Of a stretch of DNA of 64,000 nt, positions 1-64,000 are shown piece after piece (the stretch's first letter is position 1; every line of letters starts with the position of its first letter). A program made the position numbers and the translations under genes. The DNA is taken from positions 1-64,000 of the forward strand of contig JAIXYK010000001.1 in assembly GCA_027490225.1 (NCBI GenBank), in the 5' to 3' direction. The notes beneath the pieces were generated by a model. The model had not been told where the DNA came from. It saw only the letters and a program-made list of their open reading frames with translations, and did not search any database. This DNA is from Bacteroidota bacterium. GTDB taxonomy: Bacteria > Bacteroidota > Bacteroidia > M30B66.

Positions 1-112
1 GAAAGTTAAAAGTTGAAAGTTAAAAGTTGAAAGTTAAAAGTTGAAAGTTAAAAGTTGAAAGTTAAAAGTTAAAAGTTAAAAGTAGAAAGTTAAAAGTAGA
101 AAGTTAAAAGTA
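1..112. repeat. 14-bp tandem repeat array, 8 units
   Basis: Eight head-to-tail 14-bp units of GAAAGTTAAAAGTT. The first five are identical, unit 6 starts with A, and units 6-8 end in A instead of T. The array touches the window edge, so it may be longer. There are no spacers, so it is not a CRISPR. Such AAAGTT-rich simple repeats are frequent between genes in Bacteroidota. Copy number is probably unstable through replication slippage. Confidence 0.95.
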
Positions 113-129
113 TAAAGGTGCTTTACATT

Positions 130-684
130 TTAATTTTTGGTTTTGAGTTTAGCGATAAATAACTTAGTTAAACTTTTTAGGATTTGAAATGCGATAAAAC
201 CTGCGACAAACCCTGATAACAATCCTAGAATAGCGCCTTGTAGCAATACATTTTCAAAAGTAAACCAATGAAGAATTTCGTTAAAGAAAATAAAAATTAA
301 CGAAGACAATATTGCCCCACAAAAGCCAAAACTAAGAACCATAAATAGCCTAAAAGCTTTGCTCAGTGACTTTTTATAAAGGCCGTAAATAATTGAAGTA
401 GAAAAAGCACCAAAAAAACCAAGAGCCAGAATTGCAAGTAAAATTAATGTTGCAATTGCTACACCTATGGCTGTAAGTATGCAAAAACCGATTAAAAAAA
501 AGAATGTCATTGTAACCAAACCTGCTTCGTAAAATGTATCATCATATTGAGGTACATCAGCGTTTGTTGTTGTAGCAGAATTTGTATCTGCTATTGTTAA
601 AGAATCTGCTACATTTTGAACTGCCAAACAATTAAATGAAATTGAAAGAAGTATTAATAATATCAATGTTTTCAAGCTGCTCAT
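130..684 (-). CDS. small multi-pass membrane protein, function unknown
   Basis: I do not recognise a family. The 184-residue product begins with a signal-peptide-like stretch (MSSLKTLILLILLSISFNCL, then AVQ), followed by a short Ser/Thr/Asn-rich segment (about 22-50) and then four hydrophobic segments at roughly 55-80, 80-103, 112-136 and 143-168. The tail is basic (KSLTKLFIAKLKTKN), which suggests a cytoplasmic C-terminus. The ATG at 684 is the only reasonable start. It lies alone between two intergenic repeats and downstream of the mut operon, on the same strand but about 260 bases away, so co-transcription is not obvious. Coding status rests on length and sensible topology only. Confidence 0.7.
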   Translation of the reverse strand: MSSLKTLILLILLSISFNCLAVQNVADSLTIADTNSATTTNADVPQYDDTFYEAGLVTMTFFFLIGFCILTAIGVAIATLILLAILALGFFGAFSTSIIYGLYKKSLSKAFRLFMVLSFGFCGAILSSLIFIFFNEILHWFTFENVLLQGAILGLLSGFVAGFIAFQILKSLTKLFIAKLKTKN

Positions 685-774
685 GATTGTTATAAGTGCA
701 AAGGCTAAACTACAATTTTGAATGAGAGAAGAAAACTAATAAGACGATAATTCAGAAAAATATTGTACGCTGAC

Positions 775-908
775 GTCTCACTGATCAAAGTGATTTACGC
801 AGAAGGCATTTAGTTAAAAATTAGCAAGGGAAAAATCTGCGAAATTTGCGCTATCTGCGGAAAAAATAATCTCCCGCAAATTACGCTGATTTACGCAGGT
901 GGTATTAG
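775..908. repeat. dispersed intergenic repeat of the TTTACGCAG type
   Basis: Contains two direct copies of TGATTTACGCAG (about 791-802 and 887-898) and an inverted pair AATTTGCG (843-850) / CGCAAATT (875-882), with a nested TGCGG/CCGCA pair. Similar TGCGAAATTTGCG / GATTTACGCAG strings recur between genes in many Bacteroidota genomes (general knowledge). It fills the gap between mutB and the small membrane protein and could form a hairpin at the 3' end of the mut transcript. Confidence 0.7.
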
Positions 909-946
909 ATAAAATCTACTGAGTTAAACTCGAAACAACTGCTACC

Positions 947-3070
947 TCAAGAATACGCCTCAATCAACATTCCTAAAATTTCTTGAGCTGCTTTTGGAAT
1001 GCTTGTGCCTGGACCAAAAACAGAAGCTACGCCAGCGTTGAAAAGATATTCGTAATCCTTTTGTGGAATTACTCCGCCTGCAACCACTAAAATATCGTCG
1101 CGACCAGCTTGTTTGAGGGCTTCAATTACTTGTGGAACCAAGGTTTTATGTCCGCCGGCGAGTGAGGAAATGCCTAAAATGTGCACATCGTTTTCGAGGG
1201 CTTGCTTGGCAACTTCGGCTGGGGTTTGGAACAATGGACCAATGTCAACATCGAAACCAATGTCGGCGAAGCCTGTGCTGATAACTTTGGCACCACGGTC
1301 GTGGCCGTCTTGTCCCATTTTGGCGACTAAAATTCTTGGTCTGCGCCCTGCCAATTCAGCAAACTGATCGGCCATTGCGCGTGCTTTGATGAGTTCTGTA
1401 TTGTTTTCCACTTCTTTGTTATAAACGCCTGAAATACTTCTGATGGTAGCTTGATAACGACCATATACTTTTTCTAATGCAAAGGAGATTTCGCCCAATG
1501 TAGCGCGTTCGCGGGCTGCGTCTATGCTCAATTGGAGTAAGTTTCCAGTACCAGAAGCTGCTGCATCGGTGAGTAATTGCAGTTTTTGCTGAACGATGAC
1601 TTCGTTCCTATTTTGTTTTATTGTTTTTAACCTTGCTAATTGTTGCTCACGCACACTTTGATTATCTACTTCGCGTATATCTAATTCGTTGGTATCGTTG
1701 TGTACGAATTGGTTTACGCCAACAATTACTTCAGTTCCTGCATCAATGCGGGCTTGTTTTTTTGCTGCGGCTTCTTCTATGCGCATTTTAGGAATGCCAG
1801 CTTCTATGGCTTTTACCATACCACCCAGTTCTTCTACTTCTTGCATCAAGGCCCAAGCGTTGTGCACCAATTGATTGGTGAGATTTTCTACATAGTAACT
1901 TCCGGCCCAAGGGTCGATGGCTTGTGTTACGCCAGTTTCGTGCTGTAAATACAATTGCGTGTTACGTGCAATGCGCGCTGATGCATTGGTTGGTAAGGCA
2001 ATGGCTTCGTCTAATGCATTGGTATGCAAGCTTTGTGTACCTCCGAAAACTGCCGCCAATGCTTCAACTGTGGTGCGGGCAACGTTGTTGTATGGGTCTT
2101 GTTCGGTAAGGCTCCAGCCGCTTGTTTGACAATGTGTGCGGAGCATTAAAGATTTGGCTGATTTTGGGTGAAACTGATGCAGCAATTTTGCCCACAACAT
2201 ACGTGCTGCGCGCATTTTGGCAATTTCCATGAAATGATTCATGCCGATGCCCCAGAAAAATGAAAGTCGTGGTGCAAATTCATCAATGCTTAAGCCTGCA
2301 GTCAAACCTGTGCGAATGTATTCGAGCCCATCGCTGAGGGTGTAAGCGAGTTCAATATCAGCAGTGGCGCCTGCTTCGTGCATGTGGTAGCCACTAATAC
2401 TAATGCTGTTGAATTTTGGCATATGCTGAGCTGTGTAGCCAAAAATATCAGCAATGATGCGCATACTTGGTGCTGGTGGATAAATGTATGTATTGCGCAC
2501 CATGAATTCTTTGAGAATATCGTTTTGAATGGTTCCGCTGAGTAGATTTTGAGCTACGCCTTGTTCTTCGGCTGCTACAACAAAAAATGCCATGATGGGC
2601 AAAACGGCGCCGTTCATGGTCATGGAAACGCTCATTTGGTTAAGTGGAATCTGATCGAAGAGAATTTTCATATCTTCAACAGTATCAATGGCGACGCCTG
2701 CTTTACCTACATCTCCCACTACCCTTTCGTGGTCGCTGTCGTAGCCGCGGTGCGTGGCTAAATCGAAGGCTACGGAAAGTCCTTTTTGACCTGCTGCCAG
2801 GTTTTGACGGTAAAATGCGTTGCTTTCTTCGGCGGTTGAAAATCCTGCGTATTGGCGCACTGTCCAAGGACGTGTTAAATACATGCTGCTGTAAGGACCA
2901 CGAAGGAATGGTGCGAGACCAGCATCAAAATGCAGGTGTTCTATGGTTTTGAGGTCATCGATGTTATAATGTGGCTTTACGGCAATGCGCTCAGGTGTAT
3001 TGAAAACGCGGGCTTCTTGCTGAAAATCGGTAGCTTTTGGGAATGGTATGTTTGAAAATGAAGTTCTCAT
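947..3070 (-). CDS. mutB: methylmalonyl-CoA mutase large (alpha) subunit
   Basis: Adenosylcobalamin-dependent isomerase that interconverts succinyl-CoA and (R)-methylmalonyl-CoA, linking propionate, odd-chain and branched-chain breakdown to the TCA cycle. With the ATG at 3070 it has 707 residues, the usual length. The N-terminal TIM barrel carries [18 protein letters not shown] and [13 protein letters not shown], typical substrate-site sequence. The C-terminal B12-binding domain has the DxHxxG motif (DGHDRG, about residues 588-593), whose His binds cobalt, so this is the catalytic subunit. The longest frame starts at a TTG (3079), but the ATG three codons in is better. AACATTTG at 3077-3084 is a one-mismatch match to the -7 element and might give it its own promoter. 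It follows mutA after 150 bases. Its GC content is visibly higher than that of most neighbours. Confidence 0.97.
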
Positions 3071-3099
3071 TTTATACAAATGTTAATGGGAAATGAAAT

Positions 3100-3212
3100 G
3101 CTGCGTGACTGGGTGAAGCGGTTAGCTCCTTTTGAGCGAAGGAACGTAGCCAAAAGGACTAAAAGCGGAACACAGGACCGCCGCGAAGTATGAAGCGGTG
3201 GGCACGCCCAAG
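3100..3212. repeat. GC-rich dispersed repeat with hairpin inside the mut operon
   Basis: A GC-rich block in an AT-rich genome, between mutA and mutB. It holds an inverted pair TCCTTTTG (about 3127-3134) / CAAAAGGA (about 3151-3158) and a second GC-rich part with CCGCCGCG and GCGGTGGGC. It is not coding in any frame I find convincing. REP-like elements of this kind can stabilise or attenuate transcripts between operon genes; that role here is inference. Confidence 0.7.
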
Positions 3213-3229
3213 AAATAAATGTGCTAACT

Positions 3230-5074
3230 TTAATCATGTTGTTGGTTTGCAGTTTTAAGGAAGCCCAAGAAATTAGCCAGCTTCGCTCCTATTTCCAAGA
3301 TATCGCAACCTGCAAAAATGAAAGCGTCAACGCCTAATTTGAGCAATTCGGTTTCTGTGGTTGGCTTGCCTGCAATGATTACAGGTTTATCTGGCCAGGC
3401 ATTTTGGTGTAAATCGGAAACTGCATCGAGGTAATCTTCGTCGGCAGCGCACAAAATCCAAATGGAAGCATTTTGGGCATTTTCGGATTGGGTTTGTTCC
3501 CAAATATGTTGTTCTGGATTACCTTGTAGAACGCAGTAACCCAATGTCTGCATGAGTTCTGTGGTAAATGCTGTTCGGGCGTTTTGCTTTGCCGGATTTC
3601 CAAAACGTAAAAGAAATACGGAGTGTTTTTTCTCTTGTTGATGGCTTAACTTTCGGAGTTGCTCAATAAGCATTGTTTCTCGGAAAGGCTCTACAATATT
3701 GATTTCTGCAGACTTTTGCAAAGGGGCAATTTGTATAGGAAGTGCTTCGAAGATAGTTGGTTGAGGGTCGGAAAACTGATTTACGCCTACAATGATTTTT
3801 TTACGTTTGCGAATGGCCGTTTCTGTGGCTTGGCGGGCTTTTTCGATTTCTGGCTGAATCTCATTTTGTTGCAAACATTTAATGTAACCACCTTTGTTTT
3901 CCCATGCATTGAATTGCTGCCAGGCTTGTTCTACGAGCGTTTGCGTGAGATTTTCAATGTAATAAGAACCGTTTGCAATGCCCGCAACTTTATCGAAATG
4001 ACCTTCGTTTTGCAGTAAATGCTGAATGTTGAGCGCCAAACGCTGCGCATCGGCATCGGCGGGAGCGAAAATGTGATTATGAGGATACACCAGAATTTCG
4101 TCTACACCTGCAATTGCTGCAGCCATACTTTCGGTGGTGTTTCGGAGCAAGTTATTGTATGGGTCGAAAAGCGTTTTGTTGCTTAAAGCTGTTTCGGCAG
4201 AAATGTATAATGGAAATTGAGTTGCATCGAGTTTATATGCTTGCAAAAACATGCTCCACAAGAGACGGATGCTGCGAAATTTGGCAATGTTGAGCAAGTA
4301 ATTTCCTCCAGAAGCCATGCGTAAATGGATGTTTTGTGCGATGGTTTCTGGCTTTACTCCATTTTTTAATTGCTCGAAATATTCTGCGAAAACAGAAAGT
4401 GTTAAAGCAAGTTCTTGCACTGCAGTTGCTCCTGCATTGTGCCAGTTGGCTGCATTTACAGTAAGCGTTTTAAAATTAAGAAATTCTTCTGAAGAAAGTA
4501 ATAAAGCCTTCAAAAGATAAATGCTTTCGGTTAGGTTGTAGTCAAAACTACCTTTGAAGGCATAATCTGTTAAAGGGTCGTAAGAAATGGAACCTGAAAG
4601 TTTGTTGGGTTCGAGATTTCTTTTGCGCATTTCATCGAGCAACATGTAGAGAATTGTGGGAGAAGCTTCTCCACAATCGAAATGGAGTTGAATGATGTCT
4701 ATTTGTATGTTGCGTAAAACTAGGTTGAGCTCTTCCTGGTTACTGATTTCGTGACCGGTAAAACGAATGGAAGATGCGCCTTGATTGAGGCTGAGCAATG
4801 CTTGTTTATTGGTTTTAACAAGGTCGTTGGTGTCAATTGCCACGCATGTTTCCCAATAATTGGCGTAAGCAAATTCTGGGTGATGTGGCATTTTGAACTG
4901 CACAGGATCTGGATAACTATCGAAACTGTTGGGTGAAAAATAAGTTGGAATGGTGATTCCTTCTATGGTTGTATAGAGACTATTGGCAACATTATCGGTC
5001 TTAAGGTCTTTTTTAAGTTGATTGAGCCAATCGTTATAAGTTGTAGGGGAAAAATCTGAAAATAGTGGTTCCAC
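3230..5074 (-). CDS. mutA: methylmalonyl-CoA mutase small (beta) subunit
   Basis: Non-catalytic partner of MutB in the heterodimeric mutase. The 614-residue product keeps the barrel fold with sequence such as NWHNAGATAVQELALTLS and MASGGNYLLNIAKFRSIRLL, but the C-terminal cobalamin-domain loop reads GNPAKQN where the catalytic subunit has DGHDRG, so the cobalt-binding His is missing, as known for this subunit. The frame is open to a TTG at 5095, but that TTG is the end of a TACATTTG promoter element. The GTG at 5074 gives MEPLFSDFSP, which matches how the family usually begins, so I use it. First gene of the mutA-mutB operon. Confidence 0.93.
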   Translation of the reverse strand: MEPLFSDFSPTTYNDWLNQLKKDLKTDNVANSLYTTIEGITIPTYFSPNSFDSYPDPVQFKMPHHPEFAYANYWETCVAIDTNDLVKTNKQALLSLNQGASSIRFTGHEISNQEELNLVLRNIQIDIIQLHFDCGEASPTILYMLLDEMRKRNLEPNKLSGSISYDPLTDYAFKGSFDYNLTESIYLLKALLLSSEEFLNFKTLTVNAANWHNAGATAVQELALTLSVFAEYFEQLKNGVKPETIAQNIHLRMASGGNYLLNIAKFRSIRLLWSMFLQAYKLDATQFPLYISAETALSNKTLFDPYNNLLRNTTESMAAAIAGVDEILVYPHNHIFAPADADAQRLALNIQHLLQNEGHFDKVAGIANGSYYIENLTQTLVEQAWQQFNAWENKGGYIKCLQQNEIQPEIEKARQATETAIRKRKKIIVGVNQFSDPQPTIFEALPIQIAPLQKSAEINIVEPFRETMLIEQLRKLSHQQEKKHSVFLLRFGNPAKQNARTAFTTELMQTLGYCVLQGNPEQHIWEQTQSENAQNASIWILCAADEDYLDAVSDLHQNAWPDKPVIIAGKPTTETELLKLGVDAFIFAGCDILEIGAKLANFLGFLKTANQQHD

Positions 5075-5092
5075 GGTAGTTGGAGTAAGGTA

Positions 5093-5100
5093 CAAATGTA
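5093..5100 (-). promoter_or_regulatory. -7 promoter element of mutA
   Basis: TACATTTG on the minus strand, a full match to the Bacteroidota -7 consensus TAnnTTTG. It ends 18 bases before the proposed GTG start of mutA, leaving a short leader of about 12 bases, and it overlaps the alternative TTG start. No clear -33 TTTG is visible at the usual spacing. Confidence 0.6.
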
Positions 5101-5170
5101 ATTTTTTTGCAAAACAGATGGATGGTTATTCTTTGATTTGGAATACTTATTTTAAAACAAAAAATGCAAA

Positions 5171-5205
5171 TGATACGTATTAATAAAATATGATACGTAT
5201 TTTTG
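5171..5205 (+). promoter_or_regulatory. operator-promoter of the toxin-antitoxin operon
   Basis: Two identical copies of TGATACGTAT at 5171-5180 and 5191-5200, exactly 20 bases apart, each containing the perfect palindrome ATACGTAT. The second copy runs into the -7 element TATTTTTG at 5198-5205. The antitoxin start is at 5225. Two palindromes two helical turns apart on a promoter is what autorepression by a dimeric antitoxin looks like (inference). Confidence 0.7.
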
Positions 5206-5224
5206 CAATAATGATTTGGTATAA

Positions 5225-5470
5225 ATGAAAACAAAACTCACATTAACAGTTGAAAAGAGCATTTTAGCAATTATAAAGCAATATGCTCATGACACAGGCA
5301 CAAGTGTTTCAAAACTGGTAGAAGATTTTTTTATTGATAAGGTAAAAGATAAGCCAATGAATAATAAAATTGATCCAGAAATAAAGGCTTTGATGGGAAT
5401 AATGAAAGAAAAAGATGTTGACTTAGATGCATTGAAATCTGATTACTTTAAGGAGAAATTCAAATTGTAA
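5225..5470 (+). CDS. antitoxin, DUF6364-like ribbon-helix-helix protein
   Basis: An 81-residue protein whose first 40 residues (KLTLTVEKSILAIIKQYA, then HDTGTSVSKLVEDFF) fit a ribbon-helix-helix DNA-binding fold: a short beta strand with alternating residues and two helices with the S-x-S-K-L-V-E turn. The C-terminal half (about 45-81) is charged and probably binds and covers the toxin. Its stop is one base before the toxin's ATG, so the pair is translated together. It likely represses its own promoter through the two ATACGTAT palindromes upstream. Family naming is from memory of DUF6364-type antitoxins in Bacteroidota. Confidence 0.85.
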   Translation: MKTKLTLTVEKSILAIIKQYAHDTGTSVSKLVEDFFIDKVKDKPMNNKIDPEIKALMGIMKEKDVDLDALKSDYFKEKFKL

Positions 5471-5471
5471 A

Positions 5472-5897
5472 ATGAAAGGTGTATTTATAGATACCAATGT
5501 TATCATTGATTTATTACTAGATAGAAAGCCTTTTTCTAATGATTCAGCAATGATTTTTACTTTGTCGAAAAACAAAAAGATTGAACTCTTTATAAGCGCC
5601 ATTTCAGTAAATAATGTGCATTATATTTTGAAGAAGGATTTTGGAGATACGGAGACAAGAAAAATACTAATTGGTTTATTAAAATACCTTAATGTAATAG
5701 CTGTAGAAGAAGATATTCTAAAGAAGGCATTAGTTTCAACCACTAAAGATTTTGAAGATGCTATTCAAATTTACAGTGCTGATAAGGTTTCAAGCATAAT
5801 TTATATTATATCTAGAAATACAAAGGATTTTAAAAACAGCATTAAAAAAGTAGTTACACCAAGTGATTTTTTGAAAACTGAAGGTTTTTTAGATTGA
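5472..5897 (+). CDS. PIN-domain toxin (VapC-type ribonuclease)
   Basis: A 141-residue PIN-domain protein, probably a Mg2+-dependent endoribonuclease inhibited by the antitoxin encoded just upstream. The N-terminal strand FIDTNVIIDLLL supplies the first acidic residue (D7) and the following Asn; KDFEDAIQ near residue 97 and RNTKDFKNS near residue 118 supply the rest of the acidic cluster. The second conserved acid often seen in VapC (an E after ISxxx) is not evident in ISAISVNNVHYIL, which seems usual for this Bacteroidota subgroup. It ends eight bases before the convergent TonB receptor gene, with no terminator hairpin visible. Confidence 0.88.
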   Translation: MKGVFIDTNVIIDLLLDRKPFSNDSAMIFTLSKNKKIELFISAISVNNVHYILKKDFGDTETRKILIGLLKYLNVIAVEEDILKKALVSTTKDFEDAIQIYSADKVSSIIYIISRNTKDFKNSIKKVVTPSDFLKTEGFLD

Positions 5898-5905
5898 TAT
5901 TTCAA

Positions 5906-8173
5906 TCATTTTTTCAATCCAACATCCAACATCCACCTCGCTCCTATCAATAGTTTTATTCCTTGCATGGGTGCATAATTGTAAGCTGCATCGAATGTGA
6001 AATTATTTGGATTGTTGATATTCACTTGCTTATCGAATGGATCGAATGGACGCATGAGTGGGTTTTCAGGAATAAAGTTGAGAATGTTCTTCACACTGAT
6101 ATATGCTTGCAAGTGCTCTGTAAAATTATTAGAAACCTGAAGATTCAAAATTGTAAAATCGGGAGATTTTGCTGGTCGATAATCGTTGGGAAGCACTGGT
6201 AAATGCATGGTTCCTGTGTAACGTCCTGTGAAGTCTAAGAGAATTTTAGTTTTGGGAATGGTATACGAAACAGAATAAGTAGCCGAAAATTGAGGTGCAT
6301 ACAATTGTGGAATTTTTGCAGCATTTGCAGCTGGTCTTTGGTAAACATCCATTAAAGTGAGGCCCGCCGTGGCTTTGATTCCATTTTCAAGGTTGTTTTC
6401 AATTGAAAAAGAAATTCCTTTAGAAATGGCAAATCCATTTAGGTTTTGGTAAATAATCTGTTGTGCATTTGTAAGCAAATCAGCAACAATCTTATTGCTG
6501 AAATGGGTGTAGAATGCAGAAATATCAATAATGGAATACCCTAAACGGTGAAATACATACGAGTTGGAGTTTAGGTTGATGTTCCATGATTTTTCAGGAT
6601 TTAATGTTTCTTTTATAATGACATCGCGCGCGCCTGTTAACGCTGCATGGTCTTCAGTAAAAAGATTTACCACCCTGAAGCCATTGCCAGCACTGAATCT
6701 AAAGGTATTGTATTTATTTATGGCATGTTTTACACTCAAACGCGGACTGTAGACCGAACCTTGCACTGAATGGTAGTCGTATCGCATACCAAGAAGCGCG
6801 GTAGTTTTTGAGTTAATTTTAAATTCATCCTGAATAAAAACTCCCGGTAAAACCTGTCGCATGGGTTTGTTAGCAGGATTGAGCGAATCGGAAGTTGCAG
6901 TAGCTACCGAATTGTCGTCGTAATAGGTATATCTAAACGGTAAGCCAAACATTACATCATGTTTTTTCCATTGTTTGTTGTACAATAATTGGGTAAAAAA
7001 CACATGCTGCGTGGCGTTGTATTGTTTAATTCCATAGAAACTTTCTTGCAAATGCGCATTGTAAGAATAGTCGAGTCGTAGATTTTTGAACGATTTAGCA
7101 AATTGATATTTCCCTATTACCTCTACCCTGTTGGTTTTAATGACTTCTGCATACACGCTATCTGTTCCCAGGAATTCAGGTCTATAATTGGTTTGACCGC
7201 CCCAGCGATTTTCGGAGCTGTAGCGCACTGCTAACGCAGCTTCCTTTCCAGACTTTCTATAAAAATTCCATTTGTTGAAAATTGAAACACGTTTTTGGAG
7301 CGATAAATCAGTAAATCCATCTTGATTTATATCGTGCATTTTATCAAACCAAAATACATTCGCACCTAGAATTGATTGGTGTTTTTTAACTTTAAATCGC
7401 GCTGAAAAATCAGCATTTATTTCATTTAAACTGGTAACATTTATGTCTGATGTAAATTTAGGTGCCGTTTCGGGCGATTTGGTGATGATGTTGATAAGTC
7501 CACCAACGGCTTCGCTGCCGTATAATGTGGATGCCGGTCCTTTTACAATTTCTACCCGTTGAATGATAGAACTTGGAATTCCCATCAATCCATAAACGGT
7601 TGAAAGCGAGGAAACTATTGGCATTCCATCAATCAGCACCATGGTGTATGGTCCATCCATTCCATTTATATGAATGCTGCCCGTATTACAAACATTACAA
7701 TTTATTTGTGGCTGCACACCATTTACCAGGCTAAGCGCTTCGAAAAAGTTGGGAACAGGATTTTTCTTAAAAAACGATTGCTGAAAAACTTCAATCGGCA
7801 CGGGACTTTCGGCGCGAGATGATTCTTTGAGTGTAGCGGTAATTACCACTTCGTTTATTTCTGTAACCTTAGGAACTAACTGAATATTGAGTGTAAGTTC
7901 CTTTAGATTACCAACCGTAACCATCTGTTTATAAGTTATGTAACCAATTGCATGCACGGTAATTAAGTGTTTTCCTTCATTTATATTTTTAAAGAAAAAA
8001 TTACCATTTTCATCAGAAACTGCAGTTTGGTTATTATCTGAAATACTGATAGCAGCATAAGCAATTCTATTTGAATCTGACATTACAATCCCTTTAATAA
8101 TCGCATTTTGCGCAATGCCATTGTATAAGTTCAAAATAAAAACCAACCAAATACAGAATAGAAACCGTTTCAT
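5906..8173 (-). CDS. TonB-dependent outer membrane receptor, probably for a metal
   Basis: A 755-residue outer membrane receptor for active uptake driven by TonB. After a signal peptide (MKRFLFCIWLVFILNLYNG) comes a carboxypeptidase-regulatory-like beta domain (about 25-105), a plug domain with VEIVKGPASTLYGSEAVGG, and a 22-strand barrel. The plug has an unusual short Cys pair (NCNVCNTGS), seen in a receptor subgroup that is often adjacent to DtxR/MntR-type regulators; the substrate is therefore likely iron or manganese (inference). The longest frame starts at 8191, upstream of the -7 element TATTTTTG, so I use the ATG at 8173. It is divergent from the regulator and shares its operator region. 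Confidence 0.9.
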   Translation of the reverse strand: MKRFLFCIWLVFILNLYNGIAQNAIIKGIVMSDSNRIAYAAISISDNNQTAVSDENGNFFFKNINEGKHLITVHAIGYITYKQMVTVGNLKELTLNIQLVPKVTEINEVVITATLKESSRAESPVPIEVFQQSFFKKNPVPNFFEALSLVNGVQPQINCNVCNTGSIHINGMDGPYTMVLIDGMPIVSSLSTVYGLMGIPSSIIQRVEIVKGPASTLYGSEAVGGLINIITKSPETAPKFTSDINVTSLNEINADFSARFKVKKHQSILGANVFWFDKMHDINQDGFTDLSLQKRVSIFNKWNFYRKSGKEAALAVRYSSENRWGGQTNYRPEFLGTDSVYAEVIKTNRVEVIGKYQFAKSFKNLRLDYSYNAHLQESFYGIKQYNATQHVFFTQLLYNKQWKKHDVMFGLPFRYTYYDDNSVATATSDSLNPANKPMRQVLPGVFIQDEFKINSKTTALLGMRYDYHSVQGSVYSPRLSVKHAINKYNTFRFSAGNGFRVVNLFTEDHAALTGARDVIIKETLNPEKSWNINLNSNSYVFHRLGYSIIDISAFYTHFSNKIVADLLTNAQQIIYQNLNGFAISKGISFSIENNLENGIKATAGLTLMDVYQRPAANAAKIPQLYAPQFSATYSVSYTIPKTKILLDFTGRYTGTMHLPVLPNDYRPAKSPDFTILNLQVSNNFTEHLQAYISVKNILNFIPENPLMRPFDPFDKQVNINNPNNFTFDAAYNYAPMQGIKLLIGARWMLDVGLKK

Positions 8174-8180
8174 TTGCGCA

Positions 8181-8188
8181 CAAAAATA
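8181..8188 (-). promoter_or_regulatory. -7 promoter element of the TonB receptor gene
   Basis: TATTTTTG on the minus strand, a full match to TAnnTTTG. Only seven bases separate it from the ATG at 8173, so the transcript would be nearly leaderless. The region about 20-30 bases upstream, where the -33 contact is expected, is covered by the CCTAAT/ATTAGG palindrome. Confidence 0.55.
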
Positions 8189-8205
8189 CATATTTATTTA
8201 CATAG

Positions 8206-8232
8206 CCTAATATTTTAATTAGGGTTGCCTAA
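8206..8232. promoter_or_regulatory. DtxR-family operator(s) between receptor and regulator
   Basis: Three alternating half-sites: CCTAA (8206-8210), TTAGG (8219-8223) and CCTAA (8228-8232). They make two overlapping palindromes, CCTAAT-N6-ATTAGG (8206-8223) and TTAGG-GTTG-CCTAA (8219-8232). TTAGG/CCTAA half-sites are the hallmark of DtxR/IdeR-type boxes. The first palindrome lies over the -33 region of the receptor promoter and the second over the -33 region of the regulator promoter, so one metal-loaded repressor could shut both. Confidence 0.7.
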
Positions 8233-8254
8233 ATATATTTTTCATAAAAGCGAT

Positions 8255-8262
8255 TATCTTTG
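8255..8262 (+). promoter_or_regulatory. -7 promoter element of the DtxR-family regulator gene
   Basis: TATCTTTG, a full match to TAnnTTTG, ending 13 bases before the ATG at 8276. It rules out the longer reading frame that begins at 8225. Confidence 0.6.
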
Positions 8263-8275
8263 TGGCATTCAGCAG

Positions 8276-8977
8276 ATGCAAACTTACTCAGAGGAAAATT
8301 ATTTAAAGCAGATTTTTAACCTTCAACAAGATGGTAAAGAGCGCATTAGCACCAGTTCATTGGCTTTAGAATTGGGTATAAATGCGGCTTCGGTTACAGA
8401 AAAACTAAAGCGATTGGCTTTGAAAAATCTGTTAGTTTATGAAAAATCAAAAGGTGTAGCATTAACCGAAGAAGGAAAATCTATTGCTGTTAGAATTATT
8501 AGGAAACACCGCATTTGGGAAACCTTTTTAGTTAAGCAGCTTCATTTTGGTTGGGAAGAAGTGCACGAAATTGCAGAGCAGTTAGAGCATATTAAGAGCG
8601 ATGCATTGATTAACCGAATTGAAGCGCAATTGGGATTTCCACGATTTGATCCACATGGGGAACCAATTCCTGATTTGAATGGAAACATCAGCAAACCTTG
8701 TTTCAAATCAATAACAGAATTGAAAGTTGGAGAAAAAGCAAGAGTAACAGGTGTAAAATCTGATGCAAGTGAATTTTTGCTTTTATTCGAGAAACTTGGA
8801 TTTTCTATAGGAACTCAAATTGAGATAATTGAAATAGAAGCATTTGATAATTCAATTCAGCTTAGTTTGAATGCAAAAGATAAAGTGAGGTTGAGCAAAG
8901 AAGTTGCTGCCATGATTTTTGCCAGTACAAAAAAGAACTGCTGCATGTTAGATGCAGGAACAGAAGCATGTAGTTAA
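8276..8977 (+). CDS. DtxR/MntR-family metal-dependent transcriptional repressor
   Basis: A 233-residue repressor that binds DNA when loaded with Fe2+ or Mn2+. It starts MQTYSEENYLKQIFNLQQ, the canonical beginning of the family, then a winged helix (to about 65), a metal-binding and dimerisation domain (about 66-135, with RKHRIWETFLV and EEVHEIAEQLEH), and a FeoA-like SH3 domain (about 150-222). The C-terminus is Cys-rich (NCCMLDAGTEACS), which is unusual and may be an extra metal site. The start at 8276 is chosen because a -7 element lies at 8255-8262. It is divergent from the TonB receptor and probably controls both. Confidence 0.92.
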   Translation: MQTYSEENYLKQIFNLQQDGKERISTSSLALELGINAASVTEKLKRLALKNLLVYEKSKGVALTEEGKSIAVRIIRKHRIWETFLVKQLHFGWEEVHEIAEQLEHIKSDALINRIEAQLGFPRFDPHGEPIPDLNGNISKPCFKSITELKVGEKARVTGVKSDASEFLLLFEKLGFSIGTQIEIIEIEAFDNSIQLSLNAKDKVRLSKEVAAMIFASTKKNCCMLDAGTEACS

Positions 8978-8994
8978 AACAGGTTGAGAGAAGT

Positions 8995-9078
8995 TTTTGG
9001 GCGCCTTTGCCAGCTTTCGCTGATACGCCCCTCGTTCCTCGGGCGGTATCACGCTCTATCTGGGGCGCGGCATTTCAG
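8995..9078. repeat. GC-rich REP-like hairpin element
   Basis: A GC-rich block in the gap behind the regulator gene. It has an imperfect palindrome GATACGCCC (about 9022-9030) / GGGCGGTATC (about 9041-9050) and outer GGGCGCC / GGGGCGCGG arms. No coding potential. It may act as a transcript-end hairpin for the regulator gene; the rest of the 8978-9127 gap shows nothing else. Confidence 0.65.
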
Positions 9079-9127
9079 GTTTGTATTGCACCAGTTGCAA
9101 GGAATTATTGTAGTTTTCTAGTTTGAA

Positions 9128-9196
9128 GCTCACATGAATTAGATTTGTGGCTCAAATAAGTGGCATTTTGAGCTTTAAATGGTACCTTTGTGAGCC
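9128..9196. promoter_or_regulatory. symmetric four-half-site operator with -7 element, Fic gene
   Basis: Four GCTCA half-sites are placed symmetrically about 9161.5: forward at 9128 and 9150, inverted (TGAGC) ending at 9173 and 9195. The outer pair reads GCTCAC/GTGAGC and the inner pair GCTCAAA/TTTGAGC. Half-sites in each arm are 22 bases apart, about two helical turns. The -7 element TACCTTTG lies at 9183-9190 between the two right-hand half-sites, so binding would block transcription. Confidence 0.7.
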
Positions 9197-9209
9197 AAAA
9201 ATTACAACA

Positions 9210-10247
9210 TTGACCGAGATTGAAATTCAAATATTAGAATTTGTAAAAACTCATCCAAGAAGTTCTTCTAAAGAAATCTTTGAGTTATTTACTAATATAA
9301 TAAGCTATTCAACAACAAAACGACAATTAAGTAAATTAGTTTCTGAAAATTTATTGGTAACAAGTGGAATTGGAAAAGGGACTAAATATTCTGTTTCCTT
9401 GTCATTTGAATTGTTGCAACCAATAGATGTAAATACCTACTTCGAAAAAGAAATTGATGAAAGGCAAATTAAAGATTCTTTTGATTTTAATGTAATAACT
9501 AACATTTTAGCTAAAAATTCACTTTTTAAAAAGGACGAAAGTTTGAAACTTTCTTTACTTCAAAATTTGTATGAAGATAATATTTCTCAGTTGTCTAAGA
9601 ATGAATATCAAAGGGAACTAGAGAGATTAGCCATAGATTTAAGTTGGAAGTCGTCGCAAATAGAAGGAAATACTTATTCATTGTTAGAGACTGAAAGGTT
9701 ATTGAAAGATAAAGAAACTGCTGCAGGAAAAACAAAAGAAGAAGCTATAATGCTCTTAAATCATAAAGATGCTTTGGATTTTATTATAGCAAATCCAGAT
9801 TATTTAAATCCCTTATCAGTTTCAAAGATTGAAGATATCCACAGTATTTTAATTAAAGACCTTGCAGTGGAAAGAAATATACGCAAACGGCGTGTTGGTA
9901 TTTCTGGTACTAATTACCGACCTTTAGATAATGAATTTCAAATAGCTGAAGCAGTGGCAGCAATGTGTGACTTAATAAATTCAAAGACGAATATTTTTGA
10001 AAAGTCACTCTTAGCATTGGTTTTATTATCTTATATACAGCCTTTTATGGATGGAAATAAACGTACCGCCAGAATAGTAAGTAATGCAATTCTTATGAAT
10101 TATAATTATTGTCCCATTTCTTTCAGAACAATTGATTCTATTGAATATAAGAAAGCAATGCTAATTTTTTATGAGCAAAATAATATCTCGAACTTCAAAA
10201 AAATATTTATAAATCAATTCGAATTTGCTGTTAATACTTATTTTTAA
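9210..10247 (+). CDS. Fic-domain protein with N-terminal winged helix; catalytic His replaced by Gln
   Basis: About 345 residues from a TTG at 9210 (MTEIEIQILEFVK); the open frame reaches back to a GTG at 9147, but a -7 element at 9183-9190 lies inside that extension. The N-terminal 65 residues look like a winged helix (PRSSSKEIFELF, TKRQLSKLVSENLL). An inhibitory helix with SSQIEGN fits the (S/T)xxxE(G/N) rule for self-inhibited Fic proteins. The Fic loop reads YIQPFMDGNKRTAR instead of HPFxDGNGRxxR: the codon at 10038-10040 is CAG, so the catalytic His is Gln. AMPylation may be lost or changed. The winged helix probably binds the symmetric operator upstream. Confidence 0.88.
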   Translation: MTEIEIQILEFVKTHPRSSSKEIFELFTNIISYSTTKRQLSKLVSENLLVTSGIGKGTKYSVSLSFELLQPIDVNTYFEKEIDERQIKDSFDFNVITNILAKNSLFKKDESLKLSLLQNLYEDNISQLSKNEYQRELERLAIDLSWKSSQIEGNTYSLLETERLLKDKETAAGKTKEEAIMLLNHKDALDFIIANPDYLNPLSVSKIEDIHSILIKDLAVERNIRKRRVGISGTNYRPLDNEFQIAEAVAAMCDLINSKTNIFEKSLLALVLLSYIQPFMDGNKRTARIVSNAILMNYNYCPISFRTIDSIEYKKAMLIFYEQNNISNFKKIFINQFEFAVNTYF

Positions 10248-10298
10248 AAGGTTTAATTTTAAAAATGCTTGGTTTTAGCCTAAATCATTTTCTTTAAA

Positions 10299-10982
10299 TT
10301 AGATAGCAGCATCTTTGCGTTTACCTAATTTATAAGTTACACCAAAAAGTACGTTGGTAGCATTTGTATTTATAGTTCCTGCGCCAATTACGGGAAGTTT
10401 ACTAATGTTTGCAAGTCCTAAATTATGTCTAATTTCAGCTGATAATGCAAACCTTGATTTTATCGGAATAGAAACACCTAGTCCGGTGGAAATCCCAAAA
10501 TCTGCTCTGTTATAGAAAAATGTATTGTCACTAAAGTCTCTTTTAAAAGTTGTACTTGCAGTTTCCAGCTTTTGGTTAATCAAATAACCATAATAAGGTC
10601 CTGCATTCACAAAATACTTTATTTTTTGACCAAACGTAGCACGAACTAATAATGGCATTGTGAGATAATTAAATTGCGAACGCACATTCACTTGACCTAA
10701 AACATTACCTAAATTGTCGTTTACAAATGATGGAGAAGAAGTTCCTTTTTGTTCATAGGCTAATCCAGTTCTCAGAGAAAATACTTTCGAAAAATTATAC
10801 TGGCAGAATACTCCTCCAAGGAAACCGGCTGTTGTTGTTTGATTATTTATCGCAACATTACCTCTTAGTGAAATTAGACTTGGGCCACCTTCTATTCCAA
10901 TATCGAACCTATTATCTTGGGCAAATGAGAATGATGATGTGATTAAAAAAGAAGCTAAAACAAAAGAATTGATGCTTTTCAT
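10299..10982 (-). CDS. outer membrane beta-barrel protein (PorT-like family)
   Basis: A 227-residue protein with a clear signal peptide (MKSINSFVLASFLITSSFSF, cleaved after AQ) and eight or so amphipathic strands ending in aromatic residues (FDIGIEGGPSLISL, KVFSLRTGLAYEQKG, FNYLTMPLLVRATFG, ADFGISTGLGVSIPI, NVLFGVTYKLG). This is the small eight-stranded OMP_b-brl_2/PorT-like barrel common in Bacteroidota. Substrate or partner unknown. It is a lone gene, convergent with the Fic gene 51 bases away, with a 377-base repeat-bearing gap upstream. Confidence 0.85.
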   Translation of the reverse strand: MKSINSFVLASFLITSSFSFAQDNRFDIGIEGGPSLISLRGNVAINNQTTTAGFLGGVFCQYNFSKVFSLRTGLAYEQKGTSSPSFVNDNLGNVLGQVNVRSQFNYLTMPLLVRATFGQKIKYFVNAGPYYGYLINQKLETASTTFKRDFSDNTFFYNRADFGISTGLGVSIPIKSRFALSAEIRHNLGLANISKLPVIGAGTINTNATNVLFGVTYKLGKRKDAAI

Positions 10983-11148
10983 TTTGTATATTTTTTTGAT
11001 GGTTAACGAAGCAGAAACGATAAGGTCTTTTTAAAATTGTGGAGAGTAAATTTTTTTTCGGGCCTATTTCTACTTTTCAGAATTGGGGTATTGTCTGGAA
11101 CAAGAAATTCACTAAGTATTATTTAATTCTATATTTTTCACTGAGTTC

Positions 11149-11300
11149 TCCGTGTTTTTTTGCGGAAGATTTTATGGCACGGAGGTCACTGAGGTTGTTG
11201 CACTGAGCACACAGAGTTTTTCTCTGCGCTCAGTGCTATTTTTTGCGGAAGATTATATGGCACGGAGGTCACAAAGGTAATTGCACTGAGAGCACTGAGT
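11149..11300. repeat. two direct copies of a ~60-bp dispersed repeat
   Basis: Copies at about 11155-11216 and 11239-11299 share TTTTTTGCGGAAGATT followed by ATGGCACGGAGGTCAC and a CACTGAG-rich end. The phrase CACTGAG also occurs inverted as CTCAGTG (about 11229-11235), so a hairpin can form between the copies. This occupies most of the 10983-11359 gap; I see no gene or promoter match in the rest of it. Confidence 0.75.
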
Positions 11301-11359
11301 TTTTTTGTTGTATTGTACTGATTTCTTTGAAAGTAAAAGCCATTCAGAACCATTTAAAA

Positions 11360-11770
11360 CTAAAAATTGCCTTCTGGTGAAACTACAATTTCACATTTTC
11401 TATTAATAAATCCATATTTTCCGTTGTGTTCAATCCTTGCTAATTTCTTACTGTAAACGTCAAAAATCTCAATATCATCATAAATAGCAGGCAAAACAAT
11501 TTGTCCTTTTTTATTGATTAGTCCATATTTACCATTGAAACTAATCATTGCCAGATTGTTGGTATAATCTCCAAAACTTTCAATGTAATCGTAAATAGGC
11601 GGTAAAATTACATTTCCCTTTTTGTCAATTATACCTTCGCATTCATCAGCCGAAACAAGGGCCCAGTTTCTCTTAATAATACCAAAATCCTCAATATTAT
11701 CAAAAGTATATTGTGCGAATGAAATAAAGGACAAGGCGCTTAAGCAAAATGTTAAAACATTCTTTTTCAT
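11360..11770 (-). CDS. secreted WG-repeat protein
   Basis: A 136-residue protein with a signal peptide (MKKNVLTFCLSALSFISFAQ) followed by about three WG/KWG-type beta repeats: IIDKKGNVILPPIYDYIESF, GLINKKGQIVLPAIYDDIEIF and GFINRKCEIVVSP. The repeat pattern (G-x-I-N/D-K-x-G-x-x-x-L-P-x-x-Y-D) is diagnostic. WG-repeat proteins are usually exported and of unknown role, probably protein-protein contact. The last repeat is cut short, so this may be a truncated member; most family proteins are longer. It lies 49 bases downstream of the PorP-like gene on the same strand and may be read through from it. Confidence 0.85.
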   Translation of the reverse strand: MKKNVLTFCLSALSFISFAQYTFDNIEDFGIIKRNWALVSADECEGIIDKKGNVILPPIYDYIESFGDYTNNLAMISFNGKYGLINKKGQIVLPAIYDDIEIFDVYSKKLARIEHNGKYGFINRKCEIVVSPEGNF

Positions 11771-11819
11771 TTTTAAGATGATTTATAATGAGGTTAAATG
11801 TACAAATTTTATAGAAATA

Positions 11820-12743
11820 CTAAAACAAACTACTTATAAAACCAATGCCCGGGCGCTTTTCGTATTGCTTACCAAAGGTCCAGTTGAGGCTAAATTCATG
11901 ACTATTTACTTGATTATTGGTTAGTTTGGAAATGTCATTAATGAAACTATAAGCAACTCCCAATTGTTTTCCTGTATAGGCAACATTAAATACAATTGAA
12001 TTTTCTGCAAAAGTAGAAACAGCTGCTCCCACTTTAAAGGACTTATAGCGAAAAATTAATCCTGGTAAAAAAATAATATCATCGCTTTGTCTTGAATAGA
12101 AAATTGAAAGGTACAATCCGTTAAGATTTTCAGGGGTATTCATCGTAAGTCTTGCGGCTATTTGTACAACATAATTAATTGGTAATCTACTATTTAAAGA
12201 GAAAAAATCATAGTTAGGCTGATTAATATTGTTAGCTGAAAATCCCAATAAAATAGTATTGCTTTGCAGGAGCATTCCATAATTAATAACAGCATAGTTT
12301 ATTGCATAATTATCAGCAGTTCCTAATGCATTCCCCAAAGATAAACCACTGGTTTTTAAGCGTTTATTTGTAAAAGCTCCAGATAAACCCAACCGAATCG
12401 AAACATCTTTGTAAATTTTAAATGATCTACCGACACTTAAACCCAATTGCGTTGTATTCAAGGCTCCTTCGCCAACTCTATCATACATTGTAAAAACTCC
12501 TAAGTCTACCGGTAACTTTTCTTTGCTTAAATCAAATGAAAGGAAACTTGTTTGATAATTAAAGCTATTGGAAATTCTTTGAAATCTATGCGCTGCACTC
12601 AATCTGGCTTTTCCTGCACTTCCTGTAAATGCCGGATTGTTATTAATTCCTATGGAGAAATGTTGGGTAAAGTAAGGGTCTTGTGCAAAAAGTAAATTAG
12701 AAAATCCTAAAAAAGCTGAAGTAACAAGTACAGATATCTTCAT
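11820..12743 (-). CDS. PorP/SprF-family type IX secretion membrane protein
   Basis: A 307-residue outer membrane protein with signal peptide (MKISVLVTSAFLGFSNLLFA) and the characteristic start of the mature region, QDPYFTQHFSIGINNNPAFTG, in which the N-P-A-F-x-G motif marks the PorP/SprF family. Members help secrete and anchor type IX substrates, typically the protein encoded next to them. Here the neighbour is the large sorting-domain protein directly upstream in the same operon (22-base gap), which is the likely client. Many paralogues exist per genome, so the core gliding/secretion role of PorP itself should not be assumed. Confidence 0.9.
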   Translation of the reverse strand: MKISVLVTSAFLGFSNLLFAQDPYFTQHFSIGINNNPAFTGSAGKARLSAAHRFQRISNSFNYQTSFLSFDLSKEKLPVDLGVFTMYDRVGEGALNTTQLGLSVGRSFKIYKDVSIRLGLSGAFTNKRLKTSGLSLGNALGTADNYAINYAVINYGMLLQSNTILLGFSANNINQPNYDFFSLNSRLPINYVVQIAARLTMNTPENLNGLYLSIFYSRQSDDIIFLPGLIFRYKSFKVGAAVSTFAENSIVFNVAYTGKQLGVAYSFINDISKLTNNQVNSHEFSLNWTFGKQYEKRPGIGFISSLF

Positions 12744-12765
12744 GTTTGAATATTTGGAACAAAAA

Positions 12766-14868
12766 CTACTGTTTAACGACTTTTATGTTCTTGTGGTGTC
12801 CTGCAACACTAATTAAATATACACCATTATCCAAAAATGAAAAATCTAATTGCGTGTTGGGGAAGGTAGCATTTGTATTGAAAACCAATTTTCCAGAAAT
12901 ATCAAAACATTCAATTTTTGCGTCATTAAAATAAGAATGAACACCTAAGTTATCTAAACTTATAGTTACAATTCCATTGGTAGGATTTGGAAATAGCGTG
13001 AAGTTAACTTCATTTATCTGCTTTTGTGAAGTTATAATTTCTCCATCACCAATTTTAATTATGCTTCTGTTTTGTCCAACTACATATATGTTTGCTGTAT
13101 CTAAAGCTGAAACACCTACCAATGCATACGCATAAGGAAGTTTTATAGCTTGCCAGCTGGCGCCATAGTTGGTGGTTAAAATTATTTCACACGTAGCATT
13201 TACATTGTCTCCAACTGAAAAACCAGTGCTGTCGTTTATGAATTGTAAATCGAATGGAACCTGAAGACAAGTTTCGCCCGCTGCAGTAAATGTAGCTCCA
13301 CCATCGGCTGTTCTAAAAACATTTCCCAACTCGTTTATGGTGTATCCATTTAGTTCATTCGTAAAGTAAATTTGTTTGGTTGTTCCCATTCCGCTTGTTG
13401 GCAGATCTGTCCAACTGCTTCCACCATTATTTGTTTTTTTAATTTGACCTACTTCACTTACAACAAAACCAATTTGAGCTGAAGTAAAAAATACTTTTTT
13501 AATATTATTAGTAATACCTGTATTTATTGAAGTATAACTAGTACCTCCATTTGTAGTTTTAAATGCAACACCATTATCTCCCACAACATAACCTATGCTT
13601 GAAGTTGGAAATGAAATGGCATTTAAAGAATTTGTTGCACTTAAAGTTTGTTCAGTAAAAGTATTTCCTCCATTAGTAGTTGTTACTACCTTACCTGCTT
13701 GATTGCCTGTTACCATTATCAATTTATTGGAGCTAATAGCAGCCATATCATTCATATAATCTATGAAATTACTTGTATTGGTATTCACCCAATTCAGACC
13801 TCCATCACTTGTTTTTAAAACAGAATTACCATCACCAGCTACCCATCCATTTTGTGCATCTAAAAACTTAACTCTCCTGTAAGTGCTATTCCCAGCTTGA
13901 GGATTTTGTTCTAAAAAATTGCTGCCACCATCAATACTTCGTTTAATTCCTCCAAAATCATTACCAACAATGGCTGTTCCACTTGGTGAAATAGCCCCTC
14001 CAAAATGATTATTACCGTAATAAGGACTAAACCAAGTTGTTCCATTAACCGTTCTGTAAATATATGAATTGGTTACAGCAATTCCTCTAATGCTATCAGC
14101 AAAAGCAATGCTTCTAACAGGTTGACTTGTATTAAAATTGGTTTGTTGCGACCAGGTTTGTCCTCCATTAGTGGTTCTAAAAATACGACTGCTATTTCCA
14201 CCAGCATAGCCTAAAGTATCGTTTAACATGTGTATGGAATAACAACCTGAACTTGTATAACCAAACACTTGACTCCAAGTTAAACCTCCATTTTCAGTTT
14301 TATACATAGAAGCAGGAAAATTGCTCCTACATACAAATCCAAAATCAGCGTTTATAAACCAAACTGCATTTAACGTTCCGCTTAAATTCCCATTATTAGT
14401 GATATCTGTCCAGGTTTGACCAAAATCAACAGTTTTAACTATTCTACCAGTATTTCCAACACAATAGCCAACAGAATCGTTTGCAAAATGTATGTCTTTT
14501 AAAGACATCTGAATATTTTCAAAAACCAATTCCCAAGTAACTCCTGCATCAATAGTTTTGTAAATTTCACCATCACCGTTAAAGGTACTTCCTACAATAA
14601 AATAGGTAGCGCTATCAATGATATGAATTCCTTTAAAATCAACCTCTGTAAAAGGTTCCGTTCTGCTCCATGTAACACCATCATCACTGCTTTTTAGTAT
14701 AGTTCCAGCATCGCCTACTGCAATAAAATTTTGGTCGTTTATGTATTTTATGTTGTTTAGGGAATGTCCACCATACAGAGGATATTGCCAGTTGAATGGG
14801 GTAAATTGTTGAGAATTAGACAAGAAAGATCCCAAAAGAAGGATAAGTAAGAAAAGTTTTGCTTTCAT
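12766..14868 (-). CDS. secreted YCF48-like beta-propeller protein with T9SS sorting domain
   Basis: 700 residues from the ATG at 14868 (the frame also opens at a TTG two codons earlier). Signal peptide MKAKLFLLILLLGSFLSNSQ, then roughly ten to twelve propeller blades of the YCF48/BNR type, each with a phrase like SSDDGVTWS, TIDAGVTWE, TTNGGQTWS, TSDGGLNWV. The last 75 residues form a type A sorting domain (FTLFPNPTNGIVTIS ... GVYLISV ... KVVKQ), which directs export through the type IX system and surface attachment. It is the first gene of an operon with the PorP/SprF-like protein. A surface adhesin or sensor-like scaffold is likely; the ligand is unknown. Confidence 0.92.
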   Translation of the reverse strand: MKAKLFLLILLLGSFLSNSQQFTPFNWQYPLYGGHSLNNIKYINDQNFIAVGDAGTILKSSDDGVTWSRTEPFTEVDFKGIHIIDSATYFIVGSTFNGDGEIYKTIDAGVTWELVFENIQMSLKDIHFANDSVGYCVGNTGRIVKTVDFGQTWTDITNNGNLSGTLNAVWFINADFGFVCRSNFPASMYKTENGGLTWSQVFGYTSSGCYSIHMLNDTLGYAGGNSSRIFRTTNGGQTWSQQTNFNTSQPVRSIAFADSIRGIAVTNSYIYRTVNGTTWFSPYYGNNHFGGAISPSGTAIVGNDFGGIKRSIDGGSNFLEQNPQAGNSTYRRVKFLDAQNGWVAGDGNSVLKTSDGGLNWVNTNTSNFIDYMNDMAAISSNKLIMVTGNQAGKVVTTTNGGNTFTEQTLSATNSLNAISFPTSSIGYVVGDNGVAFKTTNGGTSYTSINTGITNNIKKVFFTSAQIGFVVSEVGQIKKTNNGGSSWTDLPTSGMGTTKQIYFTNELNGYTINELGNVFRTADGGATFTAAGETCLQVPFDLQFINDSTGFSVGDNVNATCEIILTTNYGASWQAIKLPYAYALVGVSALDTANIYVVGQNRSIIKIGDGEIITSQKQINEVNFTLFPNPTNGIVTISLDNLGVHSYFNDAKIECFDISGKLVFNTNATFPNTQLDFSFLDNGVYLISVAGHHKNIKVVKQ

Positions 14869-14899
14869 TTTCAAAATATTGTGATGGTAATCAAAGGTT

Positions 14900-14907
14900 C
14901 AAATATA
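14900..14907 (-). promoter_or_regulatory. -7 promoter element of the propeller-PorP operon
   Basis: TATATTTG on the minus strand, a full TAnnTTTG match, 31 bases before the ATG at 14868. Confidence 0.5.
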
Positions 14908-15001
14908 TGGATTTAAAAAGTTTGATTTTTTTTATTATGTCGATAAACTATTTATCAATTCCCTTCGTTAATTTGCGGTGTTATAAATTTATAAAAAGAA
15001 A

Positions 15002-16288
15002 ATGTCCCATACCGCTTCTCTGACTCTTGATGGAACTAGCTTTGAACTGCCCGTTGTGGTTGGTTCAGAAGATGAAAAAGCTATCGATATTACCAAACTT
15101 CGCGATCAAACGGAATACATTACTTTAGATTCCGGATTTAAAAATTCTGGTGCTACCAAAAGTGCTATCACTTTTTTAGATGGTGAACAAGGAATTTTAC
15201 GCTATCGTGGCTATCCAATTGAACAATTAGCTGCAAAATCAAGCTTTATTGAAGTTGCGTATTTGTTGATTTATGGCGCATTGCCAACATTAGATCAATT
15301 GAACACTTTTTCAAATGCCATTACTAGGCATACGTTGATTCACGAAGATATGAAGCGTTTTTATGAGGCGTATCCTGCAAAAGCTCACCCAATGGGCGTT
15401 GTCGCTTCTATTACTTGTTCATTGAGTACATTTTATCCTGATTCAATGGCTCCAAATCCAACTTGGGAACAAGTAGATTTAACCATTATCAGACTAATTG
15501 CAAAATTCAGCACCATTGCAGCTTGGGCATATAAAAATTCAGTTGGACATCCTGCAATGTATCCAAAGAATAATTTGAATTATGTAGAAAACTTCATGCA
15601 CATGATGTTTGCAATGCCTACAGAAGATTATGAAGTAGATCCAGTTATTGCCAACGCATTAGATAAATTATTGATTTTGCATGCTGATCATGAGCAAAAT
15701 TGTTCAACTTCTACAGTTAGAATGGTTGGTTCTTCTCAGGCTAATTTATATGCTTCTACTTCTGCCGGAATCTGCGCATTGTGGGGACCTTTGCACGGTG
15801 GTGCCAATCAAGCAGTGATAGAAATGCTGGAAGAAATTCAAAACGATGGTGGAAATGTGAAGAAATTCATCGACAAAGCGAAAGACAAAAACGATAATTT
15901 CCGTTTAATGGGCTTTGGTCATAGGGTTTATAAGAATTTCGATCCACGTGCCAGCATCATTAAAACAGCTTGCGACCAAATGTTGAATAAACTGGGAATT
16001 AAAGACCCAATGTTAGATATTGCTAAGCAATTGGAAGAGGCAGCATTGAATGATTCTTATTTCGTTGAAAGAAAATTATATCCTAATGTGGATTTCTATT
16101 CGGGTATTATTTACCGCGCAATGGGAATTCCAACTGATATGTTTACTGTAATGTTTGCATTAGGCCGCTTACCAGGTTGGATAGCACAATGGAAAGAAAT
16201 GATTGAAAATAAGGAGCCAATTTCTCGTCCACGTCAAATATATACTGGAGCAACAATGCGCGAATATGTGAATATTGCAGATAGATAA
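15002..16288 (+). CDS. gltA: citrate synthase
   Basis: Condenses acetyl-CoA and oxaloacetate to citrate, the entry step of the TCA cycle. 428 residues, the size of the hexameric Gram-negative type. Recognisable parts are the N-terminal beta domain with ITFLDGEQGILRYRGYPIEQ, the active-site LHADHEQNCSTSTVR (His), GPLHGGANQAVIEML, GFGHRVYKNFDPRA (His) and YPNVDFYSGIIYRAMGIP (Asp). ATG at 15002; TTAATTTG at 14968-14975 is a one-mismatch -7 element. A small conserved-looking gene follows after 38 bases on the same strand. No allosteric conclusions can be drawn by eye. Confidence 0.97.
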   Translation: MSHTASLTLDGTSFELPVVVGSEDEKAIDITKLRDQTEYITLDSGFKNSGATKSAITFLDGEQGILRYRGYPIEQLAAKSSFIEVAYLLIYGALPTLDQLNTFSNAITRHTLIHEDMKRFYEAYPAKAHPMGVVASITCSLSTFYPDSMAPNPTWEQVDLTIIRLIAKFSTIAAWAYKNSVGHPAMYPKNNLNYVENFMHMMFAMPTEDYEVDPVIANALDKLLILHADHEQNCSTSTVRMVGSSQANLYASTSAGICALWGPLHGGANQAVIEMLEEIQNDGGNVKKFIDKAKDKNDNFRLMGFGHRVYKNFDPRASIIKTACDQMLNKLGIKDPMLDIAKQLEEAALNDSYFVERKLYPNVDFYSGIIYRAMGIPTDMFTVMFALGRLPGWIAQWKEMIENKEPISRPRQIYTGATMREYVNIADR

Positions 16289-16326
16289 TTAATTCAAGTA
16301 AATAACCATTATAAACTGATATTTAG

Positions 16327-16917
16327 ATGTTTGAGTCTATTAAACATTTTGTAGCCACATTATTCGAAAGGAATCATCCTGAGGAAAAGCCTGTACGCAA
16401 TGAGATGTTAGTTAGAAGTCATTCTTTTAAACAAGGTTATCAAAAGTGGTTAGTTCAGAAAAAAGAAACAGAAGTTTTAAAAAACCTTTATACTTCTTTC
16501 ACATTAAGTAAATTAGGAGTTTCTGGAGATTTACCTATTCGCTATTTTTCAAACGGTGAGCAGAGCAGTGTATTAATTCCATTTATTGAACCAATTGGTA
16601 AAGAAGTTTTACCTCGCTTACAAGATTACTTTAGAGATAGGATAATGCGCATTGGTTACAATTTATATGTAAGTGAAAGACAAATAATTGCACGCGCAGG
16701 TTACAACGAAAGAGTGGATAGACATATTTTAAGACCTTATGTTCCAGCGTTTAGTGTTGATGATATGCATGAGCAGTTGTATGGCAATATTCAAATTTCA
16801 GTTAACTATGTGAATGACAGGCCGATTTTCTTGGAACTTTCTGCCGAAACTGTAAATGCTCTAAACTATTCTGCAATTTATCCATTTGATGAATTATTGG
16901 AAATATTGTTTTTATAA
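16327..16917 (+). CDS. hypothetical protein downstream of citrate synthase
   Basis: 196 residues, no family I can name with certainty. No signal peptide and no membrane segment; the composition is that of a soluble cytoplasmic protein. Charged and aromatic residues are evenly spread, with stretches such as DYFRDRIMRIGYNLYVSERQI and ILRPYVPAFSVDDMHEQLYG that look folded. It starts with ATG 38 bases after citrate synthase and is probably co-transcribed. Its stop codon is one base from the end of the convergent ggt gene, leaving no room for separate terminators. Confidence 0.8.
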   Translation: MFESIKHFVATLFERNHPEEKPVRNEMLVRSHSFKQGYQKWLVQKKETEVLKNLYTSFTLSKLGVSGDLPIRYFSNGEQSSVLIPFIEPIGKEVLPRLQDYFRDRIMRIGYNLYVSERQIIARAGYNERVDRHILRPYVPAFSVDDMHEQLYGNIQISVNYVNDRPIFLELSAETVNALNYSAIYPFDELLEILFL

Positions 16918-16918
16918 T

Positions 16919-18616
16919 TCAATAACCAACAGCACCGCCATCCGGACTAGAAGTATCAGAGGCACCTATAAATACTTTCAATTTTTCGTCATAAGTTATA
17001 CCCATTAAAGAACCAAGGTTGTTCACAGCCTTGGTTTTATGTCCCATTTTTTCTAAGTCTTTTCTTGATTTTGGCGACATCAAATTTTTTTCAAATACAA
17101 TTTCATCTGGTAACCATTGGTGGTGAATTTTCATTGCTTCAATGGCTTTATCTATAGGCATTTCATACTCAAGTACATTTACAACCGTTTGAAAAACAGT
17201 ATTGATGATGGTTCTGCCGCCCGGTGAACCAATTATTAAATAAGGTTTTCTATTTTTTGAAACAATGGTAGGCGTCATACTCGAAAGCATTCTTTTTTCG
17301 GGAGCTATCAAATTAGGCGAGGTTCCTATTTGTCCTTTTCTGTTGGTAATTCCTGGAACCGGATTAAAATCGCCCATTTCATTGTTAAAAATAAAACCTA
17401 ATTTTTCGTCACCAAGCCTAGAACCATAAGCATATTCTAAAGTGTAGGTTAGCGAAACAGCATTTCCATCTTTATCTGCAACAGAAAAATGGGTGGTATT
17501 ATTTCCATCATAAGGATGTCCAAAAGCGGAAGAATCGCTGATGGAAGCCTTGTTTTTATTCAAATTTCTAAACCTCATTTTTGCAAATTCCTTAGAGGTT
17601 AATTTATCCAAAGGCATTTCTAAATTAAAATCAGGGTCTCCAAGGTATTCAGCCCTATCTGCATACGCTCTGCGCATTACTTCTGCCAATAAATGCAGGT
17701 ATTCCGCAGAATTAAATGGAATGGAATCTAAATTAGCCAGTTCCATCATGTTCATCATTTCAACTAATGCTACACCACCAGAACTCGGCGGAGGCATCGA
17801 GTAAATATCGAATTCCTTGTATTTCCCTTTGATGGGTTTCCGTTCGATGGCTGTGTAGCTTTCTAAATCTTTCATTGTAATAATTCCTCTATTTTTTTGC
17901 ATGAAATCGGCTATTTCCCGCGCTATTTCACCTTTATAAAAACCATCTTTCCCTTTGTCACGAATGGCTTCCAATGTTTTAGCTAATGCTGCTTGTTTCC
18001 AGATTTTTCCAATTGGAGTAATTTTACTTTCCGAATTTTTAAAATAGTTTTGAATAAATTGATTGGTATCTTCTGCAGCAAGCAGTTTTGAAGCTTCTTT
18101 AAATAAGCCTTTCGGAATTATAAATCCATTTTTAGCCAAATCAACAGCAGGTTGCACCAAATCGGCCCAATTTAATTTCCCATATTTTTGGTGAGCCAAA
18201 TACAATCCTGCGACAGTTCCCGGAACACCCACAGTTTTTAATCCTTCGTGATTATTGTTTTTTGGAAGTTTACCTTTGTCGTCTAAAAACATAGTTGGAG
18301 TTGCAGCCAATGGTGCTTTCTCCCGAAAATCGATGGTAGTTACTTCACCTGAATCAGGCATAAAAACCAAAAATCCTCCACCTCCAATATTTCCCGCAGT
18401 TGGATGCGTAACTGCCAAAGCAAATGCAGTTGCAACCGCAGCATCAATAGCATTTCCGCCTTTTTTCAGAATATCAACTCCAACCTTTGAGGCAACAGCA
18501 TTAGAAGAAACTACCATTCCGTTAGGAGCAACTACTTGTGCAAAACAGAAAGAATTGATTGAAGAAAATATTATTACACCCAGCAATAAAGAATTGCCTT
18601 TTATCATTTTTAACAT
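16919..18616 (-). CDS. ggt: gamma-glutamyltransferase / glutathione hydrolase
   Basis: Exported Ntn-hydrolase that cleaves gamma-glutamyl bonds of glutathione and similar peptides. 565 residues with signal peptide (MLKMIKGNSLLLGVIIFSSI ... CFAQ). The family start VSSNAVASKVGVDILKKGGN and GNIGGGGFLV are present. The autoprocessing and catalytic Thr is T374 in GNNTTHFSVADKDGNAV; the substrate-binding SSGGVALVEMMNMME and the GSPGGRTIINTVFQ segment are intact, so the enzyme should mature into two chains. Two ATGs (18616 and 18607) are possible. It is a single gene, convergent with the small gene behind citrate synthase. Confidence 0.96.
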   Translation of the reverse strand: MLKMIKGNSLLLGVIIFSSINSFCFAQVVAPNGMVVSSNAVASKVGVDILKKGGNAIDAAVATAFALAVTHPTAGNIGGGGFLVFMPDSGEVTTIDFREKAPLAATPTMFLDDKGKLPKNNNHEGLKTVGVPGTVAGLYLAHQKYGKLNWADLVQPAVDLAKNGFIIPKGLFKEASKLLAAEDTNQFIQNYFKNSESKITPIGKIWKQAALAKTLEAIRDKGKDGFYKGEIAREIADFMQKNRGIITMKDLESYTAIERKPIKGKYKEFDIYSMPPPSSGGVALVEMMNMMELANLDSIPFNSAEYLHLLAEVMRRAYADRAEYLGDPDFNLEMPLDKLTSKEFAKMRFRNLNKNKASISDSSAFGHPYDGNNTTHFSVADKDGNAVSLTYTLEYAYGSRLGDEKLGFIFNNEMGDFNPVPGITNRKGQIGTSPNLIAPEKRMLSSMTPTIVSKNRKPYLIIGSPGGRTIINTVFQTVVNVLEYEMPIDKAIEAMKIHHQWLPDEIVFEKNLMSPKSRKDLEKMGHKTKAVNNLGSLMGITYDEKLKVFIGASDTSSPDGGAVGY

Positions 18617-18752
18617 AAATACATTGCTTTAATACTTTGCAATGTAAATATTATCCTTTCAAAACCTAAACTCTTTTGGTGACTTGTTGTTCTAATATGT
18701 ATAATATTATATAAAACACTACAATTAGAATTTTACTATTAAACATAAAAAT

Positions 18753-19445
18753 TTGTACTGCACATTAACCATTGCCCGTTATCCAAAGTATCTAGGCATT
18801 ATTGGATTTTTTTCCATGGCCATCTTTAGAATTCCATTAATTTTTAACAAAAAAATCAGTTTTTGGAAATTACTAGGTTGTGGTAAAAATGGAACATTTG
18901 ATATTGTTCCCGACTGGCAACAATGGTGCATTTTAAGGGTGCACTCAGATTTTAAACAATCTCAATTCTTGGGAAATTTCATAAGTAAATGGTATAAATT
19001 TTTTAAAGCGGAAGTTTTTACCATTGTCCTAAAGACAATTGAAGGACATGGAACTTGGGACAAATTTGCGTTTTTTACGGCTCAAGAAAAGAAAACGGAA
19101 TATACTGGACCAATTGCAGTATTAACAAGGGCAAGCATAAAAATTAGCAAGTTGAAATCGTTTTGGAAAAATGTTAAACCTGTTGCCAAACAGATGAATG
19201 CTTCAGAAGGATTCATTTTTTCTGTTGGATTGGGCGAGATTCCATTTATAAAACAAGCTACATTGAGTTTCTGGCAAAGCAAAAATCACATGCAGCAATT
19301 TGCTTATAACATGCATGTGCACAAAGCTGTAGTTAAATTAACGCACAAAGAAAAATGGTACAGTGAAGAAATGTTTGTGCGTTTTGAACCAATCTCAGCT
19401 AATGGTTTGTTGAATGGTGAAAATCCTTTGAATGGGATTTGCTGA
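18753..19445 (+). CDS. spheroidene monooxygenase-like (CrtA-family) protein
   Basis: About 230 residues. The order of conserved phrases follows CrtA: SFWKLLGCGKNGTF near residue 36, GPIAVLTRASIKISKLKSFW, GFIFSVGLGEIPFIKQATLS, FWQSKNHMQQFAYNMHVH and KEKWYSEEMFVRFEP. CrtA is a haem-containing monooxygenase that puts oxygen on carotenoids in purple bacteria; many Bacteroidota carry relatives of untested function. There is no ATG; a TTG at 18753 gives a natural N-terminus, with an in-frame stop at 18726. It stands alone, away from any carotenoid gene cluster in this window. Together with the rhodopsin at 42743 it points to an oxidised carotenoid, but substrate assignment is inference. Confidence 0.8.
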   Translation: MYCTLTIARYPKYLGIIGFFSMAIFRIPLIFNKKISFWKLLGCGKNGTFDIVPDWQQWCILRVHSDFKQSQFLGNFISKWYKFFKAEVFTIVLKTIEGHGTWDKFAFFTAQEKKTEYTGPIAVLTRASIKISKLKSFWKNVKPVAKQMNASEGFIFSVGLGEIPFIKQATLSFWQSKNHMQQFAYNMHVHKAVVKLTHKEKWYSEEMFVRFEPISANGLLNGENPLNGIC

Positions 19446-19516
19446 CTATAATTTTTTGATAAAAAGCAATGTTTGGATTTTCTTTAACAGTTTCAAGGTT
19501 ACTATAATTATTCACC

Positions 19517-20179
19517 TTACTCCTCTTTCATCTCCAGCGCTTCATTCAGAAACTTCACCAAAGGAAACGAACTCTTGAATTGTTCATCAATTAACTTCAT
19601 AAAATCAGCTGAACACACTTCTTTATCGGTCAACTTTTTAGAGACAACGTAGCTTTTGTATTTTAATAAATGAATTGCTTCATGTTCCTTATCAAAGCCT
19701 TTGGGCGCTGTTTTTAGCTGATAATCGTCGAGCTGTGGGAAATGTTGATGGAAAGATTTTTCTTCTAGCACTTTTGTAAATGCTGCATGATTAAAATAAA
19801 TTTCCTGACGAATAGCATTCAATTGCGGTGGTTCGGGCATAAAAACACCAGCTGCTAAAAAAGAGTTACCTGCTTGAAAATGCAGATAATAACCTGCGTA
19901 ATATGATTTCTTTCCTCCTTTGGCAATCCATGCGCCCATGTTGTTTTTGTATGGATTTTTGTTTGCAGAAAATCGAACATCTCGGTTTATTCTAAACATG
20001 CAGTTTTTAGATGTTAAATCTGCAACGCTAGGATCGAATTTACTAATGCTTTGAATGAGCAAGTCTACCGTTTGCGCAACAGTAGACTTTGCTGATTCAT
20101 ATTTTTTCTTGTTTGCTAAAAACCAATCTCTGTTGTTATTGGTTTCGAGCGCTGCCAGAAAATCTAAAACTTCTTTCAA
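19517..20179 (-). CDS. DUF2461 domain protein (TIGR02453 family)
   Basis: 220 residues with the family hallmarks LDFLAALETNNNRDWFLANK near the start, FRINRDVRFSANKNPYKNNM (residues about 63-82) and YYLHFQAGNSFLAAGVFMPE. The family is widespread and its function is unknown; a cytoplasmic location is likely since no signal or membrane segment is seen. There is no ATG: the TTG at 20179 is preceded in frame by a stop two codons earlier, so TTG is nearly forced. It begins nine bases after the DUF3127 gene ends and is probably translated from the same message. Confidence 0.88.
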   Translation of the reverse strand: MKEVLDFLAALETNNNRDWFLANKKKYESAKSTVAQTVDLLIQSISKFDPSVADLTSKNCMFRINRDVRFSANKNPYKNNMGAWIAKGGKKSYYAGYYLHFQAGNSFLAAGVFMPEPPQLNAIRQEIYFNHAAFTKVLEEKSFHQHFPQLDDYQLKTAPKGFDKEHEAIHLLKYKSYVVSKKLTDKEVCSADFMKLIDEQFKSSFPLVKFLNEALEMKEE

Positions 20180-20188
20180 AAGATATTA

Positions 20189-20668
20189 TTAAAATGGTAA
20201 ATCGTCTTCACCTTCGTTAGAGAAGAAATTACTATTTGCAGGTGCCTCAGCTGGTTGGAAATTACTGTCTGGTGCTGGTGGCGTGTACTGCGGAGCGCCT
20301 TGATTAGGAGCCTGAAAGTTTTGTGCCGGTGCTGCATATTGAGGAGCTGCATACTGCTGTGTTGGTGCTGAAAACTGCTGAGGAGCTTGCCCTGCAGGAT
20401 CTAATTTCCATGCGCGAATTTCAGTAAACCAACGGTCACCATTTGCACTTTGACGTGACTCAATGTTGATGCTTGCTTTCACATCATCTCCAATGCGAAA
20501 TCTTTTTAATTGGTCAATTTTTTCGCCCCAAGCAGAAATACAAATTTTCTTTGGGTATTGCTCAAAAGTTTCAATGATAAATTCTTGCTTTGTCCAAGCT
20601 CCGTTGCGGCCTTCGCCCGTAACTGCGTTTAAAATGCTAACAAGTTTGCCTTGTACTTCAACTGCCAT
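20189..20668 (-). CDS. DUF3127 protein with SSB-like acidic tail
   Basis: 159 residues in two parts. Residues 1-92 are a DUF3127 domain, an OB-like beta fold (GKLVSILNAVTGEGRNGAW, KKICISAWGEKIDQL, DVKASINIESRQSANGDRW). Residues 93-150 are a flexible Gln/Pro/Ala-rich linker with repeats of QYAAPQ type. The last residues, EGEDDLPF, closely resemble the DDDIPF tip with which single-strand DNA-binding protein recruits repair and replication enzymes. The layout OB fold - disordered linker - acidic tip is that of SSB. A role in DNA metabolism is therefore plausible (inference). First gene of a two-gene unit with DUF2461. Confidence 0.88.
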   Translation of the reverse strand: MAVEVQGKLVSILNAVTGEGRNGAWTKQEFIIETFEQYPKKICISAWGEKIDQLKRFRIGDDVKASINIESRQSANGDRWFTEIRAWKLDPAGQAPQQFSAPTQQYAAPQYAAPAQNFQAPNQGAPQYTPPAPDSNFQPAEAPANSNFFSNEGEDDLPF

Positions 20669-20690
20669 ATGATACGTATTAAATGAATTT

Positions 20691-20698
20691 CAAAATTA
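20691..20698 (-). promoter_or_regulatory. -7 promoter element of the DUF3127-DUF2461 unit
   Basis: TAATTTTG on the minus strand, a full TAnnTTTG match, 22 bases before the ATG at 20668. The leader in between contains TGATACGTAT (20670-20679), the same ten bases used twice in front of the toxin-antitoxin operon. Confidence 0.5.
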
Positions 20699-20735
20699 AG
20701 TTTTCTTTCTGCTTAAATCACGCAAAAGCAATAAA

Positions 20736-20743
20736 TAGTTTTG
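20736..20743 (+). promoter_or_regulatory. possible -7 promoter element of the alpha-2-macroglobulin gene
   Basis: TAGTTTTG matches TAnnTTTG. It lies 64 bases before the ATG at 20808, a longer leader than elsewhere in the window, so this is less certain. Confidence 0.4.
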
Positions 20744-20807
20744 AACAAATGTCGTTTGCATTTTAGCAAAAAACTACATTTAATCGCTTTTCTAAATTAA
20801 CTTTAAC

Positions 20808-23800
20808 ATGTTAGGTACAACAGCCCAAAAATTACTGATTTTAATATTTTTTCCTGCACTTTTATCCATCTCCTGTGGTAAAAAACAAGCCAATTGGATC
20901 AAGGTAGATCCTGCATTTATTCCATATATTTCTGCTTACACGGGAGGAATTGTATCTACTGCAACTAAAATACGTGTGCAGTTGGCGCAAGAAATTAGCA
21001 ATACTGTTGAATTCGGTACATTTTTAGAAGCCGACTTTTTCTCTTTTGAGCCCAACATTAAAGGTAAAACCAGGTGGATTGACGCTTCCACCATTGAATT
21101 TGTTCCCGAACAGCGACTTCCAAGCGGAGTTTTATACACTGCACATTTTAAATTGGCAGATGTAATTAAGGTTCCAGAGAAACTCAAAGACTTTGCATTT
21201 TCATTCAAAACCATCCAACAATCTGGAGAATTAAAGTTAAAGTATCCCGAAACTTACGATGCAACAGATTATAGCAAGCAATACATTGATGGTACTTTTA
21301 TCACTGCTGATAAAGTTGGATTAGACAGCGTGAAGAAATGTTTTAACATTCGCCAAAATAACAATCCATTACAAGTAAACTGGAGCCAATCGAAAGACCA
21401 GAAAAGCCATTTCTTAAGAATAGAAAATATTGCTAGAACCAACGTTGAATCTACTGTAAACATCAGATATGATGGAGCTTCCATTGGAAGTGAAGACAAT
21501 CAAACTGAAGCACGCATTATTCCTGCATTGGGGAATTTTAAAGTAGATGTCGTAAATGCAGTAAACGGTGAAGAACCTCATATCGCCATCCATTTTTCTG
21601 ACCCATTATTAGAAATGCAAGATGTAAATGGTTTGGTGAGTATTGCTGGGAGTAGCGAGCTTTCTACTATGATAGAAGGCCATACCTTAATTGTATATAA
21701 ACCTGAAAACGAATTTAATGCATCCACCATAAATGTAAACCAGGGAATTCAGAATTCTAATGGGCAGAAATTACTCACAAGCACCGAATACAATGTAGCA
21801 TTTACTGATGTTGCACCTGATGTGCGTTTTGCAGAAAGTGGAAACATTTTGCCACAAACCAAAGGCGTTGTTGTTCCTTTTGAAGCCGTGAATTTGAATA
21901 AAGTTGATGTGCAAATCATTCAAATTTTCCCAAATAACATTCCTCAATTCCTTCAAAATAACAGTTTAAATGGTGATGAAAGTTTGCTTCAGGTTGGTAA
22001 AATTATTTTAAGAAAAACCATTCCTCTTGAAACCAAAAACATTGCAAGTCGCGGGCGTTATGCCGGTTATGGAATTAATATTGACGAATTAATAAAAACA
22101 GAACCAGGTGCCATTTATAATGTTTCCTTGAAAATGCGTCCCTCCTATTCTACTTATCCTTGCGATGGTGAAGCACCCAAAGAAAATGACCTGGAAAAAA
22201 TTGAGCCTGACAACAAAATTAAAGAGATGAATGCCGAAGGGTATTACAGCACATATAATTATGACAATGAAGAAAATTATGATTACGATTGGAGAGACAG
22301 AGAAAATCCATGCAAAGCAACATTTTACTATAATAAAAGAGCAGTTGGTAGAAATATTTTAGTTTCAGATATTGGATTGATGGCCAAAAAAGGAACGGGC
22401 GACAATTGGCAGTTTATTGCAACAGATATTCAGTCGGGAGCGCCCATGAGCAATGTAAAACTGGAAGTATTAGATTTACAAAATCAGGTAATCGCAAAAC
22501 TAAATTCAGATAATAAAGGATTTGCGTATTTAAACGAGGAAACATCATCTGTTCCTCACCTTTTAGCAGCTAAAAAAGGCAAACAAAGCAGTTATTTGTT
22601 ATTGAAGGATGGAAATGCTATTAATTTATCTGCTTACGATGTAAGTGGAGATGGGTATGAGCAAGCTTTAAAAGGATTTATTTACGGGGAACGTGGCGTT
22701 TGGAGACCTGGAGATTCTGTTTTTGTAGATTTTATTTTAGATGATAGGCAACAGCCTTTAGAAGAAGGATTTCCTATTGTAATGGAAGTAATGAATCCCA
22801 AAGGACAGTTGGTGAAAAAACTCGTTGCTCCAAAGGAAAAAGGTAAAACCCTTTATGCTTTTCCGTTTCAAACTGACGATAATGCTCCAACAGGTAATTA
22901 CACGGCCAATATTTCTATAGGCAGCAACACATTTACCAAAACCTTAAAGGTAGAAACTGTAATGCCCAACAGGTTAAAAATCGATTTTAAAATTCCTAAT
23001 AATGAATTGTATGTTTCTAGCGCAAATCAAGATTTACTGTTGAAGTCAAATTGGCTGTTTGGTGCACCTGCAAAGCAATTAAGGGCAAATGTGTCGGTGG
23101 TGTTAAGTGAAAGTACAACCGAATTTAAAAATTTTAAAGACTATATTTTTGATGATGCTTCACGCCGCACAAATCCTCAGGAAGTAACTGTATTTGATGG
23201 GTTGTTAAATGATAATGGCGAAGCGTTGGTAAAACCAATTTTCAGAAGTTCTACGCTTCCTGCAGGTAAGCAAAAAGCAGATTTTACTGTAAGAGTTTTT
23301 GAACAAGGTGGAAGTTTCAGCATTGACCGATTTTCTGTTCCCTATTATCCTTATTTGAGTTATGCAGGTGTAAAAGTGCCCCAAGGTGAAGGTTGGGCAA
23401 ATATATTGGGAACTAACAAAGACCATATTTTTAATGTTGCTTGTGTGGACGATAAAGGAAAACCATTATCAGGAAAAACTCTCACCGTGAATGTATATAA
23501 ATTAGAATATGAATGGTGGTGGCAGCGTTCCGAATTGAATGTAAGTGAATATTACAATGCAGAATATGCTAAACCAGTAAGAACAGAAAAACTCATCAGT
23601 GGTAAAAATGGCTTTGCTGCTTTAAAATTGAAGTTTGAGGAAGATGAATGGGGAACTTACCTATTGCGTGTGTGCGACGAAAGTAGCAGCCATTGTGCAG
23701 GTACAACTTTCAATATTGATAATGATGAATGGATGAGTCGTGGAGCTAATACAGGAAAGTCAGCACAATCTTTAACCCTAAAATCTTCAAAACCAAGTTA

Positions 23801-26378
23801 TTTAAACAATGAAGAAATTAGCATCACTTTTCCAAGTCCAGCTGGTGCCAATGCATTAATCAACATTGAAGATGGTAGCGGTGTTTTAGAAAGTACATGG
23901 ATTAGCACCACCGCCAACGAAACAACTTACAGGTTTAAAGCCAAGGCGGAATATGCGCCCAATATTTACACAAGTGTGAGCATTATTCAACCTTACAGCA
24001 GAAGCAACGATTTGCCTATTCGTTTGTATGGAACCTTATCTATTGAAGTTGAAGATAAAAATTCCCATCTAAAACCAATCATTGAAATGCCTGAAACAGT
24101 TCGTCCAGAAAGCACTGTACAGGTAAATGTTTCTGAAAGTACTGGTAAACCAATGGAATATACATTGGCCATTGTTGATGAAGGTTTATTGGATTTAACC
24201 CGATTTCAAACTCCCGATCCTTGGAAACATTTTAACGCCAAAGAGCCATTAGGTGTAATTACATGGGATTTATATGATGAAATAATGGGTGCTTATGGTG
24301 GACAATTAGAAAGTGTATTGAGTATTGGTGGTGATGGTGCTGGAAAAGGCAAGAAACCAACCGCCAAAGCAAGCAGATTTAAGCCAATGGTAAGGGTTTT
24401 AGGCCCATTTAAATTGGCAGCTGGTAAAAAAGGAAAACACATGGTTTCAATTCCCAATTACTTTGGTTCTTGCAGGGTTATGGTGGTTGCTTCTAACGAA
24501 AATGGAAGTTATGGTGCGGCTGAAAAAACCGTAAGTATTAAAAAACCTTTAATGCTCTTGGCAACATTGCCACGAATTGTAAGTCCTGGTGAAAGTGTAA
24601 AACTGCCTGTAAATATTTTCGCACTAGAAAAATCTATTAAAAACGTTAAAGTGAGTTGTGTAAGTAGCGGAAATCTTATTCTAAATGGAAGTTCCAATCA
24701 AAACATAACGATGAATGGAAATGAGGCGCTTGCTTATTTTGATGTAAATACTGCAAATATGCAGGGAATCGGTAAGGTTAAAATAACCGCAACCTCTGGA
24801 AAAGAAAGTGCAACAACAGAAATTGAAATAGAAGTAAGAAGTCCAAATCCAGAAATTACGGAAGTGTCGGAAATACAATTAAGGCCGGGAGAAACATATT
24901 CGGGTTCAGTTAACTTTATAGGAATGGCCGGAACGCAATCTGCCAGTTTAGAACTTTCTACGATGCCTGCTATCAATTTAGGTGCTCGTTTAAAATACTT
25001 GATTCAATATCCGCATGGTTGCGCCGAGCAAACCACTTCGGCTGCATTTCCTCAGCTTTTCTTAAGTCAGTTGGTTACACTAACCGATGGTCAAAAGAAA
25101 CGCAGTGCAACAAATATTAAAACTGCAATTAATCGCCTATACCAATTTCAAACAAGTAATGGAGGATTTGCCTATTGGCCGGGAAGCAGTGTGCCAGAAG
25201 AATGGGTAAGCAATTATGTTGGTCATTTCTTACTAAAAGCTCAAGAATCTGGTTATAGTGTAAATACGGGAACAATAAACCGATGGAAAAAGTACCAGCA
25301 GAAACTAGCCAGAACATGGAAACCAAATCAAAATAATGTTGCAACGTCAAATCCTCAAATTCAAAGTTATAGATTGTATACTTTGACTTTGGCTAATGCT
25401 GCTGAATTGGGCGCTATGAATCGCTTAAAAGAATCGAAAATACTGAATAGCAGCGCAAAAAATCAATTAGCAATGGCCTATCAATTAGCTGGACAAAACC
25501 AAACTGCAATTGGCTTATTGAAACAAGTGGCACAAAAACAAACCACTTATTATGATTATTATGATAACGGCGAATTACAAGATGCAAGATTATTGCAAGC
25601 CTTAGCAGGAAGTGGATTGAAGCAAGAAGCATTGACTGTTGCCAGAAGAGTTGCTGCTTATTTAAGTAGTAAAAACTGGATGAGTACCGTTTCTACCTCA
25701 AGTTGTTTACTGGCAATGGCAGAATTCGTAAAAAATGAAAATGTAAAAAGAGATATTAATTACGAATATTCTTTTGCTGGAAAAGCTTCGAAAGGTCAAT
25801 CAGTTCAGCCTACCGTACAATTAGATTTACCTGTAACTGCTAAAAATGCACTATCATTCAAAAATAAAGGAAAAGGAATACTTTACTTGAGAATTATCCG
25901 TTCTGGAGTTCCTGGAACTAGCCAGACAATTACTGCTTCAAATGCAGGAATTTCCATGCAAGTTGCATATAAAGATGGCTTTGGTAAAATAGCAGATATT
26001 TCAAATTTAGTGCAAGGAACCGATTTTACTGCGAGCATCACCATTACAAATAGTAGCAATAACAACATTAGCAATTTGGCTTTAAATACTATGTTTGCCG
26101 ATGGTTGGGAAATAAACAATAACCGGGTAAATGATGCAATAAGCGCTGAAACAAATGCTGCATTTGATTATCAAGATATCAGAGACGACAGAGTGAAAAC
26201 ATATTTTTCGTTAAGTAAAGGAGCCAGTAAAACTATCCAGTTTAAATTAAATGCAGCTTATTTAGGTAAATTCTACCTGCCTTCTTTTCAATGTTCTGCT
26301 ATGTACGACAATACAATTTTTGCAAGATTAGCACCTGCTTGGGTAAACATTACATTGCAAAAACCACCCAATAGTTGA
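20808..26378 (+). CDS. bacterial alpha-2-macroglobulin, lipoprotein with thioester
   Basis: A very large (1856 residues) exported protein that traps attacking proteases. The signal peptide ends in a lipobox, LSISC, so Cys23 is likely lipidated. A series of macroglobulin and carboxypeptidase-like beta domains follows (about 40-1350), including the MG-type phrase FIYGERGVWRPGDSVFVDF. The thioester site is intact: YPHGCAEQTTS, with the C-x-E-Q motif at Cys1405, followed by the alpha-toroid thioester domain (about 1400-1650). In many bacteria it sits beside penicillin-binding protein 1C; here the partner is an AsmA-like gene that overlaps its stop codon. ATG at 20808. Confidence 0.95.
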   Translation: MLGTTAQKLLILIFFPALLSISCGKKQANWIKVDPAFIPYISAYTGGIVSTATKIRVQLAQEISNTVEFGTFLEADFFSFEPNIKGKTRWIDASTIEFVPEQRLPSGVLYTAHFKLADVIKVPEKLKDFAFSFKTIQQSGELKLKYPETYDATDYSKQYIDGTFITADKVGLDSVKKCFNIRQNNNPLQVNWSQSKDQKSHFLRIENIARTNVESTVNIRYDGASIGSEDNQTEARIIPALGNFKVDVVNAVNGEEPHIAIHFSDPLLEMQDVNGLVSIAGSSELSTMIEGHTLIVYKPENEFNASTINVNQGIQNSNGQKLLTSTEYNVAFTDVAPDVRFAESGNILPQTKGVVVPFEAVNLNKVDVQIIQIFPNNIPQFLQNNSLNGDESLLQVGKIILRKTIPLETKNIASRGRYAGYGINIDELIKTEPGAIYNVSLKMRPSYSTYPCDGEAPKENDLEKIEPDNKIKEMNAEGYYSTYNYDNEENYDYDWRDRENPCKATFYYNKRAVGRNILVSDIGLMAKKGTGDNWQFIATDIQSGAPMSNVKLEVLDLQNQVIAKLNSDNKGFAYLNEETSSVPHLLAAKKGKQSSYLLLKDGNAINLSAYDVSGDGYEQALKGFIYGERGVWRPGDSVFVDFILDDRQQPLEEGFPIVMEVMNPKGQLVKKLVAPKEKGKTLYAFPFQTDDNAPTGNYTANISIGSNTFTKTLKVETVMPNRLKIDFKIPNNELYVSSANQDLLLKSNWLFGAPAKQLRANVSVVLSESTTEFKNFKDYIFDDASRRTNPQEVTVFDGLLNDNGEALVKPIFRSSTLPAGKQKADFTVRVFEQGGSFSIDRFSVPYYPYLSYAGVKVPQGEGWANILGTNKDHIFNVACVDDKGKPLSGKTLTVNVYKLEYEWWWQRSELNVSEYYNAEYAKPVRTEKLISGKNGFAALKLKFEEDEWGTYLLRVCDESSSHCAGTTFNIDNDEWMSRGANTGKSAQSLTLKSSKPSYLNNEEISITFPSPAGANALINIEDGSGVLESTWISTTANETTYRFKAKAEYAPNIYTSVSIIQPYSRSNDLPIRLYGTLSIEVEDKNSHLKPIIEMPETVRPESTVQVNVSESTGKPMEYTLAIVDEGLLDLTRFQTPDPWKHFNAKEPLGVITWDLYDEIMGAYGGQLESVLSIGGDGAGKGKKPTAKASRFKPMVRVLGPFKLAAGKKGKHMVSIPNYFGSCRVMVVASNENGSYGAAEKTVSIKKPLMLLATLPRIVSPGESVKLPVNIFALEKSIKNVKVSCVSSGNLILNGSSNQNITMNGNEALAYFDVNTANMQGIGKVKITATSGKESATTEIEIEVRSPNPEITEVSEIQLRPGETYSGSVNFIGMAGTQSASLELSTMPAINLGARLKYLIQYPHGCAEQTTSAAFPQLFLSQLVTLTDGQKKRSATNIKTAINRLYQFQTSNGGFAYWPGSSVPEEWVSNYVGHFLLKAQESGYSVNTGTINRWKKYQQKLARTWKPNQNNVATSNPQIQSYRLYTLTLANAAELGAMNRLKESKILNSSAKNQLAMAYQLAGQNQTAIGLLKQVAQKQTTYYDYYDNGELQDARLLQALAGSGLKQEALTVARRVAAYLSSKNWMSTVSTSSCLLAMAEFVKNENVKRDINYEYSFAGKASKGQSVQPTVQLDLPVTAKNALSFKNKGKGILYLRIIRSGVPGTSQTITASNAGISMQVAYKDGFGKIADISNLVQGTDFTASITITNSSNNNISNLALNTMFADGWEINNNRVNDAISAETNAAFDYQDIRDDRVKTYFSLSKGASKTIQFKLNAAYLGKFYLPSFQCSAMYDNTIFARLAPAWVNITLQKPPNS

Positions 26379-28402
26379 GAAATAAAAGAGCAAAAAAAGT
26401 TTTAGCAATATTTGCTGGAACAATCGCAACGATTTTGTTATCGATGATGGCCCTATCAGCCATTTATGAAGATGAATTGGTAAATTACTTGAAAGACAAA
26501 ATCAATAATTCATTAATTACACCTTTAAATATTGAGAAAACAAGTGTTTCAATATTTGATGATTTCCCTTCAATTAGTATTAAACTCACTAATTTAAGTT
26601 TAAATGATACTTTAAATAATAGGCCATTTGAAGTCATCAAAGCTAGACAGGTTGTTTTTTCATTTGACTTGATTTCCTTATTAAGAAAAAAAATTTTAAT
26701 GAAAAGCGCTTCGGCTACAGATGTTGTTTTTAATCATTTAATAGATAAAAATGGAGAGAAGCATTCTGTAAAATTTAAAACAATAAAAGATAAAAGTGGC
26801 GCAGCACTTGACATTTCTATTCCTAAGATTACGCTCACAAATGTCAAAATTCACATTACAAATGAATTTAAAGAAAAAGAAGCAATAATATTAATTGAAA
26901 AAGGAAAAACTGCCATTCATTTTAAAAATGGAAGAGGAATAATAACTCCAAGTGTAAAAGGCAAATTGATTGTTTTCAATTTGAACAACATTGAATTTTT
27001 AAAAAGTGAAAACCTTGAAGCGCATGGAAACATAAAGCTTTCTAAATCGGGGAAGATAATTGAGTTTGAAAATTGTGTTGGAAAAATGGCTGGTCTTGAT
27101 TGGTCAATAGCTGGGAGTATTACCAAAATAGGTAATAATGCAGGGGCTTTTCATCACCTTAAAATAAACGCCATTGGAAATGGAATACTTTTCTTAAAAT
27201 CTTTACTTCCTGAAGGATTTAAAAACGATGATTTTCAAACGGGCAAGGGAAAAACCGATTTAACTATTACAAACTTTGGCTATGTTTCACCCAAAATAAA
27301 ACCAGCTTCAACGCTGAAATTAAATATTAAAAATGGAAGTTTTAATAGCACAGAACGCCAATCTGAATTTAAGAATATTGAAGTTGATTTATTCATGGAT
27401 AATTCGGATAGCACCGTAAATAAAACATTTTTAAAAACAACTTTAAATGCATATTTTAAAGATATAAATGTCCAAAATTTACCTAAGGCGTATTTTAATT
27501 TCTGGGAAAAAATTGTGAAAATTAATGAAGCTAAGAAAAATAGCACCCAAGAGGTAATGCCGACTCAGAATGAGATATCTGCAAATATTAAGTTTCAAAT
27601 TGGTAAAATTTCCTATTTAAATGCTATTGCAAATAACGTTTCTACAGAAGTGAACATTAATAATGGAATTTTAAATTTAAATAACTTTAAAGGGGAAGCA
27701 TTTAATGGTACCATTAACTTTAATGCATCTTTTCGAGAACTTTCTAATAATTTACAAGCGAGTATAAACGGAAACTTAACTCAGGTAGATATTCCAAAAG
27801 CATTTTATGGCTTCAATAATTTTGGTCAAAAATTAATTCAATCAAAAAATATAAAAGGAAAACTAAATCAAGATTTTCAAATAGAAACACAGCTTGACGA
27901 GAAAATGATTCCAATCATGGCAAAAACAAGTTTTATAGGAAAAACAGAATTACTTAAATCCGAACTTATTCAATGGGAACCACTTATGAAGGTTTTTCAA
28001 TACATTGGGAAAGATAAAGTTTCCAATCTTTTAATAGATACTTGCGAGATAAATATGGTACTCTTTAATAATACAGTTTATCTCTATCCTTTTGAAGTGA
28101 ATAGTAGCATTACAAAATTCAATATCGCCGGTAAACAAGGATTAGACAAAACAAATGAACTTTATTTTCAGTTCAACCTTGCCGACCAATTAATGATTCG
28201 CTCAAAAAAGAAAAGGTCTAATTTTAAAGCAGGCATTGAATCTGATAGAAACTGGGGCAATATTTTCGTAAAATTAACTGGAAAAGAGGGAAATTATACA
28301 CCTGAGTTCTTGTCAAAAGAAAAGTATCAAATTGAAATAAAAAAAACTACGAAAGAGTATTTATTAGCAAAGAGAAAAGTTGAAAATTTTAAAAGAAAAT
28401 GA
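26375..28402 (+). CDS. AsmA-like inner membrane-anchored protein
   Basis: 675 residues. An N-terminal membrane anchor (VLAIFAGTIATILLSMMALS, about 8-28) is followed by a long periplasmic region rich in beta strands. The N-terminal segment FDDFPSISIKLTNLSLNDT is typical of AsmA family proteins, which are linked to lipid transport across the envelope (YhdP/TamB-like repeating beta-groove folds). The start is a TTG whose last two bases are shared with the A2M stop (TTGA overlap at 26375-26378), so translation is coupled. Low GC and Lys/Asn-rich. Followed by AT-rich palindromes before the convergent photolyase operon. Confidence 0.85.
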   Translation: MRNKRAKKVLAIFAGTIATILLSMMALSAIYEDELVNYLKDKINNSLITPLNIEKTSVSIFDDFPSISIKLTNLSLNDTLNNRPFEVIKARQVVFSFDLISLLRKKILMKSASATDVVFNHLIDKNGEKHSVKFKTIKDKSGAALDISIPKITLTNVKIHITNEFKEKEAIILIEKGKTAIHFKNGRGIITPSVKGKLIVFNLNNIEFLKSENLEAHGNIKLSKSGKIIEFENCVGKMAGLDWSIAGSITKIGNNAGAFHHLKINAIGNGILFLKSLLPEGFKNDDFQTGKGKTDLTITNFGYVSPKIKPASTLKLNIKNGSFNSTERQSEFKNIEVDLFMDNSDSTVNKTFLKTTLNAYFKDINVQNLPKAYFNFWEKIVKINEAKKNSTQEVMPTQNEISANIKFQIGKISYLNAIANNVSTEVNINNGILNLNNFKGEAFNGTINFNASFRELSNNLQASINGNLTQVDIPKAFYGFNNFGQKLIQSKNIKGKLNQDFQIETQLDEKMIPIMAKTSFIGKTELLKSELIQWEPLMKVFQYIGKDKVSNLLIDTCEINMVLFNNTVYLYPFEVNSSITKFNIAGKQGLDKTNELYFQFNLADQLMIRSKKKRSNFKAGIESDRNWGNIFVKLTGKEGNYTPEFLSKEKYQIEIKKTTKEYLLAKRKVENFKRK

Positions 28403-28455
28403 TGTTTAAATTAATTTAAAATGCGTTATTAAAATTCAATTTTAAAATAAGGTAA

Positions 28456-30006
28456 TTACAATTCATTAATATGCGAAAGGTAATGTTCAGCTTGTTGCAA
28501 TAGTTCTGTTTTGGCTACTGGTTCCATTTTTCTCCAAACATTGTACATCATACCTATTCGTGGATTTTTGGCCAATTTACTTTCGTGCTTATCATAAAAA
28601 TTCCAATATAAACTATTGAAAGGACAAGCTTTATCTCCCGTTTTTTTGGCTTTATCGTAATAACATCCATTGCAATATGAACTCATTTTGTTGATATAAG
28701 TTGCCGAGCTAACATAAGGTTTTGTACCTACAATTCCGCCATCTGCAAACTGACTCATGCCTCTGGTATTGGTTATTTCAACCCATTCAATAGCATCAAT
28801 ATAAATTCCCAAATACCAAGCATCCACTTCATCAGGATGCACACCTGCTAACAAAGCAAAGTTTCCAGTAATCATTAATCTTTGAATGTGGTGCGCATAG
28901 CCAAATTGCAAAGATTGATTAATCGCATTTTTCAAGCAATTCATCTTTGTTTTACCCGTCCAAAACCATTCAGGTAATGTTTCTGTGTGTTCAAAATAAT
29001 TGAGATGCGCATAGTCTGGCATTTTTAACCAGTAAATACCGCGCATGTATTCTCTCCAGCCTATAATTTGCCTCACAAAACCTTCTAATTGGTGATAGGC
29101 GATTTCATCAGTATTATTCAAATATGTTTCAATTGCTTTATCGACCACTTCCTTTGGTGAAAGCAGTTTTGTATTCATGGAAAAAGATAAACGAGCATGG
29201 TAAATTGACCATTCGTTCGGCGCCATTGCATCTTGAAAAGTTCCAAATAAGGACAAACAATTCTCAACAAAAAAATCCAATAATTGTAAAGATTGAGCTC
29301 TGTTTATTGGCCAAATAAAATGCTTACTATCAATGGTGCCAATGGTTTTAATATTGGCTTTTTGAATTTCCAATTCAATTAACTGCACATTATTATCAAA
29401 AAGTAATGGTGAAATAGGCTTGTGTTCTTTGGGCAATTTCTGGCGATTTTCCTCATCAAAATTCCATTTCCCATTTAAGGGTTTATCTCCATCCACAATT
29501 AAAACATGGTGCTTTTTGCGCATTTGCCGGTAAAAGGTTTCCATCAAATACATTTTTTTACCTTTAAATAAATCTCCTAATTCATTGCGGCTGCTATAAA
29601 AATGCTCCGTATCAAATACCTCAAATGGAATATTTAAATTGATTGTAAATTGCTTTAAATGTTCATCTACTCTGTATTCATCGGGCAGCTGGTATTCGAA
29701 TTTTGTGAAATTGTTTTTTGAGATTATTTCTTCACAATTCTTTTCAAAACTGTTTAAGTTATTTTCATCATTTAAATAAATATATTTTATTTGATGTCCA
29801 CGCGTAGTGAGCTCTTGAGCGAAATTCTGCATTGCAGCAAAAAAGCCAATTATCTTTTGAATATGGTGATGGGCGTAATCGGTTTCACTCCTAATTTCCA
29901 TTAAAACGTAGGTAACATTATCATTTACTTCATTGTACCATGAATGATTGATATTGAGTTGATCTCCTATTATTAAGCGTAAAATCTTTGGTGTTTCTTT
30001 TATCAT
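28456..30006 (-). CDS. FeS-type bacterial photolyase/cryptochrome (PhrB/CryB group)
   Basis: 516 residues with the start RLIIGDQLNINHSWY that marks this group. It binds FAD and a [4Fe-4S] cluster; the cluster ligands are visible in SSYCNGCYYDKAKKTGDKAC followed by PFNSLYW (three of the four Cys). The FAD region has RQIIGWREYMRGIYW and LMITGNFALLAGVHPDEVDAW. Relatives repair (6-4) photoproducts (Agrobacterium PhrB) or act as light sensors (Rhodobacter CryB). It is the third gene of an operon with a second, unrelated-type photolyase and DUF2071. (6-4) repair is the best guess. ATG at 30006; the gap to the DUF2071 gene is 45 bases. Confidence 0.93.
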   Translation of the reverse strand: MIKETPKILRLIIGDQLNINHSWYNEVNDNVTYVLMEIRSETDYAHHHIQKIIGFFAAMQNFAQELTTRGHQIKYIYLNDENNLNSFEKNCEEIISKNNFTKFEYQLPDEYRVDEHLKQFTINLNIPFEVFDTEHFYSSRNELGDLFKGKKMYLMETFYRQMRKKHHVLIVDGDKPLNGKWNFDEENRQKLPKEHKPISPLLFDNNVQLIELEIQKANIKTIGTIDSKHFIWPINRAQSLQLLDFFVENCLSLFGTFQDAMAPNEWSIYHARLSFSMNTKLLSPKEVVDKAIETYLNNTDEIAYHQLEGFVRQIIGWREYMRGIYWLKMPDYAHLNYFEHTETLPEWFWTGKTKMNCLKNAINQSLQFGYAHHIQRLMITGNFALLAGVHPDEVDAWYLGIYIDAIEWVEITNTRGMSQFADGGIVGTKPYVSSATYINKMSSYCNGCYYDKAKKTGDKACPFNSLYWNFYDKHESKLAKNPRIGMMYNVWRKMEPVAKTELLQQAEHYLSHINEL

Positions 30007-30051
30007 TTTTAAAATTCAAAATACGGATTTAATTATATATTTTAATTGAAA

Positions 30052-30765
30052 TTAAAAGCTATTTCGTTTCCAATCCACACTGATATCGGAACCTTCTGCA
30101 AGCATTACTGAATGAGGCTTTGACTTATTTAATGCCTCAAAATCATTTCCATAAAAAGCGGCAAAATCACAATTAATTTGATAATTATTGATGGTATTTA
30201 TTTCCCAACTCGGGTGATTAATTTTATATTCAATGCTCTTTTCAGAATTTACTTTCGTGTAGCCAAAATAATGTTCAAAAATGAATTCTTCTATGCTTTC
30301 AACTTCCATTTTGCACTTGGTAGTTGATGCAACTACTTGAATGCTATTCCATGATTTATTTACCTTCCATTGATATTCTACTTCTTTTCTATTTGCTGTA
30401 AAATTCCATTCATGCCGAGTAGGAATTGCGATGTAATGTTCCTTATACAGTTTATTGGCAACCCAAGCAACTAATTTATTTGGCACAGTTTCGTTGATAA
30501 AAACTACTCCTCGCCTATTTTCATTTCCCACTTTTCGAATTACATAAAAACGCAGATTTACTTCTTCAAATGTTCCCATATAAGGAATTGGAATTCCAAA
30601 AATAGTAGAGTCCTTAAATAAAAATCCAACCAAACTCACATAGGTTTTACCTTCAAAATAATCCAACTCAACTCCTTTGGGCAAATATGGTATCAAAATT
30701 TTCGGGTCAATTTCATAATTGGCCATGATTAAATTTTGCCAATTTGCCCTCAAAAAAGTTTTCAT
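30052..30765 (-). CDS. DUF2071 (YqjF-like) protein
   Basis: 237 residues. Hallmarks are the opening [50 protein letters not shown] and NLRFYVIRK, all typical of the DUF2071/YqjF family, a beta-rich fold related to acetoacetate decarboxylase-like proteins. Function unknown. The gene overlaps the stop of the upstream photolyase gene by four bases (ATGA), so the two are translated together. Placement between two photolyase-family genes suggests it belongs to a light or DNA-damage response in this genome; no enzymatic role can be read from the sequence. Confidence 0.9.
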
Positions 30766-32270
30766 AAAAGTTTGGTTTGATTTGTTTTTTTCTTTCTGGA
30801 AGTCTTCATTGGTGGATGATTTACATGTCTCGCTAAGATTCGAATTCCTTCTAATTTCACCTCTTCATTTTCTCTGAAACTCCAGACAATATCAGAGGCC
30901 CGCTTTCTTGTTTCTTCCACATCAACAATAGGGAACGGATAATGTTTCCCAATTTCAACATTGTACAGCTGTTGCTCAATTAAAGTGAGTTTATACGGCT
31001 CGTGAATTAAATTCGCAGGAACATCCTTTAATTCCGGAATCCATTGTTTAATAAACAAACCATCAGTGTCATGATCTTCTGAATTTTTTATAGGATTATA
31101 TATCCTAATGGTGTTTACGCCGGTTGTTCCACTTTGCATTTGCAATTGCGGGTAATGAATTCCTGGTTCATAATCTAAAAATTGCCTTGCTAAAAAATGT
31201 AATTCCCGCCAATCTTGCCAAAGGTTAAATACAAAAAAAGAAACGACCATGGCGCGCATTCTAAAGTTAATGTAACCAGTTGCCACCAAACAGCGCATAC
31301 AAGCATCTACTAAGGGAATTCCAGTTTGTCCGGTTTGCCAAGCTTTTATAAACTCTTCATTCTTAGGTTTAATTACAGCATTATAAGCCCGATTGATGTT
31401 GTCAAATTCATACCTGCTTTCATTTTCAAATTTTTGTATAAAATGGCAATGCCAATGTAAGCGAGAAATGAAATTTGAAAGCGCTCTTTTATTATTCGAA
31501 GCGGAATAATTTTGCTTAGTGTATTGATAAACCATGCGCATACTTATATTTCCGTAAGCTAAATATGGCGATAAACGACTACAACCTGTTCTGCTTAAAA
31601 GTGGTTTGCTGATATGCTTGCTATAGTTTACATGACGAACTTTAATGAAATTATCTAAATAGCGCCAAGCCCAGTATTCTCCGCCTTGCTGGAAGTTTTT
31701 GTTACGCGTGGGAATTTCAGGATTTAACTCCTCCCCTTTTAATGTTGTATAAATAGTATTTTCTAAAGAGAATAAATTCCAATTTTGTTCATCAACAATT
31801 TTTGGTGTAGAAAGCATTTTTTCTTCCCATAGTTTTTCCCAATGTTTCCTGTTTTTTAGTCCTCTGATAATTCCGTTTGTTTGGGATTCTATCCATTGAA
31901 TATTATTTTTTTTAAATAATACTTTCATGGCTTTGTCACGGGCGTAGGTTAAACCATTACCAATTTCTTCATGGGAATATATATATTGAATGGAAAAATG
32001 ATATATCAGTGAATTAAAAACAAATTCGGCTTCATTGTGAAAAATAAAAATTTGTCCATTTAATGGTTTCAATTTTTCATTCATTTCAATAAGTGACTCG
32101 TGCACGAATCTCCAATGCCTCACATCGCTGTCGTGATAACCCATCACAGACGGTTCGAAAATATAAATAAGCAAAAGAGGAAGAGATGATTGTTGCGCAA
32201 AATAAAGTGGTTCATGGTCAGTAAAACGCAAATCACGCTTTAACCAAACCACATTTATTTCTTGCTTCAT
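30762..32270 (-). CDS. cryptochrome/photolyase-family flavoprotein, divergent active site
   Basis: 502 residues with the N-terminal alpha/beta antenna domain ([20 protein letters not shown]) and the C-terminal FAD domain ([60 protein letters not shown]). Where CPD photolyases have WREF and the SNNGGWQW loop, this one reads SRLHWHCHF and [10 protein letters not shown], so the Glu and Asn that act in CPD repair are not conserved. It belongs to a separate, widely distributed branch I cannot name; photoreceptor or unusual photolyase are both possible. First gene of the operon, followed with an ATGA overlap by DUF2071. ATG at 32270. Confidence 0.88.
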
Positions 32271-32326
32271 TATTTAATTTCTTTTCTATTTATTGATGTA
32301 AAACAGAAACTAAACAATAAATCTCA

Positions 32327-32983
32327 TTAATAGTTTTTAATAAATCGAACATACATGCCATTTTCAGTTGTATGGGCGCTAACTTCACCTAATACTGAAT
32401 CATATTCACCATCTAAACCAATAAAATCGTTGCTACTTTTAGATTTTGCTGTTTGGGTTGCCCAAAAAAGTTGGTTATAATCAGTTGGAAAGAAGTCAGT
32501 TTCGTTTACAGTACTTCTGTAACCTCCGCCAGCAGCGTTAAAACCTGTACTATTATCGCCACCAAACTTTTTAGATTTTAAATGTTTACCCGCTTTATCA
32601 TATCCACCTTGAGATAAAATAATTTCTTTCCATTCTTTATAACTTGGAATGTGAAATCCATCAGGACATAAGCCACGTGGGTCATTTACAGCAAAACCAT
32701 TGTAAATCTTACCAAATTTCAATTTATTTTTTCCGTTTTTCTCATGATAGCACCAAGCAGGCTTTTTCAATTTTCCATATTTTCTCCATTCTTCCATCGT
32801 TTTAACTTCTGGAATTAAATCACCATTTTTAAATTTACTTACGTTTAAATTCTCGCTTGAAATAAGGTATTTGCTAATTTTAATTAATGGGTATTTATTT
32901 CCATCAATATCAACTATTGTGGTGTTTTGTTGTGTCTTTGGAAAAACAAATAATAATATTAATGATATAAGAAATTTATGCAT
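32327..32983 (-). CDS. secreted FISUMP-domain protein
   Basis: 218 residues: signal peptide MHKFLISLILLFVFPKTQQN, then one FISUMP domain (named for a Fibrobacter succinogenes paralogous family). Diagnostic phrases are VKTMEEWRKYGKLKKPAWCY, GICPDG-like RGLCPDGFHIPSYKEWKEI, GFNAAGGGYRS, FWATQT and YVRFIKNY. These exported domains are common in Bacteroidota and fibrobacters and probably bind a surface or polymer; the role is not known. It lies 43 bases beyond... the photolyase gene start on the same strand, so it is upstream of that operon and may be transcribed with it or separately. Confidence 0.88.
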   Translation of the reverse strand: MHKFLISLILLFVFPKTQQNTTIVDIDGNKYPLIKISKYLISSENLNVSKFKNGDLIPEVKTMEEWRKYGKLKKPAWCYHEKNGKNKLKFGKIYNGFAVNDPRGLCPDGFHIPSYKEWKEIILSQGGYDKAGKHLKSKKFGGDNSTGFNAAGGGYRSTVNETDFFPTDYNQLFWATQTAKSKSSNDFIGLDGEYDSVLGEVSAHTTENGMYVRFIKNY

Positions 32984-33018
32984 TCTTTTATTTTAATTTT
33001 ATGAATTAGAATTTAAAA

Positions 33019-33480
33019 CTATAGTTTTTTCCAGAATATAACTTTGTCTTCTCCCTCTTGGTAAAACTCTTTAATAACTGCAGATCTCTCATAGTTACAT
33101 TTATCATAGAATTTCCTTGTTAATTCAAATTCAGGTAATCCAGAAGTTTCTACAATTAATATTCTTCCATTTAATTCCTTTAAATATTGTTCAACAAATG
33201 TCATTATTTCTTTTCCAAATCCTTTTCCCTGCAATTCCTTTTGAATAGCAATTAAATAAAGATTGTATGTTCCAACTGTCATTCTCTCTGGAGCAAAATA
33301 CAATACAGCAATTGGATTATCGAGATGTTCGGCTGTTAACCAAACATCTAAGCTCAATTCATTCGTAAAAAAATCACTTGACATTTCGTCTAATAAATCA
33401 GAAGGAAAAAGCTCATTAGAATCAATAATTTCTTTTAGTTTTTGTAAATCATTTTTGATTATTTTCCTTATTATAAGCAT
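33019..33480 (-). CDS. GNAT-family N-acetyltransferase
   Basis: 153 residues, a single GNAT domain that transfers an acetyl group from acetyl-CoA to an amine of unknown identity. The acetyl-CoA loop is visible as IQKELQGKGFGKEIMTFVEQ (Q-x-x-G-x-G), and the C-terminal FYDKCNYERSAVIKEFY is typical of the family. No signal peptide. It has ATG at 33480, 30 bases after the serine hydrolase gene on the same strand and 35 bases before the FISUMP gene, so the three could share a transcript. Confidence 0.9.
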   Translation of the reverse strand: MLIIRKIIKNDLQKLKEIIDSNELFPSDLLDEMSSDFFTNELSLDVWLTAEHLDNPIAVLYFAPERMTVGTYNLYLIAIQKELQGKGFGKEIMTFVEQYLKELNGRILIVETSGLPEFELTRKFYDKCNYERSAVIKEFYQEGEDKVIFWKKL

Positions 33481-33510
33481 AAATTAATTCATTTGTTTAT
33501 ATCAAGTATT

Positions 33511-35058
33511 CTATTTAATCCTTCTCAAATCCAAATCCTGAAAATCAAAGCTAAAATCAATGTTTGGCCAAATTCCTTTCATTTGAAAAGACTGCGCTTT
33601 GCCTGTTTCATCTAAATTAAACATGGCAAATGCATCACAATTCATTGCTTGATATTCCCATTTAATGGCAAAAGCATTGGCATTATAAAAGGCCATTGGC
33701 CCATTCAATTTTGAAGAACGATAACATTTTATCCATAATTGCTTTTCTTTTTCAAATATTTCCACCTTACCAAACCACTTATCTTCATATATACCAATAA
33801 AGTCTTGGTTATTTATTTTCACATTTTTTTGAGCTTCAACTTTATTCCAAACTTTTTTCACAACTTCATCGGCTTCACTTTTATTTCCGCTCATTCTTGC
33901 TGCAATTTTATCTGTCCAACCAAAATCGTTTAATCCTAAATAACTATCCGCAATTGTTCTTGAAACTGCAATAAAAAGCCCTGCTCCACCATTTTCAGTA
34001 TTGGTTAAAATTACGATTCCCAAATTCATATCTGGATACATTTTTACAATTGATAACATTCCCGGTAGTCCACCAGTGTGCGAAACTTCTAAATTTCCTT
34101 TTATATCTGAGATATGCCAACCTAAGCCATATCCATCAAAATGTGAGTTATATCGAGGATTATGGTCTTCTTCTTCCACCGTATGAATTCTCCACATTTC
34201 ATAATGATTCTTCAAAGAAAAAAGAGATTTATCGAGTTTTTCACCATACTTCCCTTTATTCATTCGAGTAATCATCCATTTTGACATATCCGACACATTA
34301 GAAAAAATTCCACCAGCAGCGCTTCCCATTCCAATGTCGTAATAATCAATCGTTTTTATGGTTCCAGACTCTGAAGAATGCGCAACTGCAAGATTAGTTT
34401 TGTCTTTCAATAAACTACCTACAAATGTTCTGTTCATTTCTAAAGGTTCAATGATTCGCTTTTGAACAAATAACTCGAAGCTCATTCCACTTACGCGAGC
34501 AATTATTTCTCCTGCTACAATGTATAAAAGATTGTCATAATCGAATTGTGTTCGAAAGGCTGAAACAGGCTTAAAATGCTGAAAACTGGTAATTACATCA
34601 TTTACTGTAAAATTAGAACCATCGGGAAAAAACATTAAATCTCCAACCCCCAGTCCCAATCCGCTGCGGTGAGTTAATAAATCTTGAATGTTAAAGTTTT
34701 CTGTAACATAATCATTATACATTTTAAAAGCTGGAATATGGTCTTTTACCTTATCTGTCCATTTAATTTTACCTTCATCTTCTAAAATGGCAAGCGCTGC
34801 AGTTGTAAATGCCTTAGTATTTGAAGCAATCATGTAATTTGTGAATTCGTTTGCAGGCTGTTTACTTTCAATGGATGTTACTCCATACCCTTTTTGATGA
34901 ATTACTTTTCCATCTTTCACAATGGCTATTGAAGCACCTGCAACTTTAAATTTTACAAGTGCATCAAACATTAAAGAATCAATTTTATTAGAACTTATTT
35001 GTGAAAATAGCGAACTTGAAACTAAAAGAAATCCGAAAATTAAATTTGTTTTTATCAT
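33511..35058 (-). CDS. secreted serine beta-lactamase-like hydrolase
   Basis: 515 residues with signal peptide (MIKTNLIFGFLLVSSSLFSQ). The class C beta-lactamase/esterase fold is shown by the S-x-x-K motif SNTK (Ser79, Lys82), the Y-x-N motif YDN (Tyr175), and HTGG (about residue 333). A C-terminal extra domain (about 400-515, with IGIYEDKWFGKVEIFEKEKQ) is a small lipocalin-like or DUF3471-type beta domain. Natural substrates are probably peptides or esters in the periplasm rather than antibiotics (family knowledge). ATG at 35058. A 449-base repeat field lies upstream, so no promoter can be assigned. Confidence 0.93.
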   Translation of the reverse strand: MIKTNLIFGFLLVSSSLFSQISSNKIDSLMFDALVKFKVAGASIAIVKDGKVIHQKGYGVTSIESKQPANEFTNYMIASNTKAFTTAALAILEDEGKIKWTDKVKDHIPAFKMYNDYVTENFNIQDLLTHRSGLGLGVGDLMFFPDGSNFTVNDVITSFQHFKPVSAFRTQFDYDNLLYIVAGEIIARVSGMSFELFVQKRIIEPLEMNRTFVGSLLKDKTNLAVAHSSESGTIKTIDYYDIGMGSAAGGIFSNVSDMSKWMITRMNKGKYGEKLDKSLFSLKNHYEMWRIHTVEEEDHNPRYNSHFDGYGLGWHISDIKGNLEVSHTGGLPGMLSIVKMYPDMNLGIVILTNTENGGAGLFIAVSRTIADSYLGLNDFGWTDKIAARMSGNKSEADEVVKKVWNKVEAQKNVKINNQDFIGIYEDKWFGKVEIFEKEKQLWIKCYRSSKLNGPMAFYNANAFAIKWEYQAMNCDAFAMFNLDETGKAQSFQMKGIWPNIDFSFDFQDLDLRRIK

Positions 35059-35139
35059 GAAACAGGAAGAATTTATGTAGCTAACTAAAGGCGGAAATAT
35101 AAGTAAAAACTTGTTAATTTTTGGTTTTAATCATAATGA

Positions 35140-35485
35140 AATAAAGAATAATACTTATTTTAATATTCTTTACCATTAAGGAATTAAGAATAAAACTTAA
35201 TTTTCTAAATATTTTTACCATTAAGGAATTAAGAATAAAAATTAATTTGCTTAAATATTTTTACCATTAAGGAATTAAGAATGAAAATTATTTTTTTCTC
35301 CATTAAGGAATTAAGAATTTTAAGAATAAAACTTAATCTCTTAATGGTTTTAATTTTATTAAATTAAGGAATCAAGAATTAAGAAAAAACTTAATTTCTT
35401 AATGGTTTTATTATCATAATGAAATTAAGAACTATTAATTATAAAAATTATTTTTTTTTACCATTAAGCATTTTAGAATATTTTT
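35140..35485. repeat. intergenic repeat field, ~45-bp units of TACCATTAAGGAATTAAGAA type
   Basis: Direct copies begin at 35171, 35216, 35262 and 35300 (spacings 45, 46, 38), each starting (TA)CCATTAAGGAATTAAGAAT. Further right the same words appear inverted (CTTAATCTCTTAATGG, about 35331-35346, and CTTAATTTCTTAATGG, about 35390-35405), so long AT-rich hairpins can form. A last degenerate TACCATTAAG is at about 35459. This takes up nearly the whole 35059-35507 gap; no gene is visible. Units abut one another, so it is not a CRISPR. Confidence 0.85.
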
Positions 35486-35507
35486 AAAAATATTTAAACC
35501 TTAAAAT

Positions 35508-35849
35508 TTATCTTTTATTTAAAGCTGCTTGTCTTTTAGTTAATTCTATTTGCGCATTTTCATAAATTTTCTGCAACAATTCAGGATGCTGCCCATAAAA
35601 TTGAAGGCTATTATTAAAAGTATCTCGACTTATTCTCATATTTTTTAATGTTGCTTCATAAAACAACTCCGATTTAAACTTCGGTAAATTTATACTACCC
35701 AAACTTATATTTCTTGCTGCATCAATTATGGCAAATTCTACGAAAATTTTTTGCATGGTTGTATCAGGTAAAATTTCTGAAGGGACTTCCACTTCATTGC
35801 CGCAAGAATAAATTAGAAACAAAACTCCGAAAAACAAAATCTTTCTCAA
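35508..35849 (-). CDS. DUF4296 lipoprotein
   Basis: 113 residues with a lipoprotein signal (MRKILFFGVLFLIYSCGNEV; Cys16), then a DUF4296 domain (about 30-110) with KIFVEFAIIDAARN and LKNMRISRDTFNNSLQFYGQ. Function unknown, conserved in Bacteroidota and often found behind dihydroorotase, as here. No ATG: a TTG at 35849 overlaps the dihydroorotase stop (TTGA), so it is translationally coupled. The repeat field follows downstream. Confidence 0.9.
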   Translation of the reverse strand: MRKILFFGVLFLIYSCGNEVEVPSEILPDTTMQKIFVEFAIIDAARNISLGSINLPKFKSELFYEATLKNMRISRDTFNNSLQFYGQHPELLQKIYENAQIELTKRQAALNKR

Positions 35850-37198
35850 CGCTCAAAAATTAATCGTTCACCTAATTTTGTCTCATCAAATATGCCATTG
35901 TCATAAACCAAATGTCCGTTTACAAAGGTTTTTTCGACTGTGCTCGAAAATCTTGTTCCATGAAAAGGAGTCCACTCTGACTTATAAAGCACATTTGCGT
36001 TTTCAACTAATTGAGAAGCTTCAGGATTTACAAGCACTACATCTGCATAATATCCTTTTCTTAAATAACCTCTTTTCTTAATTTGAAACATATCTGCTAC
36101 TGCATGTGCGTATTTCTGAACAATCAGCTCCATCGGAAAAATTCCATTTTTACTCAATTCAATCAGCGCAATTAATGCATGCTGTACCAACGGTCCTCCA
36201 GATGGACATTTGAAATATTGATTTTTCTTTTCCGCTAATGTGTGAGGTGCATGGTCAGTAGCCAAAACATCAATGTAATTATCAATCACAGCCTGTCTCA
36301 CTGCATCACGGTCTTTAATTGTTTTTATTGCGGGATTCCATTTTATAAAACCGCCTTTGGTTGTATAATCTTCTTCTGAAAACCATAAATGATGAACACA
36401 TGCTTCTGCTGTAATACGTTTTTCAATACTTGGTATATCATTTCTAAACAAAGCAATTTCTTTAGCAGTAGATATATGTAGTATATGCAACCTTGTGTCG
36501 TACTTTGTAGCTCTTTCAATAGCTTCAGATGAACTTTTGTAACAAGCTTCATCGTTTCTTATTGCTGCATGAAAATGCATTGGAATATTTTCGCCATACT
36601 GATTTCTGTATTCTGAAGCTCTTACTTTTATCATTGGGTCATCTTCACAATGCACAGCAATTAGCATTTTTACATCTCTAAATATTGCATTCAAGGAATC
36701 GATGTCATCTACCAGCATGTCGCCAGTGCTGGAACCAAGAAATATTTTTACACCACAAACCGTTTTAGGATCAGTTTTTAAAAGCTGGTCAAGATTGGTA
36801 TTGGTTGTCCCCATATAAAAGCTATAATTAGCCAGTGACTTCTCAGCCGCTATAACATATTTATCAGCCAACAATCTTTGAGTTACTGCACTTGGAACGG
36901 TGTTAGGCATTTCCATGTATGAAGTAATTCCTCCGGCAACAGCAGCTTTGGGTTCGGTATACAAGTCACCTTTATGTGTTAATCCTGGCTCCCTGAAATG
37001 TACCTGATCATCAATTAATCCGGGAATAAGCCATTTTTCTTTGGCATCAACAACCGTATAGTTTTTTAAAACCTCATCATGTTTAACATCACCCTCATAT
37101 ACTTCATCAATAATATTATCAGTAATTTTTAAGCAACCAATAAATCTTTTTCCTTCATTTATTATCGTTGCATTTTTTATAAAAAAACCTTTTTTCAT
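35846..37198 (-). CDS. pyrC: dihydroorotase (Bacteroidota type)
   Basis: Third step of pyrimidine synthesis, closing carbamoyl-aspartate to dihydroorotate. 450 residues, an amidohydrolase barrel. The usual metal motif HVHFREPG appears as DDQVHFREPGLTHKGD, with Gln in place of the first metal His; I recall this as normal for Bacteroidota members. Other motifs are intact: AVAGGITSYMEMPNT, AVHCEDDPMI, LHILHISTAKE and DVLATDHAPHT. It starts with ATG at 37198 after a full -7 element, and overlaps the DUF4296 lipoprotein gene by four bases. Confidence 0.93.
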   Translation of the reverse strand: MKKGFFIKNATIINEGKRFIGCLKITDNIIDEVYEGDVKHDEVLKNYTVVDAKEKWLIPGLIDDQVHFREPGLTHKGDLYTEPKAAVAGGITSYMEMPNTVPSAVTQRLLADKYVIAAEKSLANYSFYMGTTNTNLDQLLKTDPKTVCGVKIFLGSSTGDMLVDDIDSLNAIFRDVKMLIAVHCEDDPMIKVRASEYRNQYGENIPMHFHAAIRNDEACYKSSSEAIERATKYDTRLHILHISTAKEIALFRNDIPSIEKRITAEACVHHLWFSEEDYTTKGGFIKWNPAIKTIKDRDAVRQAVIDNYIDVLATDHAPHTLAEKKNQYFKCPSGGPLVQHALIALIELSKNGIFPMELIVQKYAHAVADMFQIKKRGYLRKGYYADVVLVNPEASQLVENANVLYKSEWTPFHGTRFSSTVEKTFVNGHLVYDNGIFDETKLGERLIFER

Positions 37199-37215
37199 AA
37201 GCGAGTGATAGGCTT

Positions 37216-37223
37216 CAAAAATA
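37216..37223 (-). promoter_or_regulatory. -7 promoter element of the pyrC-DUF4296 operon
   Basis: TATTTTTG on the minus strand, a full TAnnTTTG match, 17 bases before the ATG at 37198. Confidence 0.55.
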
Positions 37224-37357
37224 AATCAATAATTGATTAGTTGGCTTACTCTAAAATTAATTATTGAAAATTTTATTAGAATTTTAAATGTTAAATAACG
37301 ATTTATAATCCGCTGATAATTAACTCAAAAATATTAATCAAGATATACAGAGAAAAT

Positions 37358-37400
37358 CAAAAAAAAACCAGCAGTCACATTTAACTTTGTAACTGCTGGT
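37358..37400 (-). terminator. Rho-independent terminator of the imelysin gene
   Basis: Perfect 9-bp stem ACCAGCAGT (37367-37375) / ACTGCTGGT (37392-37400) followed on the minus strand by nine T. It sits 23 bases after the stop of the imelysin gene. Confidence 0.88.
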
Positions 37401-37423
37401 CCTAAAACGAGATTAATTTATGT

Positions 37424-38497
37424 TTAACTAATCTTAGACTTAATTAAAGGCAACATCTCATCTTTCAATGACGATTTAAGCAGATTAACTTTCGAAACAG
37501 CAGTCTGGATTTGTGTAGCTTGAGTTGTAATTGCAATTCCAAATGGATCTGTAATGGCAGCTAAAGCAGCAAGCGCTTCATCTAATTGCTGTTTTATTTT
37601 TGTATTTAATGCTGTATTATGAATAACTATAAAATCTTCCAATCCCTTTCCATCAGTAAGGTATGAGCCAATATAAATATTCTTAATACCTTGAATATTA
37701 TCTTTAAATATTTTTATTGAATTTGCTGAATATGGAATTTCCTCTAAATTTTGATTCGTTAAATTGAATTGTTCAATAGCTACGTTGCCACCTATTCTAT
37801 CTGCTAAACCAATCATACTGTTAGCAAGAAGTTCAAATACTGTAATTTGAGATGAATAAATTCCACTACCATCACCGGCATAAACAAATGGTTTAAAATA
37901 CCCTACTGAGCTATCTGTTTTCCATTCTAACGCTAACTTAGCAGAAATCGACTGGATATTAATTATCAATGCACTTAAAAACGACAATTCTCTTTGAGTT
38001 AACTCTGAGGCTACTTTATTTCCATTAGCTCCAAAAAGCATGTACTCTATTGCCTGAAGTCCTTTTAAATCGCCACTAATACTATTTACATACGATATAG
38101 TTAAGCTAACAGATGTGGCAAGAATACTGTCTATCCCATTTTTATTGAGTGGCCAAGCGTTCATCCTAGAAACTGCATTTTCAGTTACCACTGGTCCAAA
38201 AGCAAAACCTTCAGTTTGTGCCCATACTGATTTTAAAACCTTCCAATCTGCTTTACAAATATTCAAGTTTTCATCTGTCGCCGAAAAAATCAATTCATCA
38301 ATATTGCTGCCTAAAGCAATTGATTTATCATTTAAATCTCTATATGTGGCAGAGATAACATTGGTAGCAATATCGCTCAGCAAAAGCTGTCTGCTCGAAA
38401 AAGAATCAACTGGAATTGGTGCTGGTTCATCTTTTTTACATGCATTTAAAACAACTGAAGTAATACTGATAACCAAAAAAGTACGGATGTTTTTCAT
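37424..38497 (-). CDS. imelysin-family lipoprotein
   Basis: 357 residues with a lipoprotein signal (MKNIRTFLVISITSVVLNAC; Cys20) and an imelysin-like helical domain (about 40-355). Family features are GFAFGPVV near residue 97, the alternating helical bundle, and KGLQAIEYMLFG. Imelysin relatives (IrpA, ICMP) are tied to iron uptake although they are not peptidases. The classical GxHxxE site is not obvious here. The gene is alone, with a strong terminator behind it, and no uptake genes adjacent; an iron link is family knowledge only. Confidence 0.88.
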   Translation of the reverse strand: MKNIRTFLVISITSVVLNACKKDEPAPIPVDSFSSRQLLLSDIATNVISATYRDLNDKSIALGSNIDELIFSATDENLNICKADWKVLKSVWAQTEGFAFGPVVTENAVSRMNAWPLNKNGIDSILATSVSLTISYVNSISGDLKGLQAIEYMLFGANGNKVASELTQRELSFLSALIINIQSISAKLALEWKTDSSVGYFKPFVYAGDGSGIYSSQITVFELLANSMIGLADRIGGNVAIEQFNLTNQNLEEIPYSANSIKIFKDNIQGIKNIYIGSYLTDGKGLEDFIVIHNTALNTKIKQQLDEALAALAAITDPFGIAITTQATQIQTAVSKVNLLKSSLKDEMLPLIKSKIS

Positions 38498-38594
38498 TTA
38501 AAAATATTTGATGATTGAATAAGTTTTAAGGCCTCTAATATAGTTATTTGATCGAATATGGATGAATTTCTTTAATTCTATAAAATTGTTATTT

Positions 38595-38735
38595 TGGGCC
38601 TGCCCTTGTTTAGTAGCTAAATATCAAATTATTACAATTTAGAAAACAAGGTCGGGCATTCCACATTACTCCGCGCCTGCGCGCAAATCTCCCTTTGGCG
38701 GGGTAATTTGTTCCATTCCCTCAGGCGGGCTTTTT
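38595..38735. repeat. GC-rich dispersed repeat with inverted arms
   Basis: Imperfect 14-bp inverted arms GCCTGCCCTTGTTT (about 38599-38612) and AAACAAGGTCGGGC (about 38644-38657, two mismatches), followed by a GC-rich block with CGCGCCTGCGCGC, GGCGGGGT and CAGGCGGGC. It contrasts sharply with the AT-rich surroundings and lies at the 3' end of the SbtA operon, where it may end or protect the transcript. Confidence 0.7.
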
Positions 38736-38742
38736 AGTAACA

Positions 38743-39705
38743 TCAAAAATTTGATATCAACATGTAGTAAAGCGGCATTCCAAAAGTAATGTTAAATGGA
38801 AATGTAACAGCTAAGGCCATCGGTAAAAACAAGCCTGGATTTGCCTTGGGAACAGCAATTTTCATAGCAGCTGGAACAGCTATGTAAGAAGCACTTGCAG
38901 CCAAAACCGCAAAAATAAATCTGTTTCCAATATCATGTGTTACCAAACCACTAAGTAAAGCAACTGCACATCCATTTATTAATGGAACAATTACTGCAAA
39001 TAAGGCCGTAAACCATCCACCTTTAATAAAATCTCCTAATTTCCTGCCACTTACAATTCCCATATCTAACAAGAAAATTGCTAAAAAGCCCTTAAAAATA
39101 TCTGTTGTAAATGGTTTGATTCCTTGGGCTTGCTGGTCGCTGGCTAATAATCCAATAACCAAACTTCCTAAAATTAAAAGCACACTTCCATTAGTAAAAG
39201 AATGCCCAATAATAGATTTCATTTTAAGTGAAGTTGCGTTTTTTTCGCTGTAAAATTTAATTAACAATACTCCAATTATAATCGCCGGAGCTTCCATTAA
39301 TGCCATAACCGCAACCATGTGGCCACTAAAAGCAACTTTTTGAATATCTAAAAAAGAAACAGCTGCCACAAAAGTAACAGCACTCACAGAACCATAAGCT
39401 GCTGCTATCGCCCCTGCGTTATCTATACTTAATTTTCTTTTTAAAATAAAGAAGGCATAAACAGGAATCAAAGCTGCTACAGAAACTCCAAACAAAATGC
39501 TCCATATAATTTCTAAACTAAATTGACTATGCGCTAATTCCTGTCCTCCTTTAAAACCAATAGAAAACAATAAATACAATGAAATAAACTTAGATGAATT
39601 AGGTGGTATTTCTAAATCACTTTTTACAAGCACAGCAATCACACCTAACACAAAAAACAATAAAGCAGGATTGGTTAAGTTATCTAAGAGGATGTTAAAA
39701 TTCAT
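38743..39705 (-). CDS. sbtA: SbtA-type sodium-dependent bicarbonate transporter
   Basis: 320 residues, about ten membrane segments in two inverted repeats. It begins LTNPALLFFVLGVIAVLVKS and contains SKFISLYLLFSIGFKGGQEL, AAAYGSVSAVTFVAAVSFLD, APAIIIGVLLIKF and LLDMGIVSGRKLGDF, all typical of the SbtA family of Na+/HCO3- symporters known from cyanobacteria. The usual PII-like regulator gene sbtB is not adjacent. It is the last gene of an operon with a prohibitin-like protein, a small protein and DUF6671, opposite a LysR regulator. Na+-driven uptake of bicarbonate for carboxylation reactions is the likely role. Confidence 0.93.
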   Translation of the reverse strand: MNFNILLDNLTNPALLFFVLGVIAVLVKSDLEIPPNSSKFISLYLLFSIGFKGGQELAHSQFSLEIIWSILFGVSVAALIPVYAFFILKRKLSIDNAGAIAAAYGSVSAVTFVAAVSFLDIQKVAFSGHMVAVMALMEAPAIIIGVLLIKFYSEKNATSLKMKSIIGHSFTNGSVLLILGSLVIGLLASDQQAQGIKPFTTDIFKGFLAIFLLDMGIVSGRKLGDFIKGGWFTALFAVIVPLINGCAVALLSGLVTHDIGNRFIFAVLAASASYIAVPAAMKIAVPKANPGLFLPMALAVTFPFNITFGMPLYYMLISNF

Positions 39706-39740
39706 GTGGTAATAATATCAAATAAATATGGAATGCAAAC

Positions 39741-40604
39741 TTATGGATTGCAATTATCGCAATACATAGGATCCTCCACTTCTTTGTTTTGAGGAAACAA
39801 TTCCTCCTTTTTGAAAGCACATTTCTTACAAGAGTATACTGCACTTAAGATCGAATTCGTTGGACTTCCGCACCATTCACAAGGTAAACCTTTTTTTATC
39901 TCAGTTATTGAAAACCCTGGTGTGTCACAGGCTGGACATACGCTTTTTATTTTTTCAATCAACTTCAAAGCTGCGTTACCAATTACTTCCATTCTTGTAG
40001 GATTATTCATAGCGCGCATATCTGTCTCCACGTAAACACTGCCATGTGTTTTTATCAATCTTTTCATAACAACTTTTAGTTCAGCAGTGTTATGTAATCC
40101 ACTACTCATAGAATATGTAACATCAGTAAAATCATTTTTAGCAGGTCTTAAAATCAAACCGTGAGATGGAAATTTTGCTTTTTCAGCAAATTCCAATAAT
40201 TCTGCTTCAGTTTTAATTTCAGCAGCACTAAAATTAGTTTTCGTACTAATTTCACGCACTGCAATTTCTAAATCATTTTTAGCATCTATTAAAATTAGAA
40301 ACTCTTCATCTGCAGCCAAAAACATACTATTTGGATGCGGACTAAATGAGCCTTCGCTTGCAATCGCCAAATCACAATTATATTGCTTCATTGCTAATTG
40401 GCACTTTAACCTTGCAGTTGTTAATGGATCGTTTTTCCTTGCAATTTCTCCAGTAAAAGTTCCTAATGCATCTGTATCAAATTCATTGGCAACTTCGCAC
40501 ATTACGCCAAATTCTTTTTCAAAAACGGGTGCTATAACTTTGTTTTTTTCATGTTTGGTGGCAATCAACATCGTTCGCCCTTCAAACAACTTATTTGCAC
40601 GCAC
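39741..40604 (-). CDS. DUF6671 protein with C-terminal zinc ribbons
   Basis: 287 residues. Residues 1-215 form an unknown alpha/beta domain with GRTMLIATKHEKNKVIAPVF, CDLAIASEGSFSPHP and VYVETDMRAMNNPTRM, strongly patterned as if enzymatic. The C-terminus has four CxxC pairs (223-226, 242-245, 259-262, 282-285), enough for two zinc ribbons. The frame begins with a GTG at 40604 that shares one base with the stop of the gene before it (TAGTG), and an in-frame ATG lies 11 codons in. It sits between a small helical protein and sbtA, so a part in bicarbonate homeostasis is possible (inference). Confidence 0.87.
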   Translation of the reverse strand: MRANKLFEGRTMLIATKHEKNKVIAPVFEKEFGVMCEVANEFDTDALGTFTGEIARKNDPLTTARLKCQLAMKQYNCDLAIASEGSFSPHPNSMFLAADEEFLILIDAKNDLEIAVREISTKTNFSAAEIKTEAELLEFAEKAKFPSHGLILRPAKNDFTDVTYSMSSGLHNTAELKVVMKRLIKTHGSVYVETDMRAMNNPTRMEVIGNAALKLIEKIKSVCPACDTPGFSITEIKKGLPCEWCGSPTNSILSAVYSCKKCAFKKEELFPQNKEVEDPMYCDNCNP

Positions 40605-40849
40605 TATTTTCCAATAGAAATTTCAGAATGAATCTCTATAACCTTTGGCTTAAGCTCAATTTCTTTTCTTATTTCGTAAAGATCTTTTTGCAATTGTTTT
40701 ATTCTTCCTTCCCTCATCTTAACATCTTCCTCATTGCTAGCGTGTTGAATTTTACTTTCCTGAAACTTAATCTTAACATGTACCATTTGAGTGATAATTT
40801 CTAATGCTTCCTTTGCATTAAAATGGCCGTTTATCAATTGAAAGTTCAT
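40604..40849 (-). CDS. small coiled-coil-like protein in the sbtA operon
   Basis: 81 residues, family not recognised. Residues 1-20 (MNFQLINGHFNAKEALEIIT) are followed by a long charged helix (about 22-65) with heptad-like spacing, KFQESKIQHASNEEDVKMRE and RIKQLQKDLYEIRKEIELK, suggesting a coiled coil, and a short C-terminal strand-like tail. ATG at 40849, 13 bases after the prohibitin-like gene; its stop overlaps the DUF6671 start by one base. Position and spacing argue it is a real part of the operon. Confidence 0.82.
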   Translation of the reverse strand: MNFQLINGHFNAKEALEIITQMVHVKIKFQESKIQHASNEEDVKMREGRIKQLQKDLYEIRKEIELKPKVIEIHSEISIGK

Positions 40850-40862
40850 AGTTAAAAGGTTT

Positions 40863-41630
40863 TTATTTTTCTTGTTGAATTAAAAATGGGGCTTCACCAT
40901 TGGTAATAATTACTTTGGAATTTGGCGATTTTGAAAGTTCCATAAAGGCCTCAATACTTCTTATTTTGATAATTTCATTTGTCAATCCCTCCGACAAAAT
41001 TTTCTGAGCATCACGTGTTCCTTTGGCTTCAATTATTTTCCTATCTGCTTCTAATTTTGTTTGTTGCAGTAAGAATTCCATGCGCATTGCATCTTGTTCT
41101 GCTTGCAATTTTTGTTCTATCGAACTAGATAAACCAGGAGGAAGTTGAATGCTTTTCATTAAAACAGCATCTATTATTATTCCCCTTTCAATTAAATTCT
41201 CACTCATTTTTTTGGTTATCTCTTTTTCAATGTTCGAACGCATGCCTGAGTGCATATCTTTTGCATAAAACTGGGCACAAACATCTGCAGAAGCTGACCT
41301 AAAAACACTTGAAATAATAGATTCGTAATTCAATCCTAAATTCCTGATAACATCTTGCACCTTATCTTTATCAATTCTATATAAAATAGAAATTTGAGAA
41401 ATTATACTCAAGCCTTCTTTGCTGGGAAGATTAATAGATAGCTCCAAATTTCTTGTTTGAATGGAAGTTTTAATTACCCTGCTTGAAAAAGGATTGTAAA
41501 ATATGGTGCCTTGCGTGTATACTTTTGATGCTAATTTACCAAAACGTTGCTTTACTCCTGCTTCACCAGGCCTTATTACCGAACAACTAGAAAGTACAAT
41601 AACAAAAATCAATGAAAAAATTAATTTCAT
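40863..41630 (-). CDS. prohibitin-like SPFH/Band 7 lipoprotein
   Basis: 255 residues: signal with lipobox (MKLIFSLIFVIVLSSCSVIR; Cys16), an SPFH domain (about 25-180) with RPGEAGVKQRFGKL near the start, and a helical, coiled-coil C-terminal part (about 170-255) with SIEQKLQAEQDAMRMEFLLQ. SPFH proteins assemble into membrane ring scaffolds that organise transporters and proteases. Its leadership of an operon ending in sbtA suggests it scaffolds or protects membrane transport there (inference). A lipid anchor rather than a transmembrane anchor is unusual for the family. Good -7 element upstream. Confidence 0.9.
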   Translation of the reverse strand: MKLIFSLIFVIVLSSCSVIRPGEAGVKQRFGKLASKVYTQGTIFYNPFSSRVIKTSIQTRNLELSINLPSKEGLSIISQISILYRIDKDKVQDVIRNLGLNYESIISSVFRSASADVCAQFYAKDMHSGMRSNIEKEITKKMSENLIERGIIIDAVLMKSIQLPPGLSSSIEQKLQAEQDAMRMEFLLQQTKLEADRKIIEAKGTRDAQKILSEGLTNEIIKIRSIEAFMELSKSPNSKVIITNGEAPFLIQQEK

Positions 41631-41653
41631 AAAAACTGAATTTTAAAACGTTG

Positions 41654-41661
41654 CAAACTTA
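41654..41661 (-). promoter_or_regulatory. -7 promoter element of the SPFH-DUF6671-sbtA operon
   Basis: TAAGTTTG on the minus strand, a full TAnnTTTG match, 23 bases before the ATG at 41630. It lies only 27 bases from the -7 element of the divergent LysR gene, so the two promoters face away from a shared control region. Confidence 0.6.
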
Positions 41662-41687
41662 TTATAGCACATTCATAAATTTGCATT

Positions 41688-41695
41688 TATATTTG
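41688..41695 (+). promoter_or_regulatory. -7 promoter element of the LysR regulator gene
   Basis: TATATTTG, a full TAnnTTTG match, 24 bases before the ATG at 41720. The stretch TTATACAAAGCATAA (41696-41710) just downstream is an imperfect dyad with the T-N11-A spacing of LysR sites. Confidence 0.55.
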
Positions 41696-41719
41696 TTATA
41701 CAAAGCATAAAATTATTTT

Positions 41720-42640
41720 ATGAATTATACACTTCATCAACTGCAAGTTTTGCTAAAAGTAAGTCAAACTAAAAGCATCACAAAAGCAGCAGAAGAGTTG
41801 CATTTATCTCAACCAGCAGTATCTATTCAATTAAAAAATTTACAAGACCAATTTGAAATTCCATTAACCGAAGTAGTTGGTCGTAAGTTGTATATGACGG
41901 ACTTTGGGAACGAAATAGTTTTAGCAGCCGAAAACATACTTAATGAAGTTTATGCTATTAATTACAAGACTTTAATTTACAAAGGTCAACTAGCAGGAAA
42001 ATTAAAACTATCTGTTGTCTCTACTGGGAAATATGTAATTCCTTTTTTTCTTGCAGGATTTCTAAATAAGCACCAAGGTATTGAACTTGAAATGGATGTT
42101 ACCAATAAATCTAAAGTCTTAGAAAGCTTAATCAATAACAATGTTGATTTTGCTTTGGTTTCAGTGTTGCCTGAAAACCATTCTTATGGAAAAGTAGAGT
42201 TAATGAAAAACAAGCTTTATTTAATCGGTAATGCTGAAAAAAAATATGAATTGAAGAATACAAAAGAAATTTTTAAAAATATACCCTTGATATACAGAGA
42301 AAATGGCTCAGGTACCAGATTAGTAATGGAGCGTTATTTTCAAAAGCAAAACATAAAGGTAGTAAAGAAAATGGAGCTTACATCTAACGAGGCTGTAAAA
42401 CAAGCTGTAATCGCAGGGTTGGGCTGCTCTGTTATGCCTTTAATTGGTATCAAAAATGAATTGATTAGTGGCGATTTGCAGATAATTCCTGTAGCAGGTT
42501 TTCCAATAGAAAGCAGTTGGAATCTTGTTTGGAACAAATCGAAGAATTTTTCTGTTGCTGCAAGCTCATTTCTTAATTACATAAAGAATGAAAAAGACAA
42601 TATTATTGCCCAAAAATTTAGCTGGTTTGATAAGCATTAA
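41720..42640 (+). CDS. LysR-family regulator, CbbR/CmpR-like
   Basis: 306 residues: winged helix-turn-helix (1-60; LHQLQVLLKVSQTKSITKAA, HLSQPAVSIQLKNLQD) and a two-lobed effector domain (about 90-300; KLKLSVVSTGKYVIPFFLAG, YRENGSGTRLVME, AVIAGLGCSVMPLIGI). The effector domain resembles CbbR and CmpR, which control carbon fixation and bicarbonate transport genes in response to metabolites. It is divergent from the operon ending in sbtA with 89 bases between start codons, the classical LysR arrangement, so it most likely controls that operon. A bidirectional terminator separates it from the rhodopsin gene. Confidence 0.92.
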   Translation: MNYTLHQLQVLLKVSQTKSITKAAEELHLSQPAVSIQLKNLQDQFEIPLTEVVGRKLYMTDFGNEIVLAAENILNEVYAINYKTLIYKGQLAGKLKLSVVSTGKYVIPFFLAGFLNKHQGIELEMDVTNKSKVLESLINNNVDFALVSVLPENHSYGKVELMKNKLYLIGNAEKKYELKNTKEIFKNIPLIYRENGSGTRLVMERYFQKQNIKVVKKMELTSNEAVKQAVIAGLGCSVMPLIGIKNELISGDLQIIPVAGFPIESSWNLVWNKSKNFSVAASSFLNYIKNEKDNIIAQKFSWFDKH

Positions 42641-42678
42641 ATTTTTTTTTCAAATACTCGTCACAGAATATTTCTCAT

Positions 42679-42717
42679 AAAAAAAGGGTTCATGTACTTA
42701 AACATGAACCCTTTTTT
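42679..42717. terminator. bidirectional terminator between lysR and rhodopsin
   Basis: Perfect stem of about 16 bp, AAAAAAGGGTTCATGT / ACATGAACCCTTTTTT, with a short loop (ACTTAA-like). A-runs on one arm and T-runs on the other allow it to end transcripts from both convergent genes. Confidence 0.9.
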
Positions 42718-42742
42718 ATAAGATAACTTACAAAGTTATAAC

Positions 42743-43486
42743 TTATGCCATTGTTGTTTTTTTGTTTGTTTCAGCGATTGCAATTCCGTAAACTACTAAA
42801 CCAAATCCAATTTTATTAATTGCATCAGCTATGTTGTAGAATAAGTTCATGTCTTTTGGCTGTAAAACTCCGCTTAACCAACCACCTGGCATCGCCATGT
42901 AACCGATTGGATAAATAGCCCATCCAACTAAAACGAACCAAGCCAAAGCTCTGATTCCTTTTTGAACAGCTTCGTTATTGCTAGAAGCTGCTAATTTGTG
43001 CGCTTCACCTGCCCAAGCAGAATGTAAAATGTAAACATAACCAACTGAAGAGATAACACCCCAAATTACAGAATGTGCCATGCTACCATCAGTAAATGCT
43101 TCTCCAATATAACCTGCTACTAGCATTAATACTGAAGCCAATATCAATTTCCACATGAAAGCTGGTTTTGCTCCTGCAGGCTTCAATAATAAGTAAAACT
43201 CCAAGCACATCAACGGAACTGTTAATGTCCAATCGATGTAACGCAAAGCTGTTGGTGTTTCATTTGTTGCTGCATAATAATCGCGCATGTAATAGTAATG
43301 CACCGCTGCAATACCAGTAATTAATCCTGAGACTAATAATGAAGTTTTCCATTTTCCATCAACAGAACCTCTTTCGAAAAAGAAGAATACTGCAGCAGCA
43401 AGCATGGCCATGTAGCCAACGAAAAATGTAAAAATTACCGGGTCATCAACTGGGATGTTTACGATGTCAAGAAGTGTTGTTTTCAT
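42743..43486 (-). CDS. proteorhodopsin-type light-driven proton pump
   Basis: 247 residues, seven helices. Helix C reads RYIDWTLTVPLMCLE: Asp85 (acceptor), Thr89 and Glu96 (donor) form the DTE set of outward proton pumps, and Met93 at the tuning site predicts green-light absorption, as in other Bacteroidota. His63 in VHYYYMRDYY is the partner of the acceptor. Retinal binds Lys225 in IADAINKIGFG. At the place where proteorhodopsins have a bulky Phe on helix E, this protein has Gly143 (IWGVISSVGY), the opening that lets a carotenoid antenna contact retinal. No retinal synthesis gene (blh) is in the window. The gene is alone, with a shared terminator and the LysR-sbtA locus next door. Confidence 0.96.
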   Translation of the reverse strand: MKTTLLDIVNIPVDDPVIFTFFVGYMAMLAAAVFFFFERGSVDGKWKTSLLVSGLITGIAAVHYYYMRDYYAATNETPTALRYIDWTLTVPLMCLEFYLLLKPAGAKPAFMWKLILASVLMLVAGYIGEAFTDGSMAHSVIWGVISSVGYVYILHSAWAGEAHKLAASSNNEAVQKGIRALAWFVLVGWAIYPIGYMAMPGGWLSGVLQPKDMNLFYNIADAINKIGFGLVVYGIAIAETNKKTTMA

Positions 43487-43848
43487 ATTTGTTTAGGGTT
43501 TTGATTTAAATGTTAAACAAAGTGGTTTTGAAATTGTTTAAATAATGGAAATAATTATTTAGTATTTTGATAATTTAGAATGATTACAAACAATAATATT
43601 TAACAAAATATTAATTTATATGACATTTATTTATCAATTCTAATAGTAATATCAGAGAGCATTCCTGTATAGACGGTTAGCAGGTTTATTTAAATTGCTG
43701 ATTATGCAATTGATGCTAAATCACAAAAAGGTTGAAACTTGCGAGTTTAAGTTTGAATCTTATTGAGAACAGATCAAAATTTAGCTTAGTGAAAATAAAT
43801 GGATTTGTAAATATTCTTTTATTTTGCAGTTATGAAAAACCGAATGAA
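43487..43848. other. intergenic region between rhodopsin and methyltransferase
   Basis: An AT-rich 362-base divergent region. I find no full TAnnTTTG match for the rhodopsin gene; TTATTTTG at 43819-43826 is a one-mismatch element 22 bases before the methyltransferase ATG. The open frame from a TTG at 43732 runs through the right third but is unlikely to be translated. Light control of the rhodopsin, if any, should lie in the left part, but no clear dyad is visible. Confidence 0.5.
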
Positions 43849-44586
43849 ATGAAGGATTATAATGCAGTGGTTAATGAAAGATTTGATTTAGAAAAAGAAA
43901 CTACATCCTCTATTTATGCTGCACATCATCCAATCGGAAAATATTCTAGAGAAGTTTTATTTTCAGGTTTGCATAAGTTTTTAATTGAATATTTTCATCA
44001 AAAGAAAAATTTGTCTGAAATAAAACTACTTGATGTTGGCTGTGGAAAAGGAGGTATGATTGAATACTTTATTTCTCAAGGCTTTTCAGCTCAAAATTGT
44101 TATGGAGTAGATTTATCAGCAGCAAGAATTTCTGCAGCGCAACAACAACTTCCTGATGTTAACTTTATATGTGGAGATGCACTTCATCAACAATTTAGTT
44201 CTCATCGATTCGATTTAATTACTTCTTTCGATTTATATTCTCATATTGCTAAAGAAAACGAAATAATTGCAGGTCTAAAAAACGTAAGCAAAAGTTTAGC
44301 ATCAAATGGTGTATTTCTTTGGTATGATATCTATTCAAAAGATCATTTCAATGCACCACAGAACGTTGATTCTTGGGGTTTTAACAAACATCAAATGATT
44401 CAATTGGCCCAAAATGCTGGATTTGAAGTTATTTCAACATTTTCATTTTTCAAAAAATTCTTTGGTCGCTATCATTCTATTTATCAAGCACATCGCATTC
44501 CTGCGCCTCTTCTAAAATTACTTGAAAAAGTACTTCCAGGAACTCCAGGGAATATAATGTTAATATTGAAAAAAATTGATATTTAG
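43849..44586 (+). CDS. class I SAM-dependent methyltransferase
   Basis: 245 residues from the ATG at 43849; the frame extends upstream to a TTG at 43732, but the added 39 residues look non-coding. The SAM-binding glycine motif is LLDVGCGKGGMIEYFIS, followed by the acidic strand NCYGVDLSAARIS and the motif FICGDALHQ. A Rossmann methyltransferase domain covers about 55-165 and a C-terminal region with FFGRYHSIYQAHRIP follows. Substrate unknown; small-molecule targets are typical of this group. It ends exactly at the base where the convergent prfC ends, within an 18-bp palindrome. Confidence 0.88.
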   Translation: MKDYNAVVNERFDLEKETTSSIYAAHHPIGKYSREVLFSGLHKFLIEYFHQKKNLSEIKLLDVGCGKGGMIEYFISQGFSAQNCYGVDLSAARISAAQQQLPDVNFICGDALHQQFSSHRFDLITSFDLYSHIAKENEIIAGLKNVSKSLASNGVFLWYDIYSKDHFNAPQNVDSWGFNKHQMIQLAQNAGFEVISTFSFFKKFFGRYHSIYQAHRIPAPLLKLLEKVLPGTPGNIMLILKKIDI

Positions 44587-44595
44587 CTAAATATC
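44578..44595. repeat. perfect 18-bp palindrome holding two opposed stop codons
   Basis: GATATTTAG (44578-44586) followed directly by its complement CTAAATATC (44587-44595). Each arm encodes Asp-Ile-stop on its own strand, so both convergent genes end in DI and TAG at the centre of the dyad. Confidence 0.9.
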
Positions 44596-46182
44596 AGTCT
44601 TAAACTCAGAGTTAAAGTGGAAAGTAAGTTTAGGGAAATCTGCGATTAAGGTATTGAGCACCCAAGAAGATTCTGCCAAGAAAACATAGTTATTGTCTTT
44701 ATCTTGAGCTATTTGATGTCCACGATATTTAGAAAAACGTTCAAACTCTGCAACATCTGTATAAGTTATCCAACAGGCTTTGTAAACCTGCATGGTGTGA
44801 AAATTACAAGTGGCGCCGTATTCATGTTTTAATCGGTATTGAATTACTTCAAACTGTAGCTCTCCAACAGTTCCAATAATCTTTTTGTTACCATTATTCT
44901 GAATAAACAATTGTGCAACACCTTCTTCGGTAAGTTGTTTCACCCCTTTTTCTAATTGTTTTGATTTCAGCGGATCTCCATTCACTACTTCCTTAAATAT
45001 TTCTGGAGAAAAGCTTGGGATTCCTTTGAACATGAAATTTTCACCTTCAGTAAGTGTATCTCCAATCTTAAAATTACCAGTATCATACAATCCAATTACA
45101 TCACCCGGAAAAGCTTCTTCTATGATATTCTTTTCTTGGGCCATAAATGTTGCAGGACTGCTAAACTTATAATCTTTATCTAATCTCACGTGATGGAAGA
45201 ATTTATTCCTTTCGAACTTACCGGAACAAACCCTTAAAAATGCAATTCTATCGCGGTGGCGCGGGTCGATATTTGCGTGTATTTTAAATACAAATCCACT
45301 AAATTTTTCTTCTTCTGGCGCAATTATTCTTTTGTCGGCTGTTCTGCTTCTAGGAGCTGGTGCTAAACGAATAAAAGTATCTAGCAATTCTCTTACACCA
45401 AAATTATTTACGGCTGAACCAAAAAACACAGGAGCTACAATTCCATCGCGGTATTTTTGTGCGTCAAAAGAATCATAAACACCGTTAATTAATTCAATGT
45501 CTTGTCTTAATTGCTCAGCATCTTTGTCTCCAACAAGCTTATTTAATAAAGGATCTTCAAGATTCTTTATTGTAATAATATCTTCTTCAATTTTGGTTTT
45601 ATTGGCATTGAAAATATTCAAACTACCATCAAAAATATTATAGACACCTTTAAATGTAGCTCCAATGCTGATTGGCCAGCTTAAAGGACAAACTTTAATA
45701 TTTAATTTTGATTCTAACTCATCCAATAAATCAAAAGGATTTTGCCCCTCACGGTCCATTTTATTGATAAAAACGATAACAGGCGAATTCCGCATTCTGC
45801 ACACCTCCATCAATTTTTCTGTCTGTTCCTCTACCCCTTTTACGCAGTCGATTACTAAAATAACACTATCAACAGCGGTCAATGTTCGGTAAGTGTCTTC
45901 AGCAAAATCTTTGTGACCAGGCGTGTCAAGTAAATTTATTAAAACATCCTTGTACTTGAAATTCATAACAGATGTGGCTACAGATATTCCACGTTGTTTC
46001 TCTATTTCCATGAAATCGGAAGCAGCTGAATTCTTTATTTTATTAGACTTTACTGCGCCTGCAGTTTGTATGGCTCCTCCAAAAAGAAGCAATTTTTCTG
46101 TTAATGTTGTTTTACCAGCATCGGGGTGAGAAATAATTGCAAAAGTTCTTCTTTTGCGTATTTCATCCTGAATTGAACTCAT
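44587..46182 (-). CDS. prfC: peptide chain release factor 3
   Basis: GTPase that removes RF1/RF2 from the ribosome after termination. 531 residues, full length. GTPase motifs are all visible: [13 protein letters not shown] (G1), the GISVATSV switch, [16 protein letters not shown] (G3), [12 protein letters not shown] (G4). Domains II and III follow (about 280-531, with [18 protein letters not shown]). The C-terminus FKTDI abuts the methyltransferase gene. Promoter TACTTTTG lies upstream. Cytoplasmic; single-gene transcript by appearance. Confidence 0.96.
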
Positions 46183-46201
46183 AGGAAATTAAAAAAGCCC
46201 G

Positions 46202-46209
46202 CAAAAGTA
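46202..46209 (-). promoter_or_regulatory. -7 promoter element of prfC
   Basis: TACTTTTG on the minus strand, a full TAnnTTTG match, 19 bases before the ATG at 46182. Confidence 0.55.
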
Positions 46210-46224
46210 GCAATAAATCACCTC

Positions 46225-48744
46225 CTATTGCATTCTAATAATTTTGATTTCTGTTCTGCGATTTAATTGCCTTCCTTCATTTGTATCGTTAGTAGCAATT
46301 GGTTCTCTAAATGATTTTCCAACAGCAGCTAAACGCGAGGCTTCTATTCCATTTCTAACCAAATAATCTTTCACCACTTTTGATCTGCTATCACTTAACT
46401 TCTGGTTGTACTTGGCTGTTCCAACATTGTCTGTATGTCCAGAAATCTCCATCACCATATTGGGATAACGTTTTAAAGTTGATAATAAGGTATTCAGAGA
46501 CTTATAAGAACTCGGCCTTAATGTAGATTTATTAAAATCGAAAAAGATATTACTCAATACCACTTTAGCCCCTTTTTCTGCTTTCACCAAAGGAATATCT
46601 TGAACAATTTCTAACTTTTCCTTTACAAATGGTATATTAATGTCTTGTGTATATGTTAAATATCCTTCCTTACTAACCACCATTGTATGAGCTGCTCCAT
46701 TAAAAACTACACAATCATAATGACCATTTTTCTGATAAAATAGAACAGGTTGACCGCCATATTCTGTCATTTTTATATTTACATTTAAAATTGAATCTCC
46801 TGTAGAAGCATCATAAATTTTACCTTTTAAAACAGACATTAAAGTTCTGTCTAATTTCATCAAGCTAAAATCCTTTTTAAATTCAAGACCTTTTGATTCA
46901 GCTGATATAGAATAGTTTTCTTCAACAAAAGAATATCCACTCGACTTAACATTAACTATATAATCTTTCCCAGTTGGAAGGTCTAAGATGTACATTCCTT
47001 GTTTGTCTGCAAATGTTGATTTTACAACTTCACGCGTAGCGGCATCTAAAAATTGGATTTCTCCACTTATTGGAATTACAGAAGATTTGTCAGAAAGTAC
47101 TCCTGAAACACTCGCTTGTTTATCTTTATTTAATTCAACATTTCTAAAAACTACCTGACTTCCAGCTTCTAATGGAAGTTCAATAACTTCTGTGTAAGGT
47201 GCGTATTTATTTGCAGAAACTGTAATTTCATAAGATTTGCCAACGGTTAGATTTGCAATAGTTTCACCTTTATCTATCTTTCGTTCGGTAACAATTTCAC
47301 CAGTTGAAAGATCTTTAATCTTTAACGTTGCGTCTAAAAGTACATCTTCTAATGAATCTTTAATAGAAAATTGAAGTGAGGCTAAGGTTTCGGCTTCTTC
47401 CATAAAGGTCATCATATAGATATCTTTATCACCAAATCCTTCTTCTCTGTATGAAGAAAAATAAGCTCTTTTTTCATCTTTAGAGATGATAAAAAAGATA
47501 TCATCTTCTGGGGAATTAATTGGAAAACCTACATTTTCGGCAACACTCCATTTGCCATTTTCTAATTTTGTTTTAAATATGTCAAATCCGCCCATAGAGG
47601 AATGGCCTTTCGAACTGAAATAAAGTGTTTTACCATCTGGATGACAAAATACCCCATCTTCATCATATGCTGTATTTATAGAAGGTCCTGCATTTCTTAC
47701 GTTCGACATTTTTCCATTTTCATCAACATCTGCAACATAAATATCTTTGGAACCTAATCCAGAAGAATCGGACCTTATAGCTGTAAAATAGAATTGAGAA
47801 CCATCAGTTGAATAAGTTGCATGATTCTCGTAACCATTGGTATTAATTTGCTTTAATGGTTCAGGTTCAGACCATTCTATTCCTTCCATTACGCTTACAA
47901 AAATGTCACCGCCATGGTCAGTTCTATATACAATCAATTTCTTTCCATCTGGTGTAAGGTTAACAGAAGCGTCATGATCATCTGTATTGATAGGTTTTCC
48001 AATGTTTTTTGCTGGCGCCCATTCATCCTCAATTTTATAAGAGATATAGATATCCTCGAAAAAAAGTGAATCAATGTCATCAACCATTTCTCCTGTTGTA
48101 CCTTCACGTCTTGAAGTAAACATCATTTTTTTTTCGTCTGCGCTTAAAACCGGAGAGTAATCAGGGAATCGTGTATTAATATTTGGTCCTAGGTTATCAA
48201 TTCTAACTTTCAATGGTTTCTTTACCAATTCTTTACCATAATTACATTCTTGAATTGCTTTTTCAGCTTTTGCAATTTTTAAATTATCACCTGCACTAAT
48301 TCCTAATTTTTTATAAGCTTCATAAACCTGAATTGCTTTATCAAAATCAAGGTTATAATGGTATGCAAGGCCTAATGAAAATAAAAAATCAATTCCCATT
48401 TGTTGATTTAAATTTCTTGCTTTTTCTAAATATGGCAATGCTTTTAGCCTATCTGTTTGCATTCCCAAATAACATAGTCCGATTTGATAATTTAAATCGG
48501 CATTGTTTGGATTAAATTTTTGTGCAATCAAATAAGAACTTACTGCCTTATCAAAATAAACTGAACCTCTTAAAAAGTAATAATCTCCCTGATGCAGTGC
48601 ATCAAATGCAGCTTTAAACTCAACTTCTTGGCCAGGAAAATTCTTTTCTCTGAATTCAATATTTGCAATTTGTGCTACAGTGCTATTTATGTTGATGTTC
48701 AAAAGAACACAGAATAAGAAAGCATACTTAATTCGTTGAATCAT
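46225..48744 (-). CDS. PorE-like OmpA-family protein (TPR, PD40 propeller, OmpA domain)
   Basis: 839 residues with signal peptide (about 1-25). Domain order: TPR repeats (about 50-160; NADLNYQIGLCYLGMQ, FDKAIQVYEAYKKLG), a PD40/WD40-like propeller (about 185-455; PDYSPVLSADEKKMMFTSRR, DGKTLYFSSKGHSSMGGFDI), carboxypeptidase-like beta repeats (about 470-700) and a peptidoglycan-binding OmpA domain (about 720-839; FDFNKSTLRPSSYKSL, ISGHTDNVGTAKYNQKLSDS). This is the layout of PorE, the type IX secretion component that anchors the machine to peptidoglycan, but genomes carry several such proteins, so the exact paralogue is open. Confidence 0.9.
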   Translation of the reverse strand: MIQRIKYAFLFCVLLNININSTVAQIANIEFREKNFPGQEVEFKAAFDALHQGDYYFLRGSVYFDKAVSSYLIAQKFNPNNADLNYQIGLCYLGMQTDRLKALPYLEKARNLNQQMGIDFLFSLGLAYHYNLDFDKAIQVYEAYKKLGISAGDNLKIAKAEKAIQECNYGKELVKKPLKVRIDNLGPNINTRFPDYSPVLSADEKKMMFTSRREGTTGEMVDDIDSLFFEDIYISYKIEDEWAPAKNIGKPINTDDHDASVNLTPDGKKLIVYRTDHGGDIFVSVMEGIEWSEPEPLKQINTNGYENHATYSTDGSQFYFTAIRSDSSGLGSKDIYVADVDENGKMSNVRNAGPSINTAYDEDGVFCHPDGKTLYFSSKGHSSMGGFDIFKTKLENGKWSVAENVGFPINSPEDDIFFIISKDEKRAYFSSYREEGFGDKDIYMMTFMEEAETLASLQFSIKDSLEDVLLDATLKIKDLSTGEIVTERKIDKGETIANLTVGKSYEITVSANKYAPYTEVIELPLEAGSQVVFRNVELNKDKQASVSGVLSDKSSVIPISGEIQFLDAATREVVKSTFADKQGMYILDLPTGKDYIVNVKSSGYSFVEENYSISAESKGLEFKKDFSLMKLDRTLMSVLKGKIYDASTGDSILNVNIKMTEYGGQPVLFYQKNGHYDCVVFNGAAHTMVVSKEGYLTYTQDINIPFVKEKLEIVQDIPLVKAEKGAKVVLSNIFFDFNKSTLRPSSYKSLNTLLSTLKRYPNMVMEISGHTDNVGTAKYNQKLSDSRSKVVKDYLVRNGIEASRLAAVGKSFREPIATNDTNEGRQLNRRTEIKIIRMQ

Positions 48745-48827
48745 ACTAGTTAAAGAATTTGTATTGTAGGCTAAAGTACATTCTTGCAGGAACCTAAAAC
48801 ATTTTTTGTTTAAAATTTATAGCCAAT

Positions 48828-49421
48828 TTACCAACAATGACTTGTTAAGTAATTGAACCAGTTTTTCACCAATTGATTGCCCATTGGAGTTAAGATAGAT
48901 TCAGGATGATATTGAACGCCCCAAACAGGTAATTCTCTGTGCATGAACGACATAATTTCATTGTTAATATCTCTTGCATTGATAACCAATTCAGGAATAT
49001 CAGTTGCTTTATTTACCGTCCATGAATGATAACTTCCTGCATCAAAGTTATTGTCAAAATCTTTGTACATCAAATTATTGGCGCCAATAATTCTGGTATT
49101 TCTCGCTATACCATGGTAAACTTTAGGTAGATTTACCAATTCAGCCCCAAAATGTTCAGCAATTAGTTGGTGTCCTAAACATACACCTAAAACAGGTTTT
49201 TGAAGTATTATTTGTTCCTTTAATGCAAATAAATTGTTGGTTTCTTTCGGTAATCCTGGACCAGGTGAAATAACAACTGCATCAGCAAGCAATATCTGTT
49301 CATATGTTAACTCATTGTTTCTAACTACTTTTAACTCTGAATCACTTGTAGAATAAAGAAGTTGGTAAAGATTATAAGTAAATGAGTCGAAATTATCAAT
49401 GATTAATATTTTTTTATTCAT
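48828..49421 (-). CDS. pabA: anthranilate/aminodeoxychorismate synthase glutaminase subunit
   Basis: 197 residues, a class I glutamine amidotransferase that feeds ammonia to TrpE or PabB, for tryptophan or folate synthesis. It starts ILIIDNFDSFTYNLYQLL. The oxyanion loop SPGPGLPKE, nucleophile Cys81 in GVCLGHQLIAEHFG, and the His172/Glu174 pair in VQYHPESILTP are all intact. No trp or pab genes are next to it, so the partner lies elsewhere. TrpG and PabA cannot be told apart by eye, and one protein may serve both. Confidence 0.92.
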   Translation of the reverse strand: MNKKILIIDNFDSFTYNLYQLLYSTSDSELKVVRNNELTYEQILLADAVVISPGPGLPKETNNLFALKEQIILQKPVLGVCLGHQLIAEHFGAELVNLPKVYHGIARNTRIIGANNLMYKDFDNNFDAGSYHSWTVNKATDIPELVINARDINNEIMSFMHRELPVWGVQYHPESILTPMGNQLVKNWFNYLTSHCW

Positions 49422-49461
49422 AATTATTTATTGTAAATGTGCAAAATGTTTTCAATTAAAG

Positions 49462-49469
49462 TAGTTTTG
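49462..49469 (+). promoter_or_regulatory. -7 promoter element of the barrel/TSP3 gene pair
   Basis: TAGTTTTG, a full TAnnTTTG match, 26 bases before the ATG at 49496. Confidence 0.55.
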
Positions 49470-49495
49470 TAAAAAAAATACAGATTAAAAAATTT

Positions 49496-50863
49496 ATGCT
49501 CCTGCGTAATTTCTTTATTTTATTAAGTGCAACATTACTCAATTCAGCGCTAATAGCACAGCGTTCAAAACTTGAGAAGAGTTTCAAAAGTTTTCCATAT
49601 TTGGGAACAGAAATGGGCTTTTTAGGATTTAAAGGTGATCAATCTACTATTCCTGTCAAATCTGGCCAGCTGGTTTCGGGTGTTAATTTCGGCTATTCGT
49701 ATTATAGGGTTAAGGCTGAAATATGCTATAGATGGGGATACTTAAGTTATAATCAACCTTCCGTTCTAAAACCGGAAAATTTCAGGGCGCAATTCAATGG
49801 AACATCACTTCAAATTAAGACAAATTTACTTGAAATTGGAGAGTCGCATTCCATTACACCGTTTGCCAGCTTAGGTGTTGGTATTTTAAATTACTCTAGT
49901 TTCACTGATAAAATGGATGAATCAGGAAACACTTATTACTTCTGGGCTGATGGAAGTATAAGAGATCAGCCGCAATTAAACCAATACGATGAAACTGCAA
50001 AGGAAATTAAACGAGACTATAAGTATGAATCTCCGCTTGCAATAAATCAAAAAGCGCTACTTATACCCGTTTCAATAGGATTTCAAACTTCACTTTCCCG
50101 AAGTTTAATTTTGCAAGGCAAATGGGAAAATTACTTTTTACAAGCTGATAACATAGATAGAAATACAATTACTCCTCAATGGGACAGGATTCAATCCTTT
50201 ACCATTGGAATAACTTACCAATTTCTAAGAAAGATAAATACTAACCAAGCTATTAAATCTGACTTCGTTTCAACACCACCTCCACCACAAGTAGATTACA
50301 GTCAAGTAAATTTTGACGAAATTTTAAATGGAGATGAAGATCTAGATGGAATTCCAGATAAAATTGACAATTGTTTCGGCACACCTAAAAATGCTAAAGT
50401 TGATGAGCATGGTTGTATAATAGATGCTGATTCTGACGGAATTCCTGATTATAAAGATAAAGAATTGAATACGCCAATAAACACCTGGACAAATAAGGAT
50501 GGAATAAGTCTTACTGATGATGAAATACAGAAAAACTATAATGACTCTATTTCATACTTTTCATCAACTCTAAGAAAAGTTAGCAAAAACTCTAAGCCTT
50601 ACTCTGTTGTAAAATATACTTCTGATGAAAGTAAATTACAATATGCAAAGATGTTAGATGAGCATCCAGAATGGAAAACAAAAGAGATAAGCAGAAAAAA
50701 ACTATTACCGATAGAATTTAAAGAGATAGACATTAACGCTGATTTCTATTTAAGTATTGAAGAGTTGAATTTTGCTGCTAATTTGCTCTTTGATGGGAAA
50801 TCAAAATCACTGACACCTCAAATCTTGCAAAATGCAATTGATTATGTTTTCAAAGAACAATAG
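49496..50863 (+). CDS. outer membrane barrel protein with TSP3-type Ca2+ repeats and EF-hand-like end
   Basis: 455 residues. After a signal peptide (LLRNFFILLSATLLNSALIA, ending QR) comes a beta barrel (about 25-245; VSGVNFGYSYYRVKAEICYR, IPVSIGFQTSLSRSLILQGK). A Pro-rich linker (STPPPPPQ-like, about 258-265) leads to thrombospondin type-3-like repeats, DEDLDGIPDKIDNC and DADSDGIPDYKD, which bind Ca2+. The tail has an EF-hand-like loop, DINADFYLSIEELNF. Such proteins resemble OmpA-type anchors, but there is no OmpA peptidoglycan domain. A gene for a small secreted protein overlaps its 3' end by 20 bases. Function unknown. Confidence 0.85.
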   Translation: MLLRNFFILLSATLLNSALIAQRSKLEKSFKSFPYLGTEMGFLGFKGDQSTIPVKSGQLVSGVNFGYSYYRVKAEICYRWGYLSYNQPSVLKPENFRAQFNGTSLQIKTNLLEIGESHSITPFASLGVGILNYSSFTDKMDESGNTYYFWADGSIRDQPQLNQYDETAKEIKRDYKYESPLAINQKALLIPVSIGFQTSLSRSLILQGKWENYFLQADNIDRNTITPQWDRIQSFTIGITYQFLRKINTNQAIKSDFVSTPPPPQVDYSQVNFDEILNGDEDLDGIPDKIDNCFGTPKNAKVDEHGCIIDADSDGIPDYKDKELNTPINTWTNKDGISLTDDEIQKNYNDSISYFSSTLRKVSKNSKPYSVVKYTSDESKLQYAKMLDEHPEWKTKEISRKKLLPIEFKEIDINADFYLSIEELNFAANLLFDGKSKSLTPQILQNAIDYVFKEQ

Positions 50864-51293
50864 TCTCATTTTCTTATGTCTGTTATTGAGTTTTTCATCT
50901 TTGATTGCTCAACCTCAAATTGAACTTAGAGGTTCAAAACAGGCTAGGCCAGGTTATGGCGCAGGATTGAAAATAAAAATAGCCAGAAATGGAGTTACAG
51001 GTCTTATGCGTTTTGTTAGCAATATTCCTAAAGATTGCTCAATTAATGAGTTAAATGTTTCTTCAGCAACAATTTCAACAAGTGATAATGAAATGAGGGC
51101 TGTTTGGCTGTCTGTACCTCTAAAAGATACTATTTTCCAAGAATGGGAAATGAAAATACCCGAAAATGCAAAAGGTAAGTACACCATCAATGGACATTTA
51201 GAATATTTTAAAGATGGCATTAAACATTCTGTACCTTCCAATTCTATCGAAATTCACCTTTCTCCATATTTTACAAGGTATCTCGAAGATTAA
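50844..51293 (+). CDS. small secreted protein coupled to the barrel/TSP3 gene
   Basis: 149 residues from the ATG at 50844, inside the end of the upstream gene (20-base overlap), so translation is coupled. Signal peptide FSKNNSLIFLCLLLSFSSLI with cleavage after AQ. The mature part is beta-rich (RPGYGAGLKIKIARNGVTGL, YTINGHLEYFKDGIKHSVP), with an immunoglobulin-like strand pattern. No family recognised. A periplasmic or surface partner of the barrel/TSP3 protein is likely from the gene order. It ends three bases from the convergent mfd gene. Confidence 0.82.
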   Translation: MFSKNNSLIFLCLLLSFSSLIAQPQIELRGSKQARPGYGAGLKIKIARNGVTGLMRFVSNIPKDCSINELNVSSATISTSDNEMRAVWLSVPLKDTIFQEWEMKIPENAKGKYTINGHLEYFKDGIKHSVPSNSIEIHLSPYFTRYLED

Positions 51294-51296
51294 GAA

Positions 51297-54200
51297 TTAA
51301 GAATTATTTATCATTTGTTCACCCGCAATTGCCCTGGCTTCCGACAACATATTGCCTAAAGATGTTACTGCCTGATCTAAAGTTTTTATTTGTTCCATTA
51401 CAATTGAAAGCTTATTGTTTTTTTCTTTCATCTTGGCTTTCATTGGATGTCGCGTTAAATACTGCATTAAAGCAATAAAGAAAGGACTTTGGTAAAAAGT
51501 ACTTTTCTGATTGGTTACAAAATATCCCACAAAAGTTTGCTGCTTAAGAACAACTTTCTCAAAACCCATTTCTTTTGCAATCCATCGTAAACGAATGGTG
51601 TTGATTAATTCTAAAGTAGGTTTTGGAATTGCTCCAAATCTATCAACTAAGTTTTTGGCAAAATGCTCCAGTTCTACTTCCGTTTCAGCATTATCCAAGT
51701 CTTTGTATAACAATAAACGTTCAGTAATATTTGTAATATATTGATCAGGAATTAATATTTCAAGGTCTGTATCAATTTGACATTCAGATACCCACACTTT
51801 TCTTTTTTCCTCTAATTCCTCATTAAACAAATCTTTAAAGTCGGTTTCTTTTAACTCTGAAATGGCTTCATCCAAAATTTTATGATACATTTCAAAACCT
51901 ATTTCAGAAATAAAACCGCTTTGCTCTGCTCCTAAAAGATCTCCAGCTCCACGAATATCTAAATCTCGCATTGCAATGTTAAATCCGCTCCCAAGTTCAG
52001 CAAAATCTTCTATAGCTTTCAATCTCTTTCTGGCTTCACCCGTCAAAAGTGAAACGGGTGTAGTTAACAAATAACAAAAAGCCTTTTTGTTGCTCCGCCC
52101 TACTCTTCCACGCATTTGGTGTAAATCGCTTAATCCAAATAAGTGCGCATTATTAATAATAATTGTATTAGCATTCGAAATATCTAAGCCCGATTCTATA
52201 ATCGTTGTAGCAACCAAAACATCAAATTCACCATTTATAAAACGCATCATTACATCCTCAAGATCTTCAGGATCCATTTGACCATGTCCAAAAGCTACTT
52301 TAACACCAGGACATAAACGCCTCACTAAATCGCATACTTCAGCGATATTTTGAACCCTGTTATTCACTAAAAAGGCTTGCCCTCCTCGCTGAACCTCAAA
52401 GTTTATTGCATCTCTAATAATCTCTTCATTAAAAGTATGCAATTCTGTTTGAACGGGATACCTGTTTGGAGGAGGCGTGTTGATGATGCTTAAATCTCTG
52501 GCGCCCATCATACTAAAATGCAAGGTTCTTGGAATTGGCGTGGCAGTGAGCGTTAAAGTATCAACATCTACTTTTATCTGTTTCAGTTTCTCTTTTGCTG
52601 AAACGCCAAACTTCTGTTCCTCATCTATTATCATCAAACCCAAGTCTTTAAACTTTACGTCTTTACTAATTAATCGATGCGTTCCAATAATAATGTCAAT
52701 TTTCCCTTCGGCTAATCGTTGCAAAGTTTCTTTTTGCTCTTTTGCAGATTTAAAGCGATTCAAATAATCAACATTACAAGGAAAAGGTTTTAGTCGCTCA
52801 GCAAAAGTCTTGTAATGCTGTAAAGCCAAAATAGTTGTTGGAACCAACACTGCTACCTGCTTGCTATCGTTTACAGCTTTAAATGCAGCTCTTACAGCAA
52901 TTTCTGTTTTACCAAATCCAACATCACCGCAAACCAAACGGTCCATTGGCGCTTCCTTTTCCATGTCGCGTTTTACATCACGCGTAGATTTAACCTGATC
53001 GGGTGTATCTTCATAAATAAATGATGCTTCTAGCTCTGTTTGTAAATAAGTATCTTTTGAAAACCCAAATCCTTTGCGGGATTTTCGTTCAGCATACAAA
53101 TTGATAAGGTCTCTCGCGATGTCTTTAACCCGCGATTTGGTCTTTTGCTTTAATGCAGCCCAAGTTCCGCTTCCTAATTTATTAAGCTTTGGCTCAGTAC
53201 CTTCTTTTCCAGTGAATTTTGAAATACGGTGTAAGGAATGAATGCTCACATATAGCATGTCATTATCTCTGTAAACCAATCTTATAGCTTCTTGCTGCTT
53301 TCCGTTTACATCTATTTTTTCTAAACCGGCATATCTTCCAACACCGTGGTCAACGTGTGTAACAAAATCACCAGGCTGCAATCCTTGTAATTCTTTTAAA
53401 GTGATGGCCTCTTTTCTGGCATATCCATCTTTCAATTTAAACCTGTGATACCTATCGAACAGCTGATGGTCAGTATAACAAGCTATTTTAAGAGAAGGGT
53501 CAGAAAAGCCTTCGTTTAACGAAAAATTAATTGCAGTAAATGATATCTCTTTGCCAATATCTTCAAAAATGGCATAAATGCGTTCAAGTTGTCGCGCATT
53601 ATCGGCAAAAATAAAATTCTCTATTTTGGCCTTACTGTGCTCTGTTAATCTTTGGGTAATTAGATTAAAGTTTTTATTAAAACTAGGCTGCGGAATACCT
53701 TGAAATTCAACTGTTAAAGAATCATTAAAAAGTACGCCATTTCCACTTTCAATGATATTAAATCCAAGCATTTTATCTTGCATCATTTCCCTAGAACTAT
53801 ACAATTGTTCTGGAGGCAATTGTGCAGTTTGATTTTCAATTTGATCAAAAATCTGAGTTGCTTTTACAAATTCATTTTCAATTCTTTGAAGAAATAATTC
53901 AGTATCTTTTATCCAAACAACCGTATTTTTAGAAATGAAATCAAGGAAATTCTCTCTGCTTTCTTTCAATATTTTACCTTGCACATCCGGAACAATATTT
54001 ACAAAGTCGAGGTTTTTAACTGACAACTGGTCAATTGGATTGAATGAACGTATTGAATCAACTTCATTCCCAAAAAATTCTATTCTAAATGGCTGTTCAT
54101 CACTGTAAGAAAACACATCAAGAATTCCACCTCTAATGGCAAATTGTCCTGGCTGAACAACAAAATCTACCCTTTCAAATTCATAATCTTGGAGAAATTC

Positions 54201-54683
54201 ATTGGCAAAATCAATAGAAAGCTTTTCTCCTCTTTGAATTTTAAAGGTATTCTTGGTTAGATTGGCATGTGTAACGACTCTTTCAAACAAAGCCTCCGGA
54301 TGCGTAACAATAAAGGCTGGGCGCTTATCTGTATTGATTTTATTGAGCACTTCAGCTCTTAGCAATTTATTATTCGAATCGGCAGATTCAACATCATAAG
54401 GTTTTTTATAGGATGCAGGAAAGAAATGAACCGGTAAATCTGGTAACAGCGTTTCAATATCATTTAGAAAATACGCGGCTTCTTCTCTGTCGGGAATTAT
54501 TGCCAAAAATGGTTGTTGCATTTCTGAATATGCTGCAGCGGCTATAAAAGCAGCTTGTGAACCAGCCATACCTTTTGCCTGAGCACGCGATAATTTGCTT
54601 GACTTTAAATGAGCTACAAGTTGTTTTACTACAGGGTGATGCTGAAATTTTTGAAGTAAATCTGGAAGTGTAATGGAATTCAA
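51297..54683 (-). CDS. mfd: transcription-repair coupling factor
   Basis: 1128 residues. Mfd frees RNA polymerase stalled at DNA damage and recruits UvrA. The UvrB-like N-terminal region (about 1-330), the RNA polymerase-binding domain (about 455-540; DFVTHVDHGVGRYAGLEKI), the RecG-like helicase with Walker A GDVGFGKTEIA, the DEEQKFG box and RGRVGRSNKKAFCYLL, and the C-terminal TRCF domain (about 990-1090) are all present. No ATG is at the N-terminus; a TTG at 54683 gives MNSITLPDLLQKF, which fits. Repairs bulky and UV lesions with the photolyases encoded earlier as a light-dependent complement. Confidence 0.96.
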   Translation of the reverse strand: MNSITLPDLLQKFQHHPVVKQLVAHLKSSKLSRAQAKGMAGSQAAFIAAAAYSEMQQPFLAIIPDREEAAYFLNDIETLLPDLPVHFFPASYKKPYDVESADSNNKLLRAEVLNKINTDKRPAFIVTHPEALFERVVTHANLTKNTFKIQRGEKLSIDFANEFLQDYEFERVDFVVQPGQFAIRGGILDVFSYSDEQPFRIEFFGNEVDSIRSFNPIDQLSVKNLDFVNIVPDVQGKILKESRENFLDFISKNTVVWIKDTELFLQRIENEFVKATQIFDQIENQTAQLPPEQLYSSREMMQDKMLGFNIIESGNGVLFNDSLTVEFQGIPQPSFNKNFNLITQRLTEHSKAKIENFIFADNARQLERIYAIFEDIGKEISFTAINFSLNEGFSDPSLKIACYTDHQLFDRYHRFKLKDGYARKEAITLKELQGLQPGDFVTHVDHGVGRYAGLEKIDVNGKQQEAIRLVYRDNDMLYVSIHSLHRISKFTGKEGTEPKLNKLGSGTWAALKQKTKSRVKDIARDLINLYAERKSRKGFGFSKDTYLQTELEASFIYEDTPDQVKSTRDVKRDMEKEAPMDRLVCGDVGFGKTEIAVRAAFKAVNDSKQVAVLVPTTILALQHYKTFAERLKPFPCNVDYLNRFKSAKEQKETLQRLAEGKIDIIIGTHRLISKDVKFKDLGLMIIDEEQKFGVSAKEKLKQIKVDVDTLTLTATPIPRTLHFSMMGARDLSIINTPPPNRYPVQTELHTFNEEIIRDAINFEVQRGGQAFLVNNRVQNIAEVCDLVRRLCPGVKVAFGHGQMDPEDLEDVMMRFINGEFDVLVATTIIESGLDISNANTIIINNAHLFGLSDLHQMRGRVGRSNKKAFCYLLTTPVSLLTGEARKRLKAIEDFAELGSGFNIAMRDLDIRGAGDLLGAEQSGFISEIGFEMYHKILDEAISELKETDFKDLFNEELEEKRKVWVSECQIDTDLEILIPDQYITNITERLLLYKDLDNAETEVELEHFAKNLVDRFGAIPKPTLELINTIRLRWIAKEMGFEKVVLKQQTFVGYFVTNQKSTFYQSPFFIALMQYLTRHPMKAKMKEKNNKLSIVMEQIKTLDQAVTSLGNMLSEARAIAGEQMINNS

Positions 54684-54809
54684 TTGGTAAATAATATAGC
54701 GCGAAATTAATGAAATAGATTTTGGAAAAAGTAATTGACAAGGCTAATTTAAATGAACCTTTTTCGTTACATCACATAAGGCCGAAAAATTAACTAAAAC
54801 ATCTTCCTT

Positions 54810-56180
54810 ATGAAACGTTCCAAAAGCTTTATTCTGTTGGTTGTTATTGCAACCGTGGTGTGTTCTATTACTGCAGTTACTGCAATTCAAGTTGTAAATA
54901 CAGGTTCTTTCGATTGGTATAAAAGACCATTTGTAAAAAAAGGGAAACGTGTAGAACATAAAAACGTTTTGCATAAACATATTGAAAAACCTTGCGTGTT
55001 CAAAACAGTATTTGGAGAACAAAGTTCAGATTCGGGATTTGTTTTTAAAACAAGTGAAAAAGTGCAGACTTCAATTAACAGAGCACTTTCTTGGATTTCA
55101 AAAGAACAAAACCAAGACGGAGGCTGGGCCGCCGGACAAAGATTCACCGAATCGTATGAAAAAAATAGGGCTGGTTCTAACGCTCAAAATCAAAGCGATC
55201 CTGCAACGACTTCTATGGTTGGCATGGCTTTATTGCGTTGTGGAAGTTCGCCCGCTAAAGGACAATACGCTGCTCAATCGCAGAAAGCCTTAGATTTTTT
55301 ACTCAATGCAGTTGAAAAATCTGCTGAGAATTCAGATAATATTACTACAATACAAGGAACTCAGCCTCAGGTAAAACTTGGTGGTAACATCGATGTGATA
55401 TTGACTTCACAGTATTTAACCAATCTTCTGGATGAAGTAACAAATACTGGATTGAAAAACAGAATCAATCTGGCGATTAATAAGTGTATAAGAAAAATAC
55501 AAAATGCTACTCAATCGGATGGTAGTATCAGAAATGGAGGTTGGGCATCGGTGCTTCAAAGTTCATTGGCCGATAATGCAATGGAAACAGCCTATAAAAA
55601 TGGGGCTAAAGTAGATACAGTAATAATGAATAAATCAAAAGACTTTCATAAAAGCAATGTTAACGCAAACGACGAAAATGTAGCCACAGAAAAGGCTGCC
55701 GGTGTAGTTTTGTATGCAGTTTCTAGCACGAGTCGTTCTAGCGCAAAAGAAGCTAAACTTGCAAAAGAAGCCATTGAAGATGCTGTGAAAAGTGGAAAAA
55801 CTAAAAGTAAGGCAATAACAGCAGAAAATTTAAAGAAATCAGGAATGAGTGATGCGCAAGCTATGAAATATGCATCGGCTTACAGTATTAATCAAACATC
55901 CCAAGCAATTGCGCAACGAGATGAAGTTATTACTGGTTTTGGAAACAATGGTGGTGAGGAATTTTTATCTTACGTGCAAACAGTTGAATCTATGGTAATG
56001 AGTAAGAATTTGGGCTGGAAAAAGTGGTACGACAATATTGGAGGAAGATTATTGAATATACAGGAAAACAATGGCAGTTGGACAGGTCATCACTGCATTA
56101 CAAGTCCAGTATTTTGTACTGCAACTTGTTTATTATTTCTCTCTGTTAACAATGATGTAGAAGAATTGATAAATTTGTAG
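54810..56180 (+). CDS. exported prenyltransferase/squalene-cyclase-like repeat (alpha-toroid) protein
   Basis: 456 residues with an N-terminal membrane anchor or signal (KSFILLVVIATVVCSITAVT). The mature part has repeated Gly-Trp phrases, NQDGGWAAGQ, DGSIRNGGWASVLQSSLADN and ENNGSWTGHHCITSPVFCTA, separated by helices, the pattern of the alpha/alpha toroid found in prenyltransferases, squalene cyclases and complement C3d. No catalytic DxDD-type motif is visible, so enzyme activity is unlikely. A Lys/Ala-rich insert (about 300-345) interrupts it. It has its own strong terminator and a nearby Mfd gene on the opposite strand. Role unknown. Confidence 0.82.
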   Translation: MKRSKSFILLVVIATVVCSITAVTAIQVVNTGSFDWYKRPFVKKGKRVEHKNVLHKHIEKPCVFKTVFGEQSSDSGFVFKTSEKVQTSINRALSWISKEQNQDGGWAAGQRFTESYEKNRAGSNAQNQSDPATTSMVGMALLRCGSSPAKGQYAAQSQKALDFLLNAVEKSAENSDNITTIQGTQPQVKLGGNIDVILTSQYLTNLLDEVTNTGLKNRINLAINKCIRKIQNATQSDGSIRNGGWASVLQSSLADNAMETAYKNGAKVDTVIMNKSKDFHKSNVNANDENVATEKAAGVVLYAVSSTSRSSAKEAKLAKEAIEDAVKSGKTKSKAITAENLKKSGMSDAQAMKYASAYSINQTSQAIAQRDEVITGFGNNGGEEFLSYVQTVESMVMSKNLGWKKWYDNIGGRLLNIQENNGSWTGHHCITSPVFCTATCLLFLSVNNDVEELINL

Positions 56181-56202
56181 CCGGGGGGAAAGGGAAATTA
56201 GA

Positions 56203-56233
56203 CGGTCGGAATGAAAATTCTGGCCGTTTTTTA
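56203..56233 (+). terminator. terminator of the alpha-toroid gene
   Basis: An 11-bp stem with two G-T wobbles, ACGGTCGGAAT (56203-56213) / ATTCTGGCCGT (56218-56228), closed by a GAAA tetraloop and followed by six T counting the end of the stem. It lies 23 bases behind the stop codon. Confidence 0.88.
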
Positions 56234-57463
56234 TTTCGCAGAACTTTCAAAACCTCTCACTTCAATTTTAGCAAACTGCTTGAGCAACAAGTGTAAAGGA
56301 TGTTTCGAATTGGGTTTAAAACGTGCTTTCAAAAAATCGTTTTCCTGAATGTTAGTAGCAATATAATCCTTTAACAAGTTCATTCCATTGGCATGAAATT
56401 GCACAGATTCATTCAAGGTTTTTAAAACTTCCGAATCAACTTTCTTTTTCAAACCTTGAATTGCTTGTATTGCGATTAACTTTTCTGGTGTTTTGGTAGG
56501 AATGGTTTTAACTATTTTTTCTAAAGTGCTGTTACATCCTTTTCTGTTTCCACTTTCTAATTGCTTTGCAGCCAAGTAAATTAAAATGATATCAGTTCTC
56601 ATATTTAACTTAGTAGCCAGTTGATTAGCTTTCTTTAAATCAGCAAATGCAGCATCAGTTAAGCGCTTATCATTTGTTGAAAATCGTTCTTGTGCTCTCG
56701 TAAAATAAAGTAAGGCCGAATACACTTTCTTTCTTTGTTCAATAACATCTTTGTTTTCAGTGTTTGGAGAAGGCAAATCCGACTTGGTTTCTAGCTCAAG
56801 TATGGCAGCAGACAATTTTTCTTCAGCTAAATAATGCCATCCTTTTCTTGCCAAAAACTGAGCTTGCATCAAAGTAATAATTCTTTTGAAATATACGTTT
56901 TGAATGCTCCCAACATTTATTTCTGATAGTTCATACAATACCACATCGTCTAAAATTTTTGCCCAGTTAAATCCTGCCAATGCAATGAATGCATGTTCTG
57001 TATTTGCATCAGATTTTAAATTATTGGATTTGTAAAAATCAACAATACTATCATATTTCTCCTTTTCGCAAATTTTTGAAAGCAAAGAAGGGTAAGTATC
57101 TTCATCTATTTTTTGAATTGCATTAGAAGCATTTAAGATTTGCTGTAACAACTGATTTTGCGTATATCCAATTGTTGGATTTTTCTTTAAAGTATCTTTA
57201 CTTAATCTTGAAAAATACCCGTTGATATAAGTTGTAAAAGGTCCCGTTAAAGAAATAGAATCAACCTGTGGAGTAAACAATTTTTGAATGGCAACGGAAT
57301 CCTTATAAATTTCAGAACGCAACAAAATTTTTGTGCTTTTCCACAATAATACAGGTAACGAAGTCTTGTATTTTTCTAATTGTTTCTTCTCTTTATCTAA
57401 ATCTACAGCATGTGCAGCTGTGTTAACTAGTAAGAGCAGTGTTAGTAAACTATTTTTGAACAT
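56231..57463 (-). CDS. exported protein of unknown function
   Basis: 410 residues from the ATG at 57463; the frame can be read from a TTG three codons earlier. A signal peptide (MFKNSLLTLLLLVNTAAHA) precedes an all-helical protein with possible TPR-like pairs (about 240-330; VYSALLYFTRAQERF, RLTDAAFADLKKANQLATKL, DIILIYLAAKQLESGNRKGC). No family recognised. It is a lone gene whose stop lies right behind the terminator of the convergent alpha-toroid gene. Probably periplasmic. Confidence 0.8.
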   Translation of the reverse strand: MFKNSLLTLLLLVNTAAHAVDLDKEKKQLEKYKTSLPVLLWKSTKILLRSEIYKDSVAIQKLFTPQVDSISLTGPFTTYINGYFSRLSKDTLKKNPTIGYTQNQLLQQILNASNAIQKIDEDTYPSLLSKICEKEKYDSIVDFYKSNNLKSDANTEHAFIALAGFNWAKILDDVVLYELSEINVGSIQNVYFKRIITLMQAQFLARKGWHYLAEEKLSAAILELETKSDLPSPNTENKDVIEQRKKVYSALLYFTRAQERFSTNDKRLTDAAFADLKKANQLATKLNMRTDIILIYLAAKQLESGNRKGCNSTLEKIVKTIPTKTPEKLIAIQAIQGLKKKVDSEVLKTLNESVQFHANGMNLLKDYIATNIQENDFLKARFKPNSKHPLHLLLKQFAKIEVRGFESSAK

Positions 57464-57629
57464 GAAGCGCAAGTTAAAAGCAATTTATGCTGCATTTTAA
57501 TGTTTGAGAATATTCAATTTAACATACATATCAACAGATTTAAATTGCATGTTGATTACATTTTCCCGATACAAAACAAAGAAATGTTTGAAAGTATTAT
57601 ATTGCGCTTAATTATAATTGAAGAGAAAG

Positions 57630-58400
57630 ATGCCAATCATTCAAACATGCTATTCCCCTGCCCTATATTCACTTTTTGAAGAACCAGAAACGATTGTAGT
57701 AGTTGTAGATATTTTTAGAGCAACTTCGGCAATATGTACTGCGTTAGATAACGGTGTTGCTAAAATGATTCCAGTTGCTGGCCTAGACGAAGCAAGAAAA
57801 TACAAAGAAATGGGCTACATGGTTGCAGCAGAAAGAAATGCCATAAAAGAAGAAGGCTTCGATTTAGGAAATTCTCCTTTTGATTATTTGGGAGATAATG
57901 TAAAGGGAAAGACTATAGCTATTTCCACTACAAACGGCACCCAAGCAATTGAAGCTGCAAAGTCAGCATCTACAATCGTTATTGGTTCTTTTCTAAATGT
58001 TAGTTCATTAGCAGAATGGCTTATCATTCAACAAAAAAATGTTTTGATTCTATGTTCTGGATGGAAAAATAAATACAACATGGAAGATTCGCTTTTTGCT
58101 GGTTGTTTATCATTGGAATTGTTAAAGCAAAAAGAATTTGAAACAGCATGCGATTCAACCATTGCAGCAGGTCATTTGTACAATTTAGCAAAAAATGACA
58201 TGTTTACATTTCTTGAATACAGCTCTCATAGAAAAAGGCTAAAGAACCTGAACTTAGAAAATGATATTACTTATTGCTTGACGTTAAATACCATTACTAC
58301 CATTCCGATTTATTTTGAAGGCGGTTTGGTTGCATTAACACCAGAAGTACTGATGCAAATGGGAGAAGAGTCTTTAGTTGCTACCGAAAAGAAATCATGA
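57630..58400 (+). CDS. comB: 2-phosphosulfolactate phosphatase-like protein
   Basis: 256 residues from the ATG at 57630; the frame also opens at a TTG four codons earlier. ComB removes phosphate from 2-phosphosulfolactate, first described in coenzyme M synthesis in archaea, and occurs in many bacteria. Hallmarks are VVVDIFRATSAICTALDNGV, AAERNAIKEEGFDLGNSPFD and ISTTNGTQAIEAAKSA. Bacteroidota make sulfonolipids but do not make coenzyme M, so a sulfonate-related role other than CoM is likely (inference). The last four bases overlap the next gene (ATGA). Confidence 0.93.
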   Translation: MPIIQTCYSPALYSLFEEPETIVVVVDIFRATSAICTALDNGVAKMIPVAGLDEARKYKEMGYMVAAERNAIKEEGFDLGNSPFDYLGDNVKGKTIAISTTNGTQAIEAAKSASTIVIGSFLNVSSLAEWLIIQQKNVLILCSGWKNKYNMEDSLFAGCLSLELLKQKEFETACDSTIAAGHLYNLAKNDMFTFLEYSSHRKRLKNLNLENDITYCLTLNTITTIPIYFEGGLVALTPEVLMQMGEESLVATEKKS

Positions 58401-59374
58401 AAAAAATAATTGGTGCAAGTTTTTTCTGTTTGTTCCTTTTCATTTTCTCAATTGAAACGGCAGATTCATGGGGCTTTTTTGCCCATAAGCAAATCAATAG
58501 AATTGCGGTTTTTACTTTGCCCCCTGAATTGATAGGATTTTATAAAGACAATATTGAATTTATAACAGAACATGCCGTTGATCCTGATAAAAGACGCTAT
58601 GCTGTTACTGGAGAAGCTGAAAGGCATTTTATTGACTTAGACAGATATGGACTTCATCCAATAGATTCTATGCCACACAATTGGGATGATGCGGTAAAAA
58701 AATATACAGAAGACACATTAAAAGCGCATGGCATTGTGCCTTGGCATATTGATGTAATGGTAAAAAGACTAACAGCAGCTTTTAAAGCCGAAGATTACGA
58801 TAGAATTTTAAGACTTTCCGCAGATTTAGGTCATTATGTTGGAGATTCTCATGTTCCATTACATACCACTAAGAATTACAATGGTCAATTGACTAATCAG
58901 AAAGGAATACACGGATTTTGGGAGTCGCGACTACCTGAGTTGTACAATGATAACTACGATTTTTTTGTAGGAAAAGCTAAATACATAGAAAACCCATTGG
59001 AATTGGCGTGGAGCACAGTTGCTGAAAGTTTTGCAGCTAAAGATTCAGTATTGCTTTTTGAAGCTCAACTCAACAAAAGTTTTCCTGAAGACCGTAAATA
59101 TTCTTTTGAAAATCGAGGAGCAACATTAATGAAAGTTTACAGTGAAGATTACTCTAACGCGTACCATAAAATGTTAAATGGAATGGTAGAAAGGCGCATG
59201 CGGAAAGCAATAATCACTGCAGGAAGTTTATGGTTTACAGCCTGGGTAAATGCTGGGCAACCAGATTTGGATAAGTATAAAAACAAAAAAATAGATATTA
59301 AAACTGAACAAGAAATAGCTGCTGAAGAACAACAGTATCAAAGTGGAAAAAATAAAGGCAGAATTTGTGACTAA
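58397..59374 (+). CDS. exported zinc-dependent phospholipase C/S1-P1 nuclease-fold enzyme
   Basis: 325 residues. The signal peptide (MKKIIGASFFCLFLFIFSIE) probably ends before SWGFFAHKQINR, so that a Trp close to the mature N-terminus can bind the zinc cluster, as in the zinc phospholipase C/P1 nuclease fold. Other zinc-binding His and Asp residues are in AERHFIDLDRY, LSADLGHYVGDSHVPLHTTK and KGIHGFWESRL. The zinc site looks complete. Substrate may be a phospholipid or nucleic acid. Start codon overlaps comB (ATGA), so the two are expressed together. Confidence 0.9.
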   Translation: MKKIIGASFFCLFLFIFSIETADSWGFFAHKQINRIAVFTLPPELIGFYKDNIEFITEHAVDPDKRRYAVTGEAERHFIDLDRYGLHPIDSMPHNWDDAVKKYTEDTLKAHGIVPWHIDVMVKRLTAAFKAEDYDRILRLSADLGHYVGDSHVPLHTTKNYNGQLTNQKGIHGFWESRLPELYNDNYDFFVGKAKYIENPLELAWSTVAESFAAKDSVLLFEAQLNKSFPEDRKYSFENRGATLMKVYSEDYSNAYHKMLNGMVERRMRKAIITAGSLWFTAWVNAGQPDLDKYKNKKIDIKTEQEIAAEEQQYQSGKNKGRICD

Positions 59375-59388
59375 AATTTGGTTTCCTC

Positions 59389-60147
59389 ATGGCGATTGAT
59401 GAAGAAAAATTAATGATTTCTCACTTAACTTTGAGAAAAACAATAGGTTGGCTAGGAATCTGGCTTCCATTTGTTCTTATTGCAAGTAATTTTTTATTGA
59501 ACGCATTTGATCTGCTAAATAGCCCAACTCTAATAGATACACAATGCAGTAAACCATATCTTGCTGATGGTATTTTAAAAGCTTCAATTAGTCATTATTA
59601 CTACAGTGCTGTTGGTGAAATATTTACAGGAACAATTAGTGCTGTTTCACTTTTTATGTTTTGTTATAAAGGGCACAAAAACAGAAAACATGAATTTGGC
59701 TTGTCTGATAATGCGCTAACAAACATTATTGGTTTATCTGCTTTAGGTATTGTTATTTTCCCAACCAGTTCTCCTGAGTGTATTACAGACAACATTAGAA
59801 CATTTATGAGCAGCAAATTTTCTGGAACGATTCATTTAGTAATGGCTGCCATCTTTTTTATTTCGCTTTCAGTTATGTCTATTGTTAATTTCAGAAGAAC
59901 ACAAGATGTGCATACTTTTGGCAAAGAATTGAAACATAAAGTAATCCTTTTCTGTGGGATTGCCATGTTAGTTTGCATTTTCATTATATTTATATATGGT
60001 AACTTTATTGAATACAAATACGATTATATCGATGAGCTGAAACCTGTTTTTTGGTTAGAAGCAATCGCATTAATATTTTTCGGTATTTGCTGGATGATAA
60101 AAGGTCAGGTTGACTTTCTTTACTTGTATAAAAGGTTTAAAATCTGA
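59389..60147 (+). CDS. multi-pass membrane protein, DUF998-like
   Basis: 252 residues with about six membrane segments at roughly 18-38, 65-90, 108-125, 138-160, 180-202 and 215-235. The arrangement, and a loop with SHYYYSAVGEIFTGTISAVS followed by LGIVIFPTSSPECI, resemble DUF998-type integral membrane proteins. Function unknown. It starts 14 bases after the phospholipase-like gene and is probably the third gene of the comB unit. The end is near the minus-strand terminator of the ribosomal protein operon. Confidence 0.8.
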   Translation: MAIDEEKLMISHLTLRKTIGWLGIWLPFVLIASNFLLNAFDLLNSPTLIDTQCSKPYLADGILKASISHYYYSAVGEIFTGTISAVSLFMFCYKGHKNRKHEFGLSDNALTNIIGLSALGIVIFPTSSPECITDNIRTFMSSKFSGTIHLVMAAIFFISLSVMSIVNFRRTQDVHTFGKELKHKVILFCGIAMLVCIFIIFIYGNFIEYKYDYIDELKPVFWLEAIALIFFGICWMIKGQVDFLYLYKRFKI

Positions 60148-60167
60148 GTTTTCATCAATGTTTAAAA

Positions 60168-60203
60168 TGAAAAAAGCTAAATGCCTTATAGACATTGAGC
60201 TTT
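60168..60203 (-). terminator. terminator of the rpsF-rpsR-rplI operon
   Basis: An 11-bp stem with one A-G mismatch, AAAGCTAAATG (60173-60183) / CATTGAGCTTT (60193-60203), followed on the minus strand by a run of T (60170-60175, partly within the stem). It lies 24 bases behind the rplI stop. Confidence 0.7.
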
Positions 60204-60226
60204 CAAAAATAGAATAACGTAAGTTC

Positions 60227-60673
60227 TTATTCAGCTACTACTTCAAATTCTACATCAACTTTAATGTCTTTGTAAATTTTAACGTGTGCAGTATAAGTTC
60301 CTAAGTGTTTAATGGCTTCAGTATCGATAGTGATGTTCTTTCTATCAACTTCATGTCCTAGTTTTTTCAACGCTTCTGCTAACTGCAATGCATTCACAGA
60401 ACCAAAGATTTTCCCAGATTCACCAACTTTAGCACCAACTTCAACCTTAACAGTTGCAAGTTTCGTAGCTAAGTTTTGAGATTCTGTTCTGATTTTTTCT
60501 TCTTTGTGTGCACGTTGGCGTAAAGTTTCACTCAATACCTTTTTGGTACTTTCGTTAGCTAAAATTGCAAATCCTTGAGGAATAAGGAAGTTACGACCAT
60601 AGCCATTTTTAACTTTCACAATTTCGTCCTTGTTTCCAAGGTTCTTAACATCTTGTTTTAAAATGATTTCCAT
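60227..60673 (-). CDS. rplI: 50S ribosomal protein L9
   Basis: 148 residues, full length. The N-terminal rRNA-binding domain has the conserved start ILKQDVKNLGNKDEIVKVKN and GYGRNFLIPQGFAILA; a long connecting helix (about 40-75) leads to the C-terminal domain (about 80-148, with GSVNALQLAEALKKLG and TYTAHVKIYKDIKVDV). Third gene of the operon, 12 bases after rpsR. ATG at 60673. Confidence 0.98.
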   Translation of the reverse strand: MEIILKQDVKNLGNKDEIVKVKNGYGRNFLIPQGFAILANESTKKVLSETLRQRAHKEEKIRTESQNLATKLATVKVEVGAKVGESGKIFGSVNALQLAEALKKLGHEVDRKNITIDTEAIKHLGTYTAHVKIYKDIKVDVEFEVVAE

Positions 60674-60685
60674 GTCTTTTTCTTC

Positions 60686-60952
60686 TTATTTCATTAAATC
60701 AGCTACGTAAGGCATTAACGAAAGGTGACGAGCACGTTTGATAGCCTGTGATACTTTGCGTTGATATTTCAAAGATGTTCCTGTTAAGCGACGAGGAAGG
60801 ATTTTACCTTGCTCATTCACAAACTTCAATAAGAAGTCAGCGTCTTTGTAATCAATAAATTTAATTCCACTTTTCTTAAAGCGGCAATACTTTTTCTTTT
60901 TTACCTCTACCGTTGGTGGCGCGAGGTAACGAATTTCAGATGATGCACTCAT
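60686..60952 (-). CDS. rpsR: 30S ribosomal protein S18
   Basis: 88 residues with the signature [20 protein letters not shown] and [20 protein letters not shown], followed by [15 protein letters not shown]18 binds beside S6 on the 30S platform, and the genes for the two are adjacent here as usual. 22 bases separate it from rpsF. ATG at 60952. Confidence 0.98.
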
Positions 60953-60974
60953 GATTCAATAATTTTTTTAAAAG

Positions 60975-61337
60975 TTAAACAACTGGTGTAAGCGCAGGTT
61001 TTTTGTCAAAACCTTTGGTACGTTTCTTTTCACTGTAGGCTTTTGCATGCTTGTCTAGCGATACCGTTAAAAAACGCAAAATGCGCTCGTCACGTTTAAA
61101 CGCTACCTCAATTTTTGCAATTAAGTCGCCCTGAGCAGTAAACTCAATAAGGTGATAGAAGCCTGTTGTCTTCTTTTGAATCGGATAAGCCAGTTTGCGC
61201 AATCCCCAGTTTTCTTCGTGGATGATATTTGCGCCATTCTCAGTAAGCATGGCTTTAAACTTACCGACCGCTTCCTTCATCTGATCATCAGACAAAACGG
61301 GAGTCATAATGAAAACGGTTTCATACTGTTTTAGCAT
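60975..61337 (-). CDS. rpsF: 30S ribosomal protein S6
   Basis: 120 residues from the ATG at 61337 ([20 protein letters not shown]), the normal start of the protein. The frame can be extended to a TTG at 61367, but that TTG is part of the promoter element TACTTTTG, so the extension is not transcribed. The central [20 protein letters not shown] and [19 protein letters not shown] are diagnostic. First gene of the operon S6-S18-L9. Confidence 0.97.
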
Positions 61338-61364
61338 GGGTATATAGTTTTTTAAATTGGGTGG

Positions 61365-61372
61365 CAAAAGTA
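61365..61372 (-). promoter_or_regulatory. -7 promoter element of the rpsF-rpsR-rplI operon
   Basis: TACTTTTG on the minus strand, a full TAnnTTTG match, 27 bases before the ATG at 61337, leaving a leader of about 20 bases. Confidence 0.6.
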
Positions 61373-61476
61373 GTAAGTTTCATTGAGTTATACAAGTGTC
61401 AAATTAATATTGTTTAATATACATTAGATTGTTAGCATTCCTTTATTATTTGCCTCCATAATTTAAAGATGATTCT

Positions 61477-61484
61477 TATTTTTG
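61477..61484 (+). promoter_or_regulatory. -7 promoter element of parC
   Basis: TATTTTTG, a full TAnnTTTG match, six bases before the ATG at 61491. If used, the transcript has almost no leader. Confidence 0.55.
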
Positions 61485-61490
61485 CGCCCT

Positions 61491-64000
61491 ATGTCGAAGA
61501 AGAAAAAGGAAGATAGCAAAGAACCAGAAGAAATTCTGCCAATTACTGATGCTACCGAGGAACAAGTTATTAATGACGACAAAGTTGTGCATTTATCAGG
61601 AATGTACGAGAACTGGTTTTTAGATTACGCTTCTTATGTAATCCTAGAACGTGCTGTGCCATACGTGGAAGACGGAATGAAACCTGTTCAGCGACGCATT
61701 CTTCATTCCATGAAAGACTTGGATGATGGCAGATATAATAAGGTTGCCAACATCATTGGACATACCATGAAATATCACCCTCACGGTGATGCAAGTATTG
61801 GTGATGCATTGGTGGCACTTGGCCAAAAAGAATTATTGATAGATTGTCAGGGAAACTGGGGAAATATTTACACTGGAGATTCTGCTGCTGCTCCTCGTTA
61901 CATTGAAGCAAGGTTGAGCAAACTCGCAAACGAAATCCTCTTTAATCCTAAAACTACAACCTGGCAACTTAGTTATGATGGCAGAAATAAAGAACCATTA
62001 ACTTTACCCGTTAAGTTTCCTTTATTACTGGCGCAAGGTGTAGAAGGTATTGCTGTAGGACTTTCTTGCAAAATATTACCACACAATTTTATTGAGTTAA
62101 TTGATGCGAGCATCGCAATTCTTAAAAATAAGCCTTTTGAGTTATATCCCGATTTCTTAACTGGAGGACTTGCAGATTTTTCTAAGTACAATGATGGTTT
62201 GCGTGGTGGAAAAGTACGTGTACGTGCTAAAATTTCGCAATTAGATAAATACACATTAATCATAAGTGAAATTCCTTTTGGAACAACCACTGGTTCTTTG
62301 ATTGATTCAATCTTATCAGCCAATGAAAAGGAAAAAATAAAGATTAAAAAGATTGAAGATAATACCAGTGAGTTTGTAGAAATACAAGTGCATTTGCCGC
62401 CTGGTATTTCACCAGATAAAACAATTGATGCACTTTATGCATTTACAGATTGTGAAATTTCTATTTCGCCCAATGCTTGTATCATTGAAAAAGATAAACC
62501 AAGGTTTGTTGGTGTTTCTGAAATATTAGAATTATCGGTCGATAACACCCGTGATTTATTAAAACGAGAATTAGAAATTGAAAAAGCCGAGCTGGAAGAA
62601 GCATGGCATTTCAGTTCTTTGGAAAAAATATTTATTGAAGAACGTATATACAGAGATATAGAAGAAGCTGAAACTTGGGAAGCTGTTATCGCCAATATCG
62701 ACAAAGGCTTAAAACCTTTTAGAAAATTATTGAGAAGAGATGTTACCCAAGAAGACATTGTACGTTTAACAGAAATCCGAATCAAGAGAATTTCAAAGTT
62801 CGATGCTTTTAAAGCAGATGAGCATATAAAAGGATTAGAAGCTGATATTGCAACTTGCATTAATCACTTAGAAAACCTTACAGATTATTGCATCGCTTAT
62901 TATCAAGGTTTAAAGAAAAAATACAGTGCCGGTAGAGAACGTAAAACCGAAATCAGGATGTTCGATACCATAGAAGCTACCAAAGTGGTTATCAATAACG
63001 AAAAACTTTACGTTAATAGAGTTGAAGGATTTGTTGGCTACAACATTAAAAAAGACGAATATATTTCTGAATGTTCCAGCATGGACGAGGTAATTGTTAT
63101 TCGGGCTGATGGAAAAATGATTGTGACCAAAATATCTGAAAAGGCATTTTTAGGAAAAGACATATTACATGTGAATGTGTTTCGTAAAAATGATGAGCGA
63201 ACCATTTATAATTTAGTTTTTCAAGATGGGAAAACTGGTCCATATTATGTGAAACGATTCGCCATTACTGGTGTGATTAGAGATAAGGAATACGATTTAA
63301 CTAAAGGAAGTAAGGGCAGCACGGTAATTTATTTAAGTGCAAATCCAAATGGAGAAAGCGAAACTTTACAGATTTTCTTAAAACCGCGACCTAAGTTAAA
63401 AAAGACAGCTTTCGAATTCGATTTTGGAACATTAACCATAAAAGGAAGAGCCGCCGGTGGAAATATTTTAAGTAAAATTCCAATCAGGAGAATTGTGTTG
63501 AAAGAAAAAGGATTATCAACGCTTGGCGCGCGTCAGGTTTGGTGGGACGATTCCGTTAAACGAATTAATTTTGATGGAAGAGGTACGCTTTTAGGAGCAT
63601 TTGCATCGGGTGATAAAATTCTTACTTTAATGGAAAGTGGTTTTTATAAATTATACAACCCAGATGTTTCTACACATTTTGAGGAAGATTTGATTGTAAT
63701 AGAGCATTTCAATCCGAGAAGACCCATTTCTGCCATTTATTTTGATGGGGAAACCAAAGAATTGATGGTGAAAAGGTTTTTAATTGAACCTACAGATAAG
63801 AAAACCCTGTTTATTTCAGAATCTCCAAATTCACATTTAGAATTTGTTTCAACCGCAACATTCCCAATGGTTCGCTTAGAATTTGGGAAAATGGGCAAAT
63901 ATGAAAAACCTTCTCAAGATTTAAATCTGGATGAATTTATTGGTGTAAAAGGTCTAAAAGCGAAAGGGAAAAAACTCGCGCAACAAGAACCTAAGAAGAT
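61491..64000 (+). CDS. parC: DNA topoisomerase IV subunit A (3' end beyond the window)
   Basis: 836 codons are present and the frame is still open at 64000, so the gene is partial. It encodes the breakage-reunion subunit that decatenates chromosomes with ParE. After a charged N-terminus (MSKKKKEDSKEPEEILPITD) come YASYVILERAVPYVEDGMKP, PVQRRILHSM, IIGHTMKYHPHGDASIGDAL, and the catalytic Tyr in AAAPRYIEARLSKLA. The C-terminal beta-pinwheel (about 500 on) holds degenerate blades and lacks the GQRGGKG box of GyrA, which favours ParC over GyrA. ATG at 61491 has a -7 element six bases upstream. The gyrase-like alternative is less likely. Confidence 0.94.
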   Translation, partial: MSKKKKEDSKEPEEILPITDATEEQVINDDKVVHLSGMYENWFLDYASYVILERAVPYVEDGMKPVQRRILHSMKDLDDGRYNKVANIIGHTMKYHPHGDASIGDALVALGQKELLIDCQGNWGNIYTGDSAAAPRYIEARLSKLANEILFNPKTTTWQLSYDGRNKEPLTLPVKFPLLLAQGVEGIAVGLSCKILPHNFIELIDASIAILKNKPFELYPDFLTGGLADFSKYNDGLRGGKVRVRAKISQLDKYTLIISEIPFGTTTGSLIDSILSANEKEKIKIKKIEDNTSEFVEIQVHLPPGISPDKTIDALYAFTDCEISISPNACIIEKDKPRFVGVSEILELSVDNTRDLLKRELEIEKAELEEAWHFSSLEKIFIEERIYRDIEEAETWEAVIANIDKGLKPFRKLLRRDVTQEDIVRLTEIRIKRISKFDAFKADEHIKGLEADIATCINHLENLTDYCIAYYQGLKKKYSAGRERKTEIRMFDTIEATKVVINNEKLYVNRVEGFVGYNIKKDEYISECSSMDEVIVIRADGKMIVTKISEKAFLGKDILHVNVFRKNDERTIYNLVFQDGKTGPYYVKRFAITGVIRDKEYDLTKGSKGSTVIYLSANPNGESETLQIFLKPRPKLKKTAFEFDFGTLTIKGRAAGGNILSKIPIRRIVLKEKGLSTLGARQVWWDDSVKRINFDGRGTLLGAFASGDKILTLMESGFYKLYNPDVSTHFEEDLIVIEHFNPRRPISAIYFDGETKELMVKRFLIEPTDKKTLFISESPNSHLEFVSTATFPMVRLEFGKMGKYEKPSQDLNLDEFIGVKGLKAKGKKLAQQEPKK

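What the first reader, a model, noticed from the sequence alone, without database searches (positions are those of the whole stretch)
9128..9196. Perfectly symmetric four-half-site operator in front of the Fic gene
Seen: GCTCA at 9128 and 9150, TGAGC ending at 9173 and 9195; both arms are 22 bases apart and both pairs share the centre 9161.5. A -7 element sits inside. Inference: the N-terminal winged helix of the Fic protein binds here as two dimers or a tetramer to control itself.
Basis: partly seen in the sequence, partly recalled or inferred. Interest (0 to 1): 0.55.

Follow-up and report, generated by a model that had tools for sequence, protein, structure and literature searches.

The report
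Self-repressing Fic gene with conserved operator
Four matching DNA half-sites over the promoter of a Fic gene recur before its relatives across the Bacteroidota and change together with the protein's DNA-reading helix, so the Fic protein almost certainly binds its own gene; this is a new variant of a known kind of self-controlled gene.

Summary
It is not chance. Of 124 distinct sequences with enough upstream DNA (window plus 123 homologues), 105 carry the same four half-sites with at most 2 of 20 bases changed; the same fit finds 0 of 138 inside the genes and 0 of 127 further upstream. The half-site is really 9 bp, TnnRGCTCA. In diverged homologues all four half-sites change in concert (GCCCA, GGACA, CGGTC, TCCTATCA) while the 22-bp spacing stays. 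The change goes with the recognition helix of the protein's own N-terminal winged helix (113 of 113 versus 0 of 10 rows). The window's genome has no other such operator. Best reading: the Fic protein cooperatively occupies four sites over its own promoter and represses itself. Repression, oligomeric state and inducer are inferred. Autorepression by a Fic-HTH protein is known (CccR), but with the HTH at the other end and two sites. This family also has Gln in place of the catalytic His, matching the motif of the published, functionally uncharacterised 'D2' clade.

The parts
9124..9132 (+). half-site 1 (outer left), TGAAGCTCA; core GCTCA 9128-9132
   Evidence: T at -4 in 103 of 105 and R at -1 in 103 of 105 homologous sites 1
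9146..9154 (+). half-site 2 (inner left), TGTGGCTCA; core GCTCA 9150-9154
   Evidence: T at -4 in 96 of 105, R at -1 in 101 of 105
9169..9177 (-). half-site 3 (inner right), TAAAGCTCA on the minus strand; core TGAGC 9169-9173
   Evidence: T at -4 in 105 of 105, R at -1 in 103 of 105
9191..9199 (-). half-site 4 (outer right), TTTGGCTCA on the minus strand; core TGAGC 9191-9195; lies flush behind the -7 box
   Evidence: T at -4 in 104 of 105, R at -1 in 103 of 105
9183..9190 (+). -7 promoter box TACCTTTG (Bacteroidota consensus TAnnTTTG, recalled), between sites 3 and 4
   Evidence: TAnnTTT followed by G or A flush before site 4 in 70 of 104 rows with a 22-base site 3-4 spacing
9210..10247 (+). 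wHTH-Fic gene, start TTG 9210, 345 aa
   Evidence: Pfam Fic 54 bits against a cut-off of 24; homologues align from residue 1
9210..9395 (+). N-terminal winged-helix domain, residues 1-62
   Evidence: helices 3-14, 20-26, 33-45, strands 49-52 and 59-62; MarR-type structures at TM about 0.84 normalised by the model
9306..9344 (+). recognition helix, residues 33-45 (YSTTKRQLSKLVS)
   Evidence: residues 33-38 co-vary with the half-site class
9651..9671 (+). inhibitory-helix motif SSQIEGN, residues 148-154
   Evidence: SxxIEGN in 136 of 139 family loci
10038..10073 (+). Fic motif QPFMDGNKRTAR, residues 277-288, Gln in place of the catalytic His
   Evidence: Gln in 55 of 55 readable near homologues from unbiased genome draws

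Best explanation
The element is the operator of an autoregulated Fic gene. The N-terminal winged helix of the Fic protein reads a 9-bp half-site (TnnRGCTCA). Four half-sites are laid out as two tandem pairs, each pair 22 bp (two helical turns) apart, in mirror image around one dyad, so protomers can sit on one face of the DNA over the whole promoter: sites 3 and 4 bracket the -7 box and site 4 reaches the likely transcription start. Cooperative filling of the four sites shuts out RNA polymerase, so the protein keeps its own level low; fewer protomers, or a ligand or stress felt by the Fic domain, would open the promoter. Shown here: the element, its conservation and geometry, the promoter overlap, the winged-helix fold, the concerted change of the four half-sites with the recognition helix, and the lack of a second such operator in the genome. 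Inferred: binding, repression (not activation), cooperativity, the inducer. Because the full operator occurs only before its own gene, the useful output of the protein is probably what its Gln-type Fic domain does, not control of a regulon.
For: 105 of 124 rows with at most 2 of 20 core mismatches, 78 of them perfect; control stretches 0 of 138 and 0 of 127. In loci from genome draws alone, 40 of 57. Spacing of sites 3-4 is 22 in 104 of 105, sites 1-2 22 in 92 of 105, sites 2-3 19 in 85 of 105. Helix [YFIL][AST][TS]xKR goes with a GCTCA fit of 5 or less in 113 of 113 rows; the 10 rows with another helix all have a fit of 6 or more. Concerted half-sites: L079 GCCCA x4, L090 and L152 GGACA x4, L130 and L156 TCCTATCA x4 identical; 0 of 500 shuffles each. 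L124 (CGGTC) and L079 lie inside the GCTCA part of the Fic-domain tree. A plasmid homologue whose frame lacks most of the winged helix (L134) has no GCTCA or TGAGC in 600 bases upstream. One operator in the genome. No conserved operon partner: next gene on the same strand in 61, opposite in 54, none in 3 of 118. Precedent: CccR, a Fic-HTH autorepressor.
Against: No binding or expression data. The helix pattern and the fit cut-off were chosen after seeing the rows, and rows share descent. 9 of 124 rows have fits of 3-5, with a displaced or lost half-site (L046, L047, L062, L117, L145 and others; L070 has an odd left spacing). In L131 no four-part arrangement beats shuffles (182 of 500), in L128 weakly (7 of 500). 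Deep branches of the tree are weak and only the quick tree was finished. Three one-mismatch tandem pairs exist elsewhere in the genome, so further targets are not excluded.
Confidence: 0.85

Rival explanations
1. Another, host-encoded regulator binds the operator and controls the Fic gene; the Fic winged helix has a different target.
For: Binding by the Fic protein itself is not measured; a DtxR/MntR-type regulator gene lies just upstream in the window.
Against: The gene is sporadic (1 of 10 genomes of the family; 41 of 395 of the class) and the operator is found with it in many families; the half-site co-varies with the Fic protein's own helix; the operator occurs once in the genome.
Confidence: 0.04
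2. The Fic protein binds here but activates rather than represses, or switches between the two (upstream pair activating, downstream pair repressing).
For: The two upstream half-sites lie outside the core promoter, and the rows show no obvious -33 element (inspection), as in activated promoters.
Against: Sites 3 and 4 bracket the -7 box and site 4 overlaps the likely start point, which favours exclusion of polymerase; CccR represses.
Confidence: 0.1
3. The inverted repeats act as a nucleic-acid structure (mRNA hairpin or cruciform), and the concerted changes are compensatory pairing.
For: Inverted half-sites can pair; changes are compensatory.
Against: Pairing does not need all four half-sites to be equal, yet they are; it does not explain 22-bp tandem spacing nor covariation with a protein helix. 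Arms of 5-9 bases are far apart, the element lies mostly upstream of the likely transcript, and no Rfam family matches.
Confidence: 0.01

Closest known systems
CccR of Yersinia pseudotuberculosis (PMC9755527)
   Same: One polypeptide with a Fic domain, an N-terminal-type inhibitory motif and a DNA-binding HTH; represses its own promoter through inverted repeats; binds as a dimer (passages read).
   Different: HTH at the C-terminus, canonical His192 and AMPylation of FtsZ; operator of two 10-bp repeats 26 bp apart. Here the winged helix is N-terminal, the His is Gln, and the operator has four half-sites.
Gln-Fic 'D2' clade of Khater and Mohanty 2015 (PMC4454073)
   Same: Motif Qx[FY]x[DE][GV]NKR; bacterial; function unknown (passages read).
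   Different: Described there as usually single-domain Doc-like proteins; no HTH or operator is mentioned in the passages seen. The window protein has a winged helix and an operator.
SO_4266 / SoFic (PDB 3eqx, 3zcn)
   Same: Fic core aligns at Z 23.7-23.9; the PADLOC SoFic model matches the Fic domain at 60 bits; also a winged helix in the same chain.
   Different: Winged helix is C-terminal there and the structural match covers residues 86-345 only. Catalytic His in SoFic is recalled.
Phd-Doc autoregulated operon
   Same: Fic-fold protein under autorepression; GNKR-type motif (recalled).
   Different: In Phd-Doc a separate antitoxin binds DNA (passage); here one chain has both parts.

Membership tests
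Fic/Doc (Fido) fold family | Fic domain profile and fold | tested here: met
   PF02661 54 bits (cut-off 24); FICD structures Z 25-26 over about 235 residues; model mean pLDDT 92.6
Canonical AMPylating Fic enzymes | catalytic motif HxFx(D/E)GN(G/K)R with His | tested here: not met
   Gln at the His position in 55 of 55 readable near homologues from genome draws and 80 of 80 (the latter chosen partly by that motif)
Gln-Fic D2 clade | Qx[FY]x[DE][GV]NKR | tested here: met
   QPFMDGNKR in the window
Gln-Fic D2 clade | usually a single-domain protein | tested here: not met
   winged helix plus Fic domain; 'usually' does not exclude it. Its place in that published tree was not tested
Class II Fic (internal N-terminal inhibitory helix) | (S/T)xxxE(G/N) on a helix before the Fic core, and the second Arg of the motif | tested here: met
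   SSQIEGN; E152 and R288 invariant in the 35-row alignment
CccR-type autorepressing Fic-HTH proteins | HTH in the same chain and inverted repeats at its own promoter | tested here: met
CccR-type autorepressing Fic-HTH proteins | C-terminal HTH | tested here: not met
   the winged helix is N-terminal
CccR-type autorepressing Fic-HTH proteins | measured binding and repression | not testable with these tools
   needs gel shift, footprint and promoter fusion
Penicillinase repressor (BlaI/MecI) winged helix | Pfam PF03965 above its cut-off | tested here: not met
   20.5 bits against 22.6; the best folds are MarR-type, none at E <= 0.001
SoFic / PDC-S04 anti-phage defence | family model match over the whole protein | tested here: inconclusive
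   60 and 67 bits, Fic domain only; no curated cut-off; no defence assay

The most novel reading that the evidence does not exclude
The Gln-Fic family is a roaming one-gene module, toxin-antitoxin-like in a single chain: the winged helix writes its own mobile operator code (half-site and recognition helix change together while the 22-bp tandem spacing stays), proteins assemble head to tail on two-turn-spaced sites, and release from the operator frees an unconventional Fic activity that works with Gln in place of the catalytic His, perhaps as a stress or phage response.
Probability: 0.3. Interest if true: 0.75.

Novelty: new variant of a known kind. Interest (0 to 1): 0.5.

Why it matters
It gives a Fic clade that was noted only for its lost catalytic His a concrete, testable role: self-control through a defined four-site operator. 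It also gives a natural set of matched operators and recognition helices (GCTCA, GCCCA, GGACA, CGGTC, TCCTATCA) from which the recognition code of this winged helix, and why 22-bp tandem spacing is kept, can be worked out. A protein whose full operator occurs only at its own gene must earn its keep by its Fic domain, which argues that the Gln version is not simply dead.

Tried and rejected
Chance arrangement: rejected. RNA element: no Rfam match. Larger regulon: no second operator at up to 3 mismatches, no second inner pair at up to 1 mismatch; three tandem pairs with one mismatch elsewhere, of which by a crude ORF scan one lies just upstream of a short ORF, one lies inside an ORF and one has no ORF nearby; not pursued. 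Phage or plasmid origin: no relative in viral contigs; 4 phage records, all under 60% identity and about half the query; plasmids hold one near relative, without the winged helix, and distant ones. Conserved operon partner: none (the family scan used 91 neighbour proteins out of 208 listed). Distant wHTH-Fics (under 43% identity): of 22 loci examined, 7 had a repeated 8-mer that none of 60 shuffles matched and 3 more had at most 2 of 60; the others did not stand out, some because the start codon is unsure; suggestive only. The sigma-70 scan found no promoter at the operator, as expected for this phylum.

Faults on the way: one search scanned an empty slice (all rows 'short'); the helix pattern was shifted by one residue, so its helix tally is void and one search replaces it; one search printed minus-strand loci in the wrong orientation, redone; the careful tree did not finish and the script stopped on an error, so one search used the quick tree. 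Rows dropped before the counts: L134 (no winged helix), L155 (premature stop), L159 and L167 (fragments), L001 (the window itself), exact protein duplicates (134 family loci gave 125 distinct), and L020 and L052 (too little upstream DNA); L110 (helix not aligned) was dropped. Literature: seven searches found no paper on this operator or on an N-terminal wHTH-Fic autorepressor; only the held open-access library was searched, and papers were read in passages only.

Full report
What is there. Between the last two lies TACCTTTG (9183-9190), a match to the Bacteroidota -7 consensus TAnnTTTG (recalled). The Fic frame was listed from a GTG at 9147, inside the operator; homologues align from residue 1 at TTG 9210, 14 bases after site 4, the median distance in the family. 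The arrangement occurs once in the window and once in the 3.77-Mb genome at up to 3 of 20 mismatches, with 0 in the controls.

Conservation. A scan of named genome contigs gave the best 80 of 302 relatives (65-74% identity; the search patterns include the Fic motif, so this set is biased for it). Draws of whole genomes gave more: 16 of 395 genomes of the phylum (E 1e-20), 41 of 395 of the class (E 1e-30) and 29 of 298 of another order. After removal of fragments and duplicates 125 distinct homologues plus the window remained, 124 with enough upstream DNA. The GCTCA operator fits with 0 mismatches in 78, 1 in 22, 2 in 5, 3-5 in 9 and 6 or more in 10. In the genome draws alone, fragments included, 40 of 57 fit with at most 2 mismatches. 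The same fit inside the genes gives 0 of 138 and at 375-500 bases upstream 0 of 127. In the family of the window only 1 of 10 genomes has the gene: gene and operator are sporadic and are found together in many families.

Anatomy. In the 105 rows with at most 2 mismatches, sites 3-4 are 22 apart in 104, sites 1-2 in 92 (21 in 11, 23 in 2) and sites 2-3 19 in 85 (20 in 16, 18 in 4). Outside the core a T four bases before GCTCA is kept in 103, 96, 105 and 104 of 105 for sites 1-4, and a purine just before it in 101-103, so the half-site is TnnRGCTCA, 9 bp. A TAnnTTT(G/A) box ends flush before site 4 in 70 of 104 rows. The 22-bp tandem spacing is two helical turns; the inner spacing differs in the TCCTATCA class (11-15 against 19, though on differently placed words), so the tandem pair is the more constant unit. 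Some loci (L086, L089, L154, L155) hold further half-sites upstream (by inspection).

Covariation. Ten rows have another recognition helix and all have a poor GCTCA fit (6 or more); all 113 rows with the helix [YFIL][AST][TS]xKR have a fit of 5 or less (pattern and cut-off set after inspection). The other half-sites are again four-fold: GGACA with AKTTKR/VRTTKR (L090, L152), CGGTC with STTLKL (L124), TCCTATCA or close forms with xPT(L/I)NR (six rows), GCCCA with YTSLKR (L079, counted among the 113). Shuffles match the observed arrangement in 0 of 500 for L079, L090, L152, L124, L130, L156, L157, L133, L158 and L132, in 7 of 500 for L128 and in 182 of 500 for L131, which is therefore unsupported. 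On a quick tree of the Fic part (67 rows) the half-site classes need 6 changes, and L124 and L079 sit among GCTCA rows; many deep forks are weak. A plasmid relative that lacks most of the winged helix has no half-site in 600 bases.

The protein. AlphaFold2 with 35 sequences gives mean pLDDT 92.6. Residues 107-345 match FICD at Z about 26; residues 1-71 alone form a winged helix most like MarR (TM 0.84 by model length, E 1.7e-3 at best). The inhibitory motif SxxIEGN is kept in 136 of 139 loci. The catalytic His is Gln in 55 of 55 readable near homologues and 16 of 17 distant ones from genome draws (3 of 75 unreadable). Gln277, Asp281, Gly282, Asn283, Lys284, Arg285 and Arg288 are among the most conserved residues, as expected if a nucleotide is still bound (inference).

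How it most likely works. The protein binds its own operator through the winged helix and, by filling sites 3 and 4 with help from 1 and 2, covers the promoter. This step rests on conservation and covariation, not on an assay. No other full operator or inner pair is in the genome, no operon partner is conserved, and neighbours are mixed, from housekeeping to defence candidates. So the Fic domain's own activity is the probable output. PADLOC models SoFic and PDC-S04 match the Fic part, which fits a defence or toxin-like role but does not show it.

Known relatives. Kinch et al. 2009 already suggested that HTH domains fused to Fic may regulate fic expression (PMC2686095, passages). CccR proves such autorepression for a protein with a C-terminal HTH and a two-repeat operator (PMC9755527, passages). 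Khater and Mohanty 2015 describe a Gln clade, D2, of 45 sequences without known function (PMC4454073, passages). I found no description of the N-terminal wHTH version with four half-sites in seven searches of the held library. I file it as a new variant of a known kind.

Noticed in passing
window 8998-9075: GC-rich dispersed repeat with an inner palindrome just upstream of the operator; 7 places in the genome, 77-83% identical to this one.
   Followed up: partly
window 5225-5897: Two adjoining small genes that look like an antitoxin and a PIN-type toxin; from the translations, by eye only.
   Followed up: no
window 11150-11300: Repeated stretches of the type 'gcacggaggtcac ... cactgag' downstream of the outer-membrane-protein gene, seen by eye.
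   Followed up: no
window 8270-8977: Gene upstream of the operator is a DtxR/MntR-type metal regulator with a FeoA domain.
   Followed up: partly
L086, L089, L154, L155: More than four half-sites upstream of the Fic gene, perhaps a doubled operator.
   Followed up: no
L091, L098, L136, L137, L138, L160, L161: Distant wHTH-Fic genes (about 27-39% identity) also have repeated words, often about 20-22 bases apart, over the region before the start; 0 of 60 shuffles each.
   Followed up: partly
L110: Homologue with a stop early in the winged helix but a perfect operator: probably a recently decayed gene.
   Followed up: no

Follow-up and report, generated by a model that had tools for sequence, protein, structure and literature searches.

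The DNA analyzed here (the window) is a stretch of 64,000 nucleotides from a Bacteroidota genome of 3.77 Mb in 66 contigs that is rated 100% complete. Its rhodopsin gene (42743-43486, minus strand) is a complete open reading frame, from ATG to stop, that encodes 247 amino acids and is matched by PF01036 (E 3.8e-43). Alignment equates its D85, T89, E96 and K225 with D94, T98, E105 and K233 of the xanthorhodopsin Kin4B8 and places M93, which is outside that mapping, at the tuning site; these are the residues that the initial annotation had named. The Bac_rhodopsin domain, the retinal lysine and the D-T-E triad place the protein among the predicted proton pumps of the proteorhodopsin family, and the triad, His63, Arg82, Asp221 and Lys225 are all invariant in a set of Bacteroidota homologues. 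From these aligned residues, we infer a light-driven outward proton pump. The protein falls outside the xanthorhodopsin family, as its closest sequences are those of proteorhodopsins and NM-R1, and it shares only ~28-35% identity with xanthorhodopsin-type chains. It is the product of the one rhodopsin gene in the genome; a weak second rhodopsin-like match on another contig (C56) is by sequence a Na+/H+ exchanger-like protein and was discarded as a chance match.

A long hairpin (42679..42717, no strand assigned), recognized from sequence and RNA fold and unlisted by a consensus scanner, lies between the rhodopsin gene and the convergent gene for a CbbR-like LysR regulator (41720-42640, plus strand); it is likely a bidirectional terminator. 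A gene for an SbtA-family bicarbonate transporter (38743-39705, minus strand) is also near the rhodopsin gene, and the window holds two photolyase-type genes (PF04244 and PF03441/PF00875) at 28456-30006 and 30762-32270, both on the minus strand. Since sbtA and photolyases are enriched in the "solar panel" profile of proteorhodopsin-bearing marine Flavobacteriia (PMC5932025), these genes would fit that profile by resemblance. Around 80 related rhodopsins, the synteny of the LysR, SbtA, DUF6671 and Band 7 genes is not conserved. Elsewhere in the genome (contig C42; L035 2213-4975, minus strand), two more photolyase-like open reading frames have a gene for a FolE-like protein and one for a CrtD/CrtISO-like oxidoreductase nearby.

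The crtY-blh pair is found on another contig (C45; L020 1573-3662), apart from the rhodopsin gene. Among 72 related loci with enough flanking sequence, blh directly follows rhodopsin or stands behind crtY in 55, with crtY in between in 24; this recurring order makes the crtY-blh pair the likely source of retinal. The rhodopsin-(crtY)-blh arrangement is intact at most related loci and split in the genome studied here.

The side opening of the protein is marked by Gly143, located within the TM5 motif W142-G143-x-x-S146-S147 (codon at 43058..43060, minus strand, placed from the ORF start at 43486 and the alignment). This residue had been aligned by eye with Phe152 of proteorhodopsin and Gly156 of xanthorhodopsin, with the proviso that a bulky residue at the Phe152 position in a proper alignment would overturn the assignment. 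The gap-free alignment of TM5 places Gly143 exactly there and, in addition, at Gly153 of Kin4B8. The same column holds Phe in green proteorhodopsin (GPR) and Trp in the Med12 proteorhodopsin; it holds Gly in the fenestrated position of Salinibacter ruber xanthorhodopsin (XR), Gloeobacter rhodopsin (GR), Kin4B8, thermophilic rhodopsin and NM-R1, and the present protein belongs by this residue with the fenestrated rhodopsins. The numbering was checked with Kin4B8 residues named in PMC13093654 and PMC12308411: Tyr61, Asp94, Gly153, Thr157, Tyr204 and Asp229 correspond to Tyr64, Asp85, Gly143, Ser147, Tyr196 and Asp221. Position 143 is Gly in 91/91 Bacteroidota homologues (52-100% identity), which were picked by similarity and show conservation within the lineage, not the frequency of Gly among all proteorhodopsins. 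All four Gly codons are used (GGT 53, GGA 22, GGC 12 and GGG 4), and this invariance at the protein level argues that Gly143 is not a chance residue. Within TM5 (136-158), G143, S146 and Y150 are the sole invariant positions and are found on one face of the helix. The fenestration Gly by itself is no proof of a native antenna.

Structural comparison provides the closest known relative. The best sequence match in the PDB is NM-R1 (9jov/9jou; 279 bits, clearly ahead of other proteorhodopsins), and a Foldseek search with the AlphaFold2 model (mean pLDDT 91.4) also returns 9jou first (57% identity, E 1.3e-17), an entry titled "zeaxanthin-bound light-driven proton pumping rhodopsin, NM-R1". With VIA-align, the Z score for NM-R1 (30.3) ties with those of other proteorhodopsin-type structures (30.4 and 30.2); what sets NM-R1 apart is thus its sequence identity, not the fold alone. 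Like the present protein, NM-R1 is a proton pump of the proteorhodopsin family with the fenestration Gly, a Tyr at the Kin4B8 204 position and a Met at the tuning site, the 57% identity extending over the whole protein; it differs in having Gly147 and Thr200-Pro201 (numbering of the present protein) in place of Ser147 and Pro200-Gly201. GPR (7b03/2l6x) shares the family, the D-T-E triad and the fold (Z 30.2), but its Phe152 shuts the opening and it carries no antenna. Kin4B8 (8i2z) shares the TM5 motif W-G-x-x-S-[S/T], Tyr204 and the D-T-E triad, whereas it belongs to the xanthorhodopsin family (~30% identity), has Ala at 205 and anchors carotenoid through Ser208-Tyr209. XR (3ddl) and GR (6nwd) have a Gly156-type opening, Tyr207 and a non-polar pocket bottom, as here, but are xanthorhodopsin-family binders of 4-keto carotenoids, for which no ketolase was recognized in this genome. 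Within the proteorhodopsin family, binding of lutein and zeaxanthin has been demonstrated for KR1 (Dokdonia eikasta) and EinA29G6 (PMC12308411); these two share the Gly and Tyr204 with the present protein, and carry Thr-Asp and Thr-Glu, respectively, at 208-209 instead of its Pro-Gly.

The bottom of the pocket is where the present protein departs from these binders. The residues proposed to define an antenna site are the Gly, then Tyr204, then a polar pair at 208/209 for 3-hydroxy carotenoids (PMC12308411); the pair is Ser-Tyr in Kin4B8, Thr-Asp in KR1, Thr-Glu in EinA29G6 and Met-Ala in XR, and the S208A variant of Kin4B8 retains 2% of zeaxanthin binding, while XR and GR bind carotenoid despite a hydrophobic pocket bottom (PMC12308411). 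The Tyr is present as Tyr196 (codon at 42899..42901, minus strand, counted from the ORF start at 43486), at the Kin4B8 204 and XR 207 position, and is invariant in the 91 sequences. In place of the polar pair are Pro200 and Gly201 (codons at 42884..42889, minus strand, counted likewise), at the Kin4B8 Ser208/Tyr209 positions. The rhodopsin is therefore left out of the Kin4B8/KR1/EinA29G6 pocket type, and it may still bind 3-hydroxy-xanthophylls. In the model, the TM6 helix stops at about residue 197, and confidence is lower (76-78) over residues 191-210. Position 200 is Pro in 67 of the 91 homologues, Thr in 11, Asp in 8, Glu in 3 and Lys in 2. In a tree that has low deep support, most Pro-Gly sequences separate from the Thr-bearing group that includes NM-R1, and they mostly have Thr at position 147, as do Kin4B8, XR and GR; Gly occupies this position in NM-R1 and most members of the Thr group. 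The lineage with the Pro-Gly turn is large, with members in Hymenobacter, Algoriphagus, Belliella, Cyclobacterium, Saprospiraceae, Crocinitomicaceae and others, and we found no pigment-binding test for it in the searchable literature. Ser147 (Thr157-like) and Tyr196 remain in the pocket of the present protein. Binding may rely on another anchor, with the carotenoid hydroxyl held by other groups (e.g. Tyr196, Ser147 or the backbone), or it may be weaker.

The carotenoid genes of the host are consistent with a hydroxylated pigment. The initial annotation had pointed to a CrtA-like gene elsewhere in the window. This gene is indeed present (18753..19445, plus strand), and by homology and comparison with PMC11855829 it is a candidate carotenoid 2'-hydroxylase of the CrtA-OH type; its match to the spheroidene monooxygenase model NF045923 (E 3e-44) reaches 151 bits, below the cut-off of 300, which makes it a homologue and not an equivalog, and as support for an antenna it is weak when taken alone. 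It occurs in 5/40 genomes, this one included, is apparently broken by stops in a relative of the same family (G002, contig C5; L131, L132) and in the others has no adjoining crt genes within short flanks; it was rejected as a conserved partner of the rhodopsin. The same relative keeps CrtZ and a rhodopsin of identical pocket.

CrtZ, CruF, CrtD and CrtYcd, encoded on another contig, are better evidence than the CrtA-like gene. They form a crtD-cruF-crtZ-crtYcd cluster, in which crtD matches NF042421 (701 bits, cut-off 500), cruF is PF04240 and the lycopene cyclase gene crtYcd is PF18916; the cluster recurs in two of the three relatives checked, and the third has crtD-cruF-crtZ. No Pfam or NCBIfam model matched CrtZ, which was recognized by reading the crtD cluster and is 40-43% identical to the gene at the crtZ position in carotenoid clusters on Pantoea plasmids. 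The PF04116 model, which misses CrtZ, found instead two larger sterol-desaturase-type proteins, and these were rejected as CrtZ. The genome further has crtI (NF058655, 746 bits) and one PSY-family gene (crtB), which adjoins genes for a CarH-like regulator and an ECF sigma factor. The regulator (L019 6822-7766), of the MerR type with a B12-binding domain, precedes the sigma factor and crtB, and light control of pigment synthesis through it is probable. By gene content, CrtZ with a lycopene cyclase would give 3-hydroxylated carotenoids, and the genome holds the whole set for myxol (crtB, crtI, lycopene cyclase, cruF, crtD, crtZ and, by homology only, crtA-OH), which in Nonlabens spongiae yields myxol together with zeaxanthin (PMC11855829). 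The likely pigments are thus 3-hydroxylated, myxol-type and zeaxanthin. Two unrelated lycopene cyclases are encoded, one in the crtZ cluster (L032 11722-12453) and one beside blh (L020 1573-2766), an arrangement that looks like separate supplies of retinal and of antenna pigment. CrtZ accompanies rhodopsin in 10/10 relatives with a rhodopsin (p 0.001 against all 39 genomes). This co-occurrence is uninformative and was dropped as evidence for an antenna, because CrtZ is present in 22/24 genomes with a PF00494 gene anyway (p 0.33).

These results lead us to propose, with a probability of roughly 70%, a proteorhodopsin-family proton pump that carries a carotenoid antenna at Gly143, likely a 3-hydroxylated carotenoid made by the cell itself, and receives retinal from CrtY-Blh. 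On light absorption by retinal at Lys225, the Schiff base would pass its proton to Asp85 and from there outward, and Glu96 would re-protonate the Schiff base from the inside. Judging from solved relatives, Gly143 in TM5 would leave a side opening beside the retinal ring; a carotenoid positioned along the protein would insert one end there and pass its excitation to retinal. The antenna pigment would be the cell's own myxol-type carotenoid and zeaxanthin, and the separate CrtY-Blh gene pair would supply the retinal. That the pump uses an antenna, as first suggested for this gene, gains support from Gly143, from zeaxanthin-bound NM-R1 as closest structure and from the genes for 3-hydroxy-carotenoid and retinal; from these we infer binding.

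An unlikely alternative is that the fenestration of this proton pump is open but serves no functional antenna: the Gly would be kept for the shape of the retinal pocket or for helix packing, and carotenoid would bind too weakly, for want of the polar anchors, to have an effect. The loss of the Ser208/Tyr209 pair, read with the 2% binding of Kin4B8 S208A, speaks for it, and packing alone could account for the invariant G143, S146 and Y150 on one TM5 face. But the Phe and Trp of GPR and Med12 indicate that a pump of this family needs no Gly at this position, NM-R1 was solved with zeaxanthin even though its 209 position is Pro, and a hydrophobic pocket bottom does not keep XR and GR from binding carotenoid. 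These last two proteins raise the prospect of a 4-keto antenna of the salinixanthin or canthaxanthin type, as Pro/Gly at 208/209 is nearer to the hydrophobic Met/Ala of XR than to the polar pairs. We consider this very unlikely, since no CrtW- or CrtO-type ketolase was recognized in a genome rated 100% complete: the proteins that match FA_desaturase resemble acyl desaturases and an AlkB-like protein; candidates for CrtO score far below the cut-off.

That the protein senses light or transports another ion, and does not pump protons, appears extremely improbable. The solitary position of the gene beside a LysR regulator, with no adjoining crtY-blh, would suit such a role; the intact and invariant pump residues described above would not, nor would the association of related rhodopsins with blh, and no transducer gene was seen beside the rhodopsin. 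A hydroxylated-carotenoid antenna appears the likeliest use of the fenestration, because zeaxanthin-bound NM-R1 is nearest, the myxol gene set is present and no 4-ketolase was found. More tentatively, it is possible, if somewhat doubtful, that fenestrated proteorhodopsins with the Pro-Gly turn bind a host carotenoid, e.g. a myxol-like monocyclic pigment, in a mode absent from the solved complexes.

With carotenoid antennas, rhodopsin pumps can use a broader range of light. Bacteroidota are already known to have proteorhodopsins that bind an antenna, and the rhodopsin described here is a probable further one; less ordinary is the lack, as judged from the alignments, of the polar anchor across a large lineage. 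If the Pro-Gly lineage does not bind pigments, the fenestration Gly predicts poorly when taken by itself, and surveys that depend on it give counts that are too high. If the lineage does bind them, antenna pumps gain cultured genera, e.g. Hymenobacter and Algoriphagus, and the polar-anchor rule for the binding of hydroxy-carotenoids becomes testable in nature.
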